Shown: piece after piece, positions 1 through 64,000 of the stretch | Numbering within the stretch: the stretch's first letter is position 1 | How the letters are laid out: every line of letters starts with the position of its first letter | Assembly: GCA_905182175.1 (NCBI GenBank) | Contig: CAJJAT010000011.1 | Span: 1 to 64,000, forward strand | From: Flavobacteriales bacterium UBA1494 | GTDB taxonomy: Bacteria > Bacteroidota > Bacteroidia > Flavobacteriales_E > Vicingaceae | Length of the DNA: 64,000 bases | Reading direction: 5' to 3' | Notes under the pieces: model-generated | Databases searched by the model: none | Seen by the model: only the letters and a program-made list of their open reading frames with translations | What the model was told of the DNA's origin: nothing | Position numbers and translations under genes: made by a program

Positions 1-405
1 GTACCAGGTGACACTATTTGTGGATTACTTGGAATTGGCGGTCAGTTTGACGGTTCTAGCCCTTACACAGCCGGATATCAAATTTTCCCAATGCGTTGGA
101 CAGATTTAACAATCTGTAGATTGTCTACAGGAATTGAAAGTTCTGATTTAGCTTCGGCTCAATTTGAATTGGTTCCTAACCCAACAAATGGCTTGTTTGA
201 AATCAAATCAAGTGGATTTAACAATTCTACTATAAACGTTTATGTGAGAGACATTAATGGCAGATTGATATCTTCTGAGTTTGTTAGCAATGCGAATGGA
301 AACTTCTCAAAGTCATTTGATTTAAATGAAGAATCTAAAGGCGTATACTTTATCACAATTGTGGATGGAGTATCAGTAATCAACGAGAAATTGATTGTTC
401 AGTAA
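1..405 (+). CDS. C-terminal end of a T9SS-sorted secreted protein (5' partial)
   Basis: The reading frame is open from base 1, so the gene starts upstream of the window; about 134 residues and the TAA stop are visible. The last ~80 residues form a T9SS type A C-terminal sorting domain: FELVPNPTNGLFEI, a beta-rich segment with YVRDINGRLISS, then KGVYFITIVDG and a final KLIVQ. Such a tail sends a Sec-exported protein through the outer membrane for attachment or release at the cell surface. The visible upstream part (GIGGQFDGSSPYTAGYQIFP) resembles the end of an OB-fold-like domain common in Bacteroidota secreted proteins, but the catalytic or binding domain lies outside the window. An ATG at 91 is internal, not a start. 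Confidence 0.9.
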   Translation, partial: VPGDTICGLLGIGGQFDGSSPYTAGYQIFPMRWTDLTICRLSTGIESSDLASAQFELVPNPTNGLFEIKSSGFNNSTINVYVRDINGRLISSEFVSNANGNFSKSFDLNEESKGVYFITIVDGVSVINEKLIVQ

Positions 406-429
406 CAGTCTTTAACTTGTAAATGAAGA

Positions 430-457
430 GCGCCCCGAATATCGGGGCGCTTTTTTT
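430..457 (+). terminator. Rho-independent terminator
   Basis: A perfect 9-bp GC-rich stem (GCGCCCCGA / TCGGGGCGC, 430-438 with 442-450) with a 3-nt loop is followed by seven Ts. It lies 25 nt after the stop of the T9SS protein and ends that transcript. Confidence 0.95.
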
Positions 458-525
458 ATGCCCAATTTCTAAGAAGTGTTTGAGTTAACAGCAAAATAAA
501 TTAAGTTTGAAAAAAAATAATACTC

Positions 526-2571
526 ATGAATAAATACATTCTACCTGCTGCGCTAAGCCTATGCATGTTAGCTTGCAACAACCCAGAAAAGACTCCGAAA
601 ACTGAAGTTGAAGTAGAAAAAACTATAGCTTTTCCATTAAGTAACATGGATACCACAGTTTCTCCATGCAACGATTTTTATCAATACGCAATTGGCGGTT
701 GGTTAAAAGACAATCCTATTCCTTCCACTGAAAGCAGGTGGAGCAGTTTTAATGTGGTCACAGACTCCAACAATGCTAAGCTAAAAAAAATCTTTGCTGA
801 GTTCGCTGCAAAAGAATTTGACAAAGGCAGCATAGAGCAAAAGGTGGGTGATTTCTACAAAAGTGTAATGGATTCTGCCAAAGCGGACGAGCTTGGAATA
901 ACACCGCTTCAAGCAATGTTTGATGAATTAGGAAAAATTGAAAACATCGCAGATTACATTAAACTAAACGCATCCTGGAAAGAATACGGAATAGGTTCCT
1001 TTAATGGGGTATATATCAGTCAAGACGACAAGAAGAGTGATGAGTATATTACTTACCTATCTCAAGCAGGGTTAGGATTGCCGGACGAAGCATATTATAC
1101 CAAGTCCGATGAAAAGGCCATTAAAATTCAGGAGGCATACAAAACACACCTTTCTAAAATGTTTACTTTAATAGGAGATGAAAACACAGAAGGTTTGGCT
1201 TCTAAAGTTTATGCAATTGAAGAAGCTTTGGCGCAAGTTTCAATGACAAAAGTTGAGCGAAGAGATCCAGACTCAACATATAACAAGCTAGATATGGATG
1301 AATTATCAAAAATTACCAGCAACATTAATTGGGAAACTTACTTTAAAACCATTGGTTTATCAAATGTTGAACACGTAGTTGTTGGTCAACCAAATTTTAT
1401 GAAAGGACTAAATGAGCTACTGTTAAGTGTTCCACTAGAAGATTGGAAAGCATATTCACGTTGGAAGCTTGTTGATGCATATGCTTCAGAACTAAGTTCA
1501 GTTTTCGTAGATCAAAACTTTGATTTTTACAACAGAACCCTTAGCGGTACAGAGGTGATGAAGTCTCGAGAAGAGATAGCACTTAGGACGGTTAACGGAA
1601 GTTTAGGAGAATTAGTTGGAAAAGCTTTTGTTGCGAGATATTTTCCAGAAGAGTCAAAAGCTAACGTTCGCCAAATGGTTGAAAATTTAAGAACTGTTTT
1701 TAAAGAGCGGGTTCGTAAATTAGATTGGATGAGTGAAGAAACAAAAATAAAGGCGTTGGAGAAATTAGATGCTTTTAAAATGAAAATTGGTTATCCAGAT
1801 AAATGGACAGATTATTCGGCTCTTGAAATTACAGCAGACAATCTAGTTCTAAATGTAATGAATACGAGAAAGTTCAATTTCAATGAAATGATTGGGAAAC
1901 TTGGCCAACCCGTTGATAAAGACGAGTGGTTTATGACACCACAAACGGTTAACGCATATTACAGCTCCTCGAAAAATGAGATTGTTTTCCCCGCAGGAAT
2001 TTTACAACCTCCCTTCTACTCTATTGATGCAGACAATGCTTTAAATTATGGTGGAATTGGAGCGGTTATAGGCCATGAGTTTAGTCACGGATTTGACGAC
2101 CGGGGAAGTAAATACGATGCTAACGGGAATCTTTCAAATTGGTGGACAGAGGAGGACAGAGCTCGTTTTGATGCTCGAGCAAATGTTGTCGTAGAACAAT
2201 TCGATGGATACTTCCCATTATCAGACTTACATGTAAATGGCAAATTAACTCTTGGTGAAAACATTGCTGATTTAGGCGGAGCTACTATGGCATTTTATGC
2301 ATTAGAAAAAGAATTAGAAAGAATAGGAAAGCCTGAACCTATCGATGGGTTCACTTACCAGCAAAGATTTTTCTTGGGTTGGGCGCAAGTTTGGCACATG
2401 AACATGACAGAAAAGGAATTGAGAAAAAGAATTGCAACAGACTCTCACTCTCCGGGAGAGTTTAGGGTAAAAGGACCACTTGCCAACATGAGTGAATTTG
2501 CAGAAGCTTTTGGTTGCTCTGCTGATGACCTCATGGTTAACGCGGATTCTACGAAAGCAGTTATTTGGTAA
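526..2571 (+). CDS. M13 family (neprilysin/PepO-like) zinc metallopeptidase lipoprotein
   Basis: A secreted zinc endopeptidase of family M13, expected to cut oligopeptides in the periplasm. The N-terminus is a lipoprotein signal peptide with lipobox LACN, so the mature protein is probably membrane anchored. The zinc motif HEFSH is at residues 517-521 within GAVIGHEFSHGFDDRG, and the second motif GENIADLGG gives the third ligand E578 and D582. NAYYSSSKNEIVFPAGILQ is the family substrate-binding segment. The protein ends in a Trp as is typical for M13, and 681 residues is the normal length, so it looks intact. The ATG at 526 directly precedes the signal peptide. The downstream DUF1232 gene starts 1 nt after the stop, suggesting translational coupling. 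Confidence 0.95.
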   Translation: MNKYILPAALSLCMLACNNPEKTPKTEVEVEKTIAFPLSNMDTTVSPCNDFYQYAIGGWLKDNPIPSTESRWSSFNVVTDSNNAKLKKIFAEFAAKEFDKGSIEQKVGDFYKSVMDSAKADELGITPLQAMFDELGKIENIADYIKLNASWKEYGIGSFNGVYISQDDKKSDEYITYLSQAGLGLPDEAYYTKSDEKAIKIQEAYKTHLSKMFTLIGDENTEGLASKVYAIEEALAQVSMTKVERRDPDSTYNKLDMDELSKITSNINWETYFKTIGLSNVEHVVVGQPNFMKGLNELLLSVPLEDWKAYSRWKLVDAYASELSSVFVDQNFDFYNRTLSGTEVMKSREEIALRTVNGSLGELVGKAFVARYFPEESKANVRQMVENLRTVFKERVRKLDWMSEETKIKALEKLDAFKMKIGYPDKWTDYSALEITADNLVLNVMNTRKFNFNEMIGKLGQPVDKDEWFMTPQTVNAYYSSSKNEIVFPAGILQPPFYSIDADNALNYGGIGAVIGHEFSHGFDDRGSKYDANGNLSNWWTEEDRARFDARANVVVEQFDGYFPLSDLHVNGKLTLGENIADLGGATMAFYALEKELERIGKPEPIDGFTYQQRFFLGWAQVWHMNMTEKELRKRIATDSHSPGEFRVKGPLANMSEFAEAFGCSADDLMVNADSTKAVIW

Positions 2572-2572
2572 A

Positions 2573-2977
2573 ATGAAAGAAAAAAATCAAGAGCCAAACG
2601 GTTTTGCAAAAGCCAAACAAAAAACGGAAGAACTTCTCGAAAATGGAGAGAAACTTTCGAAATTGCTTACAGATACGAAAAAAAAGGCAGATGAAAAAAA
2701 AGGAAAATTAAAAGCCGTCTGGAGTGATCTTCAGACGCTTTTACGCTTAGTCCAAGCTTGGTGGAAAAAAGACTATCTGGAAATCCCTTGGAAGACAATT
2801 CTATTCGCTGCATCTGCTATTTTCTACTTTGTTAACCCGTTTGATTTCATTCCTGACTTTATTCCACTTGCAGGACTTTTAGATGATATAACTGTTATAA
2901 CATTCGTCACTGCTGCCTTAAAAAAAGACATTACTAAATTTAAAGAATGGGAAAGCCTTCCAAAAGATGAAGAATAA
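2573..2977 (+). CDS. DUF1232 (YkvA-type) small membrane protein
   Basis: Begins at the ATG directly after the M13 stop codon; an upstream in-frame ATG at 2492 lies inside the peptidase gene and is unlikely to be used. The first ~75 residues are highly charged and Lys/Glu rich, probably helical or coiled coil. The C-terminal part has a hydrophobic helix and the DUF1232 signature NPFDFIPDFIPLAGLLDD followed by a second hydrophobic helix. DUF1232 proteins are small membrane-associated proteins of unknown function. It overlaps the next gene by 11 nt, so the three genes from 526 to 3755 form one operon. Confidence 0.85.
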   Translation: MKEKNQEPNGFAKAKQKTEELLENGEKLSKLLTDTKKKADEKKGKLKAVWSDLQTLLRLVQAWWKKDYLEIPWKTILFAASAIFYFVNPFDFIPDFIPLAGLLDDITVITFVTAALKKDITKFKEWESLPKDEE

Positions 2978-3755
2978 GCTTTGGCAAATCTGGCAGTACC
3001 TCGTTTACCTACCTCGCTGTATTCACTTGCACGGAATACACTCCACTATTGTATTTGAATTATACCCCCATCTGTTTAAGGAGGAAGAAAAGTACTATGC
3101 CTTTGACGAGATTGAATCTTTACGAGCAAAGCTATTGCTTACAAATAAGTATATTTTTATAAGCGACTTAGGGGCAGGGTCAACAGTTCACAAGTCAAAC
3201 AAGCGACGCATTCAGGACATTGCAAAAACTAGTTTAAAGCCAGCTAAAACTGCTCAATTATTATTTCGATTTATTCGCCACTTTAAACCCAACAACATAG
3301 TTGAACTAGGAACTTGTTTGGGTATAACGAGCGCTTATCTGGGAAAAGCTAACCTAAAAGGCCAACTTACAACCCTAGAAGGTTCCTCGGAACTAGCAAG
3401 AGTTGCCAAAATCAACTTCAGTAAATTAGAACTAAAAAACATTACTCAAGTAGAAGGAAACTTTGACGAAACCTTAAAAGCAACCTTAGCCAACTTAGAA
3501 ATAGTTGATTTTATATTTTTTGATGGGAATCACAGCAAGGAACCAACGTTGCGTTATTTCGAACAAGCTTTACTACACTCTAACGAACATGCTATATTTG
3601 TTTTCGACGATATTTATTGGTCAAAGGAGATGACCGAAGCTTGGGGAGAAATCAAAAAACATCCCTCTGTAACTGTAACAATAGATTGTTACTCCATGGG
3701 ATTTGTCTTCTTTAAAAAAGACCAAGCTAAAGAACATTTTACCGTTTATCATTAA
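2967..3755 (+). CDS. Class I SAM-dependent methyltransferase (O-methyltransferase-like)
   Basis: A Rossmann-fold methyltransferase. Motif I is IVELGTCLGITSAYLG (from about residue 111), followed by the acidic SAM-ribose loop LTTLEGSSE and by IVDFIFFDGNHSKEPTLRYF, which resembles the metal/substrate region of catechol-type O-methyltransferases. The roughly 100 residues before motif I are an extra N-terminal helical region usual in Bacteroidota homologues. The substrate cannot be read from the sequence. The start ATG lies inside the end of the DUF1232 gene (11-nt overlap). Confidence 0.85.
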   Translation: MKNKLWQIWQYLVYLPRCIHLHGIHSTIVFELYPHLFKEEEKYYAFDEIESLRAKLLLTNKYIFISDLGAGSTVHKSNKRRIQDIAKTSLKPAKTAQLLFRFIRHFKPNNIVELGTCLGITSAYLGKANLKGQLTTLEGSSELARVAKINFSKLELKNITQVEGNFDETLKATLANLEIVDFIFFDGNHSKEPTLRYFEQALLHSNEHAIFVFDDIYWSKEMTEAWGEIKKHPSVTVTIDCYSMGFVFFKKDQAKEHFTVYH

Positions 3756-3797
3756 TGCCCTTTTTATACGTGAACTTGCCGTATTTTTGAAATCAGT

Positions 3798-4505
3798 ATG
3801 GTTGAACCAATTATTAACATAGAGAGTCTAGTCCGTAATTTTCGATTAGGCAACCAAGAGATTAAAGTGTTGAAGGAGATTTCTTTCTCTATTCAAAAGA
3901 ATGAGTATGTCGCTCTTATGGGCCCATCTGGTTCGGGGAAGTCTACGTTAATGAACCTCTTGGGCTGTTTAGATACACCTACTTTTGGAAAATACGTCCT
4001 AAACAATCAAGATGTCAGTAAGCTATCTGATGATGAGCTAGCTCAAATCCGAAACAAAGAAATTGGTTTCGTTTTTCAAACCTTTAATCTATTGCCAAGA
4101 GCTACGGCGCTGGACAACGTAGCGTTACCACTTATTTATGCCGGCCTACCAAAAGACAAAAGAATAGAGAGAGCCATGCAAGTCCTTACAGAGGTTGGCT
4201 TAAGTGATCGAGTCATGCATAAACCAAATGAGCTTTCCGGTGGTCAAAGACAAAGAGTAGCTGTGGCGAGAGCTTTGGTAAATTCTCCTTCTATTATTTT
4301 GGCAGATGAACCGACAGGAAACTTAGATTCAACGACCTCGAATGAGATTATGGGCTTATTCGACGCTATTCACAAAGCAGGAAATACTATTATCGTAGTT
4401 ACTCACGAAGAGGATATTGCGAAACATGCTCACCGAATCATTCGACTAATGGACGGCAACATCGAAAGTGATGAGTTAAACACCGAGATTACTTCTTTCA
4501 AATAG
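3798..4505 (+). CDS. ABC transporter ATP-binding protein, LolD/MacB type
   Basis: A complete ABC ATPase of the LolD/FtsE/MacB class. Walker A is GPSGSGKST (residues 42-50), the signature is LSGGQRQR, Walker B is [13 protein letters not shown] and the switch His is in VVTHEEDI. Family members power lipoprotein release, macrolide/peptide efflux or FtsX-type permeases. No permease is next to it: the following ~650 bp are non-coding, so its partner must be encoded elsewhere. TATTTTTG at 3782-3789 fits the Bacteroidota -7 box, suggesting its own promoter. Confidence 0.92.
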
Positions 4506-5152
4506 AAAATTCAATTACTGTAGAATCTTCACAAGCAATGTATTCATTATAGGGCCTTAATATCTAGTTTAATTTACCTTGTCATATTCAATAGCGACCA
4601 TCCCCGCTATTAAAAATCTAATCCTTTCACTGTTTCTATTTATCAATTTACAGACTTGTGTTCCTGGAGTCGACCCTGGACACTAATTAAAATTCAAAGG
4701 TAATTTTAAAGTTTATTTTGACTTTGAAGCTGAAAGACATTGGGTCTATGAAAAGCATACAACGATTTAATTTGTATGTTCTTGCATCGTAAATAACACT
4801 TCTTTTTAAAGGAAAGCACAGATCCCGAGGCTGCGATCAAAGCTTTAAAAAGAGGAAGTTTACACAGAAAAGTAGTCGGAATACCTTTGCTGTTAGAGTA
4901 GATTTTATAACATGCCAAAGATTATGACTCGATAAAAATGAGAACCTCATCAAAAGAGACTTTGGTATAGGTCATATTTGCGATTTAACACAATATAAAA
5001 TCAATCGATACTCGAAGCATCTATTTTAATACTATAAAATTCTTAGCTTTTTAGAACCAATCCCCCAATTTATTGTATTATTGACGAAACGAGGATTTTT
5101 TGAGTCTTACGTTTCTTTAAAATGACTACCATTGGACTGAAAACATATTAAA
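4506..5152 (+). other. Non-coding gap, possibly with decayed coding sequence
   Basis: 647 bp with no convincing gene. A short stretch around 4815-4875 reads on the plus strand as DPEAAIKALKRGSLHRKVVG, which looks protein-like but has no start and is flanked by stops, so it may be the remnant of a lost gene. I see no terminator, tRNA, riboswitch or repeat here. A 70-codon minus-strand ORF in the middle has no protein-like composition. Confidence 0.4.
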
Positions 5153-5701
5153 ATGAAAATTTACACCAAAAAGGGCGACTCTGGAAAAACTTCATTAATA
5201 GGTGGAACCAGAGTACCAAAGCACCATTTGCGAATTGAGTCCTATGGAACTGTTGACGAACTGAATTCATACATAGGGTTAATCCGTGATCAAGACATTT
5301 CTGCTCAAGATGTTGAAGTATTGTTAGAAATCCAGGACCGACTATTTACAATTGGTTCTCATTTAGCAGCAGATCCTGGAAAATCAAAGATGGTATTACC
5401 AGAGTTACTTGAAACGGACATAACCTTTCTTGAAAATGAAATTGACCGCATGGATGACCTACTTGAAGAGATGCGGTCTTTTGTACTCCCTGGCGGACAT
5501 ACTGTTGTCTCTTATTCGCATATTGCACGTTGCGTATGTCGAAGGGCTGAGCGAATTGCAGTGCAATTAGCTGAAGAAAGTGAGGTTGATGAAAAGATTA
5601 TAAGCTACCTTAATCGCTTATCAGACTACTTATTCACTTTATCGCGAAAATTGACGAAAGATTTGAATGCTAAAGAAATAGCCTGGGTACCTAAAAAATA
5701 A
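5153..5701 (+). CDS. PduO-type ATP:cob(I)alamin adenosyltransferase
   Basis: Transfers the adenosyl group of ATP to cob(I)alamin to make coenzyme B12, needed by enzymes such as methylmalonyl-CoA mutase. The diagnostic N-terminal ATP-binding segment YTKKGDSGKTSLIGGTRV is followed by ESYGTVDELNSYIGL. FVLPGG and RCVCRRAER, with the conserved arginines of the active site at subunit interfaces, follow in order. 182 residues is the normal length for a single-domain cytosolic enzyme. No other B12 gene is adjacent and I found no cobalamin riboswitch upstream, consistent with salvage of external corrinoid. Confidence 0.95.
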   Translation: MKIYTKKGDSGKTSLIGGTRVPKHHLRIESYGTVDELNSYIGLIRDQDISAQDVEVLLEIQDRLFTIGSHLAADPGKSKMVLPELLETDITFLENEIDRMDDLLEEMRSFVLPGGHTVVSYSHIARCVCRRAERIAVQLAEESEVDEKIISYLNRLSDYLFTLSRKLTKDLNAKEIAWVPKK

Positions 5702-5775
5702 CTAAATTCTGATTTATAGAGAGTTATGGTGTTAAAAAGAATTTAAAAATAATTCATTTTTTAAAGCAAAAAAAT

Positions 5776-5783
5776 TACTTTTG
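5776..5783 (+). promoter_or_regulatory. Bacteroidota -7 promoter box upstream of the DUF2795 gene
   Basis: TACTTTTG matches the Bacteroidota sigma -7 consensus TAnnTTTG, 25 nt before the start codon at 5809. No clear -33 TTG is present at the usual ~19-nt spacing, so this is a partial match. Confidence 0.5.
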
Positions 5784-5808
5784 CGACGAATAAAAAACGA
5801 GAAGGGAA

Positions 5809-6030
5809 ATGTATTGGACATTAGAATTAGCTTCCTACATGGAAGACGCACCTTGGCCAGCTGCCAAAGACGAATTAATCGACTTTGCAATTAGAGCAGG
5901 TGCTCCACTAGAGGTTGTCGAAAACCTCCAAGAAATTGAAGATGAAGGTGACTCTTACGAAACCATAGAAGATATTTGGCCGGACTATCCGACGAAAGAA
6001 GATTTCTTCTTTAATGAGGATGAGTATTAA
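5809..6030 (+). CDS. DUF2795 small acidic protein upstream of secA
   Basis: A 73-residue, strongly acidic protein. It matches the DUF2795 family: LELASYMEDAPWPAAKDELIDFA, in which a short helical core with APWPA is conserved, followed by VVENLQEIEDEGDSYETIEDIW and an acidic tail. It has no signal peptide or membrane segment and should be cytosolic. Its function is not established; members are often found next to secA in Bacteroidota, as here. It has its own terminator, so it need not be co-transcribed with secA. Confidence 0.85.
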   Translation: MYWTLELASYMEDAPWPAAKDELIDFAIRAGAPLEVVENLQEIEDEGDSYETIEDIWPDYPTKEDFFFNEDEY

Positions 6031-6049
6031 CATATAACGTTCTTATAAC

Positions 6050-6083
6050 AAGGCTGTTTCATTTGTTTGACACAGCCTTTTTT
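6050..6083 (+). terminator. Rho-independent terminator after DUF2795 gene
   Basis: An 8-bp stem AAGGCTGT / ACAGCCTT (6050-6057 with 6072-6079) with a 14-nt loop runs into a T tract ending at 6083. Confidence 0.85.
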
Positions 6084-6179
6084 ATGATCCTGCGCCAAGT
6101 TGTCCGAATTGCATAAAGAGGTACAACAATTGCCATATATTTAGCAACTTTCTGAGCTCAAAAGCACTCTTTAATTGAG

Positions 6180-6187
6180 TAACTTTG
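6180..6187 (+). promoter_or_regulatory. Candidate -7 box of the secA promoter
   Basis: TAACTTTG fits TAnnTTTG, 38 nt before the secA start. No TTG is present at the expected -33 spacing. Confidence 0.45.
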
Positions 6188-6225
6188 TTCTCGTTTGAAA
6201 AAATTACCCAACTGAATACAACATT

Positions 6226-9200
6226 ATGTTCGCAGCACTAACTAAAACTTTCCATAAACTTATGGGAAGTAAAGCAGACAGAGATTTAAAAGAAGTAACC
6301 CCATTAGTTGAAAAAGTCAAAGCGGTTTTTCCGGGTTTAGCAGCACTTTCTAACGATGAGTTGAGAGCGAAAACCATAGATTTTAAAGCTAGAATTCAAG
6401 CATACATTGCCTCTGAGTTATCTACTATCGAAGAACTAAAAGTTAAGGTAGACACTACTGAAGACATCAATACCAAGGAAGATATTTACGCTGAAATTGA
6501 TAAAATTGAAGGCAGTATTGATGGCAAAATTGAAGAAGTTTTGCTGGAAATTTTACCTGAAGCTTTTGCAGTAGTCAAAGAAACGGCAAAAAGATTTACG
6601 GAAAAGGACAAAATTGAAGTAACTGCAACTCAGATGGACCGCGACATTGCAGCAGAAAGAGACAGTGTTGCAATTATTGGCGAACAGGCCCGTTGGAATA
6701 CTACGTGGAATGCAGCCGGTGCAGAAATTAAATGGGACATGGTACACTATGATGTTCAGTTGATTGGTGGAATTACACTTCACACAGGAAAAATTGCTGA
6801 AATGGCAACTGGTGAAGGTAAAACCCTAGTTGCTACTTTACCGATGTACTTAAATGCCCTAGCAGGGAGAGGCGTTCACTTGGTAACAGTGAACAACTAC
6901 TTAGCCAAACGAGATTCTGAGTGGATGGGACCGTTATTTGAATTTCATGGTCTAACTGTTGATTGTATTGACAATCACCAACCTAACTCTCCAGAGCGAA
7001 TAACTGCTTACAAAGCAGATATTACATACGGCACAAACAATGAATTTGGATTTGATTATCTGAGAGACAACATGTCCCGAACTCCTGAGGAGTTAGTTCA
7101 ACGTAAACCTCATTATGCTATTATTGATGAAGTAGATTCCGTTTTAATTGATGATGCTAGAACTCCATTAATTATTTCCGGACCGACACCAAAAGGAGAT
7201 ATTCACGAATTTGCTGAGCTAAAGCCAGTAATTGACAAATTAGTAAATGCCCAAAAGAAGTTAGTTACTATTTTGATTGCAGACGCTAAGAGAAAGTTGA
7301 CTGCTGAAGCAACTGACTCAAAAGAGCAAAAGAAACTGACAGAAGAAGGTGGAATGGCACTTTTAAGAAGTTTCAGAGGATTACCTAAGAACAAAGCATT
7401 AATTAAGTTTTTGAGCGAGGACGGAATTAGAGCTCAACTCCAGAAAACGGAAAATTATTACATGCAGGACCAGTCAAAAGAAATGCACCAGGTTGATGCT
7501 GAATTATTTTTTACAATTGATGAAAAGAACAATTCTATAGAACTTTCTGAAAAAGGAATAGAGTTGCTTTCCGGAACAGGCGGCGACACAGATTTCTTTA
7601 TCTTGCCAGACTTGAGCACCCTTTTAGGACAAGCTGAAAAGTCCGGAAAAAGTGAAGATGATGTACTTGCAGAAAAAGACCAAATCATAAACGATTACTC
7701 GATAAAAGCAGAACGAATTCATACTGTAAATCAGCTGTTAAAAGCATATACCCTTTTCGAAAAGGATACAGAGTATGTTGTAATGGACAACAAAGTAAAA
7801 ATTGTTGATGAGCAGACCGGTCGGATCATGGAAGGTAGACGTTATTCTGACGGATTACACCAAGCAATCGAATCTAAAGAGAATGTAAAAGTTGAAGCAG
7901 CTACGCAAACTTATGCTACTGTTACTTTACAAAACTTTTTTAGAATGTACCACAAGCTCTCGGGCATGACCGGAACAGCGGAAACTGAAGCAGGTGAACT
8001 GTGGGACATTTACGAATTAGATGTGGTAGTAATTCCTACTAACCGACCAATTGTAAGAGACGACAAAGAGGATTTAGTTTACAAAACAACTCGAGAAAAA
8101 TACAATGCCGTTATTGCCGAAACAGAGCTTTTAGTAAAAGCTGGAAGGCCTGTTCTAGTTGGAACAACATCTGTTGAAATTTCAGAGCTGTTGAGCAGAA
8201 TGTTGAAGATGAAAAATATCAAACACAACGTTCTGAATGCAAAAATGCACCAGCGAGAATCAGAAATTATTACAGAGGCAGGAAAAGCTGGCGCAGTGAC
8301 AATTGCCACCAACATGGCAGGTCGAGGAACTGATATAAAGCTTTCAAAAGAGGTGAAAGAATCCGGTGGTTTAGCAATTGTTGGCACTGAGCGCCATGAA
8401 TCTCGAAGAGTTGACAGACAGTTAAGAGGTCGTGCAGGAAGACAAGGAGATCCAGGTAGTTCTCAGTTTTATGTTTCATTGGAAGATAACTTAATGCGTT
8501 TATTTGGCTCTGAAAGAATTGCCAAATTAATGGACAGAATGGGGCTAGAGGAAGGAGAAGTTATTCAGCACCCAATGATTACCAAATCTATTGAAAGAGC
8601 ACAGAAAAAAGTTGAAGAGAATAATTTTGGCATTCGTAAGCGATTGTTAGAGTACGACGACGTAATGAACTCTCAACGGGAAGTCATATACAAACGAAGA
8701 AAAAATGCGTTGTTTGGGGAACGTTTAAACGTTGACATCTCTAACATGATGTATGACTCTACAGGGACTATTGTTCAGTATGGATTAGAAGCGAAAGATT
8801 ACGAAGATTTCAAATTTGAATTGATTCGAAACCTTAGCATGGACAGCCCTGTAACTGCAGAAGATTTTGCAAACTCAAGAGAAGATGAGTTGACTGAAAA
8901 AATCTATGAGATAGCCTATAAAAATTACTCGAATAAATCTGAGATAGTTTCTCGAACTGCTTTTCCGGTAATTAAAGACGTATTTGAAAATGAAGCGAAT
9001 GCCTTTGAGAATATAGTAGTTCCTTTTACTGATGGAAAAAAGACGATTCAAGTAGTTACTCCATTAAAAGAAGCATACGATACTCAAGCAAAGTCATTAA
9101 TTGCTTCTTTTGAAAAGAATGTCATTCTAGCCATGATTGACAACTCGTGGAAGGAGCACTTGCGTGAAATGGATGACTTAAAGCAGTCTGTCCAAGGTGC

Positions 9201-9576
9201 TGTTTACGAGCAAAAAGACCCCTTGTTAATCTACAAATTTGAAGCTTTTGAATTGTTTAAGCAACTAATAGACAGAACAAACAAAGAGATTATCACCTTC
9301 TTAATGAAAGGTAATTTACCTCAACAACAAGCTCAACCAAAAGTTCAGCAAGCAATGGCTCCAAGACAAGAGCAACCAAAATTACAAACTTCACGAACTG
9401 AAGTTCCAAGTTTTAGCAAGGGAAACGATGGCGGTAAACAACAACAACAAGGTGGAAACCCTGAAGCTGCACCAAAGCCAAAATCACAGCCTGTAAGAGT
9501 AGAAAATAAAGTAGGTAGAAACGAACCTTGCCCTTGTGGAAGCGGAAAGAAATACAAACAATGTCACGGAAAATAG
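6226..9576 (+). CDS. secA: Preprotein translocase ATPase SecA
   Basis: The motor ATPase that pushes unfolded preproteins through SecYEG. Walker A is GEGKT (residues 196-200), Walker B/DEAD-like DEVDSVLIDDARTP starts at D301, and the helicase motif ATNMAGRGTDIKLS and the RQLRGRAGRQGDPG segment of the second nucleotide-binding fold follow. The C-terminus is the zinc-binding SecB/ribosome-docking tail: C1102, C1104, C1113 and H1114 in NEPCPCGSGKKYKQCHGK, after a Gln/Pro-rich linker (~1035-1090). At 1116 residues it is longer than E. coli SecA because of insertions around residues 330-500, as is usual in Bacteroidota. The upstream neighbour is DUF2795. It also supplies substrates for the T9SS. 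Confidence 0.98.
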   Translation: MFAALTKTFHKLMGSKADRDLKEVTPLVEKVKAVFPGLAALSNDELRAKTIDFKARIQAYIASELSTIEELKVKVDTTEDINTKEDIYAEIDKIEGSIDGKIEEVLLEILPEAFAVVKETAKRFTEKDKIEVTATQMDRDIAAERDSVAIIGEQARWNTTWNAAGAEIKWDMVHYDVQLIGGITLHTGKIAEMATGEGKTLVATLPMYLNALAGRGVHLVTVNNYLAKRDSEWMGPLFEFHGLTVDCIDNHQPNSPERITAYKADITYGTNNEFGFDYLRDNMSRTPEELVQRKPHYAIIDEVDSVLIDDARTPLIISGPTPKGDIHEFAELKPVIDKLVNAQKKLVTILIADAKRKLTAEATDSKEQKKLTEEGGMALLRSFRGLPKNKALIKFLSEDGIRAQLQKTENYYMQDQSKEMHQVDAELFFTIDEKNNSIELSEKGIELLSGTGGDTDFFILPDLSTLLGQAEKSGKSEDDVLAEKDQIINDYSIKAERIHTVNQLLKAYTLFEKDTEYVVMDNKVKIVDEQTGRIMEGRRYSDGLHQAIESKENVKVEAATQTYATVTLQNFFRMYHKLSGMTGTAETEAGELWDIYELDVVVIPTNRPIVRDDKEDLVYKTTREKYNAVIAETELLVKAGRPVLVGTTSVEISELLSRMLKMKNIKHNVLNAKMHQRESEIITEAGKAGAVTIATNMAGRGTDIKLSKEVKESGGLAIVGTERHESRRVDRQLRGRAGRQGDPGSSQFYVSLEDNLMRLFGSERIAKLMDRMGLEEGEVIQHPMITKSIERAQKKVEENNFGIRKRLLEYDDVMNSQREVIYKRRKNALFGERLNVDISNMMYDSTGTIVQYGLEAKDYEDFKFELIRNLSMDSPVTAEDFANSREDELTEKIYEIAYKNYSNKSEIVSRTAFPVIKDVFENEANAFENIVVPFTDGKKTIQVVTPLKEAYDTQAKSLIASFEKNVILAMIDNSWKEHLREMDDLKQSVQGAVYEQKDPLLIYKFEAFELFKQLIDRTNKEIITFLMKGNLPQQQAQPKVQQAMAPRQEQPKLQTSRTEVPSFSKGNDGGKQQQQGGNPEAAPKPKSQPVRVENKVGRNEPCPCGSGKKYKQCHGK

Positions 9577-9597
9577 CGTAGAGCTAGGATTAATAGA

Positions 9598-9643
9598 AAC
9601 TAAGTTAAACCTAGAGTAATATTACTTTAAGTTTAACTTAGTT
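9598..9643 (+). terminator. Long AT-rich hairpin after secA, probable terminator
   Basis: AACTAAGTTAAAC (9598-9610) and its exact reverse complement (9631-9643) flank a spacer that is itself nearly palindromic (AGTAATATTACT). Together they form about 22 bp of helix with one mismatch and almost no loop. It begins 21 nt after the secA stop. There is no T tract, so termination is inferred from position. Confidence 0.6.
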
Positions 9644-9658
9644 AGCTATTGTAAATCA

Positions 9659-9838
9659 GATGCTAATAAAAGTCAGTAACACCCCTACCACCGTCGAATT
9701 AAACAAGCAGTGAAGCGTATTTAGCATCAAAGGGGTTAATTTCCTGAAGATGGAAAGAAGCTCTAAGGTGCAATTTTAGAATAGCTAAAAGAGGACGGGA
9801 TAGCTCCCAACGGAATTGCTTGTTTCAATTTAATTCGA
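9659..9838. ncRNA. Candidate structured element (three crossing complementary segments)
   Basis: Three segments are followed in the same order by their reverse complements. GATGCTAA (9659-9666) pairs with 9721-9728, ACCCCT (9681-9686) with 9731-9736, and TCGAATTAAACAAGCA (9694-9709) with 9817-9838, which carries a 6-nt insertion. The pairs cross each other, as in pseudoknots, so not all can form at once. This could be a structured RNA, or the decayed ends of a mobile element. I do not recognise a known RNA family, and assignment as ncRNA is tentative. Confidence 0.25.
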
Positions 9839-9912
9839 TTTACCACCACACTATATATTAAGTCATAATGTTAAAGGACTTCGTAAAGTTAAACCAATTG
9901 TAACGGCAGCCA

Positions 9913-10032
9913 ATGAAGTTCCTTGTTGCGTGGTATTTTGATGAATAAGATATGCAAGACACCCAAGTTAACGGGAAAAAGATAGTTGACATTTCCTTTG
10001 AGCATATTGGCGAAATCGATGACGTTTCCTAA
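9913..10032 (+). pseudogene. Decayed short ORF
   Basis: Reads MKFLVAWYFDE, a TAA stop at 9946-9948, then DMQDTQVNGKKIVDISFEH and a further eight residues to a TAA at 10030. Composition is protein-like, in contrast to the flanking sequence. I do not recognise the family, and it could also be a chance ORF. Confidence 0.3.
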
Positions 10033-10689
10033 AATAAAACATTGAATACCTCCCAAATTTCACTGTATCTGCTATTTTCGAAACCTCTTTGTTACCTCCA
10101 TCTAAACTGACTGGTTCTACTAAGATATGAAATAGTTGATTTATTGCAGCGCTCCAAAATTCTAGTCATTTATTGGAACCAGGTATTGTCTGCATCACAA
10201 ACCAACCAAAATCTTTCAAATTTCACAGATTGTATCATAATGTTGTCCAATAAATGATAATAGACCGCTTCCTAACTGCCGCCAACATGTCGACGTTAGC
10301 ATTTAGGGGACAGACTAGTTTCAATGCTTAATAATTACTGGATTGATTTTAAGTAATTCTCATGCCTTCTATCAAAACCCTTAGAATAGTAAAATTCTAG
10401 AGTAAATTAACTTTTATTTTCATGCAAATATCACTGTTATAATGAATAATCTATTTTAACCAGACAACAATAATTACGCGACATAAAAATTTTGAGATCT
10501 GCTGATTACCTGGCCTCATTCAAAACTCTTGGAATTTTTGAATCATAACCAACGCTTTTGGTCATTTTAACACTTTAATCATCTCGCAAGTATTTCCTGT
10601 AACAAATCCCTCTTATCAACCGTCTAACACAAAAATGGATCATTGTGCTAAGCATTTTTATATTTTCGTTTAACTAAAAAACCAAACCA

Positions 10690-11580
10690 ATGGCGATACT
10701 AAGCATTCAGAACTTAAATAAAACATACCCTAATGGCGTGAAAGCGCTCAACAACGTAACCATTGAAATAGAGAACGGCATGTTCGGTTTACTCGGCCCA
10801 AATGGGGCAGGTAAATCCTCTTTAATGCGAACTTTATCTACACTTCAAGAAGCTGATTCGGGTTCTGCATTTTTAGATGATATTGACATTTTAAAGGATA
10901 CTACTGAGCTGCGTAAAGTGTTGGGTTATTTACCGCAAGAGTTTGGAGTATATAACAAAATTACAGCTGAGCAACTGCTAGATCACTTGTGCATATTAAA
11001 AGGCATTTCAAATCGGAAGGAACGCAAAGAACTTGTCGGTTACTTGTTGCAGAAAGTGAATTTATACGATAAGCGGAATAAAAGTGTGAAAGGTTTTTCA
11101 GGTGGAATGAAACAAAGAGTTGGAATTGCACAAGCGCTAATTGGCAACCCTAAACTGATTATTGTTGATGAACCAACCGCAGGCTTAGACCCTGGAGAAC
11201 GCAACCGTTTTCACAATTTGCTAGCCGACGTTGGCAAAGAAGTAATTATTCTACTATCAACTCATATTGTAGACGATGTGCATGAATTATGCAGCAAATT
11301 TGCGGTAATGAATCAAGGCAAAATTGTTTATCATGGAACACCAGATGCTGCAGTTGCTGAATTAAAAGGCAAGGTTTGGCAAAAGGAAATTGAACGAGAA
11401 CAACTAGTTGAACACCAAAATAATTTTCAAGTAATTTCCGATAAAATGATTGCCGGTAAGCCTGTAATTCATGCGTATGCGGAAAGCAATCCCGATCATG
11501 GATTTAAATTAGTTGAGCCTAGTTTAGAAGATGTTTTCTTCGTAAAAACTAAATTGAACCAAGTTTCTCAAACCGTTTAA
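10690..11580 (+). CDS. ABC transporter ATP-binding protein (CcmA/ABC-2 type)
   Basis: The ATPase subunit of an ABC-2 transporter. Walker A is GPNGAGKSS (residues 36-44), the signature is FSGGMKQRVGIAQAL, Walker B is LIIVDEPTAGLDP and the switch His is in LLSTHIVDDV. The ~70 residues after the ATPase core form a C-terminal extension typical of the class. The stop is 10 nt before the permease/peptidase fusion at 11591, so both belong to one transporter operon. The transported substrate is not known for this family in Bacteroidota. Confidence 0.93.
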   Translation: MAILSIQNLNKTYPNGVKALNNVTIEIENGMFGLLGPNGAGKSSLMRTLSTLQEADSGSAFLDDIDILKDTTELRKVLGYLPQEFGVYNKITAEQLLDHLCILKGISNRKERKELVGYLLQKVNLYDKRNKSVKGFSGGMKQRVGIAQALIGNPKLIIVDEPTAGLDPGERNRFHNLLADVGKEVIILLSTHIVDDVHELCSKFAVMNQGKIVYHGTPDAAVAELKGKVWQKEIEREQLVEHQNNFQVISDKMIAGKPVIHAYAESNPDHGFKLVEPSLEDVFFVKTKLNQVSQTV

Positions 11581-11590
11581 AACCAAAACC

Positions 11591-14500
11591 ATGTTTAAAG
11601 AATTTTTTCTCCTAGAGATCAAATCGTCCCTTAAGCGGCCGATGGTTTATATATTTTTCCTAATTATTGGACTTCTCTCCTTCGGAGCCATTGTTTTCGA
11701 CAACATTCAAATTGGAGGCTCAGTAGGGAATGTAATGAAGAATGCCCCCTTCGTTATTACTCAATTTGTGGGTGTATTGTCAGTTATTGGCGTTTTATTT
11801 GTCGTCGCATTTTTTAACAATGCCTCTCTTAAAGATTACGAGAACCAGTTCAACGAAATTTTATTTAGTACACCAATTAGTAAGGCATCCTTTTTCTTTG
11901 GTCGTTTTTTTGGTGCACTAGTTCTGGCAACAATACCTCTATTAGGAGTCTACTTAGGTGTTGTTTTAGGTTCATTTTTAGGCCCTATAATAGGATCTAT
12001 TGGAGCTGAAAGAATAGGACCGCTTTTCTTAGAAACCTTCGTCAACAACTACTTGCTATTTATTCTACCCAACATGTTTTTTGTGGGTGCCATAATTTTT
12101 GCGCTATCTACCAGATTTAAAAGCACTGTTGTTTCGTTTGTCGGTGCTTTAGGATTACTGATTGCTTACGGAATCTCCGACACCCTATTATCTGAAGTTG
12201 ACAATGAAACGATTGCAGCTCTGGCAGACTCCTTCGGCGTTACTGCATGGTCCGTTGAATCACGTTATTTCACGCCCATCGAAAAAAACACACTATCGCC
12301 TGGTTTTAGCGGAATATTCTTTTTAAACAGACTAATTTGGATTGGTGTTGGCATGGTCGTTTTGATGCTTAGCTACTTCAGCTTTTCTTTCAGAGAAAAA
12401 CAATCAAAGGTTAAAAAGAAAAAGTCCGTTAACGAAAGTCTTTCTCTTATCTCTAAGCCACAAGTTACAGCCATCTATAGCAACTGGCTACAGTTTAAAA
12501 GTTTCTTCACCATCAGCTTTTTAAACATTATAAAAAGTGTTGTTTTCAAAGTAATTTTCTTGTTTGCTTTAATTATTTTGACCGTTGAAGCGGTTGGCGG
12601 ATATGAATATTATGGACTTAAATCTTATCCGCTTACTTACATAGTGATAGATATGATTAATGATTCGACAACCATCTTTTTCATCATTATCATGGTATTT
12701 TTTAGTGGCGAACTCATTTGGAACGACCGTAGCTCAAAAATTAATGAAGTTATCAATGCCACTCCTCACAGTTCATTCACTTCCCTTTTAGCAAAAATGT
12801 CAACCTTAGTTGGGGTAGCGAGTTTCTTGTACCTCGTTTTCTCAGTAATTGGTATATTCTATCAATTGATCTTAGGTTTTACTGCAATAGAATTCGGGTT
12901 GTATCTTTCTAATTATTTCTACGTTTTCTTGCCAAATTACGTGTTCTACAGCATGTTATTTATAGCGATACAAGTGTTTGTTAATAACAAATACCAGGGC
13001 TATTTTATTTCAATTTTACTCACCTTTTTATTAGGTCTAATATTGTTAGCATTAGATATCAGTAGTAAAATGATTCGCTTTGGGAGCACTCCAAGTGTAC
13101 GCTATTCCGACATGAATGGTTACGGACCAGGTTTCGAAGGCTCTATGTGGTTTACCGCATACTGGTTACTTTTTGGAGCCGTTTTAATGGTGCTTTCTGC
13201 ATTGTTTTGGATCCGTTCTAGCGGAGGAAATTTTAAAACTCGTTGGCAAACTGCAAGAGTAAACTTGCGTGGAAAGAACAGTCTAATTTTAGGCGGGGTA
13301 AGTTTACTTTGGATTGCAACAGCATCCTTTGTATACTATAACACTCAGGAGTTAAACAGTTATGACAGCAGAGATGAACGAGAGCAAATCTCTGTTGATT
13401 ATGAAAAAGAACTCAAAAAATACGAGAAAATCACCTTACCAAAAGTAAAGGAAGTGGTGTATACCTTAGACATTTATCCAAATGATCGAGACGTAAAAGT
13501 TAAAGCTAATTTAATTGTCAAAAACGAAACCAACAAAGCAATTGATTCAATACATTACAACATCAATTCTGATACGGACCTAACAATTACAATTCCAACC
13601 GCCCAACTTGTTTTTTATGACGAGCGATTAGGTTACCGCATTTATGAGTTGAGCAAACCCCTGCAACCCGGTGAATCGACCAAGATAAAAATTGAAATCG
13701 ATTACATTTCCGAAGGGTTTGAAAACGGAACGGGTAACACTAGCATCGTAAGAAATGGAACCTTTCTAAACAATAGAGTTATACCTCAAATGGGCTATAA
13801 TTCAAGTGCAGAAATTTCCGATAAAAACGATAGAATTAAATTTGAATTGCCTCCAAAAGACAGAATGCCTGAATTGTATGAAGGCGATTCTTGCACAACA
13901 GGCTGTATGACAAATTATTTATCTGAAGGTCGATCAGATTGGATCAAAACGGAAACATTCATTTCTACTTCAGCCGATCAAATTGCAATTGCACCCGGCT
14001 CACTAGTAAAAGAATGGAAAGAGGGAGAACGCAACTATTACCATTACAAAGTAGATGTTCCTTCACAAGACTTCACCTCTTTTGTTTCTGCGCGATTCCA
14101 AGTAGCTAAACGAGATTGGAAAGGTATTTCGCTAGAAGTATACTACGACGAAAAGCACGCTTACAATACGGATTTAATGCTAGATGCCATTCAGAAATCA
14201 CTAGAATATTACATCAAAAATTTTGGCCCATATTACCACAAGCAGGCACGAATAATTGAATTTCCAAATTACGCTACATTTGCTCAGGCATTCCCCGGTA
14301 CCATGCCTTACTCTGAGTCGTTTGGATTTATAATTGATTTGGAAGACACCACAAAAAACAATGTTATCGATGCGGTAGTCTCTCATGAAATGGCACACCA
14401 ATGGTGGGCACACCAATTGGTTGGAGCAAACATGCAAGGTGGTACCATGCTTTCGGAAGCGTTTGCGGAGTACTCTTCATTAATGGTAATGAAACAGAAA

Positions 14501-15166
14501 AAATCTCCACTAGAAATGAAGGAATTTTTGAAATACGATTTTAACCGTTATTTAAGAGGCAGAGGCAGGGAAACTGAGAAAGAATTACCACTTTACAAAG
14601 TTGAGAATCAACAGTACATTCACTACGGAAAGGGAAGTGTGATTTTATATGCACTGCAAGACTATATTGGCGAAGAGAAAGTGAACAAAGCAATGAGCGG
14701 CTTTTTAGCAGAGTTCCGCTACAGGGCGCCTCCATACCCTACTTCATTGGATTTTATAAGGTACTTAGAACCACAAATCCCAGACAGCTTAAATTATTTG
14801 ATAGACGATTGGTTCAAGACCATTACACTCTACGACTTTAGACTAAATGAGGCTACGTATGTAAAAAATGAAGCTGGAAAGTATGAAGTGACCCTTCAGA
14901 TGGAAAACAGAAAATTGAAAGCTGACACCATTGGTAATGAAAAAGAAGTTCCGTTGAATGATTGGGTAGATGTAGGTTTATTTAAAGATGGTGAAGGAAA
15001 AGAGTTGCTCGCATTAGAACGGATTATGTTTAGTACAACTAACCAAAGCTATACGTTTACAGTTGATACCATTCCTGCAAAGGCAGCCATAGACCCAAAA
15101 CGGATTTTAATTGAAAGGGTTTATGAAAAAGACAACTTCAAAACGGTAAGTGAATTTGAGAATTAG
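11591..15166 (+). CDS. ABC-2 permease fused to an M1-family aminopeptidase domain
   Basis: A 1191-residue fusion. The first ~560 residues hold two sets of hydrophobic helices resembling ABC-2 permeases (starts at residues ~15-35, ~55-80 and so on; again from ~315). After a final helix near residue 575 the chain becomes a soluble peptidase domain of the M1 class. It carries HEMAHQWWAHQLVGANMQGG, with the zinc motif H932-E-x-x-H936, and SEAFAEY supplies the third ligand at E956. There are 19 residues between H936 and E956, one more than in classical M1 enzymes. The GxMEN-type substrate motif is not obvious. It is encoded with the ATPase at 10690. Transport coupled to peptide hydrolysis is an inference; the fusion architecture is recurrent in Bacteroidota. 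Confidence 0.9.
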   Translation: MFKEFFLLEIKSSLKRPMVYIFFLIIGLLSFGAIVFDNIQIGGSVGNVMKNAPFVITQFVGVLSVIGVLFVVAFFNNASLKDYENQFNEILFSTPISKASFFFGRFFGALVLATIPLLGVYLGVVLGSFLGPIIGSIGAERIGPLFLETFVNNYLLFILPNMFFVGAIIFALSTRFKSTVVSFVGALGLLIAYGISDTLLSEVDNETIAALADSFGVTAWSVESRYFTPIEKNTLSPGFSGIFFLNRLIWIGVGMVVLMLSYFSFSFREKQSKVKKKKSVNESLSLISKPQVTAIYSNWLQFKSFFTISFLNIIKSVVFKVIFLFALIILTVEAVGGYEYYGLKSYPLTYIVIDMINDSTTIFFIIIMVFFSGELIWNDRSSKINEVINATPHSSFTSLLAKMSTLVGVASFLYLVFSVIGIFYQLILGFTAIEFGLYLSNYFYVFLPNYVFYSMLFIAIQVFVNNKYQGYFISILLTFLLGLILLALDISSKMIRFGSTPSVRYSDMNGYGPGFEGSMWFTAYWLLFGAVLMVLSALFWIRSSGGNFKTRWQTARVNLRGKNSLILGGVSLLWIATASFVYYNTQELNSYDSRDEREQISVDYEKELKKYEKITLPKVKEVVYTLDIYPNDRDVKVKANLIVKNETNKAIDSIHYNINSDTDLTITIPTAQLVFYDERLGYRIYELSKPLQPGESTKIKIEIDYISEGFENGTGNTSIVRNGTFLNNRVIPQMGYNSSAEISDKNDRIKFELPPKDRMPELYEGDSCTTGCMTNYLSEGRSDWIKTETFISTSADQIAIAPGSLVKEWKEGERNYYHYKVDVPSQDFTSFVSARFQVAKRDWKGISLEVYYDEKHAYNTDLMLDAIQKSLEYYIKNFGPYYHKQARIIEFPNYATFAQAFPGTMPYSESFGFIIDLEDTTKNNVIDAVVSHEMAHQWWAHQLVGANMQGGTMLSEAFAEYSSLMVMKQKKSPLEMKEFLKYDFNRYLRGRGRETEKELPLYKVENQQYIHYGKGSVILYALQDYIGEEKVNKAMSGFLAEFRYRAPPYPTSLDFIRYLEPQIPDSLNYLIDDWFKTITLYDFRLNEATYVKNEAGKYEVTLQMENRKLKADTIGNEKEVPLNDWVDVGLFKDGEGKELLALERIMFSTTNQSYTFTVDTIPAKAAIDPKRILIERVYEKDNFKTVSEFEN

Positions 15167-15202
15167 CAATTATTTAATTACGATTTCCTGAAGGTAAAGT
15201 TT

Positions 15203-15225
15203 GTCAATCTGAGCGGAATCGAAGA
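15203..15225. repeat. Degenerate copy of a dispersed intergenic repeat
   Basis: GTCAATCTGAGCGGAATCGA closely resembles a dispersed extragenic sequence (GTCATTCTGAGCGGAGTCGA type) that I know from many Bacteroidota genomes. It lies alone in the gap between 15166 and 15433. No second copy was found in this window. Confidence 0.45.
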
Positions 15226-15263
15226 AGACAATTTGCTATCTATGAGTTTATATCTTAAAAAAG

Positions 15264-15306
15264 AATTGAGAATAACTCTTTTGAATCTTGTTCGTAATTC
15301 TCAATT
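15264..15306. repeat. 10-bp inverted repeat
   Basis: AATTGAGAAT (15264-15273) and its exact reverse complement (15297-15306) are separated by 23 nt, just downstream of the dispersed repeat. Could be a weak transcription-end structure or the far end of a REP-like element. Confidence 0.4.
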
Positions 15307-15432
15307 GACTAGACATCCTCGGCTTTCCCAAATACTATCTAGAAGATGGTAAAATTGGCTCGTCTTTTTTTTTGTAGATTACAAACAAGAACTAGATTGA
15401 TTACATTTAACTTTATATCAATTAGTTCCAGC

Positions 15433-17937
15433 ATGAAAGCTTTACTTACCTCAATTCTTACTTTATTCATTACAGTCAATTCTCTAGCCCAAAACAACGA
15501 AATTTGGACTTTACAAGCAAGTGGTGGAGACTCTGATGCTGGATTAGTACTAAAAGTTGATTCCAACAATAAAAGAATAACTGTAATTAATGAATTCTCT
15601 TACTACAATGGAGAACAAATGGGTGACGTTAAATTATGTTTAGCAAACAACGGTAAATATTACGGAACCACTTCTAGAAGCATTTTTAAATATCCTCGTC
15701 AAACAGGATACGGAGTAATATTTGAGTACGATGTTCAATCAAAAACGTACAAGGTTGTGCATGAGTTTGAAACTCCTACAGGGAGTTCTCCTGAAAGCGG
15801 TCTTATAATGGGAACAAATGGAATGTTATATGGATCCACCTATTATGGAGGGACTAATCACGGTGGCACGTTATACAAGTTCAACCCTCAAAATTATGCC
15901 TACACCTTGCTGATGAACCTTGATTCTGCATATGGCAAAAATCCTAGAGGCCCACTTTTTCAAGCTAGCAATGGCAACTTGTATGGAACAACATATTTAG
16001 GTGGATCTCATAACCTAGGAACATTATTCGAATATAGCCTCGCAACAGGGCAATTTATCAAAAAAGCCGATTTTGATGGCACTAATGGCAGAAATCCTCA
16101 ATACAATCTAGAAGAATGGAAAAACGGATGGATTTTTGGAACCACAACTAATGGCGGTCAAAATGATAAAGGTGTGATTTACAAATACAATTTTATAACT
16201 GACACATTTCTTTTAGCTAGAAATATGGACACATATCATATTACACAAGGCTACTTGCCTTCTTCGGGATTTACTAGAGTTAATGATCATTTATTTATGA
16301 CCAATAGAGCCAACCAGGTCGGAGGTATTTATACGTCAGTGATTGCAAAATACGACCCTAACAGCCATATTTTCTCAGCTTATTATCACCTAGACCCAAG
16401 CTTGGAAGGATCTTACCCTAACAGTCAATTACTTTACGCTTCCAATGATTCCTTATATGGAACTAATTTATATCACAGACGTCATGGCCTTTGGTCTGGA
16501 GTCGGTCAAGGAACGATCTTTGCCGTAGATACAAATCTTTCGGGTTTATCCGTCAAATGTTATTTCGATGATGAAATTCGTTCGCCAAGAGCTAGCTTGA
16601 TTGAATTACAAGATAGTAGTATTTTAGGCTACCACTCTCACACAGTATCACTTGCAATTAATCGTGAAGGATTTTATAGATTAAATAAGAAGCAAGATTC
16701 TATAATTCCTGAATTCCAATTTAAGGGCTCAAAAACAGGATATTGGCCAGTTGGAAAATTAGTTCAGGCATCCGACTCTTGTCTGTATGGGCTAAATCAA
16801 AGAACAAACAATAATTTGGGAGGTAATGTTTTCAAGATTAATACTAAGTCAAACTCTATTCAATATTTGTACGACTTTAGCACTGATAGCTTAATGCCAA
16901 CACATTCCATGCTTGAAATTTCTCCTCTCAAATTTATTGGAGTAGGGTATAAAACAGGAAAAAATATTATTTATGAATATAATGCTCAAACTAATAACAC
17001 TGTAATTAAAAATAATTTTGATACCGTTACTGCTCCATATCAATATACTAGTAATTTGATTCAAGTTTCCAACGGTAATGTTTATGGTTATACTTCGGCC
17101 GGAGGCAACAACAACAAGGGCATGATTTTTAAATACGACACCATTAGTGGTGATCTAACCTCCTTAAGAAATTTAGAATTAGATTCAATTAATGGAACAA
17201 ATTGGAGAAATGACTTTACAGAATTTCAAAACTCCTTATACATCCCATTTAAAAATTACATTTCGAACCGAAATGGAGTTCTTGCTTTCAATTTTAATAC
17301 GAATTCAATTATTAAATATTATTCCAACTCCACTAGTTTTAACCTTTTTGGATTTCAACATGCATTAAATAGGCACCCAAATGGTAAATTTTATGCAATT
17401 GCCAATGGTGGAGGAGTTAATAATAATGGTGGTATTTATAGTTTTGATTTAGCTAATAACACCTTCACTAAGGTAAAGGACTTTGACTACAACAACAACG
17501 GGCATAATCCAAGGGGCAACATTTTAATATCTCAAAATAGTAATTTATATTATAAATTAATCAATAGCACAGGGTTTGAAAATGGAATAGAATTAAATTT
17601 AACAACGTACTTTGAAACCGTTCTTTATTCAAACAGAATTTATGGGGTTAGAGGCTCGAATAATCCTTTTATTGAAATTCAAAGTCAATTAGCCACTTCT
17701 GTAAAGGAAAAAAGAACGTCTGATTTAACATTGTATTTTTACCCGAACCCGGCTAGCAGTTTCTTATACTTCCCTTTTTCGTCCTCAAAAACGATGAAAA
17801 CTATTTACGATTTAAATGGAAAAACTCTTATAAATTCAACTAGCAATCAAATTGACGTTCAACAGTTAAGTAATGGAGTGTATTTTGTAAGAACAGAAAA
17901 TGGAAATTCAGGAAAGTTGATTATTTCGAAAAATTAA
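15433..17937 (+). CDS. T9SS-sorted surface protein with GloVer-type (TIGR03803) tandem repeats
   Basis: Starts at the ATG at 15433, which opens a clear signal peptide (MKALLTSILTLFITVNSLAQ); an ATG at 15346 would put 29 unlike residues before it. The body is built from repeats of ~50-60 residues with the core NxxLYGTTxxGGxxxxGxxFxY, for example NLYGTTYLGGSHNLGTLFEY, MLYGSTYYGGTNHGGTLYKF and NVYGYTSAGGNNNKGMIFKY. This matches the choice-of-anchor GloVer repeat, expected to form a beta-propeller. The last ~70 residues are a T9SS type A sorting domain (YFYPNPASSFLYF ... NGVYFVRTENGNSGKLIISK). It is thus a cell-surface or released protein; its ligand is unknown. Confidence 0.9.
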   Translation: MKALLTSILTLFITVNSLAQNNEIWTLQASGGDSDAGLVLKVDSNNKRITVINEFSYYNGEQMGDVKLCLANNGKYYGTTSRSIFKYPRQTGYGVIFEYDVQSKTYKVVHEFETPTGSSPESGLIMGTNGMLYGSTYYGGTNHGGTLYKFNPQNYAYTLLMNLDSAYGKNPRGPLFQASNGNLYGTTYLGGSHNLGTLFEYSLATGQFIKKADFDGTNGRNPQYNLEEWKNGWIFGTTTNGGQNDKGVIYKYNFITDTFLLARNMDTYHITQGYLPSSGFTRVNDHLFMTNRANQVGGIYTSVIAKYDPNSHIFSAYYHLDPSLEGSYPNSQLLYASNDSLYGTNLYHRRHGLWSGVGQGTIFAVDTNLSGLSVKCYFDDEIRSPRASLIELQDSSILGYHSHTVSLAINREGFYRLNKKQDSIIPEFQFKGSKTGYWPVGKLVQASDSCLYGLNQRTNNNLGGNVFKINTKSNSIQYLYDFSTDSLMPTHSMLEISPLKFIGVGYKTGKNIIYEYNAQTNNTVIKNNFDTVTAPYQYTSNLIQVSNGNVYGYTSAGGNNNKGMIFKYDTISGDLTSLRNLELDSINGTNWRNDFTEFQNSLYIPFKNYISNRNGVLAFNFNTNSIIKYYSNSTSFNLFGFQHALNRHPNGKFYAIANGGGVNNNGGIYSFDLANNTFTKVKDFDYNNNGHNPRGNILISQNSNLYYKLINSTGFENGIELNLTTYFETVLYSNRIYGVRGSNNPFIEIQSQLATSVKEKRTSDLTLYFYPNPASSFLYFPFSSSKTMKTIYDLNGKTLINSTSNQIDVQQLSNGVYFVRTENGNSGKLIISKN

Positions 17938-18031
17938 ATTCCCTTCCTTGTTTAACATACACTTGCTTGCCGACTTATCAATTAGCTGCATAGTGACAAA
18001 TGTTTTTTAATTCACGATTATGTGTTATCGA

Positions 18032-18688
18032 TCAAACCGTTACTGCTTTATTCAAGTACCTTCTAAAAGGTAACATTTCTTGGTAAATTGAAATAACTTG
18101 TTCATCAAAGTGTTCAGAAAAAATTTCACTCTTGGCTAAGGACTTTTCAACAGCAAATGTTTTATATTTTAACAAATCAATGTGTTTATGGTCTTGTGAA
18201 AACCCTTTCGGGGAGTTTGTTAATTCGTTTCCAGTTTTAATTAAGCCGCCAAATGTATTTTGGAATGACTCCTTATTTAAAATTTTCTGAAGTTCGTCTC
18301 CGTTGTAATCAATTGCATCACGAATACTTGACAGCAAGTCTGTGTTTGGTTTGTAGTATCCTCCGGCAATAAAGGTTTCATTAACACCTAAGTGCAGATA
18401 GAAATCACCTTGCTTTGAGAGTTGATCTAACCCAGCTCCAAAATGGTCTTTATACACTGGCTTGTTGGGATGAAACATTAAGTTGTTGTTGATTCTGTTG
18501 ATTGCTTTTTTACCGGTAGTTGGGGTATACTCTTTGTCCACCTCTGCAAGTTTCAAACTCATTTGTTCCAACCAAGCAATGTGTGAATCTCGAATCTCAT
18601 GATAATATTTCCGATTTTCATCCATCCAATCTTTAGAATTGTTTTCTTGGAGGAGTTCTAAAAATTCGAAGAGGTGTGGAAAGTGCAT
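18032..18688 (-). CDS. DUF2461 family protein
   Basis: Matches DUF2461 (TIGR02453): FLELLQENNSKDWMDENRKY near the start, then NRDxRF-like INRINNNLMFHPNKPVYKDH, GDFYLHLGVNETFIAGGYYK and GFSQDHKHIDLLKYKTFAV, which are the hallmark blocks in the correct order. Function is unknown. Family members normally begin just before the FLxxLxxNN block, so I chose ATG 18688 (MHFPHLFEF) over the upstream ATG at 18742, which would add 18 residues of unlike composition. The protein is soluble and cytosolic, about 218 residues. Confidence 0.85.
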   Translation of the reverse strand: MHFPHLFEFLELLQENNSKDWMDENRKYYHEIRDSHIAWLEQMSLKLAEVDKEYTPTTGKKAINRINNNLMFHPNKPVYKDHFGAGLDQLSKQGDFYLHLGVNETFIAGGYYKPNTDLLSSIRDAIDYNGDELQKILNKESFQNTFGGLIKTGNELTNSPKGFSQDHKHIDLLKYKTFAVEKSLAKSEIFSEHFDEQVISIYQEMLPFRRYLNKAVTV

Positions 18689-19032
18689 GCTTTGGCTTTT
18701 TAAGTAGAAACAGATTTCAATGTGATTTAGTTCTAAAAACATTTCAATTCAAAATTACTCGAGAACAATAAAATTTTATGCTAACCCTACTATGATAATT
18801 CATTTACAATACCTATAACTTACTGATTATAAACGGATAAATCTAACATTTAGATAAAATAACTTTAGTCACTTTTAGTTTTAAGAATTGTTTAATTCTG
18901 ATTTAGTTCTCAAGTAAACTCCATTTTTTACACATACTCCTCATTCAATACACAAAAACCCCTGCATAGAGTTTTTAGCAACAGCTTTCTAAGTTCACGT
19001 TTCAAAATTTTTATGATTCGTAATTCAGATCC
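18689..19032. other. Intergenic gap between two minus-strand genes
   Basis: About 340 bp, AT-rich. A small hairpin AGAATT-GTTT-AATTCT lies near 18885-18900. No ORF, RNA gene or clear terminator was seen; the promoter of the DUF2461 gene must lie at its left end. Confidence 0.5.
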
Positions 19033-19863
19033 CTATCGCTTTGCAATGGGGTTTGCCAAATTCTTGTAATCGATTAATTCCATACGCACAGAACCAACCA
19101 ATATTTTTGCCCGTGCTAGAACCGGAATCTTGTTCTCATCGTTTGTAATGTAAACAGTCACGTCGTCATCCTTTTTAAAGATTCTACCCTCCTGCACGAC
19201 AGGGTGAAATACCATACACTCAAATTTTCCTGCATTTACTCGAATATTTTTTGTACCAACGTACTTTATTTTAATCGGATAGACCTCCCCATCAACAAAG
19301 GAATCAAACTGATATACTTGATTTTTTTTCGCATCTGTAAAGTCAATTGTCCTCGCGTAATAGAAAGAAGAAATCATGTCTTGCACACCATGCGGCACTT
19401 CGTACTCCAACTCTTTTTGCACATGCTCTACTCTTTCTTGATTTTGGTAAAACTTATAGTCTTGTTCTTTTTTGTATCCGCCTTCTTCTATTCGGCGCAC
19501 AAATAGCCAAGGAAAAATTCCTTCCTCATCTAAATAGGTCTCGTATTTATCGCGCACCTTAAAAAACCAGTCGAACGCAGAGATGCTATATCCTCTGCCA
19601 ACAATGTGTAAAATTTCACGACCTTGTATTTTCCTCTTCACCTTCTTAACTTCCAAGGTGGCTTCACCTGCATTCATGAAACCGTAAGCCAATTTGTATT
19701 TTAAAAACTCTCCATCTTTAAAAGCCCTGTTCTCCACCTTTCTGTACTGAAAGTCAGTTTCTGCCATAGGCTTGTCGCTCTCTACTTCTTGCGCATTCGC
19801 CGTAAGGCTTAACATAAGTAAACTCGCAATGCTTATGACTGAAATCAAATTTTTCATCCTCAT
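19033..19863 (-). CDS. DUF3108 secreted protein
   Basis: Begins with a signal peptide (MRMKNLISVISIASLLMLSL ending in NAQ). The conserved DUF3108 start FKDGEFLKYKLAYGFMNAGE is followed by WFFKVRDKYETYLDEEGIFP and GKFECMVFHPVVQEGRIFKK, with VPVLARAKILVGSVRMELI-like C-terminal strands (IPVLARAKILVGSVRMELID). It should be a periplasmic beta-sheet protein of unknown role. I chose ATG 19863 (or 19857) because it abuts the signal peptide; the ATG at 19896 adds 11 polar residues before it. Confidence 0.85.
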   Translation of the reverse strand: MRMKNLISVISIASLLMLSLTANAQEVESDKPMAETDFQYRKVENRAFKDGEFLKYKLAYGFMNAGEATLEVKKVKRKIQGREILHIVGRGYSISAFDWFFKVRDKYETYLDEEGIFPWLFVRRIEEGGYKKEQDYKFYQNQERVEHVQKELEYEVPHGVQDMISSFYYARTIDFTDAKKNQVYQFDSFVDGEVYPIKIKYVGTKNIRVNAGKFECMVFHPVVQEGRIFKKDDDVTVYITNDENKIPVLARAKILVGSVRMELIDYKNLANPIAKR

Positions 19864-19948
19864 TGTTTTCACCTTGCATTTCAAAGAATATGCCATTTTT
19901 ATAAAATATCTAATAAAGGGCGGTTTAAATTGCAGTTAACGGTAAATT

Positions 19949-20485
19949 CTAAAGCTTCTCAAATTTGGAGCATAAATCCCACAACACAACGCCGGTTGTT
20001 ACCGATATATTGAGTGAATGCTTGGTTCCTTTTTGTGGAATTTCAATTACATCGTCGCTCAGGTCAATAATCTCCTGTGCCACTCCATTTACCTCGTGCC
20101 CCATAATAATTGCTAGCTTCTGATCTTTTTTAACCTTATAGTCATTCAAATACGTGCTATTTTCTGTTTGCTCTATTGAAACTATAGTATATCCTTTGTC
20201 TTTCAATTTCTCGACAGCCAACTCCGTCCTATCAAAATATTCCCAGACGACAGATTCTGTCGCTCCCAAAGCCGTTTTGTTTATCTCTCGGTGAGGTGGC
20301 TTGGCAGTTATTCCACACAAATAAACCGCTTCAATTGCCATAGCATCAGAGGTTCTAAAAACAGAACCAATGTTATTCAAACTTCTAATGTTGTCTAACA
20401 CCACTACAATTGGAGTCTTCTCTGCAATTTTAAAACGCTCTAAGTCAATTCTACCCAACTCGTCGTTTGCTAACTTTCTATTCAT
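19949..20485 (-). CDS. SpoU/TrmH-family RNA 2'-O-methyltransferase
   Basis: A SPOUT-fold enzyme that methylates a ribose 2'-OH in tRNA or rRNA. Motif 1 is LDNIRSLNNIGSVFRTSDA, motif 2 is LAIIMGHEVNGV and motif 3 is IPQKGTKHSLNISVTTGVVL, all with the conserved Asn, Arg, Glu and Ser residues. At 178 residues it is the short form without an N-terminal RNA-binding domain, as in TrmL-like and TrmH-like proteins, so the exact target cannot be assigned. It is divergent from mutS. Confidence 0.92.
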   Translation of the reverse strand: MNRKLANDELGRIDLERFKIAEKTPIVVVLDNIRSLNNIGSVFRTSDAMAIEAVYLCGITAKPPHREINKTALGATESVVWEYFDRTELAVEKLKDKGYTIVSIEQTENSTYLNDYKVKKDQKLAIIMGHEVNGVAQEIIDLSDDVIEIPQKGTKHSLNISVTTGVVLWDLCSKFEKL

Positions 20486-20569
20486 GGTGCTCTATTTTTG
20501 TGAAAAACTAATGATAAGTAGACCTGAACAAAAGTAGCTCTACCAGAGTGATTGTCCTACTTTTAATCT

Positions 20570-23233
20570 TTGAAAATAAACAGAGTGAGTACCAAAGAAA
20601 AAGCAGCCAAAGCAAAGAAAGAAACGCCCTTGATGAAGCAATTCAACAAAATCAAGGCAAAATACCCTGATGCAATCTTACTGTTTCGTGTTGGCGATTT
20701 TTATGAAACTTTTGGGGAAGATGCCGTAAAATCCGCAAAAACTCTCGGAATCACTCTCACCAAACGTCACAATGGCTCGGCTAACGAAATTGCCTTAGCA
20801 GGTTTTCCACATCACTCTATCAATACTTATTTACCCAAATTAGTAAGGGCAGGTTTCCGAGTGGCCATTTGCGATCAGCTTGAAGATCCAAAACAAACAA
20901 AAGAGATTGTAAAAAGAGGCGTTACAGAATTAGTTACACCAGGTGTTTCTTACAATGACGAGGTTCTTTCTCAAAAATCGAATAATTTTTTAGCTGCGGT
21001 TCATTTTGCATCTGTCGAAAAAAGCAATGGTTTAATTGGCGTTTCGTTTTTAGATATTTCTACCGGCGAATTTTTGTTGGCTGAAGGAAATATAGAGCAC
21101 ATTGACAAACTGTTACAAAGTTTTCGTCCAAGCGAAGTACTGTTCCAGAAGCAATACAAGAAAGAATTTGAAGAACATTTTGGCACTGGATTTTTCACCT
21201 ACATGCTAGACGATTGGGTTTTTACAAGGGAATTTGGAGAAGAGAGTTTACTAAAGCACTTCGAAACAAAATCACTGAAGGGGTTTGGCGTAGAATCACT
21301 AAATGCAGGAATTGTTGCTGCCGGCGCTGCGCTTCACTATTTAGCAGATACGAGGCACGATAAACTAAAACACATCAATAAAGTTGCCCGAATTGATGCC
21401 AACAACTTTGTTTGGTTAGACCGGTTTACCATTCGAAATTTGGAATTGATGTATTCGGCAAATGAGGGAGCAACCACCTTGTTGGATGTAATGGACGAAA
21501 CTATTTCGCCCATGGGAGCTAGAATGATGCGCCGGTGGATAGCGCTGCCATTAAAGGAACTTAAACCAATTCAAGAACGACTTTCCGCAGTTGAATTTTT
21601 ACTCAAAGCCAGTGATTTTGCGCAAGGTTTTAAGCAGCAAATTTCACAAATAGGAGATTTAGAGCGGCTAATTTCAAAGGTTTCTACAGGAAGAATTAAT
21701 CCACGAGAGTTAAGACAATTGGCAAATGCAATTGCAGCTTTAGCGCGAATTAAGTCTGATGCAAAGAAGGCGAAGAACCCTGCCCTGAATCGAATTTCTG
21801 AGCAATTGAATTTGTGTGAATCTCTTGTTCAAAAGATACAATCACAGCTGCAAGAAGAACCACCTGTTCAAGTGCAGAAGGGCGCTGTAATAGCGGAAGG
21901 AATTAGCGATGAGTTAGACGAACTTCGGAAATTACAAACAGGCGGTAAGAATATGCTGCTCGATATGCAGCAACGAGAGACTGAAGCTACTGGAATTTCT
22001 TCTTTAAAAATAGCCTATAACAACGTTTTTGGTTATTACATTGAAGTTAGAAATACGCACAAAGACAAAGTTCCAGAGGAGTGGATTCGAAAGCAAACTC
22101 TTGTTAACGCAGAGCGATACATAACAGAAGAACTAAAAGAATACGAGATCAAAATTTTAGGAGCCGAAGAGAAAATTAGCATACTCGAAACAAATTTATA
22201 TCAGGCTTTAATTCAAGAAACAGCGGAATACATTTTACCTACACAACTCAATGCAAGCCTAGTGGCTCGTTTAGACTGTTTACTTTCGTTTGCCACACTT
22301 GCTGAGGCGAGAAACTATGTAAAACCTGAAATAAACGAAAGCCTAGCTATCGAAATTAAAGCCGGTCGCCACCCTGTTATTGAACAACAATTAGGCGTTG
22401 GAGAGGAGTATATATCAAACGACATTTACTTGAACAATGAAAGCCAGCAAATTATTATGGTTACAGGGCCAAACATGTCTGGTAAATCTGCACTGTTGCG
22501 CCAAACTGCTTTGATTACATTAATGGCACAAGTTGGAAGTTTCGTGCCCGCTACGCACGCTAAAATTGGCTTGGTAGATAAAATATTTACCAGAGTTGGG
22601 GCTTCAGATAACATTTCTTCAGGAGAGTCTACCTTTATGGTGGAAATGAACGAAACAGCTAGTATTTTGAACAACATTTCAGAACGTAGCTTAATTCTAT
22701 TAGACGAAATTGGACGAGGTACAAGCACCTACGATGGCATTTCAATTGCCTGGGCTATTTCGGAATATCTTCATGAAAATAAAATTGCTTCCCCTAAAAC
22801 TCTATTTGCTACGCATTATCACGAACTGAACGAAATGACAAAAAGTTTCTCTCGGATTAAAAACTTTAATATTTCTGTAAAGGAAGTAGGTAAGAAAATC
22901 ATTTTCATGCGAAAACTAGTGGAAGGTGGATCAAATCATAGCTTCGGAATTCACGTAGCAAAGCTGGCAGGAATGCCTGCCAGCTTAATTAGAAGGGCAA
23001 ATCAATTGCTGGTAGAGCTAGAAAAGAAAAACACATCGGGTGACAACAAACAATCAATAGCGCAACTGGGAAAAGAAGTCGATGAGGAATTTCAGTTAAG
23101 CTTTTTCCAGTTAGACGACCCCATTCTAGAAAATATTAAGGAAGAGTTAACTAAAATTGATATCAATACCTTAACGCCAGTTGAAGCACTGATGAAATTG
23201 AATGAAATCAAAAATTTGGTTGGAGGAAAGTAA
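20570..23233 (+). CDS. mutS: DNA mismatch repair protein MutS
   Basis: Recognises mispaired bases and small loops and recruits MutL. The mismatch-binding N-terminal domain contains [15 protein letters not shown] with the Phe-x-Glu wedge (F-Y-E), and the C-terminal ATPase has Walker [14 protein letters not shown] (about residue 633) and Walker [25 protein letters not shown] and the helix-turn-helix region close the core. The frame opens with TTG at 20570; an in-frame GTG at 20585 (STKEKAAK follows) is an equally plausible start, and no ATG is available before the conserved core except at LMKQFN. mutL is not in this window. Length, ~882-887 residues, is normal for MutS1. Confidence 0.97.
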
Positions 23234-23258
23234 AGTCACTTGAAAGAAGCAGCCTAAC

Positions 23259-24317
23259 CTACTTCCATTCAAAAGCTCCGGACCAATCGTAAAAATCACG
23301 AACAGAATCTTCGTTTTTGTTTAAATACTCGTTTACCCCAAAATCGTCTTGATTGGAGTAAAGTAAATGAGCCAATACCTTTTCGTATTCGTTTTGGTGT
23401 AACTCTATAAAATAGGGCACTACAAAATCCCAATAAAATCCTGAATTTTCATCTTTGGTGTCTTCCATAATACTAAAGATAGAACTCAACTTTTCTTCAA
23501 AAATTTCCACCTCCGTTTTTTCCCCTTTATTACCCCCAAGATCTAAGGCACTTTGCATCGACAGAATCAGTTCTACACTTTGAAAACTATTTTCAGCCTT
23601 TTCCTCTCCTCCTAACTCTTCAAGACCTGAGGTTGCTACGCTAATTATCACTATATTATCATCTACCTTTTCAACATTTGAAAATATTAAATCTTTTACA
23701 TTTTTTAGGTTTTCTTTTGCCTTTTCGCTATCTGGTTCTGTGGTATGAAACCGCATATAACATAAGAGCGCTGAAATATTTCTCTCTTCGAATTCCAGCA
23801 TTCTTCCCAGTGCTAAAAATGAGGCAGCATGACTTGGTCTAAATTGAACAGAATGCTGAAAGGCAGCAATTGCACCACCAAAATCATTCATTCCACTCAA
23901 CGTTACCCCTTTGTTATAGTGTAATGAGTAGAATTCCGGAAACTTAGTTAACCCTTTGTTATACATTTTCAAAGCAGATTTCCGGTGACCTTCTAAATCT
24001 AACGCGTTACCATATGTAATATAGACTAACTTGATAGCTTTTGTGTCACTTGACTCAATCTTAAGTGCCTTTTTACATGTTGCTATTGCTTTTTTGTATT
24101 CTCTCAGCCTTACTTGTGAATACGCTTTTTCTGCCAAAGCATTCACATTTTTATTGTCGGCCAATAATATTTCATCGTATTTTTTAATTGCCGCTTCAAA
24201 CCTTCCTTCTTTTTGAAAATCAGCAGCCTCTATAATAATCTGACTGTATTTTGTGTTTTGAGCTGCTGCTGTAATCGAGAGGAACAACAGAGCGTAAAGA
24301 AAAAACCGTGAGAGCAT
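23259..24317 (-). CDS. Secreted/periplasmic TPR protein
   Basis: An N-terminal signal peptide (MLSRFFLYALLFLSITAAAQ) is followed by at least four tetratricopeptide repeats between residues ~25 and 195 (for example AADFQKEGRFEAAIKKYDEI, YGNALDLEGHRKSALKMYNK). The C-terminal ~150 residues have no recognisable domain and include VDDNIVIISVATSGLEELGG and an acidic stretch. TPR repeats usually mediate protein-protein contacts; the partner is not evident. It is convergent with mutS, 25 nt apart. Confidence 0.8.
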   Translation of the reverse strand: MLSRFFLYALLFLSITAAAQNTKYSQIIIEAADFQKEGRFEAAIKKYDEILLADNKNVNALAEKAYSQVRLREYKKAIATCKKALKIESSDTKAIKLVYITYGNALDLEGHRKSALKMYNKGLTKFPEFYSLHYNKGVTLSGMNDFGGAIAAFQHSVQFRPSHAASFLALGRMLEFEERNISALLCYMRFHTTEPDSEKAKENLKNVKDLIFSNVEKVDDNIVIISVATSGLEELGGEEKAENSFQSVELILSMQSALDLGGNKGEKTEVEIFEEKLSSIFSIMEDTKDENSGFYWDFVVPYFIELHQNEYEKVLAHLLYSNQDDFGVNEYLNKNEDSVRDFYDWSGAFEWK

Positions 24318-24403
24318 AGTGTTGACAGTAAAATATATACACTAAAATTAGGAGAAATATTTAACAGTACATCCCATTTTTCAAAAAAATATGCGAAAGC
24401 CCT

Positions 24404-25411
24404 TTAGTTAACCATTAGATTACACCCTCTTACATCCGAAACATCCTGTCGCCCTAGTACCTCAAACCGATTTTCGTCCAGCTTTTTACCTAAATCATCA
24501 GTTTGAATGAATGCACAAGATCCTGTATTTGCAAGATCTATAATGTTCATTACTCCCGCTTGGCCTATCCTTGTTAATTGCAAGGGGTCGTCTTGCTCTC
24601 GAATCAATATTTTCATCCACGGCGGTGTCTCAAAAACACCGTTTCCCTTAGAATAGGCCTGGGACAACAGCTCCGTCATACCGTATTCCGAATGAATTTT
24701 TTCTGTCGAAAACCCTTTCTGCAAGATACTATGTAGCTCCTCCCTCACTAACTCTTTACGTCGACCTTTCATCCCTCCAGTTTCCATCACCACTAAATTT
24801 TTATTTGATTTAAGATCATACTGCTCAGCAAAATCTAACAACGCAAAAGAGACTCCTATTAACAAAACCTTTTCTTTATTATTCGATAGCCTCTGCAGTA
24901 AATCAAATAACTCTTGTTGGTTATCCAGAAAAAAACCACTTTGTTCGTGCTTACTCTGCTCAATAAAATCATTCACCATGTAAATTAAAGAGGACCCTTG
25001 ACGTTCTAGATAAGAAGGAAGCAGGCCTAGAACACAATAACCTTCCACATTCCCATAAAATCGCTCAAATGCCAAATTAAAACTCTTCCCATAAGTCTCC
25101 AAATTATTTACAAAATGCCTACTCGTTTGCTTTCCTGTGGTTCCACTGCTAGAAAAAATAGCTTCAGCTTCAAAGCCATCACATTTCAGTTCATGAAACT
25201 TAAACGCACTTATTGGAAGAAACGGAATTTTGGTATAGTGCTCAACTCTAGCAATGTCGCAGTTTAGCAATCTACAATACTCTTTGTACACCAGATTTTT
25301 TTCTACTTGGAATTGAAATAACTCAATACACAAGTCGTTAAAGCAGTTCTCTGCATTTTCGAAAACTTTATTTTCGAAGGTTGTTATAAAGGTTGAAGAT
25401 TTTGAGTTCAA
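24404..25411 (-). CDS. LuxE/acyl-protein synthetase-like ANL-fold protein
   Basis: Resembles the acyl-protein synthetase LuxE family, which activates a carboxylate as an acyl-adenylate. The nucleotide-binding motif is FSSSGTTGKQTSRHF (residues ~86-100), followed by VLLIGVSFALLDF, KLVVMETGGMKGRR-like NLVVMETGGMKGRRKELV and SEYGMTELLSQAYSKG, the equivalents of A3, A4 and A5 of ANL enzymes. At 335 residues it is complete for LuxE but lacks the C-terminal ANL domain. No luxCD genes are near. In Bacteroidota such orphan LuxE proteins have been linked by context to fatty-acid or glycan modification; the substrate here is unknown. Confidence 0.8.
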   Translation of the reverse strand: MNSKSSTFITTFENKVFENAENCFNDLCIELFQFQVEKNLVYKEYCRLLNCDIARVEHYTKIPFLPISAFKFHELKCDGFEAEAIFSSSGTTGKQTSRHFVNNLETYGKSFNLAFERFYGNVEGYCVLGLLPSYLERQGSSLIYMVNDFIEQSKHEQSGFFLDNQQELFDLLQRLSNNKEKVLLIGVSFALLDFAEQYDLKSNKNLVVMETGGMKGRRKELVREELHSILQKGFSTEKIHSEYGMTELLSQAYSKGNGVFETPPWMKILIREQDDPLQLTRIGQAGVMNIIDLANTGSCAFIQTDDLGKKLDENRFEVLGRQDVSDVRGCNLMVN

Positions 25412-25443
25412 TGGTTAACGATTTTTCTGTTTAATTTTAATGC

Positions 25444-25911
25444 ATGAAATTATTCGTAAAAATAGGAATTGGAATTAGCATCTTGTCATCTCTTTGCGCT
25501 TGCCGAGAGGACAGTGATTTTTCTGAAATTCCTGAGCTTTTCTATAGAGATTTTCAAATTTCAACTAACGAAGCAGGTAGACCTATAGCGATTTGGAAAT
25601 TAGGTTTTACCGATGGCGACGGGAATATTGGGGTTCGTGACGGAAACGAAAAAGATTCTAATAACTTTATAGTAAGTGGCTTTCAATATATTGATGGTAA
25701 AATTACTACACTACCCCCTTTGCAAGGCTATCGCATTCCAGCTGCAGAAAATGTATCTACCCGTAATGGAATCGAAGGAGAATTTCGGTTTGAATTTGAA
25801 ATTGATTCCTATATCAGCTTCAATATTGACAGTATGTATTTAGAAGGCTATGTTATTGACCGATCCTTCAATGAAAGCAACAGCATAGAAACTCCTATTT
25901 TCTTAGACTAG
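25444..25911 (+). CDS. Hypothetical lipoprotein
   Basis: A 155-residue protein with a lipoprotein signal peptide (hydrophobic stretch then LCAC lipobox, modified Cys at about residue 19). The mature part is beta-strand rich, with a calcium-loop-like TDGDGNIGVRDGNEKD, and no Pfam family that I recognise. It is divergent from the LuxE-like gene and its stop codon shares a CTAG with the stop of the next, convergent gene. Confidence 0.75.
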   Translation: MKLFVKIGIGISILSSLCACREDSDFSEIPELFYRDFQISTNEAGRPIAIWKLGFTDGDGNIGVRDGNEKDSNNFIVSGFQYIDGKITTLPPLQGYRIPAAENVSTRNGIEGEFRFEFEIDSYISFNIDSMYLEGYVIDRSFNESNSIETPIFLD

Positions 25912-27611
25912 CTAATTTTTCCGCAAGCTGCTTCGCTGATAGAGATAATTCTGTCACCAATACTTTCTATTGCTGCGAACAAATCTGTATAAATCATACC
26001 GCTATCAAATTTGTATTTACCTTTTTCTATACTCTTTAAATGTCCCTCTTTTAGATGGTTTCTAAATTTATTAATCGCTTTTTCCGCTTCTTCTGCCTCT
26101 TCTAAATGTTTTCCTTGCAATCCGTTGTCAAGGTTTTTCTTCATTACGTCTAAGGCGACATTCAATAATTTAAACATCTCCAACAAATTCTCTCGCTGCT
26201 TCGGAATAAAGTAAATTTTAGACTCCATTTTACGCTGTAAAACCTTGCCCATTGAATTATTGATATCCCCGATAGTTTCCAAATCATTGGCAATACTTAG
26301 CATTGCTCTAATTTGAAGCGAACTTCTTTCGTTTAATTCTCCTTCGGAAACTTTAGCGAGATAAGTCCCAATTTCAGATTCTATATTATCCGTTATTTCC
26401 TCGTATTTTACAATACGTTCTACCTTTTTCTTAAACTTCTTTTTGTCAGTTTCTACTAAGAGTTCAGGGACAAATAAGGTCATTTTGGTAACCATATTAC
26501 CAAACTTAGATACTTCTTTTTTTGCCTCTAAAATTGACCCTTCTGTGTTAACCATTGTAGCATTGCTGATATACTCCAAATGATACTCTTCATCTTCCAG
26601 ACCTTTAGATGGAACTACCTTTATTACGATACGTGCGATAAGTGGAATAAATCCGATCATTATTAACGTATTAATTATGTTAAATACTGAGTGAAACAAT
26701 GAGAGTTTAAGCTCCGACTCTGACCCACTAATATCAGGAATAATGGTTGCTAAAATATTTTGAGCTGGGCCCCATAGGTATGCTATAAAATCTAAGAACC
26801 ACGGAAAAATAAGGATTAACCAAACGACCCCGACAACATTAAAAATTAAGTGAGCTCTTGCAGCTCGTTTTGCATGAACGTTTGCAATTAAAGCTGCTAA
26901 ATTTGCTGTAATTGTGGTTCCTATATTTTCTCCCAAGACCATCGCTGCTGCAATTTCAAAGGTAATTACATTGTTAAATAATAAGGTTAAGGTTAGAGCC
27001 ATCGCTGCCGAAGAGGACTGCACAATAATGGTAACTACTGTTCCAACAGCAACGAATAAAATAGTAGTTAAAATACCGTGACCTGTGAAGCTATTTAAGA
27101 ATTCTAGGGCTTCAGGGTTTTGATTTAAATCAGGAACCGCGTTTTTCAAAGCGTCCAGCCCTAAGAACAATAGCGCAAATCCTATCAAAACCTCAGACAA
27201 ACTTCTAAGTGTTGCCTTTTTGGCAAACATTAACGGAAAACCGATAGCTATAATTGGCAATGCAAAAGCCGAGATTTTAATTTTAAATCCAAAGAATGCA
27301 ATTAACCACGCTGTAATTGTAGTCCCAATATTAGCCCCCATTATTACACCAATAGATTCAACTAAACTAAGTAAACCTGCATTTGCGAAGCTAACCACCA
27401 TGACTGTTGTAGCAGAAGAGGACTGGACCAAACAAGTTATTAAAAACCCTGTAAAAACACCCAAGTATCGGTTTTTAGTCATGCTACTCAAAATATCTTT
27501 CAATTTTGATCCTGCGGTTTTCTGAATCCCTTCACTCATGACTTTCATTCCGTAAATGAAAAATCCGAGTGCACCAAATAAGGTCAAAAAGTCAACGAAA
27601 GTAAAACTCAT
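25908..27611 (-). CDS. Na+/phosphate cotransporter family protein with PhoU-like C-terminal domain
   Basis: An inner-membrane transporter of the NptA/YjbB type that couples sodium to inorganic phosphate. The two inverted repeats each carry the substrate motif QSSSA (VQSSSATTVMVVSFANAGLL and IVQSSSAAMALTLTLLF) and GANIGTTIT or GENIGTTIT. The N-terminal ~320 residues are membrane spanning; the C-terminal ~200 residues are helical and resemble PhoU, a phosphate-signalling domain. It is divergent from the response regulator at 27847, which suggests a regulatory link. TATTTTTG (27650-27643, minus strand) is a candidate -7 box. Confidence 0.92.
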   Translation of the reverse strand: MSFTFVDFLTLFGALGFFIYGMKVMSEGIQKTAGSKLKDILSSMTKNRYLGVFTGFLITCLVQSSSATTVMVVSFANAGLLSLVESIGVIMGANIGTTITAWLIAFFGFKIKISAFALPIIAIGFPLMFAKKATLRSLSEVLIGFALLFLGLDALKNAVPDLNQNPEALEFLNSFTGHGILTTILFVAVGTVVTIIVQSSSAAMALTLTLLFNNVITFEIAAAMVLGENIGTTITANLAALIANVHAKRAARAHLIFNVVGVVWLILIFPWFLDFIAYLWGPAQNILATIIPDISGSESELKLSLFHSVFNIINTLIMIGFIPLIARIVIKVVPSKGLEDEEYHLEYISNATMVNTEGSILEAKKEVSKFGNMVTKMTLFVPELLVETDKKKFKKKVERIVKYEEITDNIESEIGTYLAKVSEGELNERSSLQIRAMLSIANDLETIGDINNSMGKVLQRKMESKIYFIPKQRENLLEMFKLLNVALDVMKKNLDNGLQGKHLEEAEEAEKAINKFRNHLKEGHLKSIEKGKYKFDSGMIYTDLFAAIESIGDRIISISEAACGKIS

Positions 27612-27846
27612 GGTATTGGTTTAATATGTAAAAAACAAAGAACAAAAATAATGAGACTTCAACAGTTGAATGTTAATATAACGTTAAGCATAATCCGTGA
27701 TAGGGCAAGCTTAGAGCAAAATTATAGAGCGTTAACCTTAAGTTAAATAAATGCATCTAACCTCGCTTAAAAATTGATTTTACCTTAAAAATGAGTTAAC
27801 AGAAAAGGAATGTTTAACCAATACATTTGATTTAATATTAAAACTT

Positions 27847-28518
27847 ATGCTAAGCGCCGGAACTATTTTACTATTGGATGAAAACAAACGTCAACAGGAA
27901 GGACTGTCTGTATTTCTTTTAGAAAATCACTTTGAAATAGTTAAACTTGATCGCAGTGCAAAACTCGAAGCCCAGTTGTTATCCAAGAGTATTGATATTA
28001 TTGTAGTATCCGTTAATTTCTTTAACGAGGAAGGAGTTCAGTTAATTAAGCTTTTGAAAACAAGTCCATTTTTTAAAGATATTTTTATAGTAATGCTGAG
28101 CCAAAAGATAGAGGACGAAACCCAAGTTATTGCGCTTGAGTCAGGGGCTGACGCCTTTTGGGTTCAACCTATGGCACAGTGGGTAATGCTGAGAAGAATA
28201 AAGGCCTTGATGAGGCGTAAAAAACAAAAATCACCTAGATTAACTAAGGCATTGTACATTGATTACGATCGCTATTTAATTATTAAAGATAATAGAGAAA
28301 TTTTTCTACCAAAAAAAGAATTTCAACTGCTCTCATTGCTTTATTCTAAACCAAAGAAAGTTTTCTCCCGAGAAGAGATAAAAAGCTTTCTATGGAATAA
28401 TTCAGACAGTGTAAAGACAAGAACAATAGATGTTCATATTCGAAAAATTAGAGAAAAAGTAGGCGAAGATGCAATTACCACTGTTCAGGGAATTGGGTAT
28501 AAACTTGAAATTGCTTAG
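27847..28518 (+). CDS. Atypical OmpR-type response regulator lacking the phosphoacceptor Asp
   Basis: An N-terminal receiver-like domain (residues 5-120) and a C-terminal winged-helix DNA-binding domain of the OmpR/PhoB type (135-223; EEIKSFLWNNSDSVKTRTID and VHIRKIREKVGED). The acidic pair is present as D11-E12, but the phosphoacceptor position at the end of beta-3 is S55 (DIIVVSVNFF) instead of Asp. The conserved Lys before Pro is replaced by Gln (WVQPM). Canonical phosphorylation is therefore not possible; it probably acts as a constitutive or ligand-controlled regulator. No histidine kinase is adjacent. TACATTTG at 27822-27829 is a candidate -7 box. Confidence 0.9.
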   Translation: MLSAGTILLLDENKRQQEGLSVFLLENHFEIVKLDRSAKLEAQLLSKSIDIIVVSVNFFNEEGVQLIKLLKTSPFFKDIFIVMLSQKIEDETQVIALESGADAFWVQPMAQWVMLRRIKALMRRKKQKSPRLTKALYIDYDRYLIIKDNREIFLPKKEFQLLSLLYSKPKKVFSREEIKSFLWNNSDSVKTRTIDVHIRKIREKVGEDAITTVQGIGYKLEIA

Positions 28519-29204
28519 GGCATAAAAACTTGCGGCGAGATATGAATCTCTTCTAGTAATGTTCTACTTTTCATTTTTAAAACACAAGAAACACACTCCG
28601 CAATATCTTCTGATTGAATCATCTCACTTCTGTCCACCTCAATTCCATCCCAAGACGAAGTATTTACTGATCCTGGAAATATAGCCGATACTTTGATGTT
28701 TTTTGATCTTAATTCCTCTCGCAAAGCATCGTTCCACGCTTTAAATGCATGTTTACTTATAGAGTAATCCGCTGCAAAACTAGTGGCTTTGATGCTCATA
28801 ACTGATGCAATGTTTACAATGTTCTTCAATGTGCTTCCGCTGATATTAAGCAGCTGCTGTGTCAGTGATATCGCACTGTAAAGATTTAATTGCATTTGAT
28901 CTTTTAACGTTACAAGTTCTATGTCAGCAGCATTCTGCATGGAATAAATTCCTAGGTTATTTACCAGCAGTGTTGTGTTTTCGAATAACGAGCTATTTTG
29001 CGCTAATACCTCAACATAACTTTCTTTGGAAAAATCTATTACCACGTATTCTATTCTAATGTTAGGTGTACTCAATTCTGATTTACAAAACGTTAAAGCT
29101 TTTTCATTTCTTGCCATCAACACTAAATCAAATCCTTGAATTGCTAATTTTTCTGAAATTGCTCTACCAATTCCTCTTGTTGCTCCAGATATTACTGCTT
29201 TCAT
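28515..29204 (-). CDS. Short-chain dehydrogenase/reductase (SDR)
   Basis: A classical cytosolic SDR. The cofactor loop SGATRGIG (residues 6-13) replaces the usual TGxxxGIG, NNLGIY corresponds to NNAG, S134 (NIASVMS) and the YxxxK pair Y147/K151 (DYSISKHAF) complete the catalytic set. 229 residues is on the short side but complete. The oxidised alcohol is unknown. It is convergent with the response regulator, their stops overlapping by 4 nt (TTAG). Confidence 0.9.
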   Translation of the reverse strand: MKAVISGATRGIGRAISEKLAIQGFDLVLMARNEKALTFCKSELSTPNIRIEYVVIDFSKESYVEVLAQNSSLFENTTLLVNNLGIYSMQNAADIELVTLKDQMQLNLYSAISLTQQLLNISGSTLKNIVNIASVMSIKATSFAADYSISKHAFKAWNDALREELRSKNIKVSAIFPGSVNTSSWDGIEVDRSEMIQSEDIAECVSCVLKMKSRTLLEEIHISPQVFMP

Positions 29205-29262
29205 TGTTCAAAATTAATGCAAAATAGCTTATGTCATTTCCCTACATTTGATATCTTTCCGA

Positions 29263-30333
29263 ATGGTTGAACATAAAAAAATATTAGTGGCGCCACTAAA
29301 TTGGGGCTTAGGTCACGCTACTCGGTGCGTGCCGGTTATTCGCGAATTATTAGCATTAAAAGCAGAAGTGGTCATCGGAGGTGATGGAATGGCATTAAGT
29401 TATTTACGAAAAGAATTTCCTCATTTAGAAAACATTCAAATTCCTGACTTAAAGATTCGATACCCCAAAAGTGGTGGTTTCTTCTTGCACTTTGCCCTGC
29501 GCTTACCTAGGCTATTTTCGCACGTAAAAAAGGAAAATAGACTGCTTAAAAAACTTGTTCGAGAACACAAAATTGATGGAATTATTTCAGACAACCGGTA
29601 TGGATTATTCCATAAATACAAACCCTCCGCTATAATTACACATCAACTGTACATTGAAACTCCTGCCTTTAAAAAAACGTTACATGCCCTTATGAAAAAG
29701 ATGAACAATCGTTTTTCAGCCACTTGGGTGCCGGATATGCGCGGTAAAAGCAACATTAGCGGCAGACTTTCCCATTCTAACAAACCTTTGCCTAAAGTGA
29801 AGTATATTGGAGTACTTTCTAGGTTTACAAAACAAAAAGAGCAAGCAATCACTCACAGAAAAGTTTTAGTGGTGCTTTCGGGGCCTGAACCATTTAGAAC
29901 AAATTTAGAAGAAATCCTTACCAAAGAACTACTCAAACTAAATTGCAAAGCAATGATTGTAAGAGGAGTAATTCAAGAAAAGCAACAAAAAAAGAACTTA
30001 TCGCCACAATTGAGAGTAGTGAACTACTTGCAAGCTGACGAATTACAACTAGAAACACAGCAATCAGAATTTGTAATTGCTCGTTCTGGTTATTCTACTA
30101 TTATGGATTTGCTAACCCTCAGCCAAAAAGCGATACTAATTCCAACCCCAGGCCAAACAGAACAGGAGTATTTATCGGAACACTTGTCGGGGAGCCCCCT
30201 TTTTGTTTTCTCAAAAGAAGACAATTTAGATGTGGAGAAGCAATTAAAGGAGCTTAGTGAAAAAGACAAGCTTAGCCCAAACGTTTATAGTTTTAATAAA
30301 GATATTATAAGCGATTTTCTAAATAGGTGCTAG
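29263..30333 (+). CDS. GT-B type glycosyltransferase (UGT/MurG-like)
   Basis: The N-terminal motif PLNWGLGHATRCVPVI resembles the GxGHxxP glycine-rich acceptor loop of MurG and related GT-B enzymes. The C-terminal half has FVIARSGYSTIMDLL and PTPGQTEQEYLSEHL, which match the donor-binding GxxT and PGxxEQ motifs of this superfamily. The likely role is transfer of a sugar nucleotide to a lipid or glycan at the cytoplasmic face; substrate unknown. Start: a TTG at 29248 is in frame, but ATG 29263 is chosen because it directly precedes the conserved core. TACATTTG at 29243-29250 is a candidate -7 box. Confidence 0.85.
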   Translation: MVEHKKILVAPLNWGLGHATRCVPVIRELLALKAEVVIGGDGMALSYLRKEFPHLENIQIPDLKIRYPKSGGFFLHFALRLPRLFSHVKKENRLLKKLVREHKIDGIISDNRYGLFHKYKPSAIITHQLYIETPAFKKTLHALMKKMNNRFSATWVPDMRGKSNISGRLSHSNKPLPKVKYIGVLSRFTKQKEQAITHRKVLVVLSGPEPFRTNLEEILTKELLKLNCKAMIVRGVIQEKQQKKNLSPQLRVVNYLQADELQLETQQSEFVIARSGYSTIMDLLTLSQKAILIPTPGQTEQEYLSEHLSGSPLFVFSKEDNLDVEKQLKELSEKDKLSPNVYSFNKDIISDFLNRC

Positions 30334-31469
30334 ACTAATTTTCTTCGCATTCTGTTGCCAATGTTAGTAAGAGCCTCATATGTAATTGTACCTTGTGCTT
30401 TGGCAAAATCAAATAAACTTTTCTCACCTCCAAAAACAATTGCAATAGTCCCGACCTCAATTTTATCCTGGCCTAAATCAATCATGCAAAGATCCATACA
30501 AATATTACCAACAGTTGGGTAAAGTTTACCATTCAATTCAAATTTCCAATTACCATTCCCCAAAACTCTAGGCACACCGTCAGCATATCCCAATGAAAGA
30601 ATTGCAATATTGCTATCTTTCTCAATAGTCCCACTTCGGTTGTAACTAATAAACTCATCTTTGAATACTCTTCTTGTAGCGACTACCTTGCTTGAAAAAC
30701 GGGTAACTTGAATTAAATCATTTTTCAAGTCGGCAGCTTCAGAAGCACCATATAGTCCAATTCCTAATCGAACCATGTCCATTTGATGATCTAAGTAATT
30801 GTTTATGCCATCGGTATTCAAAATATGGCAAAAGGCATCAATCTTTAGTCCATTTTTTAACCGGAAACTTAAATTTTTAAACAACTCAATTTGATCGAAA
30901 GTGAATTGTTCTGCAGCAGAATTCCCGGAGCTACTTAAATGACTCATAATTGAACTTACTCGAATCGCTTCTTGATTCATCAGGCGATCTACCAGTTCAG
31001 GTAAATCCACTTCATCGAAACCAAGCCGATTCATCCCTGTATTTAACTTTATGTGAATGGGATATTGACCGGCAAGTAAGCTCTCTTGAGAATGTAAATA
31101 AGTTAAAAGTGAATCTAAAACTTGAAACGAATGAATTACAGGTTCCAAACAGTGCTCAACCATTACATCCCAATATTGGGGACTGACGTTTTGCACCATT
31201 ACCGGCAGCTCAATCCCATCCGCTCTTAGCTCCATACCTTCAGCAAATGTTGCAACACCAAACATATCCGCCATCTTGTTTGCTTGAATTTTATTGCAGA
31301 TAACACTTGTATAATGTCCGTAAGCAGCAGCCTTTACCATAAGCATCACTTTAGTTGAAGGGCTTAATTTTTCTTTAAAATAATTGATATTGTGGGTTAT
31401 TGCACTCCAACTTACCTCCAGAGTATTGTCGCTGTATTGACTTAAAAAATACGCCTTATTGTTAGACAT
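30330..31469 (-). CDS. alr: Alanine racemase
   Basis: PLP-dependent enzyme that interconverts L- and D-alanine for peptidoglycan. The PLP lysine is K46 in [10 protein letters not shown], and the second base Tyr lies in the segment [19 protein letters not shown] and [12 protein letters not shown] are further family landmarks. Here it is a stand-alone enzyme, whereas many Bacteroidota carry a MurF-Alr fusion. The start ATG 31469 ([10 protein letters not shown]) is chosen; ATG 31523 would overlap tdk deeply. It overlaps the end of tdk by 8 nt, so the two are co-translated. It is convergent with the glycosyltransferase with a shared CTAG. Confidence 0.95.
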
Positions 31470-32046
31470 TGCTTTCCTCCGCTTCTGAAAAACAACTTCT
31501 GCATAATGGTTGGTAGCTTTCAATTTCTCCGAGCATTACTAAATTATCATTCCTCATTGTTCTGTGGCTATGATTCGCAAGGTTTCCACACTTTACACAG
31601 ATGGCATGAACTTTGGTTACATACTCTGCTGTTGCTAAAAGCGCAGGAATAGGACCAAAAGGATTCCCTTTATAGTCCATATCTAAGCCTGCTACGATAA
31701 CTCTAATTCCTTGATTTGCTAACCGATTGCAAACTCCTACCAATTCCATATCAAAAAATTGAGCCTCATCAATTCCTATCACTTGTTCGTCGTTAATTAA
31801 AAGTGGAATATTCGCCGATGCTGGAACAGGAGTAGAATGTATTTGATTTGAATCATGGGAAACCACAGCTTCCAGGTCATAGCGAATATCGATCGTAGGT
31901 TTAAAAATCTCTACTTTCTGTTTGGCAATTTTTGCTCGCTTTAAACGACGAATCAACTCTTCAGTTTTACCGGAAAACATAGAACCACAGATTACCTCAA
32001 TCCAACCTTTGCGATTTTTAGAATTAATAGTATTTTCGAGAAACAT
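31462..32046 (-). CDS. tdk: Thymidine kinase (type II, TK1-like)
   Basis: Phosphorylates thymidine to dTMP for salvage. The P-loop is [10 protein letters not shown] (G21-T28), the lid/Asp motif is [11 protein letters not shown], and a structural zinc site is formed by CVKCGN and PLCRSCF. 194 residues is the normal length. It overlaps alr by 8 nt and is divergent from the acidic protein at 32118. Confidence 0.96.
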
Positions 32047-32117
32047 AATTGCCTTCCTTCTTTTTTTGTAAATTGGAAAGCAAAGATATTATTTATAGAC
32101 CAAAAGAAGCACATAAA

Positions 32118-33038
32118 ATGACGATTGAAAATAAACGAGCCGAGATAACTAGATTACTTAATAACATTCAAAAACACTCAGATCACTTAGAAGAAATGGA
32201 ATCTATCCCAGTTTTAGAATTAGCGGCTATTTTATCTAAAATAAACAAGTTACATGAAGAAACTGCCGTTTTAAAATATTTGTGTGAAATGCAACAAGGA
32301 GATGAAGTGGAGCTTCACTCTAGCGAATTAGGAGTTATACCTGACACTAAAGTGAACATAGAAAAAGTCTCTACAAATGACAAAACTGAAGAAGAAACAT
32401 TAGAAGGAACTGCGCAATTAATGGCAAATGAAGCAGGCGAGGATAACGCAATCCAACAAATGCTAGAGGCAACACTGGAGGACGACCATAGCATCGAGCC
32501 GACTGACAATTTAGTAGAAAACGAGGAAACTGAAATAATAAAACCAATTGAGGAGGACAGTATTCAAGAAGAAGAAAAGACTGAGGAAAGTACTGAAGAG
32601 CCAAACAAAAAAAGCAGCGGAATAAATGACGCTATGCTCAACCAAATTTTGGCAGATGCGAGAGAGGAAGAAACTGAAGAAGGGCAAATTGAAAACTTGG
32701 TTGAGAAATTAGAATCCAATAACGACCTTTCGTCGAAACCAGATGTAAACGATGCACTCTTCGCAGAAGATTCTAGTATTAGCAATCATCTAAAAAAACA
32801 ACCCATAGCTGACTTAATGAGCGCTATTGGCTTAAATGAGCGCTACTTATACTCAAACGAATTATTCGATGGGGATATTGAAGAGTTTAGAACTACAATC
32901 AAAATACTAAATGAGTTTGATAACGGCGAAAAAGCGATGACATTTTTTAACAACGGATTAAGAGATACTTACGGATGGGAAGATGACAATATGCTGGCAA
33001 ATGCTCTTTTTAGCCTAGTAGAGCGCCGATATCTCTGA
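32118..33038 (+). CDS. Acidic hypothetical protein with conserved ends
   Basis: A 306-residue cytosolic protein. The N-terminal ~65 residues (TRLLNNIQKHSDHLEEMESI ...) form a helix-rich part, the middle (residues ~75-225) is very acidic, Glu/Thr/Ser rich and probably disordered. The C-terminal ~80 residues are ordered: DLMSAIGLNERYLYSNELFD followed by YGWEDDNMLANALFSLVERR. The C-terminal block recurs in Bacteroidota proteins of unknown function that I recall but cannot name. An in-frame TTG at 32049 is an unlikely start; ATG 32118 opens the conserved N-terminus. Confidence 0.75.
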   Translation: MTIENKRAEITRLLNNIQKHSDHLEEMESIPVLELAAILSKINKLHEETAVLKYLCEMQQGDEVELHSSELGVIPDTKVNIEKVSTNDKTEEETLEGTAQLMANEAGEDNAIQQMLEATLEDDHSIEPTDNLVENEETEIIKPIEEDSIQEEEKTEESTEEPNKKSSGINDAMLNQILADAREEETEEGQIENLVEKLESNNDLSSKPDVNDALFAEDSSISNHLKKQPIADLMSAIGLNERYLYSNELFDGDIEEFRTTIKILNEFDNGEKAMTFFNNGLRDTYGWEDDNMLANALFSLVERRYL

Positions 33039-33132
33039 GGTTTGCCTTCTAAATTAGCTTTAAGCCGATTATCCTTTCCTTTTTTCATGAAGGTACATTA
33101 GTGCTACATTTACTGCCAAATCACCACCACCC

Positions 33133-34581
33133 ATGAGTAAAAAGATATCTAGTTGTAAATCATATGTACTAAGTTTAACGCTTTTTTTTGGCTTGTTAGC
33201 CGGTATATCAGCTCAAAGCAAGGTCTGGACTTTAGAAGAGTGTATCGGCTACGCTTTAGAAAATAATCTACAAATACAGCAGAACGAATTATCTCAAAAA
33301 CTTGCAGATTATGATTTAAAACAAGCGAAGTACAATATTTTACCAGACTTAAACGGCTTTGCTACACATGCCTACAATTTTGGACAAACCATTGATCCTT
33401 TCACCAATCAGTTTGCTAATACTCAGGTGCGGTCCAACTCCTTTTCCCTCTCTTCAACATTTACAATTTTCAATGGCTTTAGAAATGTAAATACAGTTAA
33501 ACAAAATCAAGCGCAGCAAAAATCTGCTCAATTTGATTTAGAGAAAATGAAGAATGACATTTCTCTAAACATTGCAAATTCTTTTTTAGGGATTCTTTTT
33601 AATCAAGAATTATTAAACAACGCACAAGCTCAGTTAAGAGTTACACAGCAACAAATCGACAGAATTGTAAAGCAAGTAGAAGCCGGAGCGCTGCCTCAAG
33701 GTGCGCTGAAAGATATAGACGCACAATTCGCATCGGAGGAATTGAACGTTGTTAATGCCAAAAACCAATTGACACTTTCTAAATTGAACTTAGAACAAAT
33801 TCTTAGGCTAGAAAGCTCAGATGAGTTTGAAATTTTAAGTCCTGACTTGAGCAATTTCAATGGCGTAAAAGAATTGATTAGTCCAGGTGCGTTGTACCTT
33901 TCTGCTCTAGAAACCATGCCAGAGATAAAAAGTGCTGAGTATAATTTATTTGCTTCCACAAAAGGAACACAAATTGCCAGAAGCAGTTACATGCCTACCC
34001 TTTCTGTTTCCGGATCTATGGGAACGGGTTTTTCCGGAGCAAATAGAGAGGTTACCGGATTTGAAAATCCAACAATTATTGAAACAGGCGATTTTACTTC
34101 AGGAGGCGAAAGAGTACTGAGCTCATCCGCAACTCCTGTTTTTAAGGATAAATCATTCACGGATCAGTTTTCTGACAATGAAAACAAGTCCATACGGTTT
34201 TCTCTAGCCATCCCTATCTTCAACAAATTTAGTGCGAGAATTGGAGTTAAACGGGCTAAAATACAAGAACAATTAGCGGATTTAAATTACGAAACAACAA
34301 AATTAGCGCTTCGCCAAAACATAGAGTCGGCGCACAACGACGCTGTTGCTGCATTAAAGCGTTTTAAAGCAGCAGAGAAATCAGTTAGTGCTTTGGAGAC
34401 ATCTTTTGCCTACACCCAAGAACGATACAACGTTGGAATCATTAATTCCTTCGATTTTAATAACGAAAAAAATAGACTAATTAATTCTCAATCAGAGCTA
34501 TTACAAGCAAAGTATAATTATATTTTTAGTACTAAAGTGTTGGACTTTTACCAAGGCGGTGGTATCTCATTATCGAAATAA
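33133..34581 (+). CDS. TolC family outer-membrane efflux protein
   Basis: A 482-residue TolC homologue: signal peptide, then two repeats of the outer membrane efflux (OEP) fold. WTLEECIGYALENNLQIQQ is the conserved start; AYNFGQTIDPFTNQFAN and LSLSSTFTIFNGF-like strands belong to the barrel, and the second repeat begins near ISFTKSA-like GVKRAKIQEQLADLNYETTK. It forms the outer-membrane channel of a tripartite pump. The adaptor follows 8 nt downstream; the inner-membrane pump is not in this operon. Confidence 0.93.
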   Translation: MSKKISSCKSYVLSLTLFFGLLAGISAQSKVWTLEECIGYALENNLQIQQNELSQKLADYDLKQAKYNILPDLNGFATHAYNFGQTIDPFTNQFANTQVRSNSFSLSSTFTIFNGFRNVNTVKQNQAQQKSAQFDLEKMKNDISLNIANSFLGILFNQELLNNAQAQLRVTQQQIDRIVKQVEAGALPQGALKDIDAQFASEELNVVNAKNQLTLSKLNLEQILRLESSDEFEILSPDLSNFNGVKELISPGALYLSALETMPEIKSAEYNLFASTKGTQIARSSYMPTLSVSGSMGTGFSGANREVTGFENPTIIETGDFTSGGERVLSSSATPVFKDKSFTDQFSDNENKSIRFSLAIPIFNKFSARIGVKRAKIQEQLADLNYETTKLALRQNIESAHNDAVAALKRFKAAEKSVSALETSFAYTQERYNVGIINSFDFNNEKNRLINSQSELLQAKYNYIFSTKVLDFYQGGGISLSK

Positions 34582-34589
34582 GTCAAAAA

Positions 34590-35909
34590 ATGAAATCAAA
34601 AAAGTGGATAATTATCCTAAGTGTAGTTGTTATTATATTGGTAATTGCCGGAATATACAAGAGTAAATCTGGAGGACAAAGCAAAAAAGTTGCCATCGAA
34701 AAAGCGGAACTGAGAACGATTATTGAAACCGTAGCAGCCAGTGGAAAAATTCAACCCGAAACGGAAGTAATTATAAGTTCTGATGTTTCAGGAGAAATTA
34801 TAGAGATGCCTGTAAAAGAAGGAGACAGAGTTCAAGCCGGAGACTTGTTACTTAAAATAAATCCTGACTTGGTTGAGTCTGCATTAAGTAGAGCTGAGGC
34901 AGCTTTAAACACGACAAAAGCTAATTTAGCAGGTGTTAGGGCACGCTTGACTCAATCACAATCACAGTATCAAAACGCAAAAGCCTCGTTTGATAGAAGT
35001 GAAAAACTATTTAACAGTAAAGTGATTTCTCAAGCAGAGTTTGACCAAGCAAAAGCAAACTTTGAAGTAGCGAGAGCCGACGTGCAAGCTGCAAAGGAAA
35101 GTATTCAGGCAGGAATATTTAATGTAAGAAGTTCAGAGGCAACCTTAAAAGAGGCGAAAGAAAACTTAGGTAGGACCTCAATTTATTCGCCTATGAATGG
35201 AGTAATCACAGCACTAAACAAAGAAAAAGGCGAAAGAGTTGTAGGAACAGCTCAAATGGCCGGTACTGAAATTATGACCGTAGCAAATTTAAATGTTATG
35301 GAGGTTGCTGTTGAAGTAAATGAAAATGACATTGTTCGAGTTTCCATTAACGATACTGCTGAAATTGAAGTTGACGCATATCTTAATAAAAATTTCAAAG
35401 GCATTGTTACCGAAATTGCAAATTCTGCAAATACATCAGGAATGAGCGCGGACCAAGTGACTAATTTTGACGTAAAAATTAGAATGCTACAATCTTCTTA
35501 CCAAGATTTATTGAACAAAAGAGCAGATAGTTCTTCACCATTTCGCCCGGGAATGTCAGCAACGGTTGACATTCGAACGACACAAGTTTCAAATGTAATT
35601 ACCATACCAATTCAAGCAGTTACTACAAGAAAAGACACTTCCATAACTGAGGATTCTAAAGTATCGGCTGACATGGATGGGGAAGACGAAAAAATTGAGG
35701 TAGTTTTTGTTATAGTTGGGGAGAAAGTCGAAATGGTTGAGGTTGAAACTGGAATTCAAAACACCATGTATATTGAATTAAAATCTGGTTTAACTGAAGG
35801 AGATGAAGTGGTGACGGCACCCTACAATTTGGTTTCAAAGATTTTAAAAGATGGCCAAAACGTAACAGTAGTTGACAAGAAAGACCTCTATACTTCTAAG
35901 GAAAAGTAA
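34590..35909 (+). CDS. HlyD/MacA-type periplasmic adaptor (membrane fusion protein)
   Basis: One N-terminal membrane helix (IIILSVVVIILVIAGIY) anchors a periplasmic adaptor. The lipoyl half (SGEIIEMPVKEGDRVQAGDL), a long alpha-helical hairpin (~residues 95-190) and the second lipoyl half (LGRTSIYSPMNGVITAL) come in the classical order. It pairs with the TolC protein upstream (8-nt spacing). No MacB-type permease follows; instead tsaB starts 2 nt after the stop. A LolD-type ATPase at 3798 is a possible but unproven partner. Confidence 0.92.
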   Translation: MKSKKWIIILSVVVIILVIAGIYKSKSGGQSKKVAIEKAELRTIIETVAASGKIQPETEVIISSDVSGEIIEMPVKEGDRVQAGDLLLKINPDLVESALSRAEAALNTTKANLAGVRARLTQSQSQYQNAKASFDRSEKLFNSKVISQAEFDQAKANFEVARADVQAAKESIQAGIFNVRSSEATLKEAKENLGRTSIYSPMNGVITALNKEKGERVVGTAQMAGTEIMTVANLNVMEVAVEVNENDIVRVSINDTAEIEVDAYLNKNFKGIVTEIANSANTSGMSADQVTNFDVKIRMLQSSYQDLLNKRADSSSPFRPGMSATVDIRTTQVSNVITIPIQAVTTRKDTSITEDSKVSADMDGEDEKIEVVFVIVGEKVEMVEVETGIQNTMYIELKSGLTEGDEVVTAPYNLVSKILKDGQNVTVVDKKDLYTSKEK

Positions 35910-35911
35910 TA

Positions 35912-36598
35912 ATGGCATATTTATTAGCAATTGAAACTGCTACAAAGGTTTGTTCTGCAGCACTTTTTAAAGACGACAAGTTACTTGCTATAAAAGAGGT
36001 GGAAGGAGATTTCTCTCATGCTGAAAACCTAGCTGTTTTCACGGACCTACTATTAAAAGAAGGCGAAGTTGCGAGTACTGAATTATCTGGCGTTATCGTT
36101 AGTAAAGGACCAGGATCCTATACAGGTCTGCGGATAGGAATTTCTTTCGCAAAAGGATTATGCTATGCATTAAAGATTCCCTTAATAAGCATAGATACCT
36201 TACATGCGCTAGCTTTAGGTTTCACTGACGCCAAGAAAGATTCATTTGACTTGATTTGCCCAATGATTGACGCTAGAAGGATGGAAGTTTATGCCTCAAT
36301 CTTCAACAATTCATTAGAAGTAATAAAACCAATTTCCGCAGACGTTATATATTCTGGAAGCTATTCAGAGATAATTAAAGACCAATCAATTGTTTTTATT
36401 GGAGACGGTGCTATAAAATGTAAGACGTTGCTAACGGCGAAAAGAAGAACTTTTATAACAGATTTTTTACCATCAGCCGCCTACTTAGGCAAAGAAGGGT
36501 TTAGAAAATTTAAAAAAGCTGATAATGAGAATGTAGCTTATTTTGAACCCTACTATTTGAAGGAATTTATTGCGCTAAAAGGAAAGAAATTAGTTTAA
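35912..36598 (+). CDS. tsaB: TsaB, tRNA t6A37 biosynthesis complex subunit
   Basis: Non-catalytic partner that dimerises with TsaD in the complex making N6-threonylcarbamoyladenosine at position 37 of ANN-decoding tRNAs. The ASKHA-like start LAIETATKVCSAAL, VSKGPGSYTGLRIGISFAKG and CPMIDARRMEVYASIF are the TsaB hallmarks. 228 residues is normal. The gene is essential in most bacteria. It lies 2 nt downstream of the adaptor gene and is probably read from the same transcript. Confidence 0.95.
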   Translation: MAYLLAIETATKVCSAALFKDDKLLAIKEVEGDFSHAENLAVFTDLLLKEGEVASTELSGVIVSKGPGSYTGLRIGISFAKGLCYALKIPLISIDTLHALALGFTDAKKDSFDLICPMIDARRMEVYASIFNNSLEVIKPISADVIYSGSYSEIIKDQSIVFIGDGAIKCKTLLTAKRRTFITDFLPSAAYLGKEGFRKFKKADNENVAYFEPYYLKEFIALKGKKLV

Positions 36599-36673
36599 AA
36601 CAGACTACCATAACACGCAACTATCTTATATGTGGTATATTATACTATTCGAATTTTGTCTAAATTTACGATT

Positions 36674-37255
36674 ATGAGACCTTTAATACTTACTACTTTA
36701 TTGCTTTTTCAATATTCTTTGCGTGCTCAAACTAATTTGGCTGTTGATCCAGACCGTATTTTTTGGTCAGACACAACTGAAATAAAATGGTCTGACTTTC
36801 AGGCAACAAATGATTCGGCAAAGAGCTTATCTGCCATTTCAAAAATTGAATTACCATACTCCACCTCCTCAGATAGAGAAGTTGATATGACTTTCACCAT
36901 TCAAACCTGTTTAGTAAAAAGTGAATCTTGGTTTAAAAAGGGGAAACAAAATAACATTCTATTGTTACACGAGCAACTTCATTTCGACATCGCAGAACTA
37001 CACAGAAGGTTGATTGTAAAGTCGATAGTTGAAGGAAGTTTCAACGCTGATACCTATGAAAAAGAGGTAGACCAAATAATTATTGCTATTTGGGAGAACT
37101 CTTACCGCAAAATGCAGGATAAATATGATCTAGAAACCAACTATGCGCGAATTTTTAAACCTCAGATTTATTGGAATAAGAAAGTAGCAGATCAGCTTGA
37201 GTCAATGAAGGAGTTCCAAGCACTCACTGTCACAGTCATTTTTCAGTCTAAATAA
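36674..37255 (+). CDS. DUF922 secreted protease-like protein
   Basis: A secreted protein with a signal peptide (MRPLILTTLLLFQYSLRAQ). DUF922 family blocks are present: IFWSDTTEIKWSDFQA near the N-terminus and HEQLHFDIAELHRR, which carries a metalloprotease-like H99-E-x-x-H103 plus E108 and H110. The family is annotated as predicted secreted Zn-dependent protease, but activity is not established. I chose ATG 36674 because it opens the signal peptide; the ATG at 36632 adds 14 residues. The last 13 nt overlap the convergent gene at 37243. Confidence 0.85.
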   Translation: MRPLILTTLLLFQYSLRAQTNLAVDPDRIFWSDTTEIKWSDFQATNDSAKSLSAISKIELPYSTSSDREVDMTFTIQTCLVKSESWFKKGKQNNILLLHEQLHFDIAELHRRLIVKSIVEGSFNADTYEKEVDQIIIAIWENSYRKMQDKYDLETNYARIFKPQIYWNKKVADQLESMKEFQALTVTVIFQSK

Positions 37256-38085
37256 AAACGGTATTCTATTTTGTACACACGTACTGACTTATTTACTACG
37301 TCTCTCTTGACGAGAGCCTTCAACAGGTTTTGATCGTTATACAAGAGTCCATATTTGAAAATTAAGCTGTCATTTTCCTTTACAGTAATAAAGTCTAAAT
37401 AACCTTCTTTATACGTAAACTCCCAATCGGTCTTTTTTTGCTTACCAATTGTATTCCAAATATATCGATCAACTATTTGAGTAGCTCGATAATCAAAAAC
37501 CTCTTCAATAAAACTTAAAGACCTCGCATAACTTGTTCTTTTATAAACTACTTTTCCAAATAAATTTTGAGTTACCCATTCGTTTTTCATAGGCCTTCCA
37601 ATTGAATTAAAATACGTTAGCTTCTTCTTACGTCCTGTTTGAATCACTTTTGTACTGTGGATATAATTTGTATCCTTCGTCTTGTTATCCAACTTGGTCT
37701 CCTGGTAACAGGAATCATTTAACCAATTGTAACCATACGAAAAACTGAAGGGTCCTTGATTTTCTGTCCTTTTATACACCTTATTCCCACTATATTCAAA
37801 CTTAAAACTGGCGGTATCAGTACGATTACTTAACGCAACATAATACTCACTCCTTGTTAGTTTCCCTTCCTTTGAAAAAGAGTATTCAGCAAGTTTTACT
37901 TCCGAACTAAAAATAGCTTCGTCCTTTTTATTACTTGTAAAAACAGAAATAGTTCTAACTTGATTTTCTTTAATGACTGAACTTTCAAAAAAATCATGTA
38001 AAGTAAACCACTCCTTACTAGGGTCAAATTGACCATAGCTTTGAAAGGGGAAGAATGAGACTAAGAGGAGAAAGACTAACTTCAT
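37243..38085 (-). CDS. Hypothetical secreted protein
   Basis: A 280-residue protein with a signal peptide ([18 protein letters not shown]). The rest is a series of short beta-strands with Tyr/Lys-rich repeats ([35 protein letters not shown]), reminiscent of YD-like or MORN-like antiparallel strands, but I recognise no family. Its start overlaps the stop of the DUF255 gene by 4 nt (ATGA type), so the two are translated as one operon. Confidence 0.75.
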
Positions 38086-40196
38086 TCACTCAACATTTGC
38101 GCCTTAGCCAACGAAACCTCACTTACAGGGAGTTGGCAAACTTTATTTTCACAAACAAAAATAGTACTTGCTCCTTTTGTCCATTTTAATTGCACCAAGG
38201 GGAGTGCACTTTCTCCATCTAAATCCATCAAAATTAATTTATTAGGCACATAGTCCTGCTGTAATTCTGCTGCAAAAGAAATTGCTTTCTCGCCTGTAAT
38301 GGCAACTTCATAAAATGGCTCAGTGTAGTTCAATAATAAAACTGCCCAATTACTATACCCAGGTAAATAATCATTTATTTTAGGTGCAATATTTCGAAGC
38401 ATCTGAGTCGCCATTCCGTGATAATTCGCATCATCAAAATAAATAGCTAACGAAAATAAGCCTTTCGCCATGCTGCTATTTGACGATGGAATTACGTTAT
38501 CCGAGACTTCAAATTTTCTCGCAATTAACGCGGCATCGTTTTTATTGGTAAAATAAAACATCCCACTTGTTGAGTCGTAAAAATTTTCGATAGAATAATC
38601 TGCTAGTTGTTTTGCTTTATTGAGCCAATCCTCATTTGCAGTTACTTCATATACTTTTATAAATGCCTCAATGGTAAAGCTATAATCCTCTAAATAGGCT
38701 GAAATTGTTGATTTTCCGTCTTTGTACGAATGCCACAAACTTCCGTCTTTCTTTTGTTGTTTGTCTGATAAAAATTTAGCATTTTCAAGTGCCATATTCA
38801 AATGTCTTTTTTCTCCAAAGGCTTGATAAGCGTCAACCAAACCAATGACCATGAGCGCATTCCATGAAGTTAATGACTTATCGTCTAAGCCCGGTTTTAC
38901 TCGCTTCTCACGTTCTTTTTTTAAGATTTTCTTCATGCCTGCGATCTTTGCTTCATATTGGGCAAGTGTAAGATTTGCATTCTGAGCTAAGACTGCACTT
39001 TCTTCATCACGAATTAACACATAGTTCTCATGCTCCCAAAAACCAAAGTTGTTCACATTAAAATGAGCTTTGAACATTGTAAAATTTTCTCCTAGCAATT
39101 GTTTTAACTCCTCCTTTCTCCAAACGTAATACTTTCCTTCTTCCCCTTCAGAATCGGCATCTAATGCAGAATAAAACGCTCCATTTTTTGCAGTGAACTC
39201 CTCTGAAACAAAGGCTATTGTTTCAAAAACTACTTGTTTATACAGGGGGTTTTTATCTAAGCGATATGCCTTCGAATACAATGAGACCAATTGTGAGTTA
39301 TCGTATAACATCTTTTCGAAGTGTGGAATTTTCCACTGCATATCAGTAGAGTATCGGGCAAACCCACCCCCAATTTGGTCATAAATTCCACCAAATGCCA
39401 TTTTTTCTAAACTCAGGTCTAGGTGATCTTTAATTTCAGAATCTTTCGTGTGGTAATACAACCTCAAAAGAAAATCGTAATTAGACGGAATCGGAAATTT
39501 AGGAGCCTTGTTGTTCCCTCCAAATTTAGGATCGAAGGCGCTGCTCCAATTTGCCAAGCCTCCTTCAAAAAGTTCATTGGTAAACTCCTCTCCAGAATCG
39601 ACTTTTACAATTAAATCAGAGGTTTGAACTCCGGATGTCAATTGATTGGCATAATTTTCTATTTTCTGAGGTTCATTTTTATACGCTGCAATTAGCTTAT
39701 TCAAAAGGTCCACCCAATTGTCTTTTGGAAAATAAGTTCCACCGTAAAACGGCCGACCGTCGGGGGTGGCAAAACAGTTCAATGGCCAACCGCCCCTTCC
39801 AGTCATCAACTGAACAGCGTTCATGTATACCTGGTCTACATCTGGCCGCTCTTCTCGATCTACTTTTATACAGATAAAATTCTCATTCATTAGGGCAGCT
39901 ACTGCGCTATCTTCAAAACTTTCGTGCTCCATAACGTGGCACCAATGACAAGCAGAATATCCTATGCTTATTAAAAGTGGTTTGTTTTCAACCTTAGCTT
40001 TTGCCAAAGTCTTCTCATTCCAAGGCATCCAATTAACCGGGTTATGAGCATGCTGTAACAAATACGGGCTAGTTTCATTAATTAACTCATTTGTATGTTC
40101 GTACTCTTTCATATCAACTTTTTTTTGCGACTCCTTCTGTGCCTTAGTACAGCTAAAAAATAAAAAAAGCGAAAGTAATAGGAGGAAGTTCTTCAT
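38082..40196 (-). CDS. Thioredoxin-like DUF255 / YyaL (SSP411) lipoprotein
   Basis: Homologue of YyaL/spermatogenesis-associated protein 20. The N-terminus is a lipoprotein signal (LFLFFSC), then a DUF255 thioredoxin fold with [17 protein letters not shown], a CxxC-like C83-H-W-C86, preceded by [12 protein letters not shown]. The C-terminal ~500 residues form an (alpha/alpha)6 barrel resembling glycoside hydrolase or N-acylglucosamine epimerase folds ([33 protein letters not shown]). Function is not known. ATG 40196 is chosen because it opens the signal peptide. Upstream of the gene at 37243 with a 4-nt overlap. Confidence 0.9.
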
Positions 40197-40287
40197 GTGT
40201 TCAAAGTTCGCTATTATTAACAACAGACAACAAATAACTTCTATTATACGTCTAAAAATTGAGGAGATTCTCTTCTACCTTTAGTGT

Positions 40288-41012
40288 ATGAAAAAATATC
40301 TTGGAACAATTATTTTTTTTCTTTGCTTGTTTGCCTTTTTTCAAGGGAAATCAGCTCATCAAGTTGGAGGATATATTGAATACAGATGCCTCCCCATCGC
40401 TAGCCTATTAGAAAATACTTTTGAAGTTACTTTCCGATTCTACGTAGACTCTTCTCGGCTCTAGGAACACTCCTACAGACTCCATCCCGATTACAGTTTT
40501 TAACAGTAACAATACTCAAACTGATTATTTTTATTTAAGCAACTTAATTCGCATTACTACAATTCCCGATGATGTGAATAATCTTTGCGTTATTTAATTA
40601 ACGGAATAGAAGTAGGTCAGAGAGATATTTTAAATTATCAATTTACTGATACCGGACATTTTAAAGTATCCTACATTGCAACAAACACTTTTAATTGCGA
40701 GGATACTAGCACGGCAGAAGCATTTGTATTTGATGAATTTCAATTCGTTATCCCAAATGTTTTTGCTCCTAACGGAGATTTTATTAATGACGAATTTAAA
40801 ATGCAAGCCTGCGGTGTATACGACTACAACATTAAAGTCTTTACTCGGTTTGGAGAAAAGGTATTTGAAAGCAATAGTTTACACATAGATTGGGATGGCA
40901 CCAGAAAAGGAAAAGCTGTAAACTCCGGCACCTGTTTTACACCATAAAAATTCGCCAATTCCAAAATAAAATGCTGGTTTACCAAGGAAGTATTACTTTA
41001 CTGAAAGACTAA
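40288..41012 (+). pseudogene. Broken T9SS type-B (gliding-motility-associated C-terminal) protein gene
   Basis: Starts with a signal peptide and the typical N-terminus of CHU_C-type proteins (HQVGGYIEYRCLP). A TAG at 40462 stops this frame. Homology continues one frame over (NTPTDSIPITVFNSNNTQTD ... IPDDVNNLCVI), stops at 40595, then returns to the first frame directly with the C-terminal part, so the usual PKD-rich middle is deleted. The sorting domain FVIPNVFAPNGDFINDEFK, FTRFGEKVFES, DWDGTRKGKAVNSGT is followed by a third frameshift near 40935, after which TIKIRQFQNKMLVYQGSITL restores the family end. At least three frameshifts and one large deletion make it non-functional. Confidence 0.88.
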
Positions 41013-41479
41013 TATAATTTAAGCGGCACTCTTTCTTCATGCGTTACACGAACTTTCCTTTTTATAAAAAAGACCTTTCCGGTAACATAACCGTCTACCT
41101 TAAAGTCCACCTCCCTGCTTCCGAAAGTTAACGCCAACATGTTTACCAAAGCTCCGTCTGCAAAGTCTTCATATTTACTCCGCATTACAACGGTATGGTA
41201 TTCTTCAGAATTTTTAGGAATACTAACTTTCCCATCAATACTCGCTTTTGCTAATTTATTACCTTTTACATAGATATCGAACTCAGAATCTATTACGCTT
41301 AATTTAAACCCATTCGGATTTTTAATTTTTATCTGCGATTCTACAACAAGACCTTTCTCAGAAAACTCAACCAACTTCACCTGCTTAATGTTAGTAATCG
41401 TGACTTCTTCATATTGCCAGCAAGAACTTAAAGAAGCTGTTAAAATAAGGAATAGTCCGATTTGAAATAACTTCTTCAT
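41009..41479 (-). CDS. LEA type 2 family lipoprotein
   Basis: A 156-residue lipoprotein: hydrophobic signal then SLSSCW lipobox. The mature part matches the water-stress/LEA type 2 (WHy-like) fold: VESQIKIKNPNGFKLSVIDS, the IxNPN motif being diagnostic, then FDIYVKGNKLAKASI and the strand pair ending in VRVTHEERVPLKL. Probable periplasmic or outer-membrane anchored protein; role unknown. Starts 1 nt after the stop of the M20 gene and so belongs to its operon. Confidence 0.88.
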   Translation of the reverse strand: MKKLFQIGLFLILTASLSSCWQYEEVTITNIKQVKLVEFSEKGLVVESQIKIKNPNGFKLSVIDSEFDIYVKGNKLAKASIDGKVSIPKNSEEYHTVVMRSKYEDFADGALVNMLALTFGSREVDFKVDGYVTGKVFFIKRKVRVTHEERVPLKLY

Positions 41480-42847
41480 TTATTTAGAATTCGAATAACT
41501 TTCATAAAAATAGGAAATGGTTTCAATTCCTTTCAGAAAGTTTTCTATTCCATAGTGCTCGTTTGGTGAATGAATTGCATCGGTGTCTAAGCCAAATCCT
41601 AATAAAATTGATTTAAGCCCTAAAACCTCTTCAAACAAAGCTACAATAGGAATACTTCCGCCTGCTCGAACAGGCACTGGCTCTTTTCCAAAAGCTCTAA
41701 TAATTGCATCACTTGCAGCTTTATATTCAGGAATATCGATTGGCATAACGTATGGTTCACCACCGTGATGAGGCTTCACCTGTACCTTAACCGACTTAGG
41801 CGCAATAGATTCAAAGTGTTTTTTAAACTTCTCTGTAATTTCTTCATCAGATTGGTTTGGCACTAATCTCATAGAAATTTTTGCTGACGCCTTAGAAGGT
41901 AAAACAGTCTTCGCTCCTTCACCAGTGTAACCTCCCCACATTCCGTTTACGTCTAGCGTTGGTCGAATACCTTTTCTTTCAATCGTTGTATAACCTGCTT
42001 CACCATGAACCTCATCAATTCCTAATTTAGATTTGTAATCCTCCAAATTAAATGGTGTTTTTGCCATTAATTCTCTTTCGTTCGCACTTGCTTCTAACAC
42101 ATTATCGTAAAACCCAGGAATGTTAATGTGATTGTTTTCATCTTTCAAAGAACCAATCATTTCACATAAAATATTAATAGGGTTAGCGACAGCTCCACCA
42201 TAAACACCTGAATGTAAATCTCTATTTGGTCCTGTAACTTCTACCTCTAAATAACTCAACCCCTTAAGGCCAGTAGTTATTGAAGGGTTTTCCATAGAAA
42301 GCATGGACGTATCTGAAATTAAAATAATATCAGCCTTTAACTTTTCTTTGTTTGCACTTATAAAAGTTTCTAGATTCGCTGATCCGACTTCCTCTTCCCC
42401 TTCAATAATAAACTTTACATTACACGGTAATTGGTCTGTTTGCATCATCAGCTCAAAAGCTTTTACGTGCATATACATTTGACCTTTGTCATCACAAGCT
42501 CCTCTAGCGTAGATTTTTCCATTTTTAATAACAGGCTCAAATGGAGGACTGTCCCATAACTCTAGCGGGTCTGCAGGCTGAACATCATAGTGACCATAAA
42601 CAAGAATAGTTGGCTTAGATGCATCAATCATTTTTTCGGCATATACTACAGGAAAGCCTGCAGTTTGGCAAAGCTCAGTTTTATCTGCCCCAGCCTTCTC
42701 TAACGACTTTCTAACTACCTCAGCAGCATCCATAACACTGCCTTTATACTTGGAATCTGCGCTTACAGAAGGAATTTTTAATAACTCTATCAATTCCTCT
42801 ATAAATCTGTCTTTGTTGGCTTGTATATACTCTGAAACTTGCTTCAT
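41480..42847 (-). CDS. M20 family dipeptidase
   Basis: A cytosolic metallopeptidase of the M20 (CNDP/PepV-like) type. The metal-site motifs are YGHYDVQPADPLELW (H86, D88), GACDDKGQM, EGEEEVGSANLETF and HSPNEHYGIENFLKG. The region in between (RPTLDVNGMWGGYTG, VKPHHGGEPY) is the lid domain. 455 residues is the normal size. It probably cleaves dipeptides after import or peptidase action. The LEA2 lipoprotein gene starts 1 nt after its stop. Confidence 0.95.
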   Translation of the reverse strand: MKQVSEYIQANKDRFIEELIELLKIPSVSADSKYKGSVMDAAEVVRKSLEKAGADKTELCQTAGFPVVYAEKMIDASKPTILVYGHYDVQPADPLELWDSPPFEPVIKNGKIYARGACDDKGQMYMHVKAFELMMQTDQLPCNVKFIIEGEEEVGSANLETFISANKEKLKADIILISDTSMLSMENPSITTGLKGLSYLEVEVTGPNRDLHSGVYGGAVANPINILCEMIGSLKDENNHINIPGFYDNVLEASANERELMAKTPFNLEDYKSKLGIDEVHGEAGYTTIERKGIRPTLDVNGMWGGYTGEGAKTVLPSKASAKISMRLVPNQSDEEITEKFKKHFESIAPKSVKVQVKPHHGGEPYVMPIDIPEYKAASDAIIRAFGKEPVPVRAGGSIPIVALFEEVLGLKSILLGFGLDTDAIHSPNEHYGIENFLKGIETISYFYESYSNSK

Positions 42848-42893
42848 ACTGTCTGATTAATGTTTTTTAAAATTACTCTTTCAGCGTCTAAAT

Positions 42894-44426
42894 TCAAGGT
42901 TCTTTGACTAAAACTTCGCCATTCATTTCTGTCGGAATTGGAACGTTCAATATTTTTAATATTGTCGGTGCAACATCCGCTAATTTTCCACTTTTTATTG
43001 AATGATACTCCTTGTCTATTAATATAATAGGTACCAAATTTGTTGTATGAGCGGTATTCGGACTACCATCTGCATTTACAGTAAAATCCGCGTTTCCGTG
43101 ATCTGCTATGATTATAAATGAATAATTATTTGCTAATCCTATTTCCACTATTTCTCCTGCACAGGCATCTACTTTTTCTATTGCTTTTATTATAGCATCG
43201 TAAACTCCAGTATGACCTACCATATCAGGGTTTGCAAAATTGAGACAAATAAACTCAGCTGATTGGGCTCGAATTTCTTTGATTATCTTGAATTTAACCT
43301 CATCTGCACTCATCTCCGGCTGTAAATCGTAAGTCGCTACTTTCGGAGACTTTGCCATCAGCCTATTTTCTCCAACAAACAGCTCTTCCCTTCCTCCAGA
43401 GAAGAAGAAAGTAACGTGCGGGTATTTTTCAGTTTCAGCGATACGAATTTGAGTCAAACCTGCGGCAGAAATTACCTCACCAAGGGTGTTTTTTAAATTA
43501 TCTTTGTTAAAAAGTACCTTGACGTCCTTAAAAGAATTGTCATAATTGGTCATGGTTACATAATAAAGCGGTAGCCGCTTCATTCCATGTTTCAATAAAT
43601 CTTCTTGATGCAGCGCCCTAGTTATCTCTCTACAACGGTCTGTTCTATAATTAAAAGATATAACCACGTCATCTTTTCCTATTGTTGCAATGGGGTATCC
43701 TTGTTTGTTGGCTATAAAATGAGGCGCTATAAATTCATCTGTTATTTTGTTTTTATAAGAATTCTCAAAAATTTCTTGAAGTGATTCTGAAGATTTACCT
43801 TCCCCATTGACCAACAAATCATACGCCTTCTTAATTCGTTCCCATCTCAAATCTCTGTCCATGGAGAAGTACCTGCCAATAACGGAGGCTATTTTTGTTG
43901 GCGTCGCTTGAATTGCCTTTTCGACACTATCCAAAAAGCCCCTCCCTCCCATAGGATCGGTATCACGGCCATCTGTAAATGCATGTATAAAGCTTTTTTC
44001 TATCCCTGCCTCAGCAGCAAGCTCACATAATTTTATTAGATGCTTTTGATGAGAATGAATTCCTCCATCAGATATTAATCCCAAAAAGTGGACTGATTTA
44101 TTGTTCTTTTTAGCGTACTCAAAGGCTTTCAAAAGCGCTTCATTTTTTGCTATTGAATTGTCCTTGCAAGCATTGTTAATCTTTACCAAGTCTTGATACA
44201 CCACCCTCCCTGCTCCAATGTTTAAATGACCTACTTCTGAGTTTCCCATTTGGCCATTGGGCAATCCAACATACTCTCCATCAGTATGCAATGTAGCGTT
44301 GGGGTATTTCGCTATAAAACCGTCAAATACGGGGGTATTTGCATTAAAAATAGCATCTGAATGGTCTTTCTTGCCATAGCCCCAGCCGTCTAATATTAGT
44401 AAGGCAACTTTCTTTTGAGTCTCCAT
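42894..44426 (-). CDS. gpmI: 2,3-bisphosphoglycerate-independent phosphoglycerate mutase
   Basis: Interconverts 3- and 2-phosphoglycerate in glycolysis via a phosphoserine intermediate and Mn2+. The catalytic serine is S63 in GQMGNSEVGHLNIGAGR, D13 (LILDGWGYG) is a metal ligand, and the second metal set is in IIADHGNADF and AHTTNLVPIILI. 510 residues is normal. It is monocistronic or transcribed with the gene downstream. Confidence 0.97.
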   Translation of the reverse strand: METQKKVALLILDGWGYGKKDHSDAIFNANTPVFDGFIAKYPNATLHTDGEYVGLPNGQMGNSEVGHLNIGAGRVVYQDLVKINNACKDNSIAKNEALLKAFEYAKKNNKSVHFLGLISDGGIHSHQKHLIKLCELAAEAGIEKSFIHAFTDGRDTDPMGGRGFLDSVEKAIQATPTKIASVIGRYFSMDRDLRWERIKKAYDLLVNGEGKSSESLQEIFENSYKNKITDEFIAPHFIANKQGYPIATIGKDDVVISFNYRTDRCREITRALHQEDLLKHGMKRLPLYYVTMTNYDNSFKDVKVLFNKDNLKNTLGEVISAAGLTQIRIAETEKYPHVTFFFSGGREELFVGENRLMAKSPKVATYDLQPEMSADEVKFKIIKEIRAQSAEFICLNFANPDMVGHTGVYDAIIKAIEKVDACAGEIVEIGLANNYSFIIIADHGNADFTVNADGSPNTAHTTNLVPIILIDKEYHSIKSGKLADVAPTILKILNVPIPTEMNGEVLVKEP

Positions 44427-44450
44427 ATTACAAAGTTAGTCTGAAAAAAT

Positions 44451-44936
44451 TTACACTACTTTTATCATCCATATATCACAATTATCGTGACCAGAGTTCC
44501 CTAAAGGTGTATTCAAGTATTTAAAACCATATGTCTCATACATTTTAACTGCTTTGCCAAAGCTTGGTTGACTTTCAATGTACAAATGGGAGTAATTCAT
44601 TTCTTTAGCAGCATCGATACTTTTTTCAAACAATGCTTTTCCAATGCCTTTACTTCGAGCCTGTTTCGCCAAATAAAACTTCACCAATTCAGCATAGCCG
44701 ATGGCTAATCCATTCGTGGGATAAATGCCACAACATCCCACGACCTGCCCATCTAATTCTGCAACAAATAAATTGGCATTTTCAATTGGTTCAAATAATC
44801 CGAAAAGCTCATCAGTCGTTGGATCTTCATAAACAGTTCCTGTCAACGGTGCACCGAATTCAATAAAGGCTGCTCTAATAATTCTAGCAAGCGCCGAATT
44901 GTCGGTTGCTTCTGCCAACCTAATTGTAACATTCAT
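44451..44936 (-). CDS. GNAT family N-acetyltransferase
   Basis: A 161-residue protein with the GNAT fold: NVTIRLAEATDNSALARIIR at the start, LFVAELDGQVVGCCGIY, and the acetyl-CoA pyrophosphate-binding loop ARSKGIGKALFE, followed by LYIESQPSFGKAVKMYETYG. The acceptor substrate cannot be predicted. It ends 25 nt before the gpmI start and probably belongs to the same transcript. Confidence 0.88.
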   Translation of the reverse strand: MNVTIRLAEATDNSALARIIRAAFIEFGAPLTGTVYEDPTTDELFGLFEPIENANLFVAELDGQVVGCCGIYPTNGLAIGYAELVKFYLAKQARSKGIGKALFEKSIDAAKEMNYSHLYIESQPSFGKAVKMYETYGFKYLNTPLGNSGHDNCDIWMIKVV

Positions 44937-44948
44937 AATTGAGATATC

Positions 44949-44981
44949 AAAAAAGCCACCCCGTTAAGTCGGAATGGCTTT
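44949..44981 (-). terminator. Rho-independent terminator (minus strand)
   Basis: The stem AAAGCCA / TGGCTTT (44952-44958 with 44975-44981) extends further inward with mismatches, and six Ts on the minus strand follow. It ends the transcript of the gene at 44985. Confidence 0.8.
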
Positions 44982-44984
44982 GCG

Positions 44985-45533
44985 TTATTTAAGCCCTTCG
45001 CTTTGCCTCTGTGCCTCGGCACTTTGGGATTCTTCCCACAACTTGAGGTATGCTTTCTTCATTCGTTTAGTGTATTTTTTATCCCTTTGGAAAGCTTTTT
45101 TCTTTTCGTCGTAAGACACAAGCCCAACGGGAAAATCTAAAAACGATGAATTAATATTTGCTAGTTCTTCTTCTTTGAAAATATCAATGTCAAACTCATA
45201 CTTCAACTGAGATTTCTTCAGATTTTCAGACACTTTAGTATCTATAATAAATCGCTTAGTATGAAAATCAGGTGCCGTAATTTCAATGGTTACTAAAGCG
45301 TTCATAGGCAAATTTGTCATGAATCTATTTTGAGATTTTACGAGAATCGCCTTGAATAATTTATTTTGGATATATATATTCACAACAACTCCTTGAACAC
45401 GGCTGTCATTGTTAAATATCGATCCTTTAAGAGCTAAACTATCCGATTTATTTCCTGCAAAAACAGCAGAGCAGAGTAAGAGCAGAAAATGCAATAAAAG
45501 GATGAAAAGTAAATTTATTTTAGCAGGTTTCAT
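44985..45533 (-). CDS. Hypothetical secreted protein
   Basis: A 182-residue protein with a strong signal peptide (NLLFILLLHFLLLLCSAVFA). The mature N-terminal ~80 residues (LALKGSIFNNDSRVQGVVVN, VTIEITAPDFHTKRFIIDT) look like a carboxypeptidase-regulatory/CarboxypepD-type beta-sandwich, followed by a charged C-terminal tail that may be helical. Function unknown. Confidence 0.75.
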   Translation of the reverse strand: MKPAKINLLFILLLHFLLLLCSAVFAGNKSDSLALKGSIFNNDSRVQGVVVNIYIQNKLFKAILVKSQNRFMTNLPMNALVTIEITAPDFHTKRFIIDTKVSENLKKSQLKYEFDIDIFKEEELANINSSFLDFPVGLVSYDEKKKAFQRDKKYTKRMKKAYLKLWEESQSAEAQRQSEGLK

Positions 45534-45560
45534 CGTCCCAAATTAGACATTTTACATATT

Positions 45561-48500
45561 CTACTGGTTTTGCGCAGCAAAGTAGGGTGCCAACCGTTGA
45601 TTTAACTCTTGTCCAAACTCTTTTTGTGGATACAATTGATTGGTCATTACAACCAATCTATTTAATATTCCTCGAGATTGTTGCAGGTCATTTTTAACTG
45701 TAGCTGCATGTTTTTGGTCTAGACTTTGAAAATAAATTACTTCCTTTTCATAAATATCTACCAAACGAGATACTATTTCATTTCCCCTTTCAAACTCACC
45801 TATTGCGTAGTAATTTTCAGCCAAGAACATCACAAAGTAGTCATAAGGAACATTCTCTTCAGGCATCACTTCAAACGCTTTGTCCAATGCTAATTTTGCC
45901 TTATCCAACTTATTCTCAGCAATTAATTGATCTGCTAATCTAGAGAAAGTAATTCTTAAACTCATGGTCATTCTACGGTTGGTCTCATCCATGTAGATCT
46001 CATGTTGATCCATACCTCCCCAATGGAAGTCCTCCATCATTCGCTTGTATAGAATATCAGAATTTACATATCCTGGGTTGCCATCACCTCTTCCTTGCTT
46101 CTTAATTGGCACCAATCGGTAAGCCATGCCTTCAGCTCTAAAGTAATCTTCAAGGCCAATGTAACTTGCTAGGCCTGTTGTGCTAGCAAAGTATATCGGT
46201 CTTTCCCAATTGTTCGTACTTAGAATATCGAGAACAGTCAGGTCATTCTTCAACACATAGCTTTTCTTAACTTCCCAAGTAATCTCATCAACAATTTGAT
46301 TTGCCCGATCTTGAGGAACAGTTCCATTTGCTAATACCTTGGCCTTATCCACTGAAATTTTTAATTTTTTAGTTGGAATGTAGTCAATCTTTTCTCCTGT
46401 TCCAACGGGTATTTTAGTTTGAGGATTATCTGATCTAATAAAATCTATCAAATCATCCACATCTGTATAACCTGAGATTTGCTTTCTTTCATACACCGGC
46501 AAATAATCATTTGTCCCTTGTCTAATTTTCTTTTCAGGAAGCGACAATGGAATTGGTTCTGAACCGTAAGCTTTCAAACGCATTTGATTAACATACCAAT
46601 CTGTATTTAACAAACTCAAATTAATCACTCTTACATCCGTTCGGTATTCTTCTACCTCTTGGACATACCATAATGGGAAAGTATCGTTATCGCCGTTGGT
46701 AAATAAAATAGCATTTGGCTCACAAGAATCAAGATAGTTTTTCGCGAAATCTCTACCAGTATAGCGGTTTGCTCTTGAGTGGTCGTCCCAATTCTCTGAA
46801 GCCATTATACCGGGAACACCAATAAGTGTAAGTGCAGTTACTCCAATTGCGACGACACTATTCCCTTTACCACGAGAAACAATATCGTAAAGCGCATATA
46901 CTCCTAGACCAATCCAGATTGCAAAAGCGTAAAAAGATGCAGCGTAAGCGTAATCTCTCTCTCTTGGTTGCAGGGGGTACTGATTCAAGTACAGCACAAT
47001 TGCTAACCCTGTAAAGAAGAAGAGCAACAGCACAATGCTGCCGTCTTTGTTGTCTCTGCTGAATTGAAAGACCAGTCCAATAATTCCTAAAATTAAAGGC
47101 AACATGTAATACTTGTTGTTAGCTTTGCTATCCGTTATCATTTCTGGAAGATTATCCTGTGTTCCCAAGCGCATTTCGTCAATGAAGTTGATTCCACTTA
47201 ACCAGTTTCCGTGAATCACATTTCCATGACCTTGAACATCGTTCTGTTTGCCAGCGAAATTCCACATAAAGTACCTCGCATACATCCAAGTAACTTGGTA
47301 ATTAAACAAGTACGCTAGATTCTCACCCAATGTGGGAGAGTTTATTACTTTGGTTTCGCCACTCGCGTCTTGATAACGAATTGGTTTTCCTTTAAAATTA
47401 GCCCACTTTACATAATGACCTTTGTGTCGACCTTCCGTGCTCCACATTCTAGGTAAAATAGTTTTAAACCTGCTATCGTAGTTCGGTACTGAATTTTTTC
47501 TATCGTCCGTAACAATATATTTACCAGTCTCTTTGTCTTGAAAGTAAACTGGTTTTCCATCAGAATATGGGTCTTTTGTATCTAGCGGTGTATTAAACGA
47601 GTGGCCGTTAAATAAAGGTCTATCTCCATATTGCTCCCGATTTAAATAAGAAAGGAACGTAAAAACGTTTTCAGGATTATTTTCATCCATCGGCGTGTTT
47701 GCATTAGAACGAATCAAGATCACTGCAAAAGAAGAGTAACCTAATATAATTGCAGAAACACACAAAAAAATGGTATTCAACACAACTTTGGAATTTTTCT
47801 GTGTGTAGTGCAATGCATATGCTAAACCCGCTACTATCAGCGCTAAGTACACAAAGAACCCTGTATTAAAAGGTAATCCAAAGCTGTTGGTAAAAAGCAA
47901 CTCAAACCAAGAAGCCATTACTATTAAACCAGGAATTATTCCGTATTGAATGGCTGCTAAAATCACAATCGAAAGGCCAAGAGCAGTAATAACCCCCTTA
48001 GGTGTTGGCTTGTATTTTTTGAAGTAATACACCATTACAATAGCAGGAATTGCCAACAGGTTCAATAGGTGAACTCCGATTGAGAGTCCCATCAAATAGG
48101 CTATTAAAATTATCCATCTTAAGTTGTGACTTTCATCTGCCACACCTTCCCATTTTACAATGGCCCAAAAAACTATTGCTGTAAACAGGGAAGAAAGGGC
48201 GTAAACCTCACCTTCAACCGCCGAAAACCAGAAAGAATCGGAGAAAGTATACGCCAATGCGCCAACTAAACCACTCCCAATTACCGCAAAAACCTTTGAA
48301 TTTGTAAGTTCTCCTGTTTTTAATGCTAACTTTTTACCGAATGCTGTAATGGTCCAAAACAAGAATAAAATGGTGAATGAACTAGCCAATGCAGATAATG
48401 AGTTTACCATTAAGGCAGCCTTTTCAGGGGATGCGAACAAGGTGAAAAATCGGGCAAGCATCATAAACAAAGGAGCTCCTGGAGGGTGCCCAACCTCTAA

Positions 48501-48635
48501 CTTGTAAGCGGTTGCAATAAATTCACCACAATCCCAAAAACTAGTTGTAGGTTCAATTGTCATTAAATAAATAATGGATGCGATTAACCAAGTAACCCAG
48601 CCGAAACTGAGGTTTAATTTTTTAAATATAGACAT
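45561..48635 (-). CDS. DUF2723 large membrane protein (glycosyltransferase 117-like)
   Basis: A 1024-residue Bacteroidota membrane protein. The N-terminus has TIEPTTSFWDCGEFIATAYK and LEVGHPPGAPLFMMLARFF, the DUF2723 signature with an acidic residue pair resembling the first loop of PMT-type glycosyltransferases. About 12 hydrophobic helices follow to residue ~620. The soluble C-terminal part has AILFTNGDNDTFPLWYVQE and a closing TPR-like region (residues ~900-1020). A role in surface glycan assembly is likely from family relationships, but the donor and acceptor are unknown. Confidence 0.9.
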   Translation of the reverse strand: MSIFKKLNLSFGWVTWLIASIIYLMTIEPTTSFWDCGEFIATAYKLEVGHPPGAPLFMMLARFFTLFASPEKAALMVNSLSALASSFTILFLFWTITAFGKKLALKTGELTNSKVFAVIGSGLVGALAYTFSDSFWFSAVEGEVYALSSLFTAIVFWAIVKWEGVADESHNLRWIILIAYLMGLSIGVHLLNLLAIPAIVMVYYFKKYKPTPKGVITALGLSIVILAAIQYGIIPGLIVMASWFELLFTNSFGLPFNTGFFVYLALIVAGLAYALHYTQKNSKVVLNTIFLCVSAIILGYSSFAVILIRSNANTPMDENNPENVFTFLSYLNREQYGDRPLFNGHSFNTPLDTKDPYSDGKPVYFQDKETGKYIVTDDRKNSVPNYDSRFKTILPRMWSTEGRHKGHYVKWANFKGKPIRYQDASGETKVINSPTLGENLAYLFNYQVTWMYARYFMWNFAGKQNDVQGHGNVIHGNWLSGINFIDEMRLGTQDNLPEMITDSKANNKYYMLPLILGIIGLVFQFSRDNKDGSIVLLLFFFTGLAIVLYLNQYPLQPRERDYAYAASFYAFAIWIGLGVYALYDIVSRGKGNSVVAIGVTALTLIGVPGIMASENWDDHSRANRYTGRDFAKNYLDSCEPNAILFTNGDNDTFPLWYVQEVEEYRTDVRVINLSLLNTDWYVNQMRLKAYGSEPIPLSLPEKKIRQGTNDYLPVYERKQISGYTDVDDLIDFIRSDNPQTKIPVGTGEKIDYIPTKKLKISVDKAKVLANGTVPQDRANQIVDEITWEVKKSYVLKNDLTVLDILSTNNWERPIYFASTTGLASYIGLEDYFRAEGMAYRLVPIKKQGRGDGNPGYVNSDILYKRMMEDFHWGGMDQHEIYMDETNRRMTMSLRITFSRLADQLIAENKLDKAKLALDKAFEVMPEENVPYDYFVMFLAENYYAIGEFERGNEIVSRLVDIYEKEVIYFQSLDQKHAATVKNDLQQSRGILNRLVVMTNQLYPQKEFGQELNQRLAPYFAAQNQ

Positions 48636-48743
48636 GTACTTTGTTTAGTTCTTGTATTAGATATCCTGCGAAGATAAAAAACTACTTTGAATTGATTCGA
48701 ATAGTTTTCATAAGAAATTATAAATATTCTTTAACTTTTTTAT

Positions 48744-48751
48744 TACTTTTG
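48744..48751 (+). promoter_or_regulatory. -7 box before tRNA-Gln
   Basis: TACTTTTG fits TAnnTTTG and lies 16 nt before the tRNA. No -33 TTG at the expected spacing. Confidence 0.5.
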
Positions 48752-48767
48752 TCAACCGAAATAAAAT

Positions 48768-48840
48768 TGTCCGATGGTGTAACTGGCAACACGTCTGTTT
48801 TTGGTACAGAAGAGTCTAGGTTCGAGCCCTAGTCGGACAA
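48768..48840 (+). tRNA. tRNA-Gln (anticodon TTG)
   Basis: Full cloverleaf of 73 nt: acceptor stem TGTCCGA/TCGGACA, anticodon stem TCTGT/ACAGA (48794-48798/48806-48810), anticodon TTG at 48801-48803 and the T loop TTCGAGC. The discriminator is A48840; CCA is not encoded in full. First of three tRNA genes in a row. Confidence 0.97.
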
Positions 48841-48865
48841 CATAAAGTTCTTTTTAGTTTTTAGG

Positions 48866-48895
48866 TTGCAATTGAATTGAAAAATAGTATTTTTG
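48866..48895 (+). promoter_or_regulatory. Bacteroidota promoter of tRNA-Gly
   Basis: TTG at 48866-48868, 19-nt spacer, then TATTTTTG at 48888-48895. Both boxes and spacing match the Bacteroidota housekeeping consensus TTG-N19-TAnnTTTG. Predicted start is about 7 nt beyond, upstream of the tRNA at 48934. Confidence 0.8.
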
Positions 48896-48933
48896 TCGCC
48901 CTCCTAAAAAGAGTAGTTCTTTAAAATAACAAT

Positions 48934-49005
<72 letters not shown>

Positions 49006-49141
49006 CGCGGTCTCCTTTAGAAGGAAACCTTTATGAAAAGTCAAAAAAATCATAAAAAGTTATTTAGTAGTAAAAATCCTTAGAATTTATTTTAAGGTAA
49101 AAGGAAGTGTCTTCTAAACGTAAGTTTGGAATTTACCAATT

Positions 49142-49226
49142 GCCCGGGTGGTGGAATTGGTAGACACGCAGGACTTAAAATCCTGTGGTCATTGCGACCG
49201 TGCCGGTTCGACCCCGGCTCCGGGTA
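49142..49226 (+). tRNA. tRNA-Leu (anticodon TAA)
   Basis: 85-nt type II tRNA with a long variable arm (GTGGTCATTGCGACC). Anticodon loop CTTAAAA with anticodon TAA; T arm GCCGG/CCGGC; discriminator A49226. TAAGTTTG at 49121-49128, 14 nt upstream, fits the -7 box. A terminator follows at 49231. Confidence 0.97.
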
Positions 49227-49230
49227 CTTT

Positions 49231-49261
49231 AAAGCCTCTTCAGAAATGGAGAGGCTTTTTT
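49231..49261 (+). terminator. Rho-independent terminator after tRNA-Leu
   Basis: AAAGCCTCTTC and GGAGAGGCTTT (49231-49241, 49248-49258) form an 11-bp stem with one G-T pair, followed by a T run to 49261. Confidence 0.85.
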
Positions 49262-49345
49262 GGTTACATAGCTTTCTTATAACTCATCTATTTTACCCAC
49301 CAACTATTAGGGACAATATTCGGGAATCAAGACTAAAAGTTATGT

Positions 49346-49504
49346 TTATGCATAAATATCGGTCAATCTGAAAAGGAAAAATTCGACATTTATCACACCT
49401 CTAAATCGTGATCTGAACGCTTTTATTTTCGCATTGAATAAGTCAACCAACGCATTAGTATCCCTGCTATCAAAACAGTTTAGTATTGTGTCGTAGTTTA
49501 TTTA
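49346..49504 (-). pseudogene. C-terminal remnant of an ISAon1/ISL3-type transposase
   Basis: On the minus strand the frame from ~49504 to the TAA at 49346 reads NYDTILNCFDSRDTNALVDL followed by FNAKIKAFRSRFRGVINVEF and FLFRLTDIYA. This matches the very characteristic end of ISAon1/ISL3-type DDE transposases (FNAKxKxFRxxFRGV, FFLFRL). Everything upstream is lost. Too short for ORF calling, so easily overlooked. Confidence 0.8.
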
Positions 49505-49617
49505 TGTTGTATTCATAATCAACGATATACGACAAAAATAAGAGAAAGCTTTTTTAATTACTATAAGGTTTAATTTTACTAAATCCTGTGTTTTCACTAA
49601 AAGTAAGCACCTCCTTT

Positions 49618-50828
49618 TTAGGCTGAGCTGAATTTTATCTGAAGTGATGGGTTAATTTCTTTCAACCAGTCTTCCTCTGGGTTTTCTAGTAACTTCATCA
49701 CATGAATATAATTGAATAAATGAAGGCGGCAAAAGCTTGCTAAATTAGATAATGACCATTTTCTCTTAATTTTTTTACGAATTACAGTCAAAAATAACTT
49801 TACAATTAAGGTACACAATATTTGGATTTTAATGGCATTTTCATTGTCATCCAAGAAGTATTTTAACGGAAAGTTCTGTTTTAGCTGCTTAAATAAAAGT
49901 TCTATTGACCATCGCTTTTTATAGATCATTGCAATATGTCCTGCATTCATTCCGATAAGGTTAGTGATAAATTCAAAGCAGCACTCGTTTTCACTATCCC
50001 ATTAAGCTATTCTTCTTAATTGAATCTTTTTTAGAAACTTTCCTTTTTCTTTTACATCAACCTCAATGATTTCACCTTTTAGTACTCCATCATCTAAATA
50101 ATCAGGGATTTCATTTTCAGCCACAGACTCAAAAGAGGCATTCTATTTTAGCCTTGTAACAAAGAGTACTCCGCTTGTAGTAAACTCATCAAAAGTTTTG
50201 TAATCATTTTAACTTTTATCAAAAACAGCAATCTTACCGAATTTAATTTTTATGTGCTTTGCAAAGCTTTTATCGTGAACATTTGCAGCGAATAACCAAA
50301 CAAAATGGGATAAATTTTCCTGTAAACTTATTTGTGTGTGAACTTTTATTTCGACTTTTTTTTGACCGTTTGATGGATTTCTACCAACACAACTAAGAAT
50401 TGATTTAAACAATGAAATTATACTAAAATCAATAATTTCTAGTCGATTTTCCCAAGCATACTATTGGCGGCTGTCCAAGATAATCAGACGATAGAAATTA
50501 AGTAACGAATAGTAAATTTCTTAAAAAAAACAAGACAACTTCTTCTTGCATTAGCATCACTTAAGGTGATTCTATGAGGCATGTTTTTGAGCTGAAAGTG
50601 ATTTGTTTTTCCTTTTAAACCTAACACCCCGGCAGCAACTTATTGAAGTAAACTACAATGAGAAATTGTGGAAAATAACATACTAATTAATTGATATGAA
50701 GTGCTAAACTTCTTAGTATAATGATCAGAATTATGTTTTCTAACTGCTGATTTTATCAAATCAAAATTAATTAAAGAAATCAGCTGTCCGAAAACATATT
50801 GTCCAAAAAAGTAGCCACTTTTATTCAT
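49618..50828 (-). pseudogene. Degenerate IS4-family transposase (DUF4372 N-terminus)
   Basis: A full-length but broken transposase. The N-terminal part starts at the ATG 50828 (MNKSGYFFGQYVFGQLISL, DUF4372-like) and stops at 50640. Homology continues through GVLGLKGKTNHFQL and MPHRITLSDANARRSC in a shifted frame. A second open block at 50209-50412 contains FKSILSCVGRNPSNGQKK and VWLFAANVHDKSFAK, and the C-terminal block at 49618-49950 has YKKRWSIELLFKQLKQNFPL, the IS4 YREK signature. At least three stops or frameshifts inactivate it. A 17-nt TTTTTCGGACACTAGTG at 50903-50919 might be part of the left terminal repeat; the right end was not found. Confidence 0.88.
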
Positions 50829-51105
50829 GTAATCTATGTTTCCAAAAACCAAATTACAATAAAGTGAGAAATCCATAATTGGAAATCCAGCTTTTAAAAA
50901 TATTTTTCGGACACTAGTGATTGAGTAACTATAATGCATATCAGTTATTAAAAATTAGAATGCCGAAATAAACCAAATAAAACTACAACATATAGGGTAT
51001 GAATATTCTTAATTCGTTAACCTTCATAAAATGCGTAAATACAGTAATGCGATAAAATCAAACGCTTTGGTTCCCTAATAATACATTAAACCATTTAATA
51101 TAAAC
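50829..51105. other. IS end and upstream flank, no gene
   Basis: Between the broken transposase and the stop of the AlkP fusion. Contains the upstream part of the IS element and ~110 bp of AT-rich sequence. No gene, and no terminator for the minus-strand gene at 51106, is evident. Confidence 0.5.
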
Positions 51106-53676
51106 TTACCCCATCTTATTTCGATGAAGCGATTGATCAATAACCCCTTTCATTTTTTGTAGATCCAAATTCAGCTCCGGTAAAAAAGCGTTTAGCTCAA
51201 AAATGACTTTTTGAGGTTCGTTTATTGCACATGAGTAATCAATAAATATGGTTTCTATGTGTAACTGACTCAACGTAGAACCTTTCACTTCTTCGAGTTG
51301 CTTTTTATAAAAGTCTACTAATTTAAAGGGATAGCTGCTCTTATCCTTGCCACTCATTTTGTGCTGAGAGGCAACAACTTCTTCTACTTTTCTTTCCATA
51401 AAGATGACCTTGTATCGAAAATGAGGCATCAAGAATTTAAGTTGAGGAGAAACTACTTTTACTACTTTTCCATTGGCTTCAAAAATCAACTTCCGATTAC
51501 TAGCGAGTTTTTTAATTCCTTCATGTTCTAAATAACCTTTTGGGTTACTATCATCCGCCTCTCGCTTCCCATCCGTAAAAACAGCAGCTCCTCCTTCGTG
51601 CAACAATTGCATCATCATTGAAGTACCCGATCTAGGAAGACCAGAAACAATGTAAATGGTGCCCCTTAAATTTTCAAGAAACTCTTTACTCACCTCCCTT
51701 TTCAAGGTTGCTTTTTCAATGTTTTTACTGTTGTAGTTGACAAATTCAGCTTCCGAAAAGTTAACTTGAACACCCTGTGATTCTAGATTTGCTAGGCGCT
51801 GCATCACCTTTCTACTTTTTGGCTTTTGCTTTAAACTAATGGAATAGGCTCGAAATGCATCTTCCAACAAATCCAACTTCACTAAGCTTTCTCCCAAGTA
51901 GAAATGAGCCGTTGGGTTAAAAAATTGACTGTTGATTGATTCTAAAAACAATTCAACGGCGTTCTCATAATCCTTACATCCAAAAGCAGATACACCCTTC
52001 AAATACAACAAACTTGAGTTTTCAGGAAAACGCTTTAAAACACGATTTATAAATTCATCTGCTCTTTTAAATTGCTTGTATTTAATTAAAACCTTAGCAA
52101 AACGCTGAGCAGAAAAAGGAGTATCTATTCTCCTTTTAAAGGCATTGTTTGCAATTTCTAACGCTGCGGATTTCTCATTTTTCTCTGCTAAAATAGATGA
52201 CTTTAACGCATTTAACTGCTGAATTTCGTTTTTAATCGATTTTTCCAGCCTTGCAATAATTTGAAGGGCATCATCGTATTTTTTCAATGCTTCGTATGCG
52301 ATGATTAATCGAAGACCAAAGCGAACTGAATTTTCCTTTTCAAACAACACTTCCAATATTGCAGCAGACTCTTTCGGTCGATTTGAACTTAAGTAAACAC
52401 GCGCTAAGTTAAAATCATTCTCAACTCTTGCTCTTTCCAGGGCTACCTCAGCTTTGTCATCGGGCTTTTCAATATAGCCCAGTTCAATTAACATTTCTAA
52501 CGCCTCTTTTGAGGAAGCAGAATCTAATTTCTCTTCAAATTCTCGTTCAATTAAGTCATCCCACGAGTTGATGTATTGAATATTTTTTTCTTTTTTGAAT
52601 ATGTTTAACAAGGGCTTGCCATCCATATCCTTACCCTGAGGCAAATCAAATAGGCTCAATAAAGTAGGAGCAATATCCAACAGCGTAGCCCCGAAAACCA
52701 ATTCATCCTTCTTTATGTCAGGCCCCATTGCAGCAAATACTCCATACGCTCTATGATCGTAAGCGGGAGCAGCAGCTTCCTTTGGAAGATTGAGCAAGCG
52801 ATTGAACCCTGATTCAAACCCGTGGTCAGAAATAAGCATAATCGTAGTGTCGTCATCCACTAAGTCGAGTATCCTTCCTAGCATCATATCATGAAAGCGA
52901 TAAGCGTTATTCACAACATCCTTATAAAGCTCAAATTGCTTATCGTCAATTCCTTTTATTTGTGGAGGATGAAACTTCATAAACCCGTGACAAAAATGGT
53001 CTATGTTATCATAATAGATGGCCATAAAATCCCAATCGGTATTGTCAATTAGCCAAGTTCCTGCATTATGAATCGTCGCGGCTTCAGCTAATATTTTTCC
53101 AACCGAGTTTAATCTTTTATCTTCTTCTTGATTCACTTGGCTGGCAAGCGGCACAAAAGGTAGAATATGCTCATCGGTAAGGTCTCCCGGGTGAACCCTC
53201 AACTTCGAAAAAGTCTCTGATGCTTTTTTCGGAAATACGGTTCCCGTAGCCATTGGCCATTTTTCTCCGTGCGGCTTAGAAGCTTTCTGGTAGAAATTTG
53301 AAACCATAACACCATTTACTGACTCAGCAGGGTGGCTAGGCCACCAACCAACCACATTGGTTTTCAATTTTTGATGACTTAGGATGTTCCAAATGGCAGC
53401 CGTTTTTCGAGAATTATTGCTAACAGGTCGCACACTGCCTGTTGAATAATCTGGCTCTGTGAATCCTAAAACTCCATGCTTATCAGCTAATTTTCCAGTT
53501 GCAATACTAGACCACAGCATAGGAGAAAAAACCGGTTCTAGTGTTGCTAATTTTCCAGATACCCCGTTCTCAACTACTCTTTTTAGCGCTGGCATTTGAC
53601 CACTCTCCATCAGTGGATTGATTACATCCCAATCAGCCGCATCCCAGCCAATTAGTAGTACTTTAGGTTTTGGCAT
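51106..53676 (-). CDS. Alkaline-phosphatase-superfamily / TPR / sulfotransferase fusion protein
   Basis: Three domains in one 856-residue chain. Residues 1-~375 are a type I phosphodiesterase/AlkP-superfamily domain: metal Asp D12 (LLIGWDAADWD), nucleophile region PVFSPMLWSSIATGK, YDNIDHFCHGFMKFHPP, LISDHGFES and a late His (YDHRAYG), so all metal-site motifs look present. Residues ~410-650 are TPR repeats (YLSSNRPKESAAILEVLFEK, YLKGVSAFGCKDYENAVELF, YLGESLVKLDLLEDAFRAYS). Residues ~670-856 are a sulfotransferase-like domain with P-loop GLPRSGTSMMM (G679-) and VIFMERKVEEVVASQHKM, the 3'-phosphate motif. No signal peptide, so probably cytosolic. Directly upstream are a 73-codon ORF (14-nt overlap) and a T9SS protein gene. 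Confidence 0.9.
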   Translation of the reverse strand: MPKPKVLLIGWDAADWDVINPLMESGQMPALKRVVENGVSGKLATLEPVFSPMLWSSIATGKLADKHGVLGFTEPDYSTGSVRPVSNNSRKTAAIWNILSHQKLKTNVVGWWPSHPAESVNGVMVSNFYQKASKPHGEKWPMATGTVFPKKASETFSKLRVHPGDLTDEHILPFVPLASQVNQEEDKRLNSVGKILAEAATIHNAGTWLIDNTDWDFMAIYYDNIDHFCHGFMKFHPPQIKGIDDKQFELYKDVVNNAYRFHDMMLGRILDLVDDDTTIMLISDHGFESGFNRLLNLPKEAAAPAYDHRAYGVFAAMGPDIKKDELVFGATLLDIAPTLLSLFDLPQGKDMDGKPLLNIFKKEKNIQYINSWDDLIEREFEEKLDSASSKEALEMLIELGYIEKPDDKAEVALERARVENDFNLARVYLSSNRPKESAAILEVLFEKENSVRFGLRLIIAYEALKKYDDALQIIARLEKSIKNEIQQLNALKSSILAEKNEKSAALEIANNAFKRRIDTPFSAQRFAKVLIKYKQFKRADEFINRVLKRFPENSSLLYLKGVSAFGCKDYENAVELFLESINSQFFNPTAHFYLGESLVKLDLLEDAFRAYSISLKQKPKSRKVMQRLANLESQGVQVNFSEAEFVNYNSKNIEKATLKREVSKEFLENLRGTIYIVSGLPRSGTSMMMQLLHEGGAAVFTDGKREADDSNPKGYLEHEGIKKLASNRKLIFEANGKVVKVVSPQLKFLMPHFRYKVIFMERKVEEVVASQHKMSGKDKSSYPFKLVDFYKKQLEEVKGSTLSQLHIETIFIDYSCAINEPQKVIFELNAFLPELNLDLQKMKGVIDQSLHRNKMG

Positions 53677-53884
53677 GTTTTTTAGAAATAGATTTTACTT
53701 TTTGCCATGCTTGATGACCAACAGAACCTAATGCAAGAAAAGCCAATGAACCCTTCTCAGAAACTTCAATAGCCTCTCCTCGCTCGTTTACAAGAAACAC
53801 TTCGTTGTTAAACTCCTTCACAACAAATTTAGATTCTCCTTCTAATTTAGTTGGTTTCCAACCAAAACTTTTTTCTCGTGACAC
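53663..53884 (-). CDS. Tiny overlapping ORF with C-terminal hydrophobic/basic tail
   Basis: A 73-codon ORF opening with GTG at 53884, which overlaps the end of the T9SS gene by 38 nt, and ending 14 nt inside the AlkP fusion gene. It encodes a polar N-terminus (SFGWKPTKLEG, NEVFLVNERGEAIEV) and the hydrophobic segment KGSLAFLALGSVGHQAWQ (44-61) followed by KVKSISKKHAK. The tail is reminiscent of PEP-CTERM-type helices (small hydrophobic helix then basic end) but lacks the PEP motif. Position and double overlap favour a real, coupled gene; the GTG start and absent homologue recognition make it uncertain. Confidence 0.6.
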   Translation of the reverse strand: MSREKSFGWKPTKLEGESKFVVKEFNNEVFLVNERGEAIEVSEKGSLAFLALGSVGHQAWQKVKSISKKHAKT

Positions 53885-54800
53885 CCGTTGAGTTTCTAAT
53901 TTCTACTATATAAATTCCTTCTAAGTTCCCTTGCACTGCAACTTGCTTTTGACCGCCAATTATTTCAGACTGCAATAGTTTTCCGCCCAAATCGAAAATG
54001 GATAATACTGAATTTGAGGCTAACTCTGAATTAATTGTTATTCTACCGTTAGAAGCAAAATAATCAAGGTCACTTTTTAAATTTTGACTTGATAGACCCA
54101 CAGCAGAGCCCGTATCGCCTGCTAGTATTGGTGTGTTTGGTGTGGTTTCGTAAGCGAAATCTTTGATTGTAATAGAATCTGAATTACTACTCATATCTAA
54201 CCTTAACCAGCCATAATGAATTGATGTTCCAATAGTAAACTTTACACCCATAAATTTATCCCCACTCCCTGGAAACTGACCAACACTAACTGTGGATGTT
54301 GTAGTTGGTCCATTTATTACTGCTTTACCACCTATTAAAACACCATTGAAAGCTGAAGATGTACTAGTAGTACTAGTTGTAGAATTCCCGTTTGACCAGT
54401 TATTCAAACTATTGTTAATGTTTGCATTTAAGTTCAATGCGGCAGCTACATACGTTGAATTAGTCGATGTTGTAGAACCCGTGGTTGTACTCGAATTACT
54501 ATTCATGATGTTAATGGAAGCATTGACAAGAGAATCAACTTCTGCTCCTTGCACATTAATAATAACTCCGGTTGAGGTTGTTAAGTAATCGATAAACTCA
54601 ATTCTTCCTTCTAAAATTCCATCATTGTTTAAATCAATATCAAAGTAGTCTCCATTGTTCACTAAAATTGTGTCATTAACATTGGTGTAAGCTACTTGAG
54701 CAGAAGCATCGAGAGCAACAACAGAAGCTGCTAAAGCAGAATAATGCTTTAATTTTGACTTCGTAATTCTTTTTTTTACAGAATATTTATTTTTTTCCAT
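53847..54800 (-). CDS. Ser/Thr-rich T9SS-sorted surface protein
   Basis: A 317-residue secreted protein with an N-terminal segment KHYSALAASVVALDASAQVA, an unusual basic plus hydrophobic signal. A conserved-looking block NDTILVNNGDYFDIDLNNDG follows, then a low-complexity Ser/Thr/Asn-rich stretch (residues ~96-150, with NSSTTTGSTTSTNST and NSTTSTTSTSS). HYGWLRLDM and DFAYETTPNTPILAG form a further conserved pair that I associate with PEP-CTERM-like proteins. The last ~75 residues (TINSELASNSVLSIFDLGGK, GIYIVEIRNSTGVTRKKFWL) are a T9SS type A domain, although the usual PNP motif is missing. Overlaps the tiny ORF downstream. Confidence 0.85.
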   Translation of the reverse strand: MEKNKYSVKKRITKSKLKHYSALAASVVALDASAQVAYTNVNDTILVNNGDYFDIDLNNDGILEGRIEFIDYLTTSTGVIINVQGAEVDSLVNASINIMNSNSSTTTGSTTSTNSTYVAAALNLNANINNSLNNWSNGNSTTSTTSTSSAFNGVLIGGKAVINGPTTTSTVSVGQFPGSGDKFMGVKFTIGTSIHYGWLRLDMSSNSDSITIKDFAYETTPNTPILAGDTGSAVGLSSQNLKSDLDYFASNGRITINSELASNSVLSIFDLGGKLLQSEIIGGQKQVAVQGNLEGIYIVEIRNSTGVTRKKFWLETN

Positions 54801-55218
54801 CTTAGAAGTATTTACATAAAAATAGTTATTATTCTTTTAGAAATTAAACGAAGCACTATTTTTTAACCTAGCGCACCAAAAATAGATTTAATTAATTTAA
54901 AATGATACAATTAATTCAAAAATGAAATCGTCAGTGCACTACTATTTACTACTAGATTTTACTGTGGTGTATTCAATAAATAGAATAAAAACAATCACTT
55001 GGATAGTTTCGATACTTAAAGAACAGCAAAATTCTCAGCTACTTAAGAATCCTTAACGGGTCTTCAATCGGTTACTTAAGATCATAAAAGAGCAGATTCA
55101 GACACCAAGAACGACGATTTTCAACAATCTTGATTCACTGCAATGACATTCGCTTTCCAAAATAAATTAAGCTAACTTCCGACTGCTTTTAAAGAGGAAG
55201 ATATCTTAATTATACTAT
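54801..55218. other. Non-coding gap, promoter side of the T9SS/AlkP unit
   Basis: 418 bp between the T9SS gene (minus) and the CocE hydrolase stop (minus). AT-rich; no ORF, RNA or terminator recognised. Two CTTAAG palindromes near 55045 and 55075. It must contain the promoter of the 51106-54800 unit. Confidence 0.5.
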
Positions 55219-57105
55219 CTATTTGGCAACTATTGGAAGCTTTATTGTTGATGTATACTCCGCAGAATGATGTACCTTGTTGCGCGCAACTACAGCTACT
55301 TTTTCATCGTAGTTATTGCCTCCAGTATTCAAATTACGAGCAAAGCGAGGAAAGTTACTGCTCGATATTTCAATTCGAATTTGGTGTCCTTTTTTGAAAA
55401 AATTACTTGTCGACATGGGGGTTAAGTCTACTTGATAGACCTCATCTTTATCCATAAAGACTTCCTTGTCATAGCCTTCTCGATATCTCACTCTTTGTAT
55501 CGTTTCGTCTAAATTATAGGCTGTTCCGTCAGGATATACATCAATTAGCTTAATGGTAAAATCCGTGTCTTTTGCATCTGAAGAAACAAAGAGGGTAGAT
55601 TCAATAAAACCTGAAATTTCAACCCCTTCCTCCAGAGCATCTGTGGTATAGACCAAAATATCATTTCTGGTTTCCATTTGCTGCTGATCGAAAGATCCTC
55701 CTTTAATTGCATTGCCGGTGCAACACACATTACCCCCGTATGAGGGAACAGGTTTCATCGGATCATAGACGAAACTATCTGCTTGAGCAGATACCGCTTT
55801 TGATGTTGTTAACTTCCCATCTCCAAAAAGGGTATTGGCACTGCCATTGCTTGTTAAGTAATAGGTTGTCAGTTTTGCTTTTTTAGGCGGCCAAGTTTCT
55901 GAGGTTTGCCATTCGTTACTCCCCATGGTGTAGTATTGCACCCTTGGCGTTTTCGCCTTAAAATCGTTTTTTTTGTCTTTTAACCACAAGTCTAACCAGT
56001 CATAAATTTGCTCTTCATAGTTAAGCCTTGCGTCGCCGACACTGCGCTCACCAACAATTGTATTTTCGGTTGCTCGGGTATAACCGCAGTGCAACGTTGG
56101 TGCAATAATCAAATATTGATTTTCTCTAATACTTGCATCTTTGGTGTTGTTCCGAACATGATTAAACAACGCAAGATTTGGAGTGATGGACACATCATAC
56201 CAGGAAGTAAACCAGAAGCTGGGTACACCAATCTCCATATTATCATGATAAATTCCTCCTTTAAACCAAGCTTCATCATTTGGCTTACGGCGTATCATTT
56301 TATCAAAAATCTCATTTTTCCCATTTATATTTTTTAAAATATCCTGAATTGGCAAATGCTTCAGGGCTTCGGCCATATCCACTTTCGGATTTTCGGGTGC
56401 TAAGTCGTAAAACCGAGAAATCCGAATCAAATCCTCTTGAGTTGCTCCTGCAGGAATTCGTGGTTTAAATTTATCGTGCTCTACACCATACAACCAAGAA
56501 AAGAACAACATCTGTTCTGCACCACCACGGTACCAATTCCCTTGTTCATTAATTTTACCGATTCGACCAACACCTGCCCCATACCCTTGTGGAACCATTG
56601 CCGCATGAGAAGGATGGTCTAAAGCACCAACTGCCATTTGCCACTCTGCAGTAGAAGAACATCCTATCGTGCCAATTTTGCCATTCGACCAAGGTTGGTC
56701 TTTCATCCATGTAAATGCATCATAACCATCCGTTAGCGGAACACCTAAAATATCCCACTCCCCTTCTGAAAAATAGCGACCCCGTTCATTTTGAACAACA
56801 TAAGCATATCCTTTTTTAACTGCTTCTAATGCCCTCTTCGCCGTTCTTGTGCGTTGTTCTCCATCTCCCCAAGAATTAAAATTATACGGAGTGCGCGAAA
56901 AAATAATGGGTACTTTTTGATCTGTTTTCGGTCGATATATATCCGTTGCTAAACGAATCCCATCTCGCATTGGCATCATTATTTTTTGATCTACAATCGC
57001 AAGCTCTTCCAATTCTTGAAGAATGTTGTCTTGAGCTTGAAGGCTAAAACTACTTACCAAAAAATACGTGAGCACAAAAGAGAAAAAGAGCAGGCATTTC
57101 TTCAT
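55219..57105 (-). CDS. CocE/NonD family hydrolase (secreted)
   Basis: An alpha/beta hydrolase of the CocE/X-Pro dipeptidyl-peptidase class with a signal peptide ([20 protein letters not shown] ending in QAQ). The nucleophile is S150 in [17 protein letters not shown], with [10 protein letters not shown] and the cap region following, and the C-terminal jelly-roll domain (residues ~430-628; [40 protein letters not shown]) that is family typical. Such enzymes cut esters or peptides with acyl or prolyl groups; substrate unknown. ATG 57105 opens the signal peptide and replaces the upstream ATG 57165. Confidence 0.92.
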
Positions 57106-57323
57106 TTTATATTTGATTTGATGTAAGGACTTTATGAAAGCAAACATCCTATCGATGAAATGCAATGTCCTTTAAAAGGCAAGGTAGCCAAAACTTTTTA
57201 TTCAAAGGGATGTATATCCGCTACAAAAGGGTGTAATTTGTTCCTCTTGTGAGCGACGTTTATTTTAGAAAAAGCCCTTAAAGTTTCTTACGGAAGAACA
57301 TTCAGATTTCATTACCTTAAAAG

Positions 57324-57923
57324 TTAGGGGACCATAAAAGAGGATTCCCAATCCGTATCTTTCTTTACAAATTGACATCTGACATGATGTTCTCCATTTA
57401 GTTGAAGCGCCTCTATTTCCGAAGGTATTACTTCTAAAATCACAAAATGTGCATCATCCATCGAAGAAGACCAACGGTAGCCTTCCTCTTTATTTTCTAT
57501 GAGTTTTCCAGGCGCAAGTTCTGTTGTATACGCTTTGTCACTGGCCCCTTTTACTCCTGGCCAATATTTTTTAGTTAATTCGTTTTGCTGATGAATCGTA
57601 ACCTTTCCCGAGACTCGGACTTGTAGCTTTTTTCTGTCGTTGTAGAACAAAATATTGGCTGACGTATTCGATTGAACCTCTTTCACCTTCTCACTTCGGG
57701 CGTCTGTATAAATTAAGAAACTAGCATTCGCTGTAAACTTTCGCAAAACAACCCAACGACTATTTACATTGCCCTCGTTAGAAGTAGAAAGCACCACGTA
57801 TCTAAACGAATGGCGCTTAACAGTGCAAGCTTTTTCAAATTCATCGGTTAAGACTTTCCAAATTTGGTCTAAATTATTCTCAGGTTCAATCAACGTTTTC
57901 AACGGCATGTTTTTTAAGGGCAT
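57324..57923 (-). CDS. Pyridoxamine 5'-phosphate oxidase family flavoprotein
   Basis: A split-barrel FMN-binding protein of the PNPOx-like superfamily. RYVVLSTSNEGNVNSRWVVL corresponds to the FMN phosphate-binding strand pair, and LIYTDARSEKVKEVQSNTSA to the second binding strand. LQVRVSGKVTI is the dimer-face strand. A conserved WPGVKGASDKAY block and GYRWSSSMDDAHFVILEVIP follow. It is not the canonical PdxH (no RRxxE tail); more likely a general flavin oxidoreductase or heme-utilisation-like member. Start 57923 or 57908 cannot be distinguished. It overlaps the upstream DUF2237 gene. Confidence 0.82.
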   Translation of the reverse strand: MPLKNMPLKTLIEPENNLDQIWKVLTDEFEKACTVKRHSFRYVVLSTSNEGNVNSRWVVLRKFTANASFLIYTDARSEKVKEVQSNTSANILFYNDRKKLQVRVSGKVTIHQQNELTKKYWPGVKGASDKAYTTELAPGKLIENKEEGYRWSSSMDDAHFVILEVIPSEIEALQLNGEHHVRCQFVKKDTDWESSFMVP

Positions 57924-58260
57924 CTAAACTTACGTATTCCAGAGTCTTTTCGTGAGTAGCCTCCAATTTAACTTTTGGCGCCTTTCCCATTCGTAACGCT
58001 TCTGTCCATCTAATGGCACACAAACACCAAAAATCTCCTGCATTTAATCCAGGAAAATTGTAAGCAGGTATAGCTGTAGAAAGGTCATTCCCTTTTGATT
58101 TGGTGTACGTTAGAAACTCTTCTGTCATTTCTGCACAAACCGTATGTGTTCCTGAATCCTCGTCCCCTGTTTTACAACAGCCATCTCTGTAAAAGCCAGT
58201 TAGCGGCGAAATACTACAGGCAATTAGGGCTCCGCCCAATACATTTTTAATCTCCTTCAT
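57886..58260 (-). CDS. DUF2237 family protein
   Basis: A 124-residue soluble protein with the DUF2237 hallmarks: NVLGGALIACSISPLTGFYR, DGCCKTGDEDSGTHTVCAEM and AGDFWCLCAIRWTEAL, with Cys residues C31-C32, C45 and C85-x-C87 conserved in the family. The fold and function are not established; the Cys pattern suggests metal or thiol chemistry. It overlaps its neighbours on both sides. Confidence 0.9.
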   Translation of the reverse strand: MKEIKNVLGGALIACSISPLTGFYRDGCCKTGDEDSGTHTVCAEMTEEFLTYTKSKGNDLSTAIPAYNFPGLNAGDFWCLCAIRWTEALRMGKAPKVKLEATHEKTLEYVSLDALKKHAVENVD

Positions 58261-58432
58261 GGTTCTCTATTTTATCTGACAATTGTTTCAGCAGCGTTTT
58301 ACCGTAATGTCGATTCCTTCTGGTTACCTTTTGCTTGCTTGCTCTCTTATTCTTGCGCTTATCCTTCACCAAGCTGTCCAAATCATCAGCATGCTCAATC
58401 TTTTTATAGTCTTCTATTTGCGTTCTTTTCAT
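58247..58432 (-). CDS. Small basic protein
   Basis: A 61-residue protein rich in Lys/Arg (RKNKRASKQKVTRRNRHYGK), with no signal or membrane segment. Resembles short Flavobacteriia hypotheticals with an RRNRHY core. It may bind nucleic acid, as its charge suggests, but nothing proves this. Overlaps both neighbours (4 nt and 14 nt). Confidence 0.7.
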   Translation of the reverse strand: MKRTQIEDYKKIEHADDLDSLVKDKRKNKRASKQKVTRRNRHYGKTLLKQLSDKIENHEGD

Positions 58433-58710
58433 CTTCTAAGTTGCAACGATGTTTGATTGTGTTGAAGCAATAAGCTCTCATCTTCCAAATAACGAGTTAA
58501 AAGTATAACAGTAGATCTAAGGTCCTCTATTTTTAGGTTCTTATACGCAGGTTTAGCAACTGCTGTGTCCCATTTCTTTCCAAAAACTTGGTCGAGAGCA
58601 ATTCTCCAATAACAATGATTCTTAAAATTCTTATTTGAATAACGTTCCTCAAGTCTTTTAGCAAGGGAAAAATAGTGCTCTTCCAAAAAATTTCGATCTA
58701 CATCAGACAT
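58429..58710 (-). CDS. Conserved small hypothetical protein
   Basis: A 93-residue protein with FKNHCYWRIALDQVFGKKWD, AKPAYKNLKIEDLRSTVILL and a C-terminal NQTSLQLRR tail. It looks like a short, conserved Flavobacteriia family of unknown function, all-helical by composition. It starts 8 nt inside the previous gene's end and overlaps the next by 4 nt. Confidence 0.75.
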   Translation of the reverse strand: MSDVDRNFLEEHYFSLAKRLEERYSNKNFKNHCYWRIALDQVFGKKWDTAVAKPAYKNLKIEDLRSTVILLTRYLEDESLLLQHNQTSLQLRR

Positions 58711-59035
58711 CTATCGTGGTCGACTTTTCCTCCTCTCTACCTTCATTTTCTCCCTCATTTTCATAACCTCGGTAAAACACATTGCCTAATATTCCCCAGT
58801 AACTTACTTCAATGCCCCCAAATTTGTATTTGTAGCTGCTGAAAAGCAGTTGTGAGTGATACTGTGTTGAACCCATGTTTTCTAATTCTGCGTTACTCAG
58901 TTCAAATCCGGGATGAACGTGGGAATAATCACTTACAATTTTATTAAAAAATTCTTGCTCAGTTGGTTTAGTAAACACAAGTGCAAGAATCACAATCAGT
59001 AAAAAAGCTGATCCGTATTTTAGAAATTTATTCAT
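58703..59035 (-). CDS. Small membrane-anchored protein
   Basis: A 110-residue protein: an N-terminal hydrophobic helix (YGSAFLLIVILALVFT) followed by a ~85-residue soluble domain (FFNKIVSDYSHVHPGFELSN, YKYKFGGIEVSYWGILGNV) and an acidic tail. Likely tethered to the inner membrane facing the periplasm or exported. No family recognised. First gene of the overlapping cassette. Confidence 0.7.
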   Translation of the reverse strand: MNKFLKYGSAFLLIVILALVFTKPTEQEFFNKIVSDYSHVHPGFELSNAELENMGSTQYHSQLLFSSYKYKFGGIEVSYWGILGNVFYRGYENEGENEGREEEKSTTIDV

Positions 59036-59487
59036 AATTATTCGTTGTTAAGCAAATTTTTTCACGAGGCTGAAATGCCATTATTAGAAGGTTTAATTCA
59101 GGAACAACAAAGGAGTAGTTCCTTTTGCACCATTCCAATTCACCTTTTTTACACTATCATACTTTTACCTGCGTTAACTTAACAGAAATTAAGTTCTAAA
59201 GTTTTCTTTATCCATTCTTTTCAAAAACCTTTTATCATTTGCGCTAAATTGCTACCATCCCTAACTCCTTGTTTTTATGAGAACTTTACTCCATCACGAT
59301 TTCTTTTATCCTATTTAATTCAATTAAGAAAAGGTATAATCCTACTTGGTAAAATTTCTTTGCATATAAGTTGAACCCTACCCCTCAACAAAGGCAGTCC
59401 ATTCTAAAAAGGTGCCTACTTTTAATTTTGAATTTTAAAAAGTAAGCCTAGCTTACTAAATCAACTATTTAAAAGTGTTAAAATCGA
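59036..59487. other. Intergenic region between divergent units
   Basis: 452 bp between the minus-strand cassette and the plus-strand antiporter. No ORF, RNA or repeat recognised; AT-rich. Promoters for both directions must lie here but no clear TAnnTTTG with a -33 partner was found. Confidence 0.5.
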
Positions 59488-60729
59488 ATGGACTATTATT
59501 TTATTATCACTGCACTCATTTTTTTAGCTGCCATTTTTGGATTCATCAATGCCCGTTTTTTAAAGCTTCCTACTACCATTGGTTTAATGTTAATTACCAT
59601 TTTATATACCCTTGCAGTATTGGCCTTAAGCTATTTTGACGATACTCTTTTAAAAGCTGAAATTGATTTGATTGGGCAAATCGATTTCGAGAAAATACTC
59701 ATGGATTACATGTTGAGTTTTCTGCTGTTTGCCGGAGCGTTACACACCAATTTTCAGCAACTAAAAATTCAACGGTGGCCCATTGTTGCCTTTGCCACGT
59801 TAGGAATTTTAGTCTCTACCTTCCTTGTGGGTACGGCTACCTTTTATTTGCTTCAGCTTTTGGGTTTATCCGTAAACTTTATTTATTGCTTGCTTTTTGG
59901 AGCGTTGATTTCGCCTACAGATCCAATTGCCGTTTTGGGTATCTTAAAACAAGCGAATGTTCCCAAAAAACTTGAAACAAAAATTGTAGGAGAATCGCTG
60001 TTCAACGATGGTGTAGGAGTGGTTATTTTCTTGACTATTTACAGTATAGCTAGCTCAGAGGGCGCCTCCATTGAACCTATGGATATTGTGCAACTTTTTG
60101 TTCAAGAAGTATTTGGAGGCATTGCACTAGGTTTAGCCATAGGTTGGATTGCGTACAAGCTAATGAAATCAATTGACGATTTCAGTACAGAAATCATCAT
60201 CACCCTAGCAGCCGTAATGGCGGGAACAGTTGCAGCACAGCACTTTCATTTATCAGCTCCTTTAGCCATGGTTGCAGCCGGTTTATTAATTGGCAATGAT
60301 AGAATGAGAGATAGCGCCATGTCAGAAATTACAGAGCGATATGTAGATAAATTTTGGGAGTTAATAGACATTTTACTCAATGCCATTTTGTTTGTTCTGA
60401 TTGGCATGGAAATGCTAGTTTTAACGTATAAAGGCGATTATATTTTCGCAGGTTTATTGGCCATACCGATTGTAATACTTTGTCGTTATGCATCACTGTG
60501 GTTGCCCATCAAGCTTTTTGAAAAAAAACTAGCCTTTGTACCCAAAACCAACCTAATCATGACTTGGGGAGGTCTTAGAGGAGGTATTTCGATTGCTTTG
60601 GCTTTAAGTCTAACAGATAGCATGCACAGAGAAATGTTTTTGGTGCTTACCTATGTTGTGGTTGTATTTTCAATTTTAGTACAAGGCCTTACTGTTGAGA
60701 AGTTGGTGAAGTGGGTGTTAAAGAAATAG
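59488..60729 (+). CDS. CPA1-family Na+/H+ antiporter (NhaP-like)
   Basis: A 413-residue inner-membrane antiporter with about 12 hydrophobic helices. [17 protein letters not shown] and [15 protein letters not shown] carry the core ion-binding motifs; the ND pair in FNDG marks electroneutral CPA1 exchange, and [18 protein letters not shown] in the C-terminal half is also family typical. It extrudes sodium or lithium against protons, relevant for marine or saline habitats. It lacks the long cytosolic tail of some NhaP proteins. Confidence 0.94.
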
Positions 60730-61127
60730 GATTAACTGTCTGAATTTGCATGAACTTAAAGGATATTTATTTTTACCATTTTTCAATTTTCTTGATTAAG
60801 GGTTGAAACTAAAACACCAACTAGCTTTGATTTACTGCCTTTGTCGGATCAAGTTTAGTGCAATTCTCGATTTCTAAATGCTATCTCATGATTTTATTTT
60901 AAGCAAATTTGCCGTGAAAGATTAAACTCTAATTCTTCAAAATTTCACCTTGATCCATTCTAATCAAATCATAATTCCCAGCAATTGACTAATTTGAAAT
61001 CGCTACTTACATAGGTTCAAAGAAACAAGAACGTATTCTTACCCTTTTTTAGCCTAGCACTTTTTTAGATTCGAAGTTAGTAACTTTGAAAATGACAAAA
61101 AGTACATAAACCTACTAACAAAAAAAT
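60730..61127. other. Intergenic region with candidate promoter
   Basis: 398 bp without ORF. TAACTTTG at 61081-61088, 39 nt before the next start, fits the -7 box. Nothing else recognised. Confidence 0.5.
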
Positions 61128-61814
61128 ATGAACTCGAACATTAGTTGTAGGAATGTAATTCTGATAGTAATTACACTAGTGAGCTCCTTTATCATGGCAC
61201 AGGCTCAGGAAGGAGAATTTAAGTACGGGACTAGAATTGGATTGGGAGAAAGTCAGTTAAGCTTCTCAGACATTTCTGGAGAATCAAACAAGCTTGCTTT
61301 ATCAATTGGAATTGCATCAGCATATCAATTCAACGATATAATCGGTGTTTCCGCTGATTTTCTTTTCACTTCAAAGGGTGGCAAACGAGACGGAGTTGAA
61401 ACAACATCAAGTGCGTTGGGTTTCAATCAAGAATATGAATACACTGACAAATACAGACTCTTTTATGCTGAATTGCCGTTGGCACTAACGTTACGTGTTC
61501 CATTAAAAGAAAACTTCTATTTGAGGGGATTTGGAGGTCCTAGCATCAACTTTAAAGTTTTGGGAACAGAAGACAGATTATTTGAGGATGACAATTTTAA
61601 TGACAGAGATGGTTATTCCAAGAGAAGCCTTGAAGATCTAGAAACAGTCGATTATAGTTATTTTTATGGTGTAGGTGTCGAAGTGGTCGGAAATGACGGC
61701 AGATCTTACCTTCTTGATTTTAGATTAAACCAAGCACTAGGTACAGCAGGTGAAATAAATAATACTGAAGTAAAAAACAGCTATTTTTTAATCAGTGCCA
61801 GCTGTTTGTTTTAG
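61128..61814 (+). CDS. Outer-membrane beta-barrel (porin-like) protein
   Basis: A signal peptide (VILIVITLVSSFIMAQAQ) is followed by ~200 residues of alternating polar/hydrophobic strands typical of the outer-membrane beta-barrel superfamily found in Bacteroidota: FKYGTRIGLGESQLSF, LALSIGIASAYQFNDIIGVS, LFYAELPLALTLRVPLKENF, FYLRGFGGPSINFKVLG. It ends with strand NSYFLISASCLF. Probably an 8-stranded barrel; role unknown. Confidence 0.85.
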   Translation: MNSNISCRNVILIVITLVSSFIMAQAQEGEFKYGTRIGLGESQLSFSDISGESNKLALSIGIASAYQFNDIIGVSADFLFTSKGGKRDGVETTSSALGFNQEYEYTDKYRLFYAELPLALTLRVPLKENFYLRGFGGPSINFKVLGTEDRLFEDDNFNDRDGYSKRSLEDLETVDYSYFYGVGVEVVGNDGRSYLLDFRLNQALGTAGEINNTEVKNSYFLISASCLF

Positions 61815-62179
61815 ACAGCAGGTACATAAAGATAAGCTCGCAGCTAGAAGTATCCTCGAATAAACTAGAAGAATTAGACAGTTAAGAAGGATACAACTTC
61901 ACTCTGTAGCTGTTTTTAAAACTTTTTTTGCGCTCCTCTTTTCAACATGTTTTATTAACGAGCTTTTTTTGATTGAAAACGGTTTATTTGGTAGTAGAAT
62001 TCTACTGAACACCTGTCAAGATTAAATACACTAACGTTCAATAACGTGGTTTGACTGGTTCAAATTTTTAACATCACAAAGGAGACATTCCACCTTAACT
62101 AATTTAGCACAAATGCTATTTACCAAAAAAGCCACCTCGATATCGAAGTGGCTTTTTGGTATAAACTATTGTTTTGCTG
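61815..62179. other. Convergent intergenic region
   Basis: 365 bp between convergent genes. Contains a 14-nt palindrome AGTAGAATTCTACT (61993-62006) and the bidirectional terminator at 62124-62160. No ORF. Confidence 0.6.
62124..62160. terminator. Bidirectional terminator
   Basis: AAAAAGCCAC and GTGGCTTTTT (62126-62135 with 62148-62157) form a 10-bp stem extended by CTCGA/TCGAA with one mismatch. A and T tracts on both sides serve the barrel gene on the plus strand and the dehydrogenase on the minus strand. Confidence 0.9.
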
Positions 62180-63361
62180 TTAACCTTTAAAAGCTGAATG
62201 ACCTGTAACGTCCATTCCTGTGATTAATAAGTGAATGTCGTGCGTTCCTTCGTAAGTAATTACAGACTCAAGGTTCATCATATGGCGCATAATTGGATAT
62301 TCTCCGATAATTCCCATACCTCCATGAATCTGACGAGCTTCTCTCGCAATATTCAATGCCATGTCAACATTGTTTCTTTTTGCCATTGAAATTTGTTGCG
62401 TCGTTGCTCTACCTTCATTTTTCAACTGACCCAATCGATACGTCAACAACTGCGCTTTTGTAATCTCCGTAATCATTTCAGCTAACTTCTTCTGTGTTAA
62501 TTGAAATGCAGCGATTGGCTTTCCAAACTGAATTCGTTCTTGTGCATATCGCAAAGCACTGTCATAACAGTCCATTGCTGCTCCAATAACACCCCAAGCA
62601 ATCCCGTAACGGGCAGAATCTAAACAACCAAGTGGTGCTCCTAATCCTGATTTATTTGGCAATAAATTCTCTTTAGGAACCTTTACGTTATCAAATACTA
62701 ACTCTCCAGTTCTTGAAGCCCTTAGCGACCATTTGCCATGCGTTTCCGGTGTCGTAAACCCTTCCATGCCTCTTTCAACAACGAGTCCGTGAATCCTACC
62801 TTCTTCGTTCTTCGCCCAAACAACAGCAACATCACAAATTGGTGAATTAGTAATCCACATTTTTGCTCCATTTAACAAATAATGGTCTCCCATATCTTTG
62901 TAATTGGTAATCATTCCACTTGGGTTTGACCCGTGATCTGGTTCTGTTAAGCCAAAAGAACCCACCCAATCACCAGAAGCTAATTTTGGAAGGTATTTCA
63001 TTCTCTGAGCTTCGTTTCCGTAGTTGTAAATAGGATACATTACCAATGAACTTTGAACGGAAGCAGCAGACCTTAACCCGGAATCGCCTCTCTCAAACTC
63101 TTGCATGATTAGACCATAAGAAATTTGATCTAAGCCCGCACCACCATATTCTGTAGGAATATATGGTCCAAAACCACCTAAAGCTGCAATTCCTTTGTTC
63201 AAATGAATAGGATATTCACCTTTTTGGGCTGCATCTTCGATAATTGGGGAAACATCCTTTTTAACCCATTCTCTTACTGTGTCACGAATAAGCTTATGCT
63301 CCTCAGTTAATAGATCATCTAGATGATAATAGTCCGGTGCTTGAAATCTATCGCTAGCCAT
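62180..63361 (-). CDS. Acyl-CoA dehydrogenase, glutaryl-CoA dehydrogenase-like
   Basis: A FAD enzyme of the acyl-CoA dehydrogenase family, closest in motif to glutaryl-CoA dehydrogenase, which makes crotonyl-CoA and CO2 in Lys/Trp catabolism. The catalytic base is E371 in VITYEGTHDIHLLI; FGLTEPDHGSNPSGM is the FAD/substrate loop, and QIHGGMGIIGEYPIMRHMMN the C-terminal FAD-binding helix. GCDH members have the Arg that binds the distal carboxylate in the region around SLRASRTGELVFD (consistent, not proven). 393 residues is normal. TAATTTTG on the minus strand (63392-63385) fits the -7 box. Confidence 0.9.
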   Translation of the reverse strand: MASDRFQAPDYYHLDDLLTEEHKLIRDTVREWVKKDVSPIIEDAAQKGEYPIHLNKGIAALGGFGPYIPTEYGGAGLDQISYGLIMQEFERGDSGLRSAASVQSSLVMYPIYNYGNEAQRMKYLPKLASGDWVGSFGLTEPDHGSNPSGMITNYKDMGDHYLLNGAKMWITNSPICDVAVVWAKNEEGRIHGLVVERGMEGFTTPETHGKWSLRASRTGELVFDNVKVPKENLLPNKSGLGAPLGCLDSARYGIAWGVIGAAMDCYDSALRYAQERIQFGKPIAAFQLTQKKLAEMITEITKAQLLTYRLGQLKNEGRATTQQISMAKRNNVDMALNIAREARQIHGGMGIIGEYPIMRHMMNLESVITYEGTHDIHLLITGMDVTGHSAFKG

Positions 63362-63464
63362 AAAATGTGTTTTAAAATTTTGTGCAAAATTAGTAATAAA
63401 AAGAAGTTCTCATTCCCTTCCAGTATACAGCCAAAGTGTAAATTTGTTTCACGTAAAATAAATT

Positions 63465-64000
63465 GTGAAAGACTCTACCCTAACGCTTTCTATTCCAGAA
63501 TCAGCCCCGTTCTCCTTCCCTGAAAAAGAGACAGATTATAATGCATGGGTTAATGAGGTTGTTTTAAGTAGCAAGGAATTCACTCTTGAAACCACTACTT
63601 TTCAGGGATCTTCCTTACAACTGAACTCCCCAACATGGATCATTTTCATGCTTGTAATAGGTTTCTCTTGCTTGGCCATTTCCCGTTCCGTTTACAAGAA
63701 AAGGTTTAGAATGCTTTATAAAACGCTAGGAAACTGGAAATTATCGAAGCAAATTATTCGCTATGAAAAAGTCTACACCCACCCAGTGAATATTTTAATG
63801 TCATTTAATTTTATTCTTTTATTCCCATTATTTTTCAGCATCCTATATGTGAGACTTTACAATCCTTCAACAAATATAGGGCAGGTTTACTTTTATATCT
63901 TAGCACCTTTGGTTATTTATTTACTCGTAAAATTAATATGTTACCAGTTTAGTGCGTGGCTTTGGAACGAAAAGGGAGTAATTGAAGAATATCTTTTTCA
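63465..64000 (+). CDS. DUF4271 membrane protein (3' partial)
   Basis: Open from a GTG at 63465 to the window end, no stop in 178 codons. Visible are a ~65-residue N-terminal part (STLTLSIPESAPFSFPEKE), a hydrophobic helix (TWIIFMLVIGFSCLAISRSV), then KKRFRMLYKTLGNWKLSKQI, IRYEKVYTHPVNILMSFNFI and two more helices. This matches DUF4271, a Bacteroidota inner-membrane protein. Because it is cut by the window, the length and C-terminus are unknown. The GTG start is the first in-frame start and lies in an otherwise uncovered region. Confidence 0.8.
   Translation, partial: MKDSTLTLSIPESAPFSFPEKETDYNAWVNEVVLSSKEFTLETTTFQGSSLQLNSPTWIIFMLVIGFSCLAISRSVYKKRFRMLYKTLGNWKLSKQIIRYEKVYTHPVNILMSFNFILLFPLFFSILYVRLYNPSTNIGQVYFYILAPLVIYLLVKLICYQFSAWLWNEKGVIEEYLF

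What the first reader, a model, noticed from the sequence alone, without database searches (positions are those of the whole stretch)
51106..54800. Candidate surface-modification unit: Ser/Thr-rich T9SS protein, tiny ORF and AlkP-TPR-sulfotransferase fusion
Three minus-strand genes overlap in series (38 nt, then 14 nt), so they are co-translated. The first encodes a secreted T9SS protein with a ~55-residue Ser/Thr/Asn-rich stretch full of hydroxyl acceptors, the last a chain with an AlkP-superfamily domain, TPR repeats and a sulfotransferase-like P-loop domain. A cassette of acceptor plus modifying enzyme is a plausible reading, but the fusion lacks a signal peptide, so modification would have to be cytosolic or act on another substrate.
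Basis: partly seen in the sequence, partly recalled or inferred. Interest (0 to 1): 0.6.

Follow-up and report, generated by a model that had tools for sequence, protein, structure and literature searches.

The report
Leader-linked surface-protein sulfation cassette (predicted)
A three-gene cassette found across Bacteroidota and in a few other bacterial phyla pairs secreted surface proteins that carry an unusual, undescribed leader peptide with a micro-protein and a three-domain enzyme that probably sulfates them, and the leader was found only in genomes that have the enzyme.

Summary
In detail: T9SS protein 53847-54800, tiny ORF 53663-53884 and AlkP-TPR-sulfotransferase 51106-53676 overlap by 38 and 14 nt. 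The three form a conserved module. The tiny ORF is a real gene (dN/dS 0.04), lies directly upstream of the fusion in 93 of 100 loci, occurs in no fusion-free genome searched, and is fused to the enzyme in several genomes. The T9SS protein is adjacent in 51 of 67 fully flanked loci. The key finding is new: these surface proteins carry a special leader (K-L-x-x-Y-S-A, Ala/Gly/Ser-rich). A leader-only model hits 29 of 395 Bacteroidia genomes: all 29 are among the 35 with the fusion, none among the 360 without. Sampled fusion-free genomes hold the same mature protein behind ordinary signal peptides. PAPS use is supported by APS-kinase genes beside the enzyme in five loci. Best model: the TPR-armed enzyme, with the micro-protein, recognises the leader-bearing preprotein in the cytosol and sulfates it before or during export. 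Sulfation, acceptor and AlkP role are inferred. No description was found in the held literature.

The parts
53847..54800 (-). surface protein gene (317 aa): leader, mature domain with Asp/Asn-rich 'DLNNDG' loop and 'HYGW' motif, T9SS type A C-terminal domain
54693..54800 (-). special leader MEKNKYSVKKRITKSKLKHYSALAASVVALDASAQ (K-L-x-x-Y-S-A motif, weakly hydrophobic Ala/Ser/Gly-rich core, AxA-like end)
   Evidence: leader-only HMM hit 54693-54779, E=5.8e-8; composition statistics
54345..54524 (-).
53865..54050 (-). T9SS type A sorting domain (residues 251-312)
   Evidence: TIGR04183 1.2e-7; PF18962 1.4e-5
53663..53884 (-). micro-protein gene (tiny ORF); GTG start at 53884 inside the T9SS gene is kept in the close homologue L033 and in L034 (ATG nearby in L035, L036); an internal GTG at 53821 is possible
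53690..53809 (-). conserved core of the micro-protein, consensus (E)(I/V)PxxGSLGLLALGxxGLxAWRxxR
   Evidence: A5 profile hit E=3.7e-15; column frequencies
51106..53676 (-). AlkP-TPR-sulfotransferase fusion enzyme (856 aa)
52642..53661 (-). AlkP/NPP-type domain; D12, S51, D226, H230, D284, H285, H308 invariant in 49 of 49 relatives
51778..52419 (-). TPR superhelix (about residues 420-633), resembles the O-GlcNAc transferase TPR domain
51109..51669 (-). sulfotransferase domain (residues 670-856): 5'-PSB loop GLPRSGTS 679-686, 3'-PB R762 and S770, invariant E717

Best explanation
The cassette is one copy of a dedicated biogenesis system for a family of surface proteins. Shown by sequence: (1) the surface preproteins carry a distinctive leader (K-L-x-x-Y-S-A followed by a weakly hydrophobic Ala/Gly/Ser-rich core) that was found only in genomes with the fusion enzyme; (2) a conserved micro-protein with a PEP-CTERM-like glycine/leucine helix nearly always accompanies the enzyme and is sometimes its N-terminus; (3) the enzyme joins an apparently intact NPP/PafA-like AlkP domain, an OGT-like TPR superhelix and an apparently intact PAPS-type sulfotransferase. 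Inferred: the enzyme sits in the cytosol near the membrane through the micro-protein, its TPR array holds the leader-bearing preprotein, the sulfotransferase adds sulfate to it (Tyr is the better acceptor guess) before or during Sec export, and the AlkP domain edits or cleans up (for example acts on PAP or on a phospho/sulfo group). After export the protein is displayed by T9SS in Bacteroidota, or carries an IPTL-CTERM signal in Nitrospirota.
For: Leader exclusive to fusion genomes: 29 of 35 fusion-positive and 0 of 360 fusion-negative genomes (Fisher 2e-38); a thirtieth, G065, has a weaker leader. Same mature protein with an ordinary hydrophobic signal peptide in the fusion-free genomes sampled (leader FLIWM 21% against 42%, AGST 43% against 29%). 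Leader proteins also lie far from the fusion (G054, G067, G170, G240, G417). Micro-protein in 93 of 100 loci, in 22 of 282 genomes, all 22 fusion-positive; fused in-frame to the enzyme in L174/G065 and L090, and by open-frame length in G111 and G259. APS kinase next to the enzyme in L069, L125, L126, L130, L131 and cysC-cysD-cysN-sulfotransferase clusters beside a separate AlkP-TPR gene in L125, L126; APS kinase in 34 of 35 fusion genomes against 149 of 360 others. Catalytic residues conserved. AF2 model mean pLDDT 86.7; AlkP part resembles PafA and NPPs (Z 27.6, rmsd 3.4 over 321 residues for PafA), TPR part the OGT TPR (Z 20.4, rmsd 2.9 over 218 residues).
Against: No biochemical evidence. 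Acceptor, timing and AlkP role are unknown. Five fusion-positive genomes lack a recognisable leader (G156, G232, G322, G357, G410; three of these have split enzymes and G322 is at a contig edge), and 16 of 67 fully flanked loci lack the surface gene nearby. Gammaproteobacterial genomes with the enzyme gave no leader hit. The leader model was trained on proteins at fusion loci, and the cassette moves horizontally, so part of the co-occurrence is joint inheritance. The leader may still be exported by ordinary Sec. Genomes in one class are not independent, so the Fisher values overstate the evidence.
Confidence: 0.5

Rival explanations
1. Export-targeting system: the leader, micro-protein and TPR-bearing enzyme mainly deliver the preprotein to the translocon, as Asp2 does in accessory Sec, and the enzymatic domains add a secondary modification.
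For: Leader is less hydrophobic than the ordinary signal peptides it replaces; leader is tied to the enzyme across Bacteroidota and Nitrospirota regardless of the final sorting signal. In SRR adhesins, Asp2 is needed for transport and also O-acetylates the substrate's glycan (PMC5578698).
Against: No dedicated SecA/SecY was among the recurring neighbours (genomes were not searched for one); the catalytic residues of both enzyme domains are strictly conserved, so catalysis matters.
Confidence: 0.2
2. The enzyme sulfates (and the AlkP domain remodels) a glycan or lipid to which the surface protein is later attached; the protein is a client or receptor of that modification, not the acceptor.
For: PF13469-type sulfotransferases often act on carbohydrates (general knowledge); T9SS type A proteins are commonly anchored to A-LPS (general knowledge); no conserved acceptor residue stands out in the mature domain.
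Against: Does not explain why only the leader of the surface protein changes with the enzyme; the system persists with an IPTL-CTERM sorting signal in Nitrospirota.
Confidence: 0.15
3. A mobile cassette of functionally loosely related genes; the leader is only a lineage-specific signal peptide that hitchhikes with the enzyme.
For: Fusion 93% identical between G000 and G019 although a housekeeping-type protein is 76%; congeners lack it; tRNA cluster and transposase remnant next to it in the window.
Against: Gene order and strand vary (57 same strand, 21 opposite) while the partnership holds; leader proteins remote from the enzyme and up to 18 per genome; the leader replaces ordinary signal peptides in homologous proteins; micro-protein fused to the enzyme.
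Confidence: 0.1

Closest known systems
SRR glycoprotein / accessory Sec system (GspB, Hsa; GtfAB, Asp1-5, SecA2-SecY2) of Gram-positive bacteria
   Same: Surface protein with its own special signal peptide, preprotein modified inside the cell, modifying protein linked to export (Asp2), accessory proteins Asp4 and Asp5 in the complex, all encoded together (PMC5578698, PMC5076819).
   Different: No shared families seen: leader motif, micro-protein and AlkP-TPR-sulfotransferase are unrelated; modification would be sulfate, not sugar; no SecA2/SecY2 seen beside the cassette; Gram-negative hosts.
PEP-CTERM / exosortase and IPTL-CTERM / XrtH sorting
   Same: Micro-protein core (IPxxGSLGLLALGxxGLxAWRxxR) looks like a PEP-CTERM helix; signal-plus-enzyme pairs found by co-occurrence; Nitrospirota leader proteins carry an IPTL-CTERM.
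   Different: PEP-CTERM score below cut-off (best 16.5 against 20.7 bits); the motif is in a separate micro-protein; exosortase frequency does not differ with the fusion (22 of 28 with, 21 of 30 without).
O-GlcNAc transferase / SPINDLY (TPR-transferase enzymes)
   Same: A TPR superhelix attached to a transferase; the TPR part matches OGT.
   Different: Transferase is a P-loop sulfotransferase, with an added N-terminal AlkP domain.
NPP (ENPP/Xac NPP) and PafA-type AlkP enzymes
   Same: Fold (Z 26-28) and two-metal residue set D, S/T, D, H, D, H, H.
   Different: Ser at the nucleophile position, no apparent signal peptide, fused to TPR and sulfotransferase; substrate unknown.
PAPS sulfotransferases of Pfam PF13469 / PF00685
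   Same: GLPRSGTS loop, Arg...Ser eight apart, NPxGYxE motif.
   Different: Part of a three-domain enzyme coupled to a leader-bearing surface protein.

Membership tests
PAPS-dependent sulfotransferase (PF13469/PF00685) | Pfam match and 5'-PSB / 3'-PB motifs | tested here: met
   48 of 49 relatives match PF13469 at E<=0.001, 43 match PF00685; the window protein alone is sub-threshold; G679-S686 loop, R762 and S770 invariant or nearly so
PAPS-dependent sulfotransferase (PF13469/PF00685) | Access to PAPS (APS kinase in the genome) | tested here: met
   APS kinase in G000 and in 34 of 35 fusion genomes; adjacent in five loci
PAPS-dependent sulfotransferase (PF13469/PF00685) | Sulfotransferase activity | not testable with these tools
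   needs an enzyme assay
AlkP superfamily, NPP-like | Fold and metal/nucleophile residues | tested here: met
   PF01663 2.5e-29, Z 26-28 to PafA and NPPs, residues 49 of 49
T9SS substrate | C-terminal T9SS sorting domain | tested here: met
   TIGR04183 31.6 bits against cut-off 23
T9SS substrate | Ordinary Sec signal peptide | tested here: inconclusive
   leader differs in composition from the ordinary signal peptides of fusion-free homologues; no signal-peptide predictor available
PEP-CTERM / exosortase system | PEP-CTERM motif over cut-off | tested here: not met
   best 16.5 bits against 20.7 in Pfam; 15.3 against 16 in NCBIfam
PEP-CTERM / exosortase system | Cognate exosortase co-occurring | tested here: not met
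   exosortase-like genes in 22 of 28 fusion genomes and 21 of 30 without; no association
SRR adhesin / accessory Sec | Special signal peptide tied to dedicated machinery | tested here: met
   leader found only in fusion genomes; analogous, not the same motif
SRR adhesin / accessory Sec | SecA2/SecY2 and GtfA/GtfB in the locus | tested here: not met
   not among recurring neighbours nor in the loci read; whole genomes were not searched for them

The most novel reading that the evidence does not exclude
A previously undescribed bacterial surface-protein pathway: a new class of leader peptide, read by a micro-protein and a TPR-bearing AlkP-sulfotransferase, directs cytosolic sulfation of the preprotein as part of its export, in several phyla and independent of the final sorting signal (T9SS or IPTL-CTERM). 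It would be a Gram-negative, sulfate-based counterpart of the accessory Sec glycoprotein system, built from unrelated parts.
Probability: 0.35. Interest if true: 0.9.

Novelty: new variant of a known kind. Interest (0 to 1): 0.75.

Why it matters
Protein sulfation in bacteria is rarely described. Here a leader sequence predicts which proteins would be modified, the enzyme is identified, and PAPS genes point to the donor, so the claim can be tested in cultured marine flavobacteria. The leader rule (all 29 hit genomes hold the enzyme, none of 360 without it) also gives a signature for annotating a set of surface proteins that are now only called T9SS proteins, and a micro-protein family that the libraries searched do not name.

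Tried and rejected
Micro-protein as a PEP-CTERM/exosortase component: motif below cut-off, exosortase not associated. Ser/Thr-rich stretch as conserved acceptor: not conserved; Ser and Thr not enriched. Tyr enrichment (6.4% against 3.7%, p=6e-4 with 12 residues tested, 93 against 12 sequences) is only a hint because of relatedness and the small control set. Micro-protein as a classic transmembrane segment: median 17-residue hydropathy 1.09, only 12% reach 1.6, so an amphipathic or peripheral helix is likelier. Micro-protein and leader as related sequences: profile comparison negative. The micro-protein helix has no confident placement in the AF2 model of a natural micro-protein/enzyme fusion (helix 17-31 at low to middling pLDDT). 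Sulfotransferase domain against solved structures by sequence: no match; the structure searches are filled by the AlkP and TPR domains, so that domain's fold was not tested on its own. A first leader-extraction script mis-cut many leaders and was replaced, which still left out about 20 sequences. Literature searches for T9SS plus sulfotransferase and for AlkP-TPR-sulfotransferase found nothing relevant; subscription journals and preprints are not held.
Full report
OBSERVATION. The three minus-strand ORFs and both overlaps are as described (sequence). The T9SS protein has an NCBIfam-valid type A sorting domain. The fusion has PF01663 (2.5e-29), TPRs and a weak Sulfotransfer_3 match; with relatives the sulfotransferase assignment is firm (48 of 49 match PF13469 at E<=0.001). 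The tiny ORF had no family over any cut-off.

NEIGHBOURHOOD. Relatives of the fusion were found first in related genomes, then in a scan of species genomes that gave at least 523 relatives, of which the best 80 were kept: Bacteroidota, plus Halobeggiatoa, Parabeggiatoa, Thiotrichaceae and Nitrospirae. Reading the loci, the micro-protein ORF lies directly upstream of the fusion in 93 of 100 cases with enough upstream sequence, usually overlapping its start, and the T9SS-family protein is a neighbour in 51 of 67 loci with at least 2.5 kb on both sides, on either strand. A few loci come from the same genome fetched twice, so these counts are slightly inflated. No other neighbour family is nearly as frequent (69 loci for the surface protein, 13 for the next, duplicates removed).

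MICRO-PROTEIN. It is under strong purifying selection (dN/dS 0.04; fusion 0.08, T9SS gene 0.15; G000 against G019). Its core is nearly invariant: G-S-L-G-L-L-A-L-G-x-x-G-L-x-A-W-R. A profile of it hits 22 of 282 genomes; all 22 are known to have the fusion, and the hits lie at the fusion. It is fused to the N-terminus of the enzyme in L174/G065 and L090, and by open-frame length also in G111 and one copy in G259. It resembles PEP-CTERM helices but fails the cut-offs, and exosortases do not track the fusion.

LEADER. The T9SS-family mature domain occurs in genomes with and without the fusion, but the N-termini differ. With the fusion it begins with K-L-x-x-Y-S-A-x-A and an Ala/Gly/Ser-rich core; in the fusion-free genomes sampled (L135-L144, L151-L154) the same domain follows an ordinary hydrophobic signal peptide. 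Composition differs strongly (FLIWM 21% against 42%, AGST 43% against 29%, p about 1e-9 and 3e-7; extraction was by pattern and some sequences were mis-cut or left out). A model of the leader alone (A3, 33 positions) over the same 395 genomes hits 29, all within the 35 fusion-positive genomes. G065, a thirtieth, has a weaker leader next to its enzyme. Within family f1 and genera g36 and g52, genomes without the fusion gave no leader hit, so the two come and go together. G067 has 18 leader hits on many contigs; those read all carry the same mature family. Because the leader model was trained at fusion loci and genomes are related, the p-values are indicative only.

BEYOND BACTEROIDOTA. Two Nitrospirae genomes with the enzyme have leader proteins; the one tested ends in an IPTL-CTERM over the cut-off. 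So leader and enzyme are independent of T9SS. In Halobeggiatoa (L104) and Thiotrichaceae (L112) the neighbour encodes a group II-like reverse transcriptase continuing into a leader-like stretch and a similar surface domain; the leader profile itself did not hit these genomes.

ENZYME. All AlkP metal and nucleophile residues (D12, S51, D226, H230, D284, H285, H308) and the sulfotransferase loop, R762, S770 and E717 are conserved in the 49 relatives, with only S683 varying to Thr in three. The AF2 model of a natural micro-protein/enzyme fusion has mean pLDDT 86.7. APS-kinase genes lie beside the enzyme in L069, L125, L126, L130 and L131. In L125 and L126 the sulfotransferase is a separate gene in a cysC-cysD-cysN-sulfotransferase cluster next to an AlkP-TPR gene. 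APS kinase occurs in 34 of 35 fusion genomes against 149 of 360 others (strong hits counted by hand from the table).

MOBILITY. The fusion is 93% identical between the window genome and G019 of another genus, although a conserved housekeeping-type protein is 76% identical; five congeners lack the fusion, and the two tested are 89-91% identical in that protein. In the window the cassette lies near three tRNA genes (48768-49227) and a transposase remnant.

INTERPRETATION. Shown: a conserved three-part module, a leader found only with the enzyme, apparently intact active sites, and a genomic link to PAPS. Inferred: sulfation of the leader-bearing preprotein in the cytosol before or during export, with TPR docking and membrane proximity through the micro-protein. 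The acceptor is unknown; Tyr is enriched over fusion-free homologues, Ser and Thr are not. The AlkP role is open. The nearest functional analogue is the accessory Sec system, where Asp2 both modifies and exports SRR adhesins (PMC5578698), but no shared family was seen.

Noticed in passing
L104:9968-11641 (-) and L112:10092-13754 (+): In Halobeggiatoa and Thiotrichaceae, next to the fusion enzyme, a group II-like reverse transcriptase (TIGR04416 E=4e-34 and 8e-22, below its cut-off) continues in one reading frame into a leader-like stretch and a surface-protein domain; very unusual architecture.
   Followed up: partly
window 48768-50939: tRNA-Gln, tRNA-Gly and tRNA-Leu genes and a degraded DDE transposase (49618-49950) just downstream of the cassette, suggesting an insertion hot spot.
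   Followed up: partly
L125, L126 (also L127, L128, L129): Natural split forms: AlkP-TPR and sulfotransferase as separate genes; these loci lack a recognisable micro-protein.
   Followed up: partly
L061:5320-5919 and similar ORFs in 13 loci: A probable ECF-type sigma factor gene (judged by eye) recurs near the fusion in some lineages.
   Followed up: no
L176, L178 (G417): A Nitrospirae genome has two leader proteins ending in IPTL-CTERM-like signals instead of a T9SS domain.
   Followed up: yes
G067 (L155-L165): One genome has up to 18 leader-bearing proteins scattered over many contigs, suggesting expansion of the surface-protein family.
   Followed up: partly
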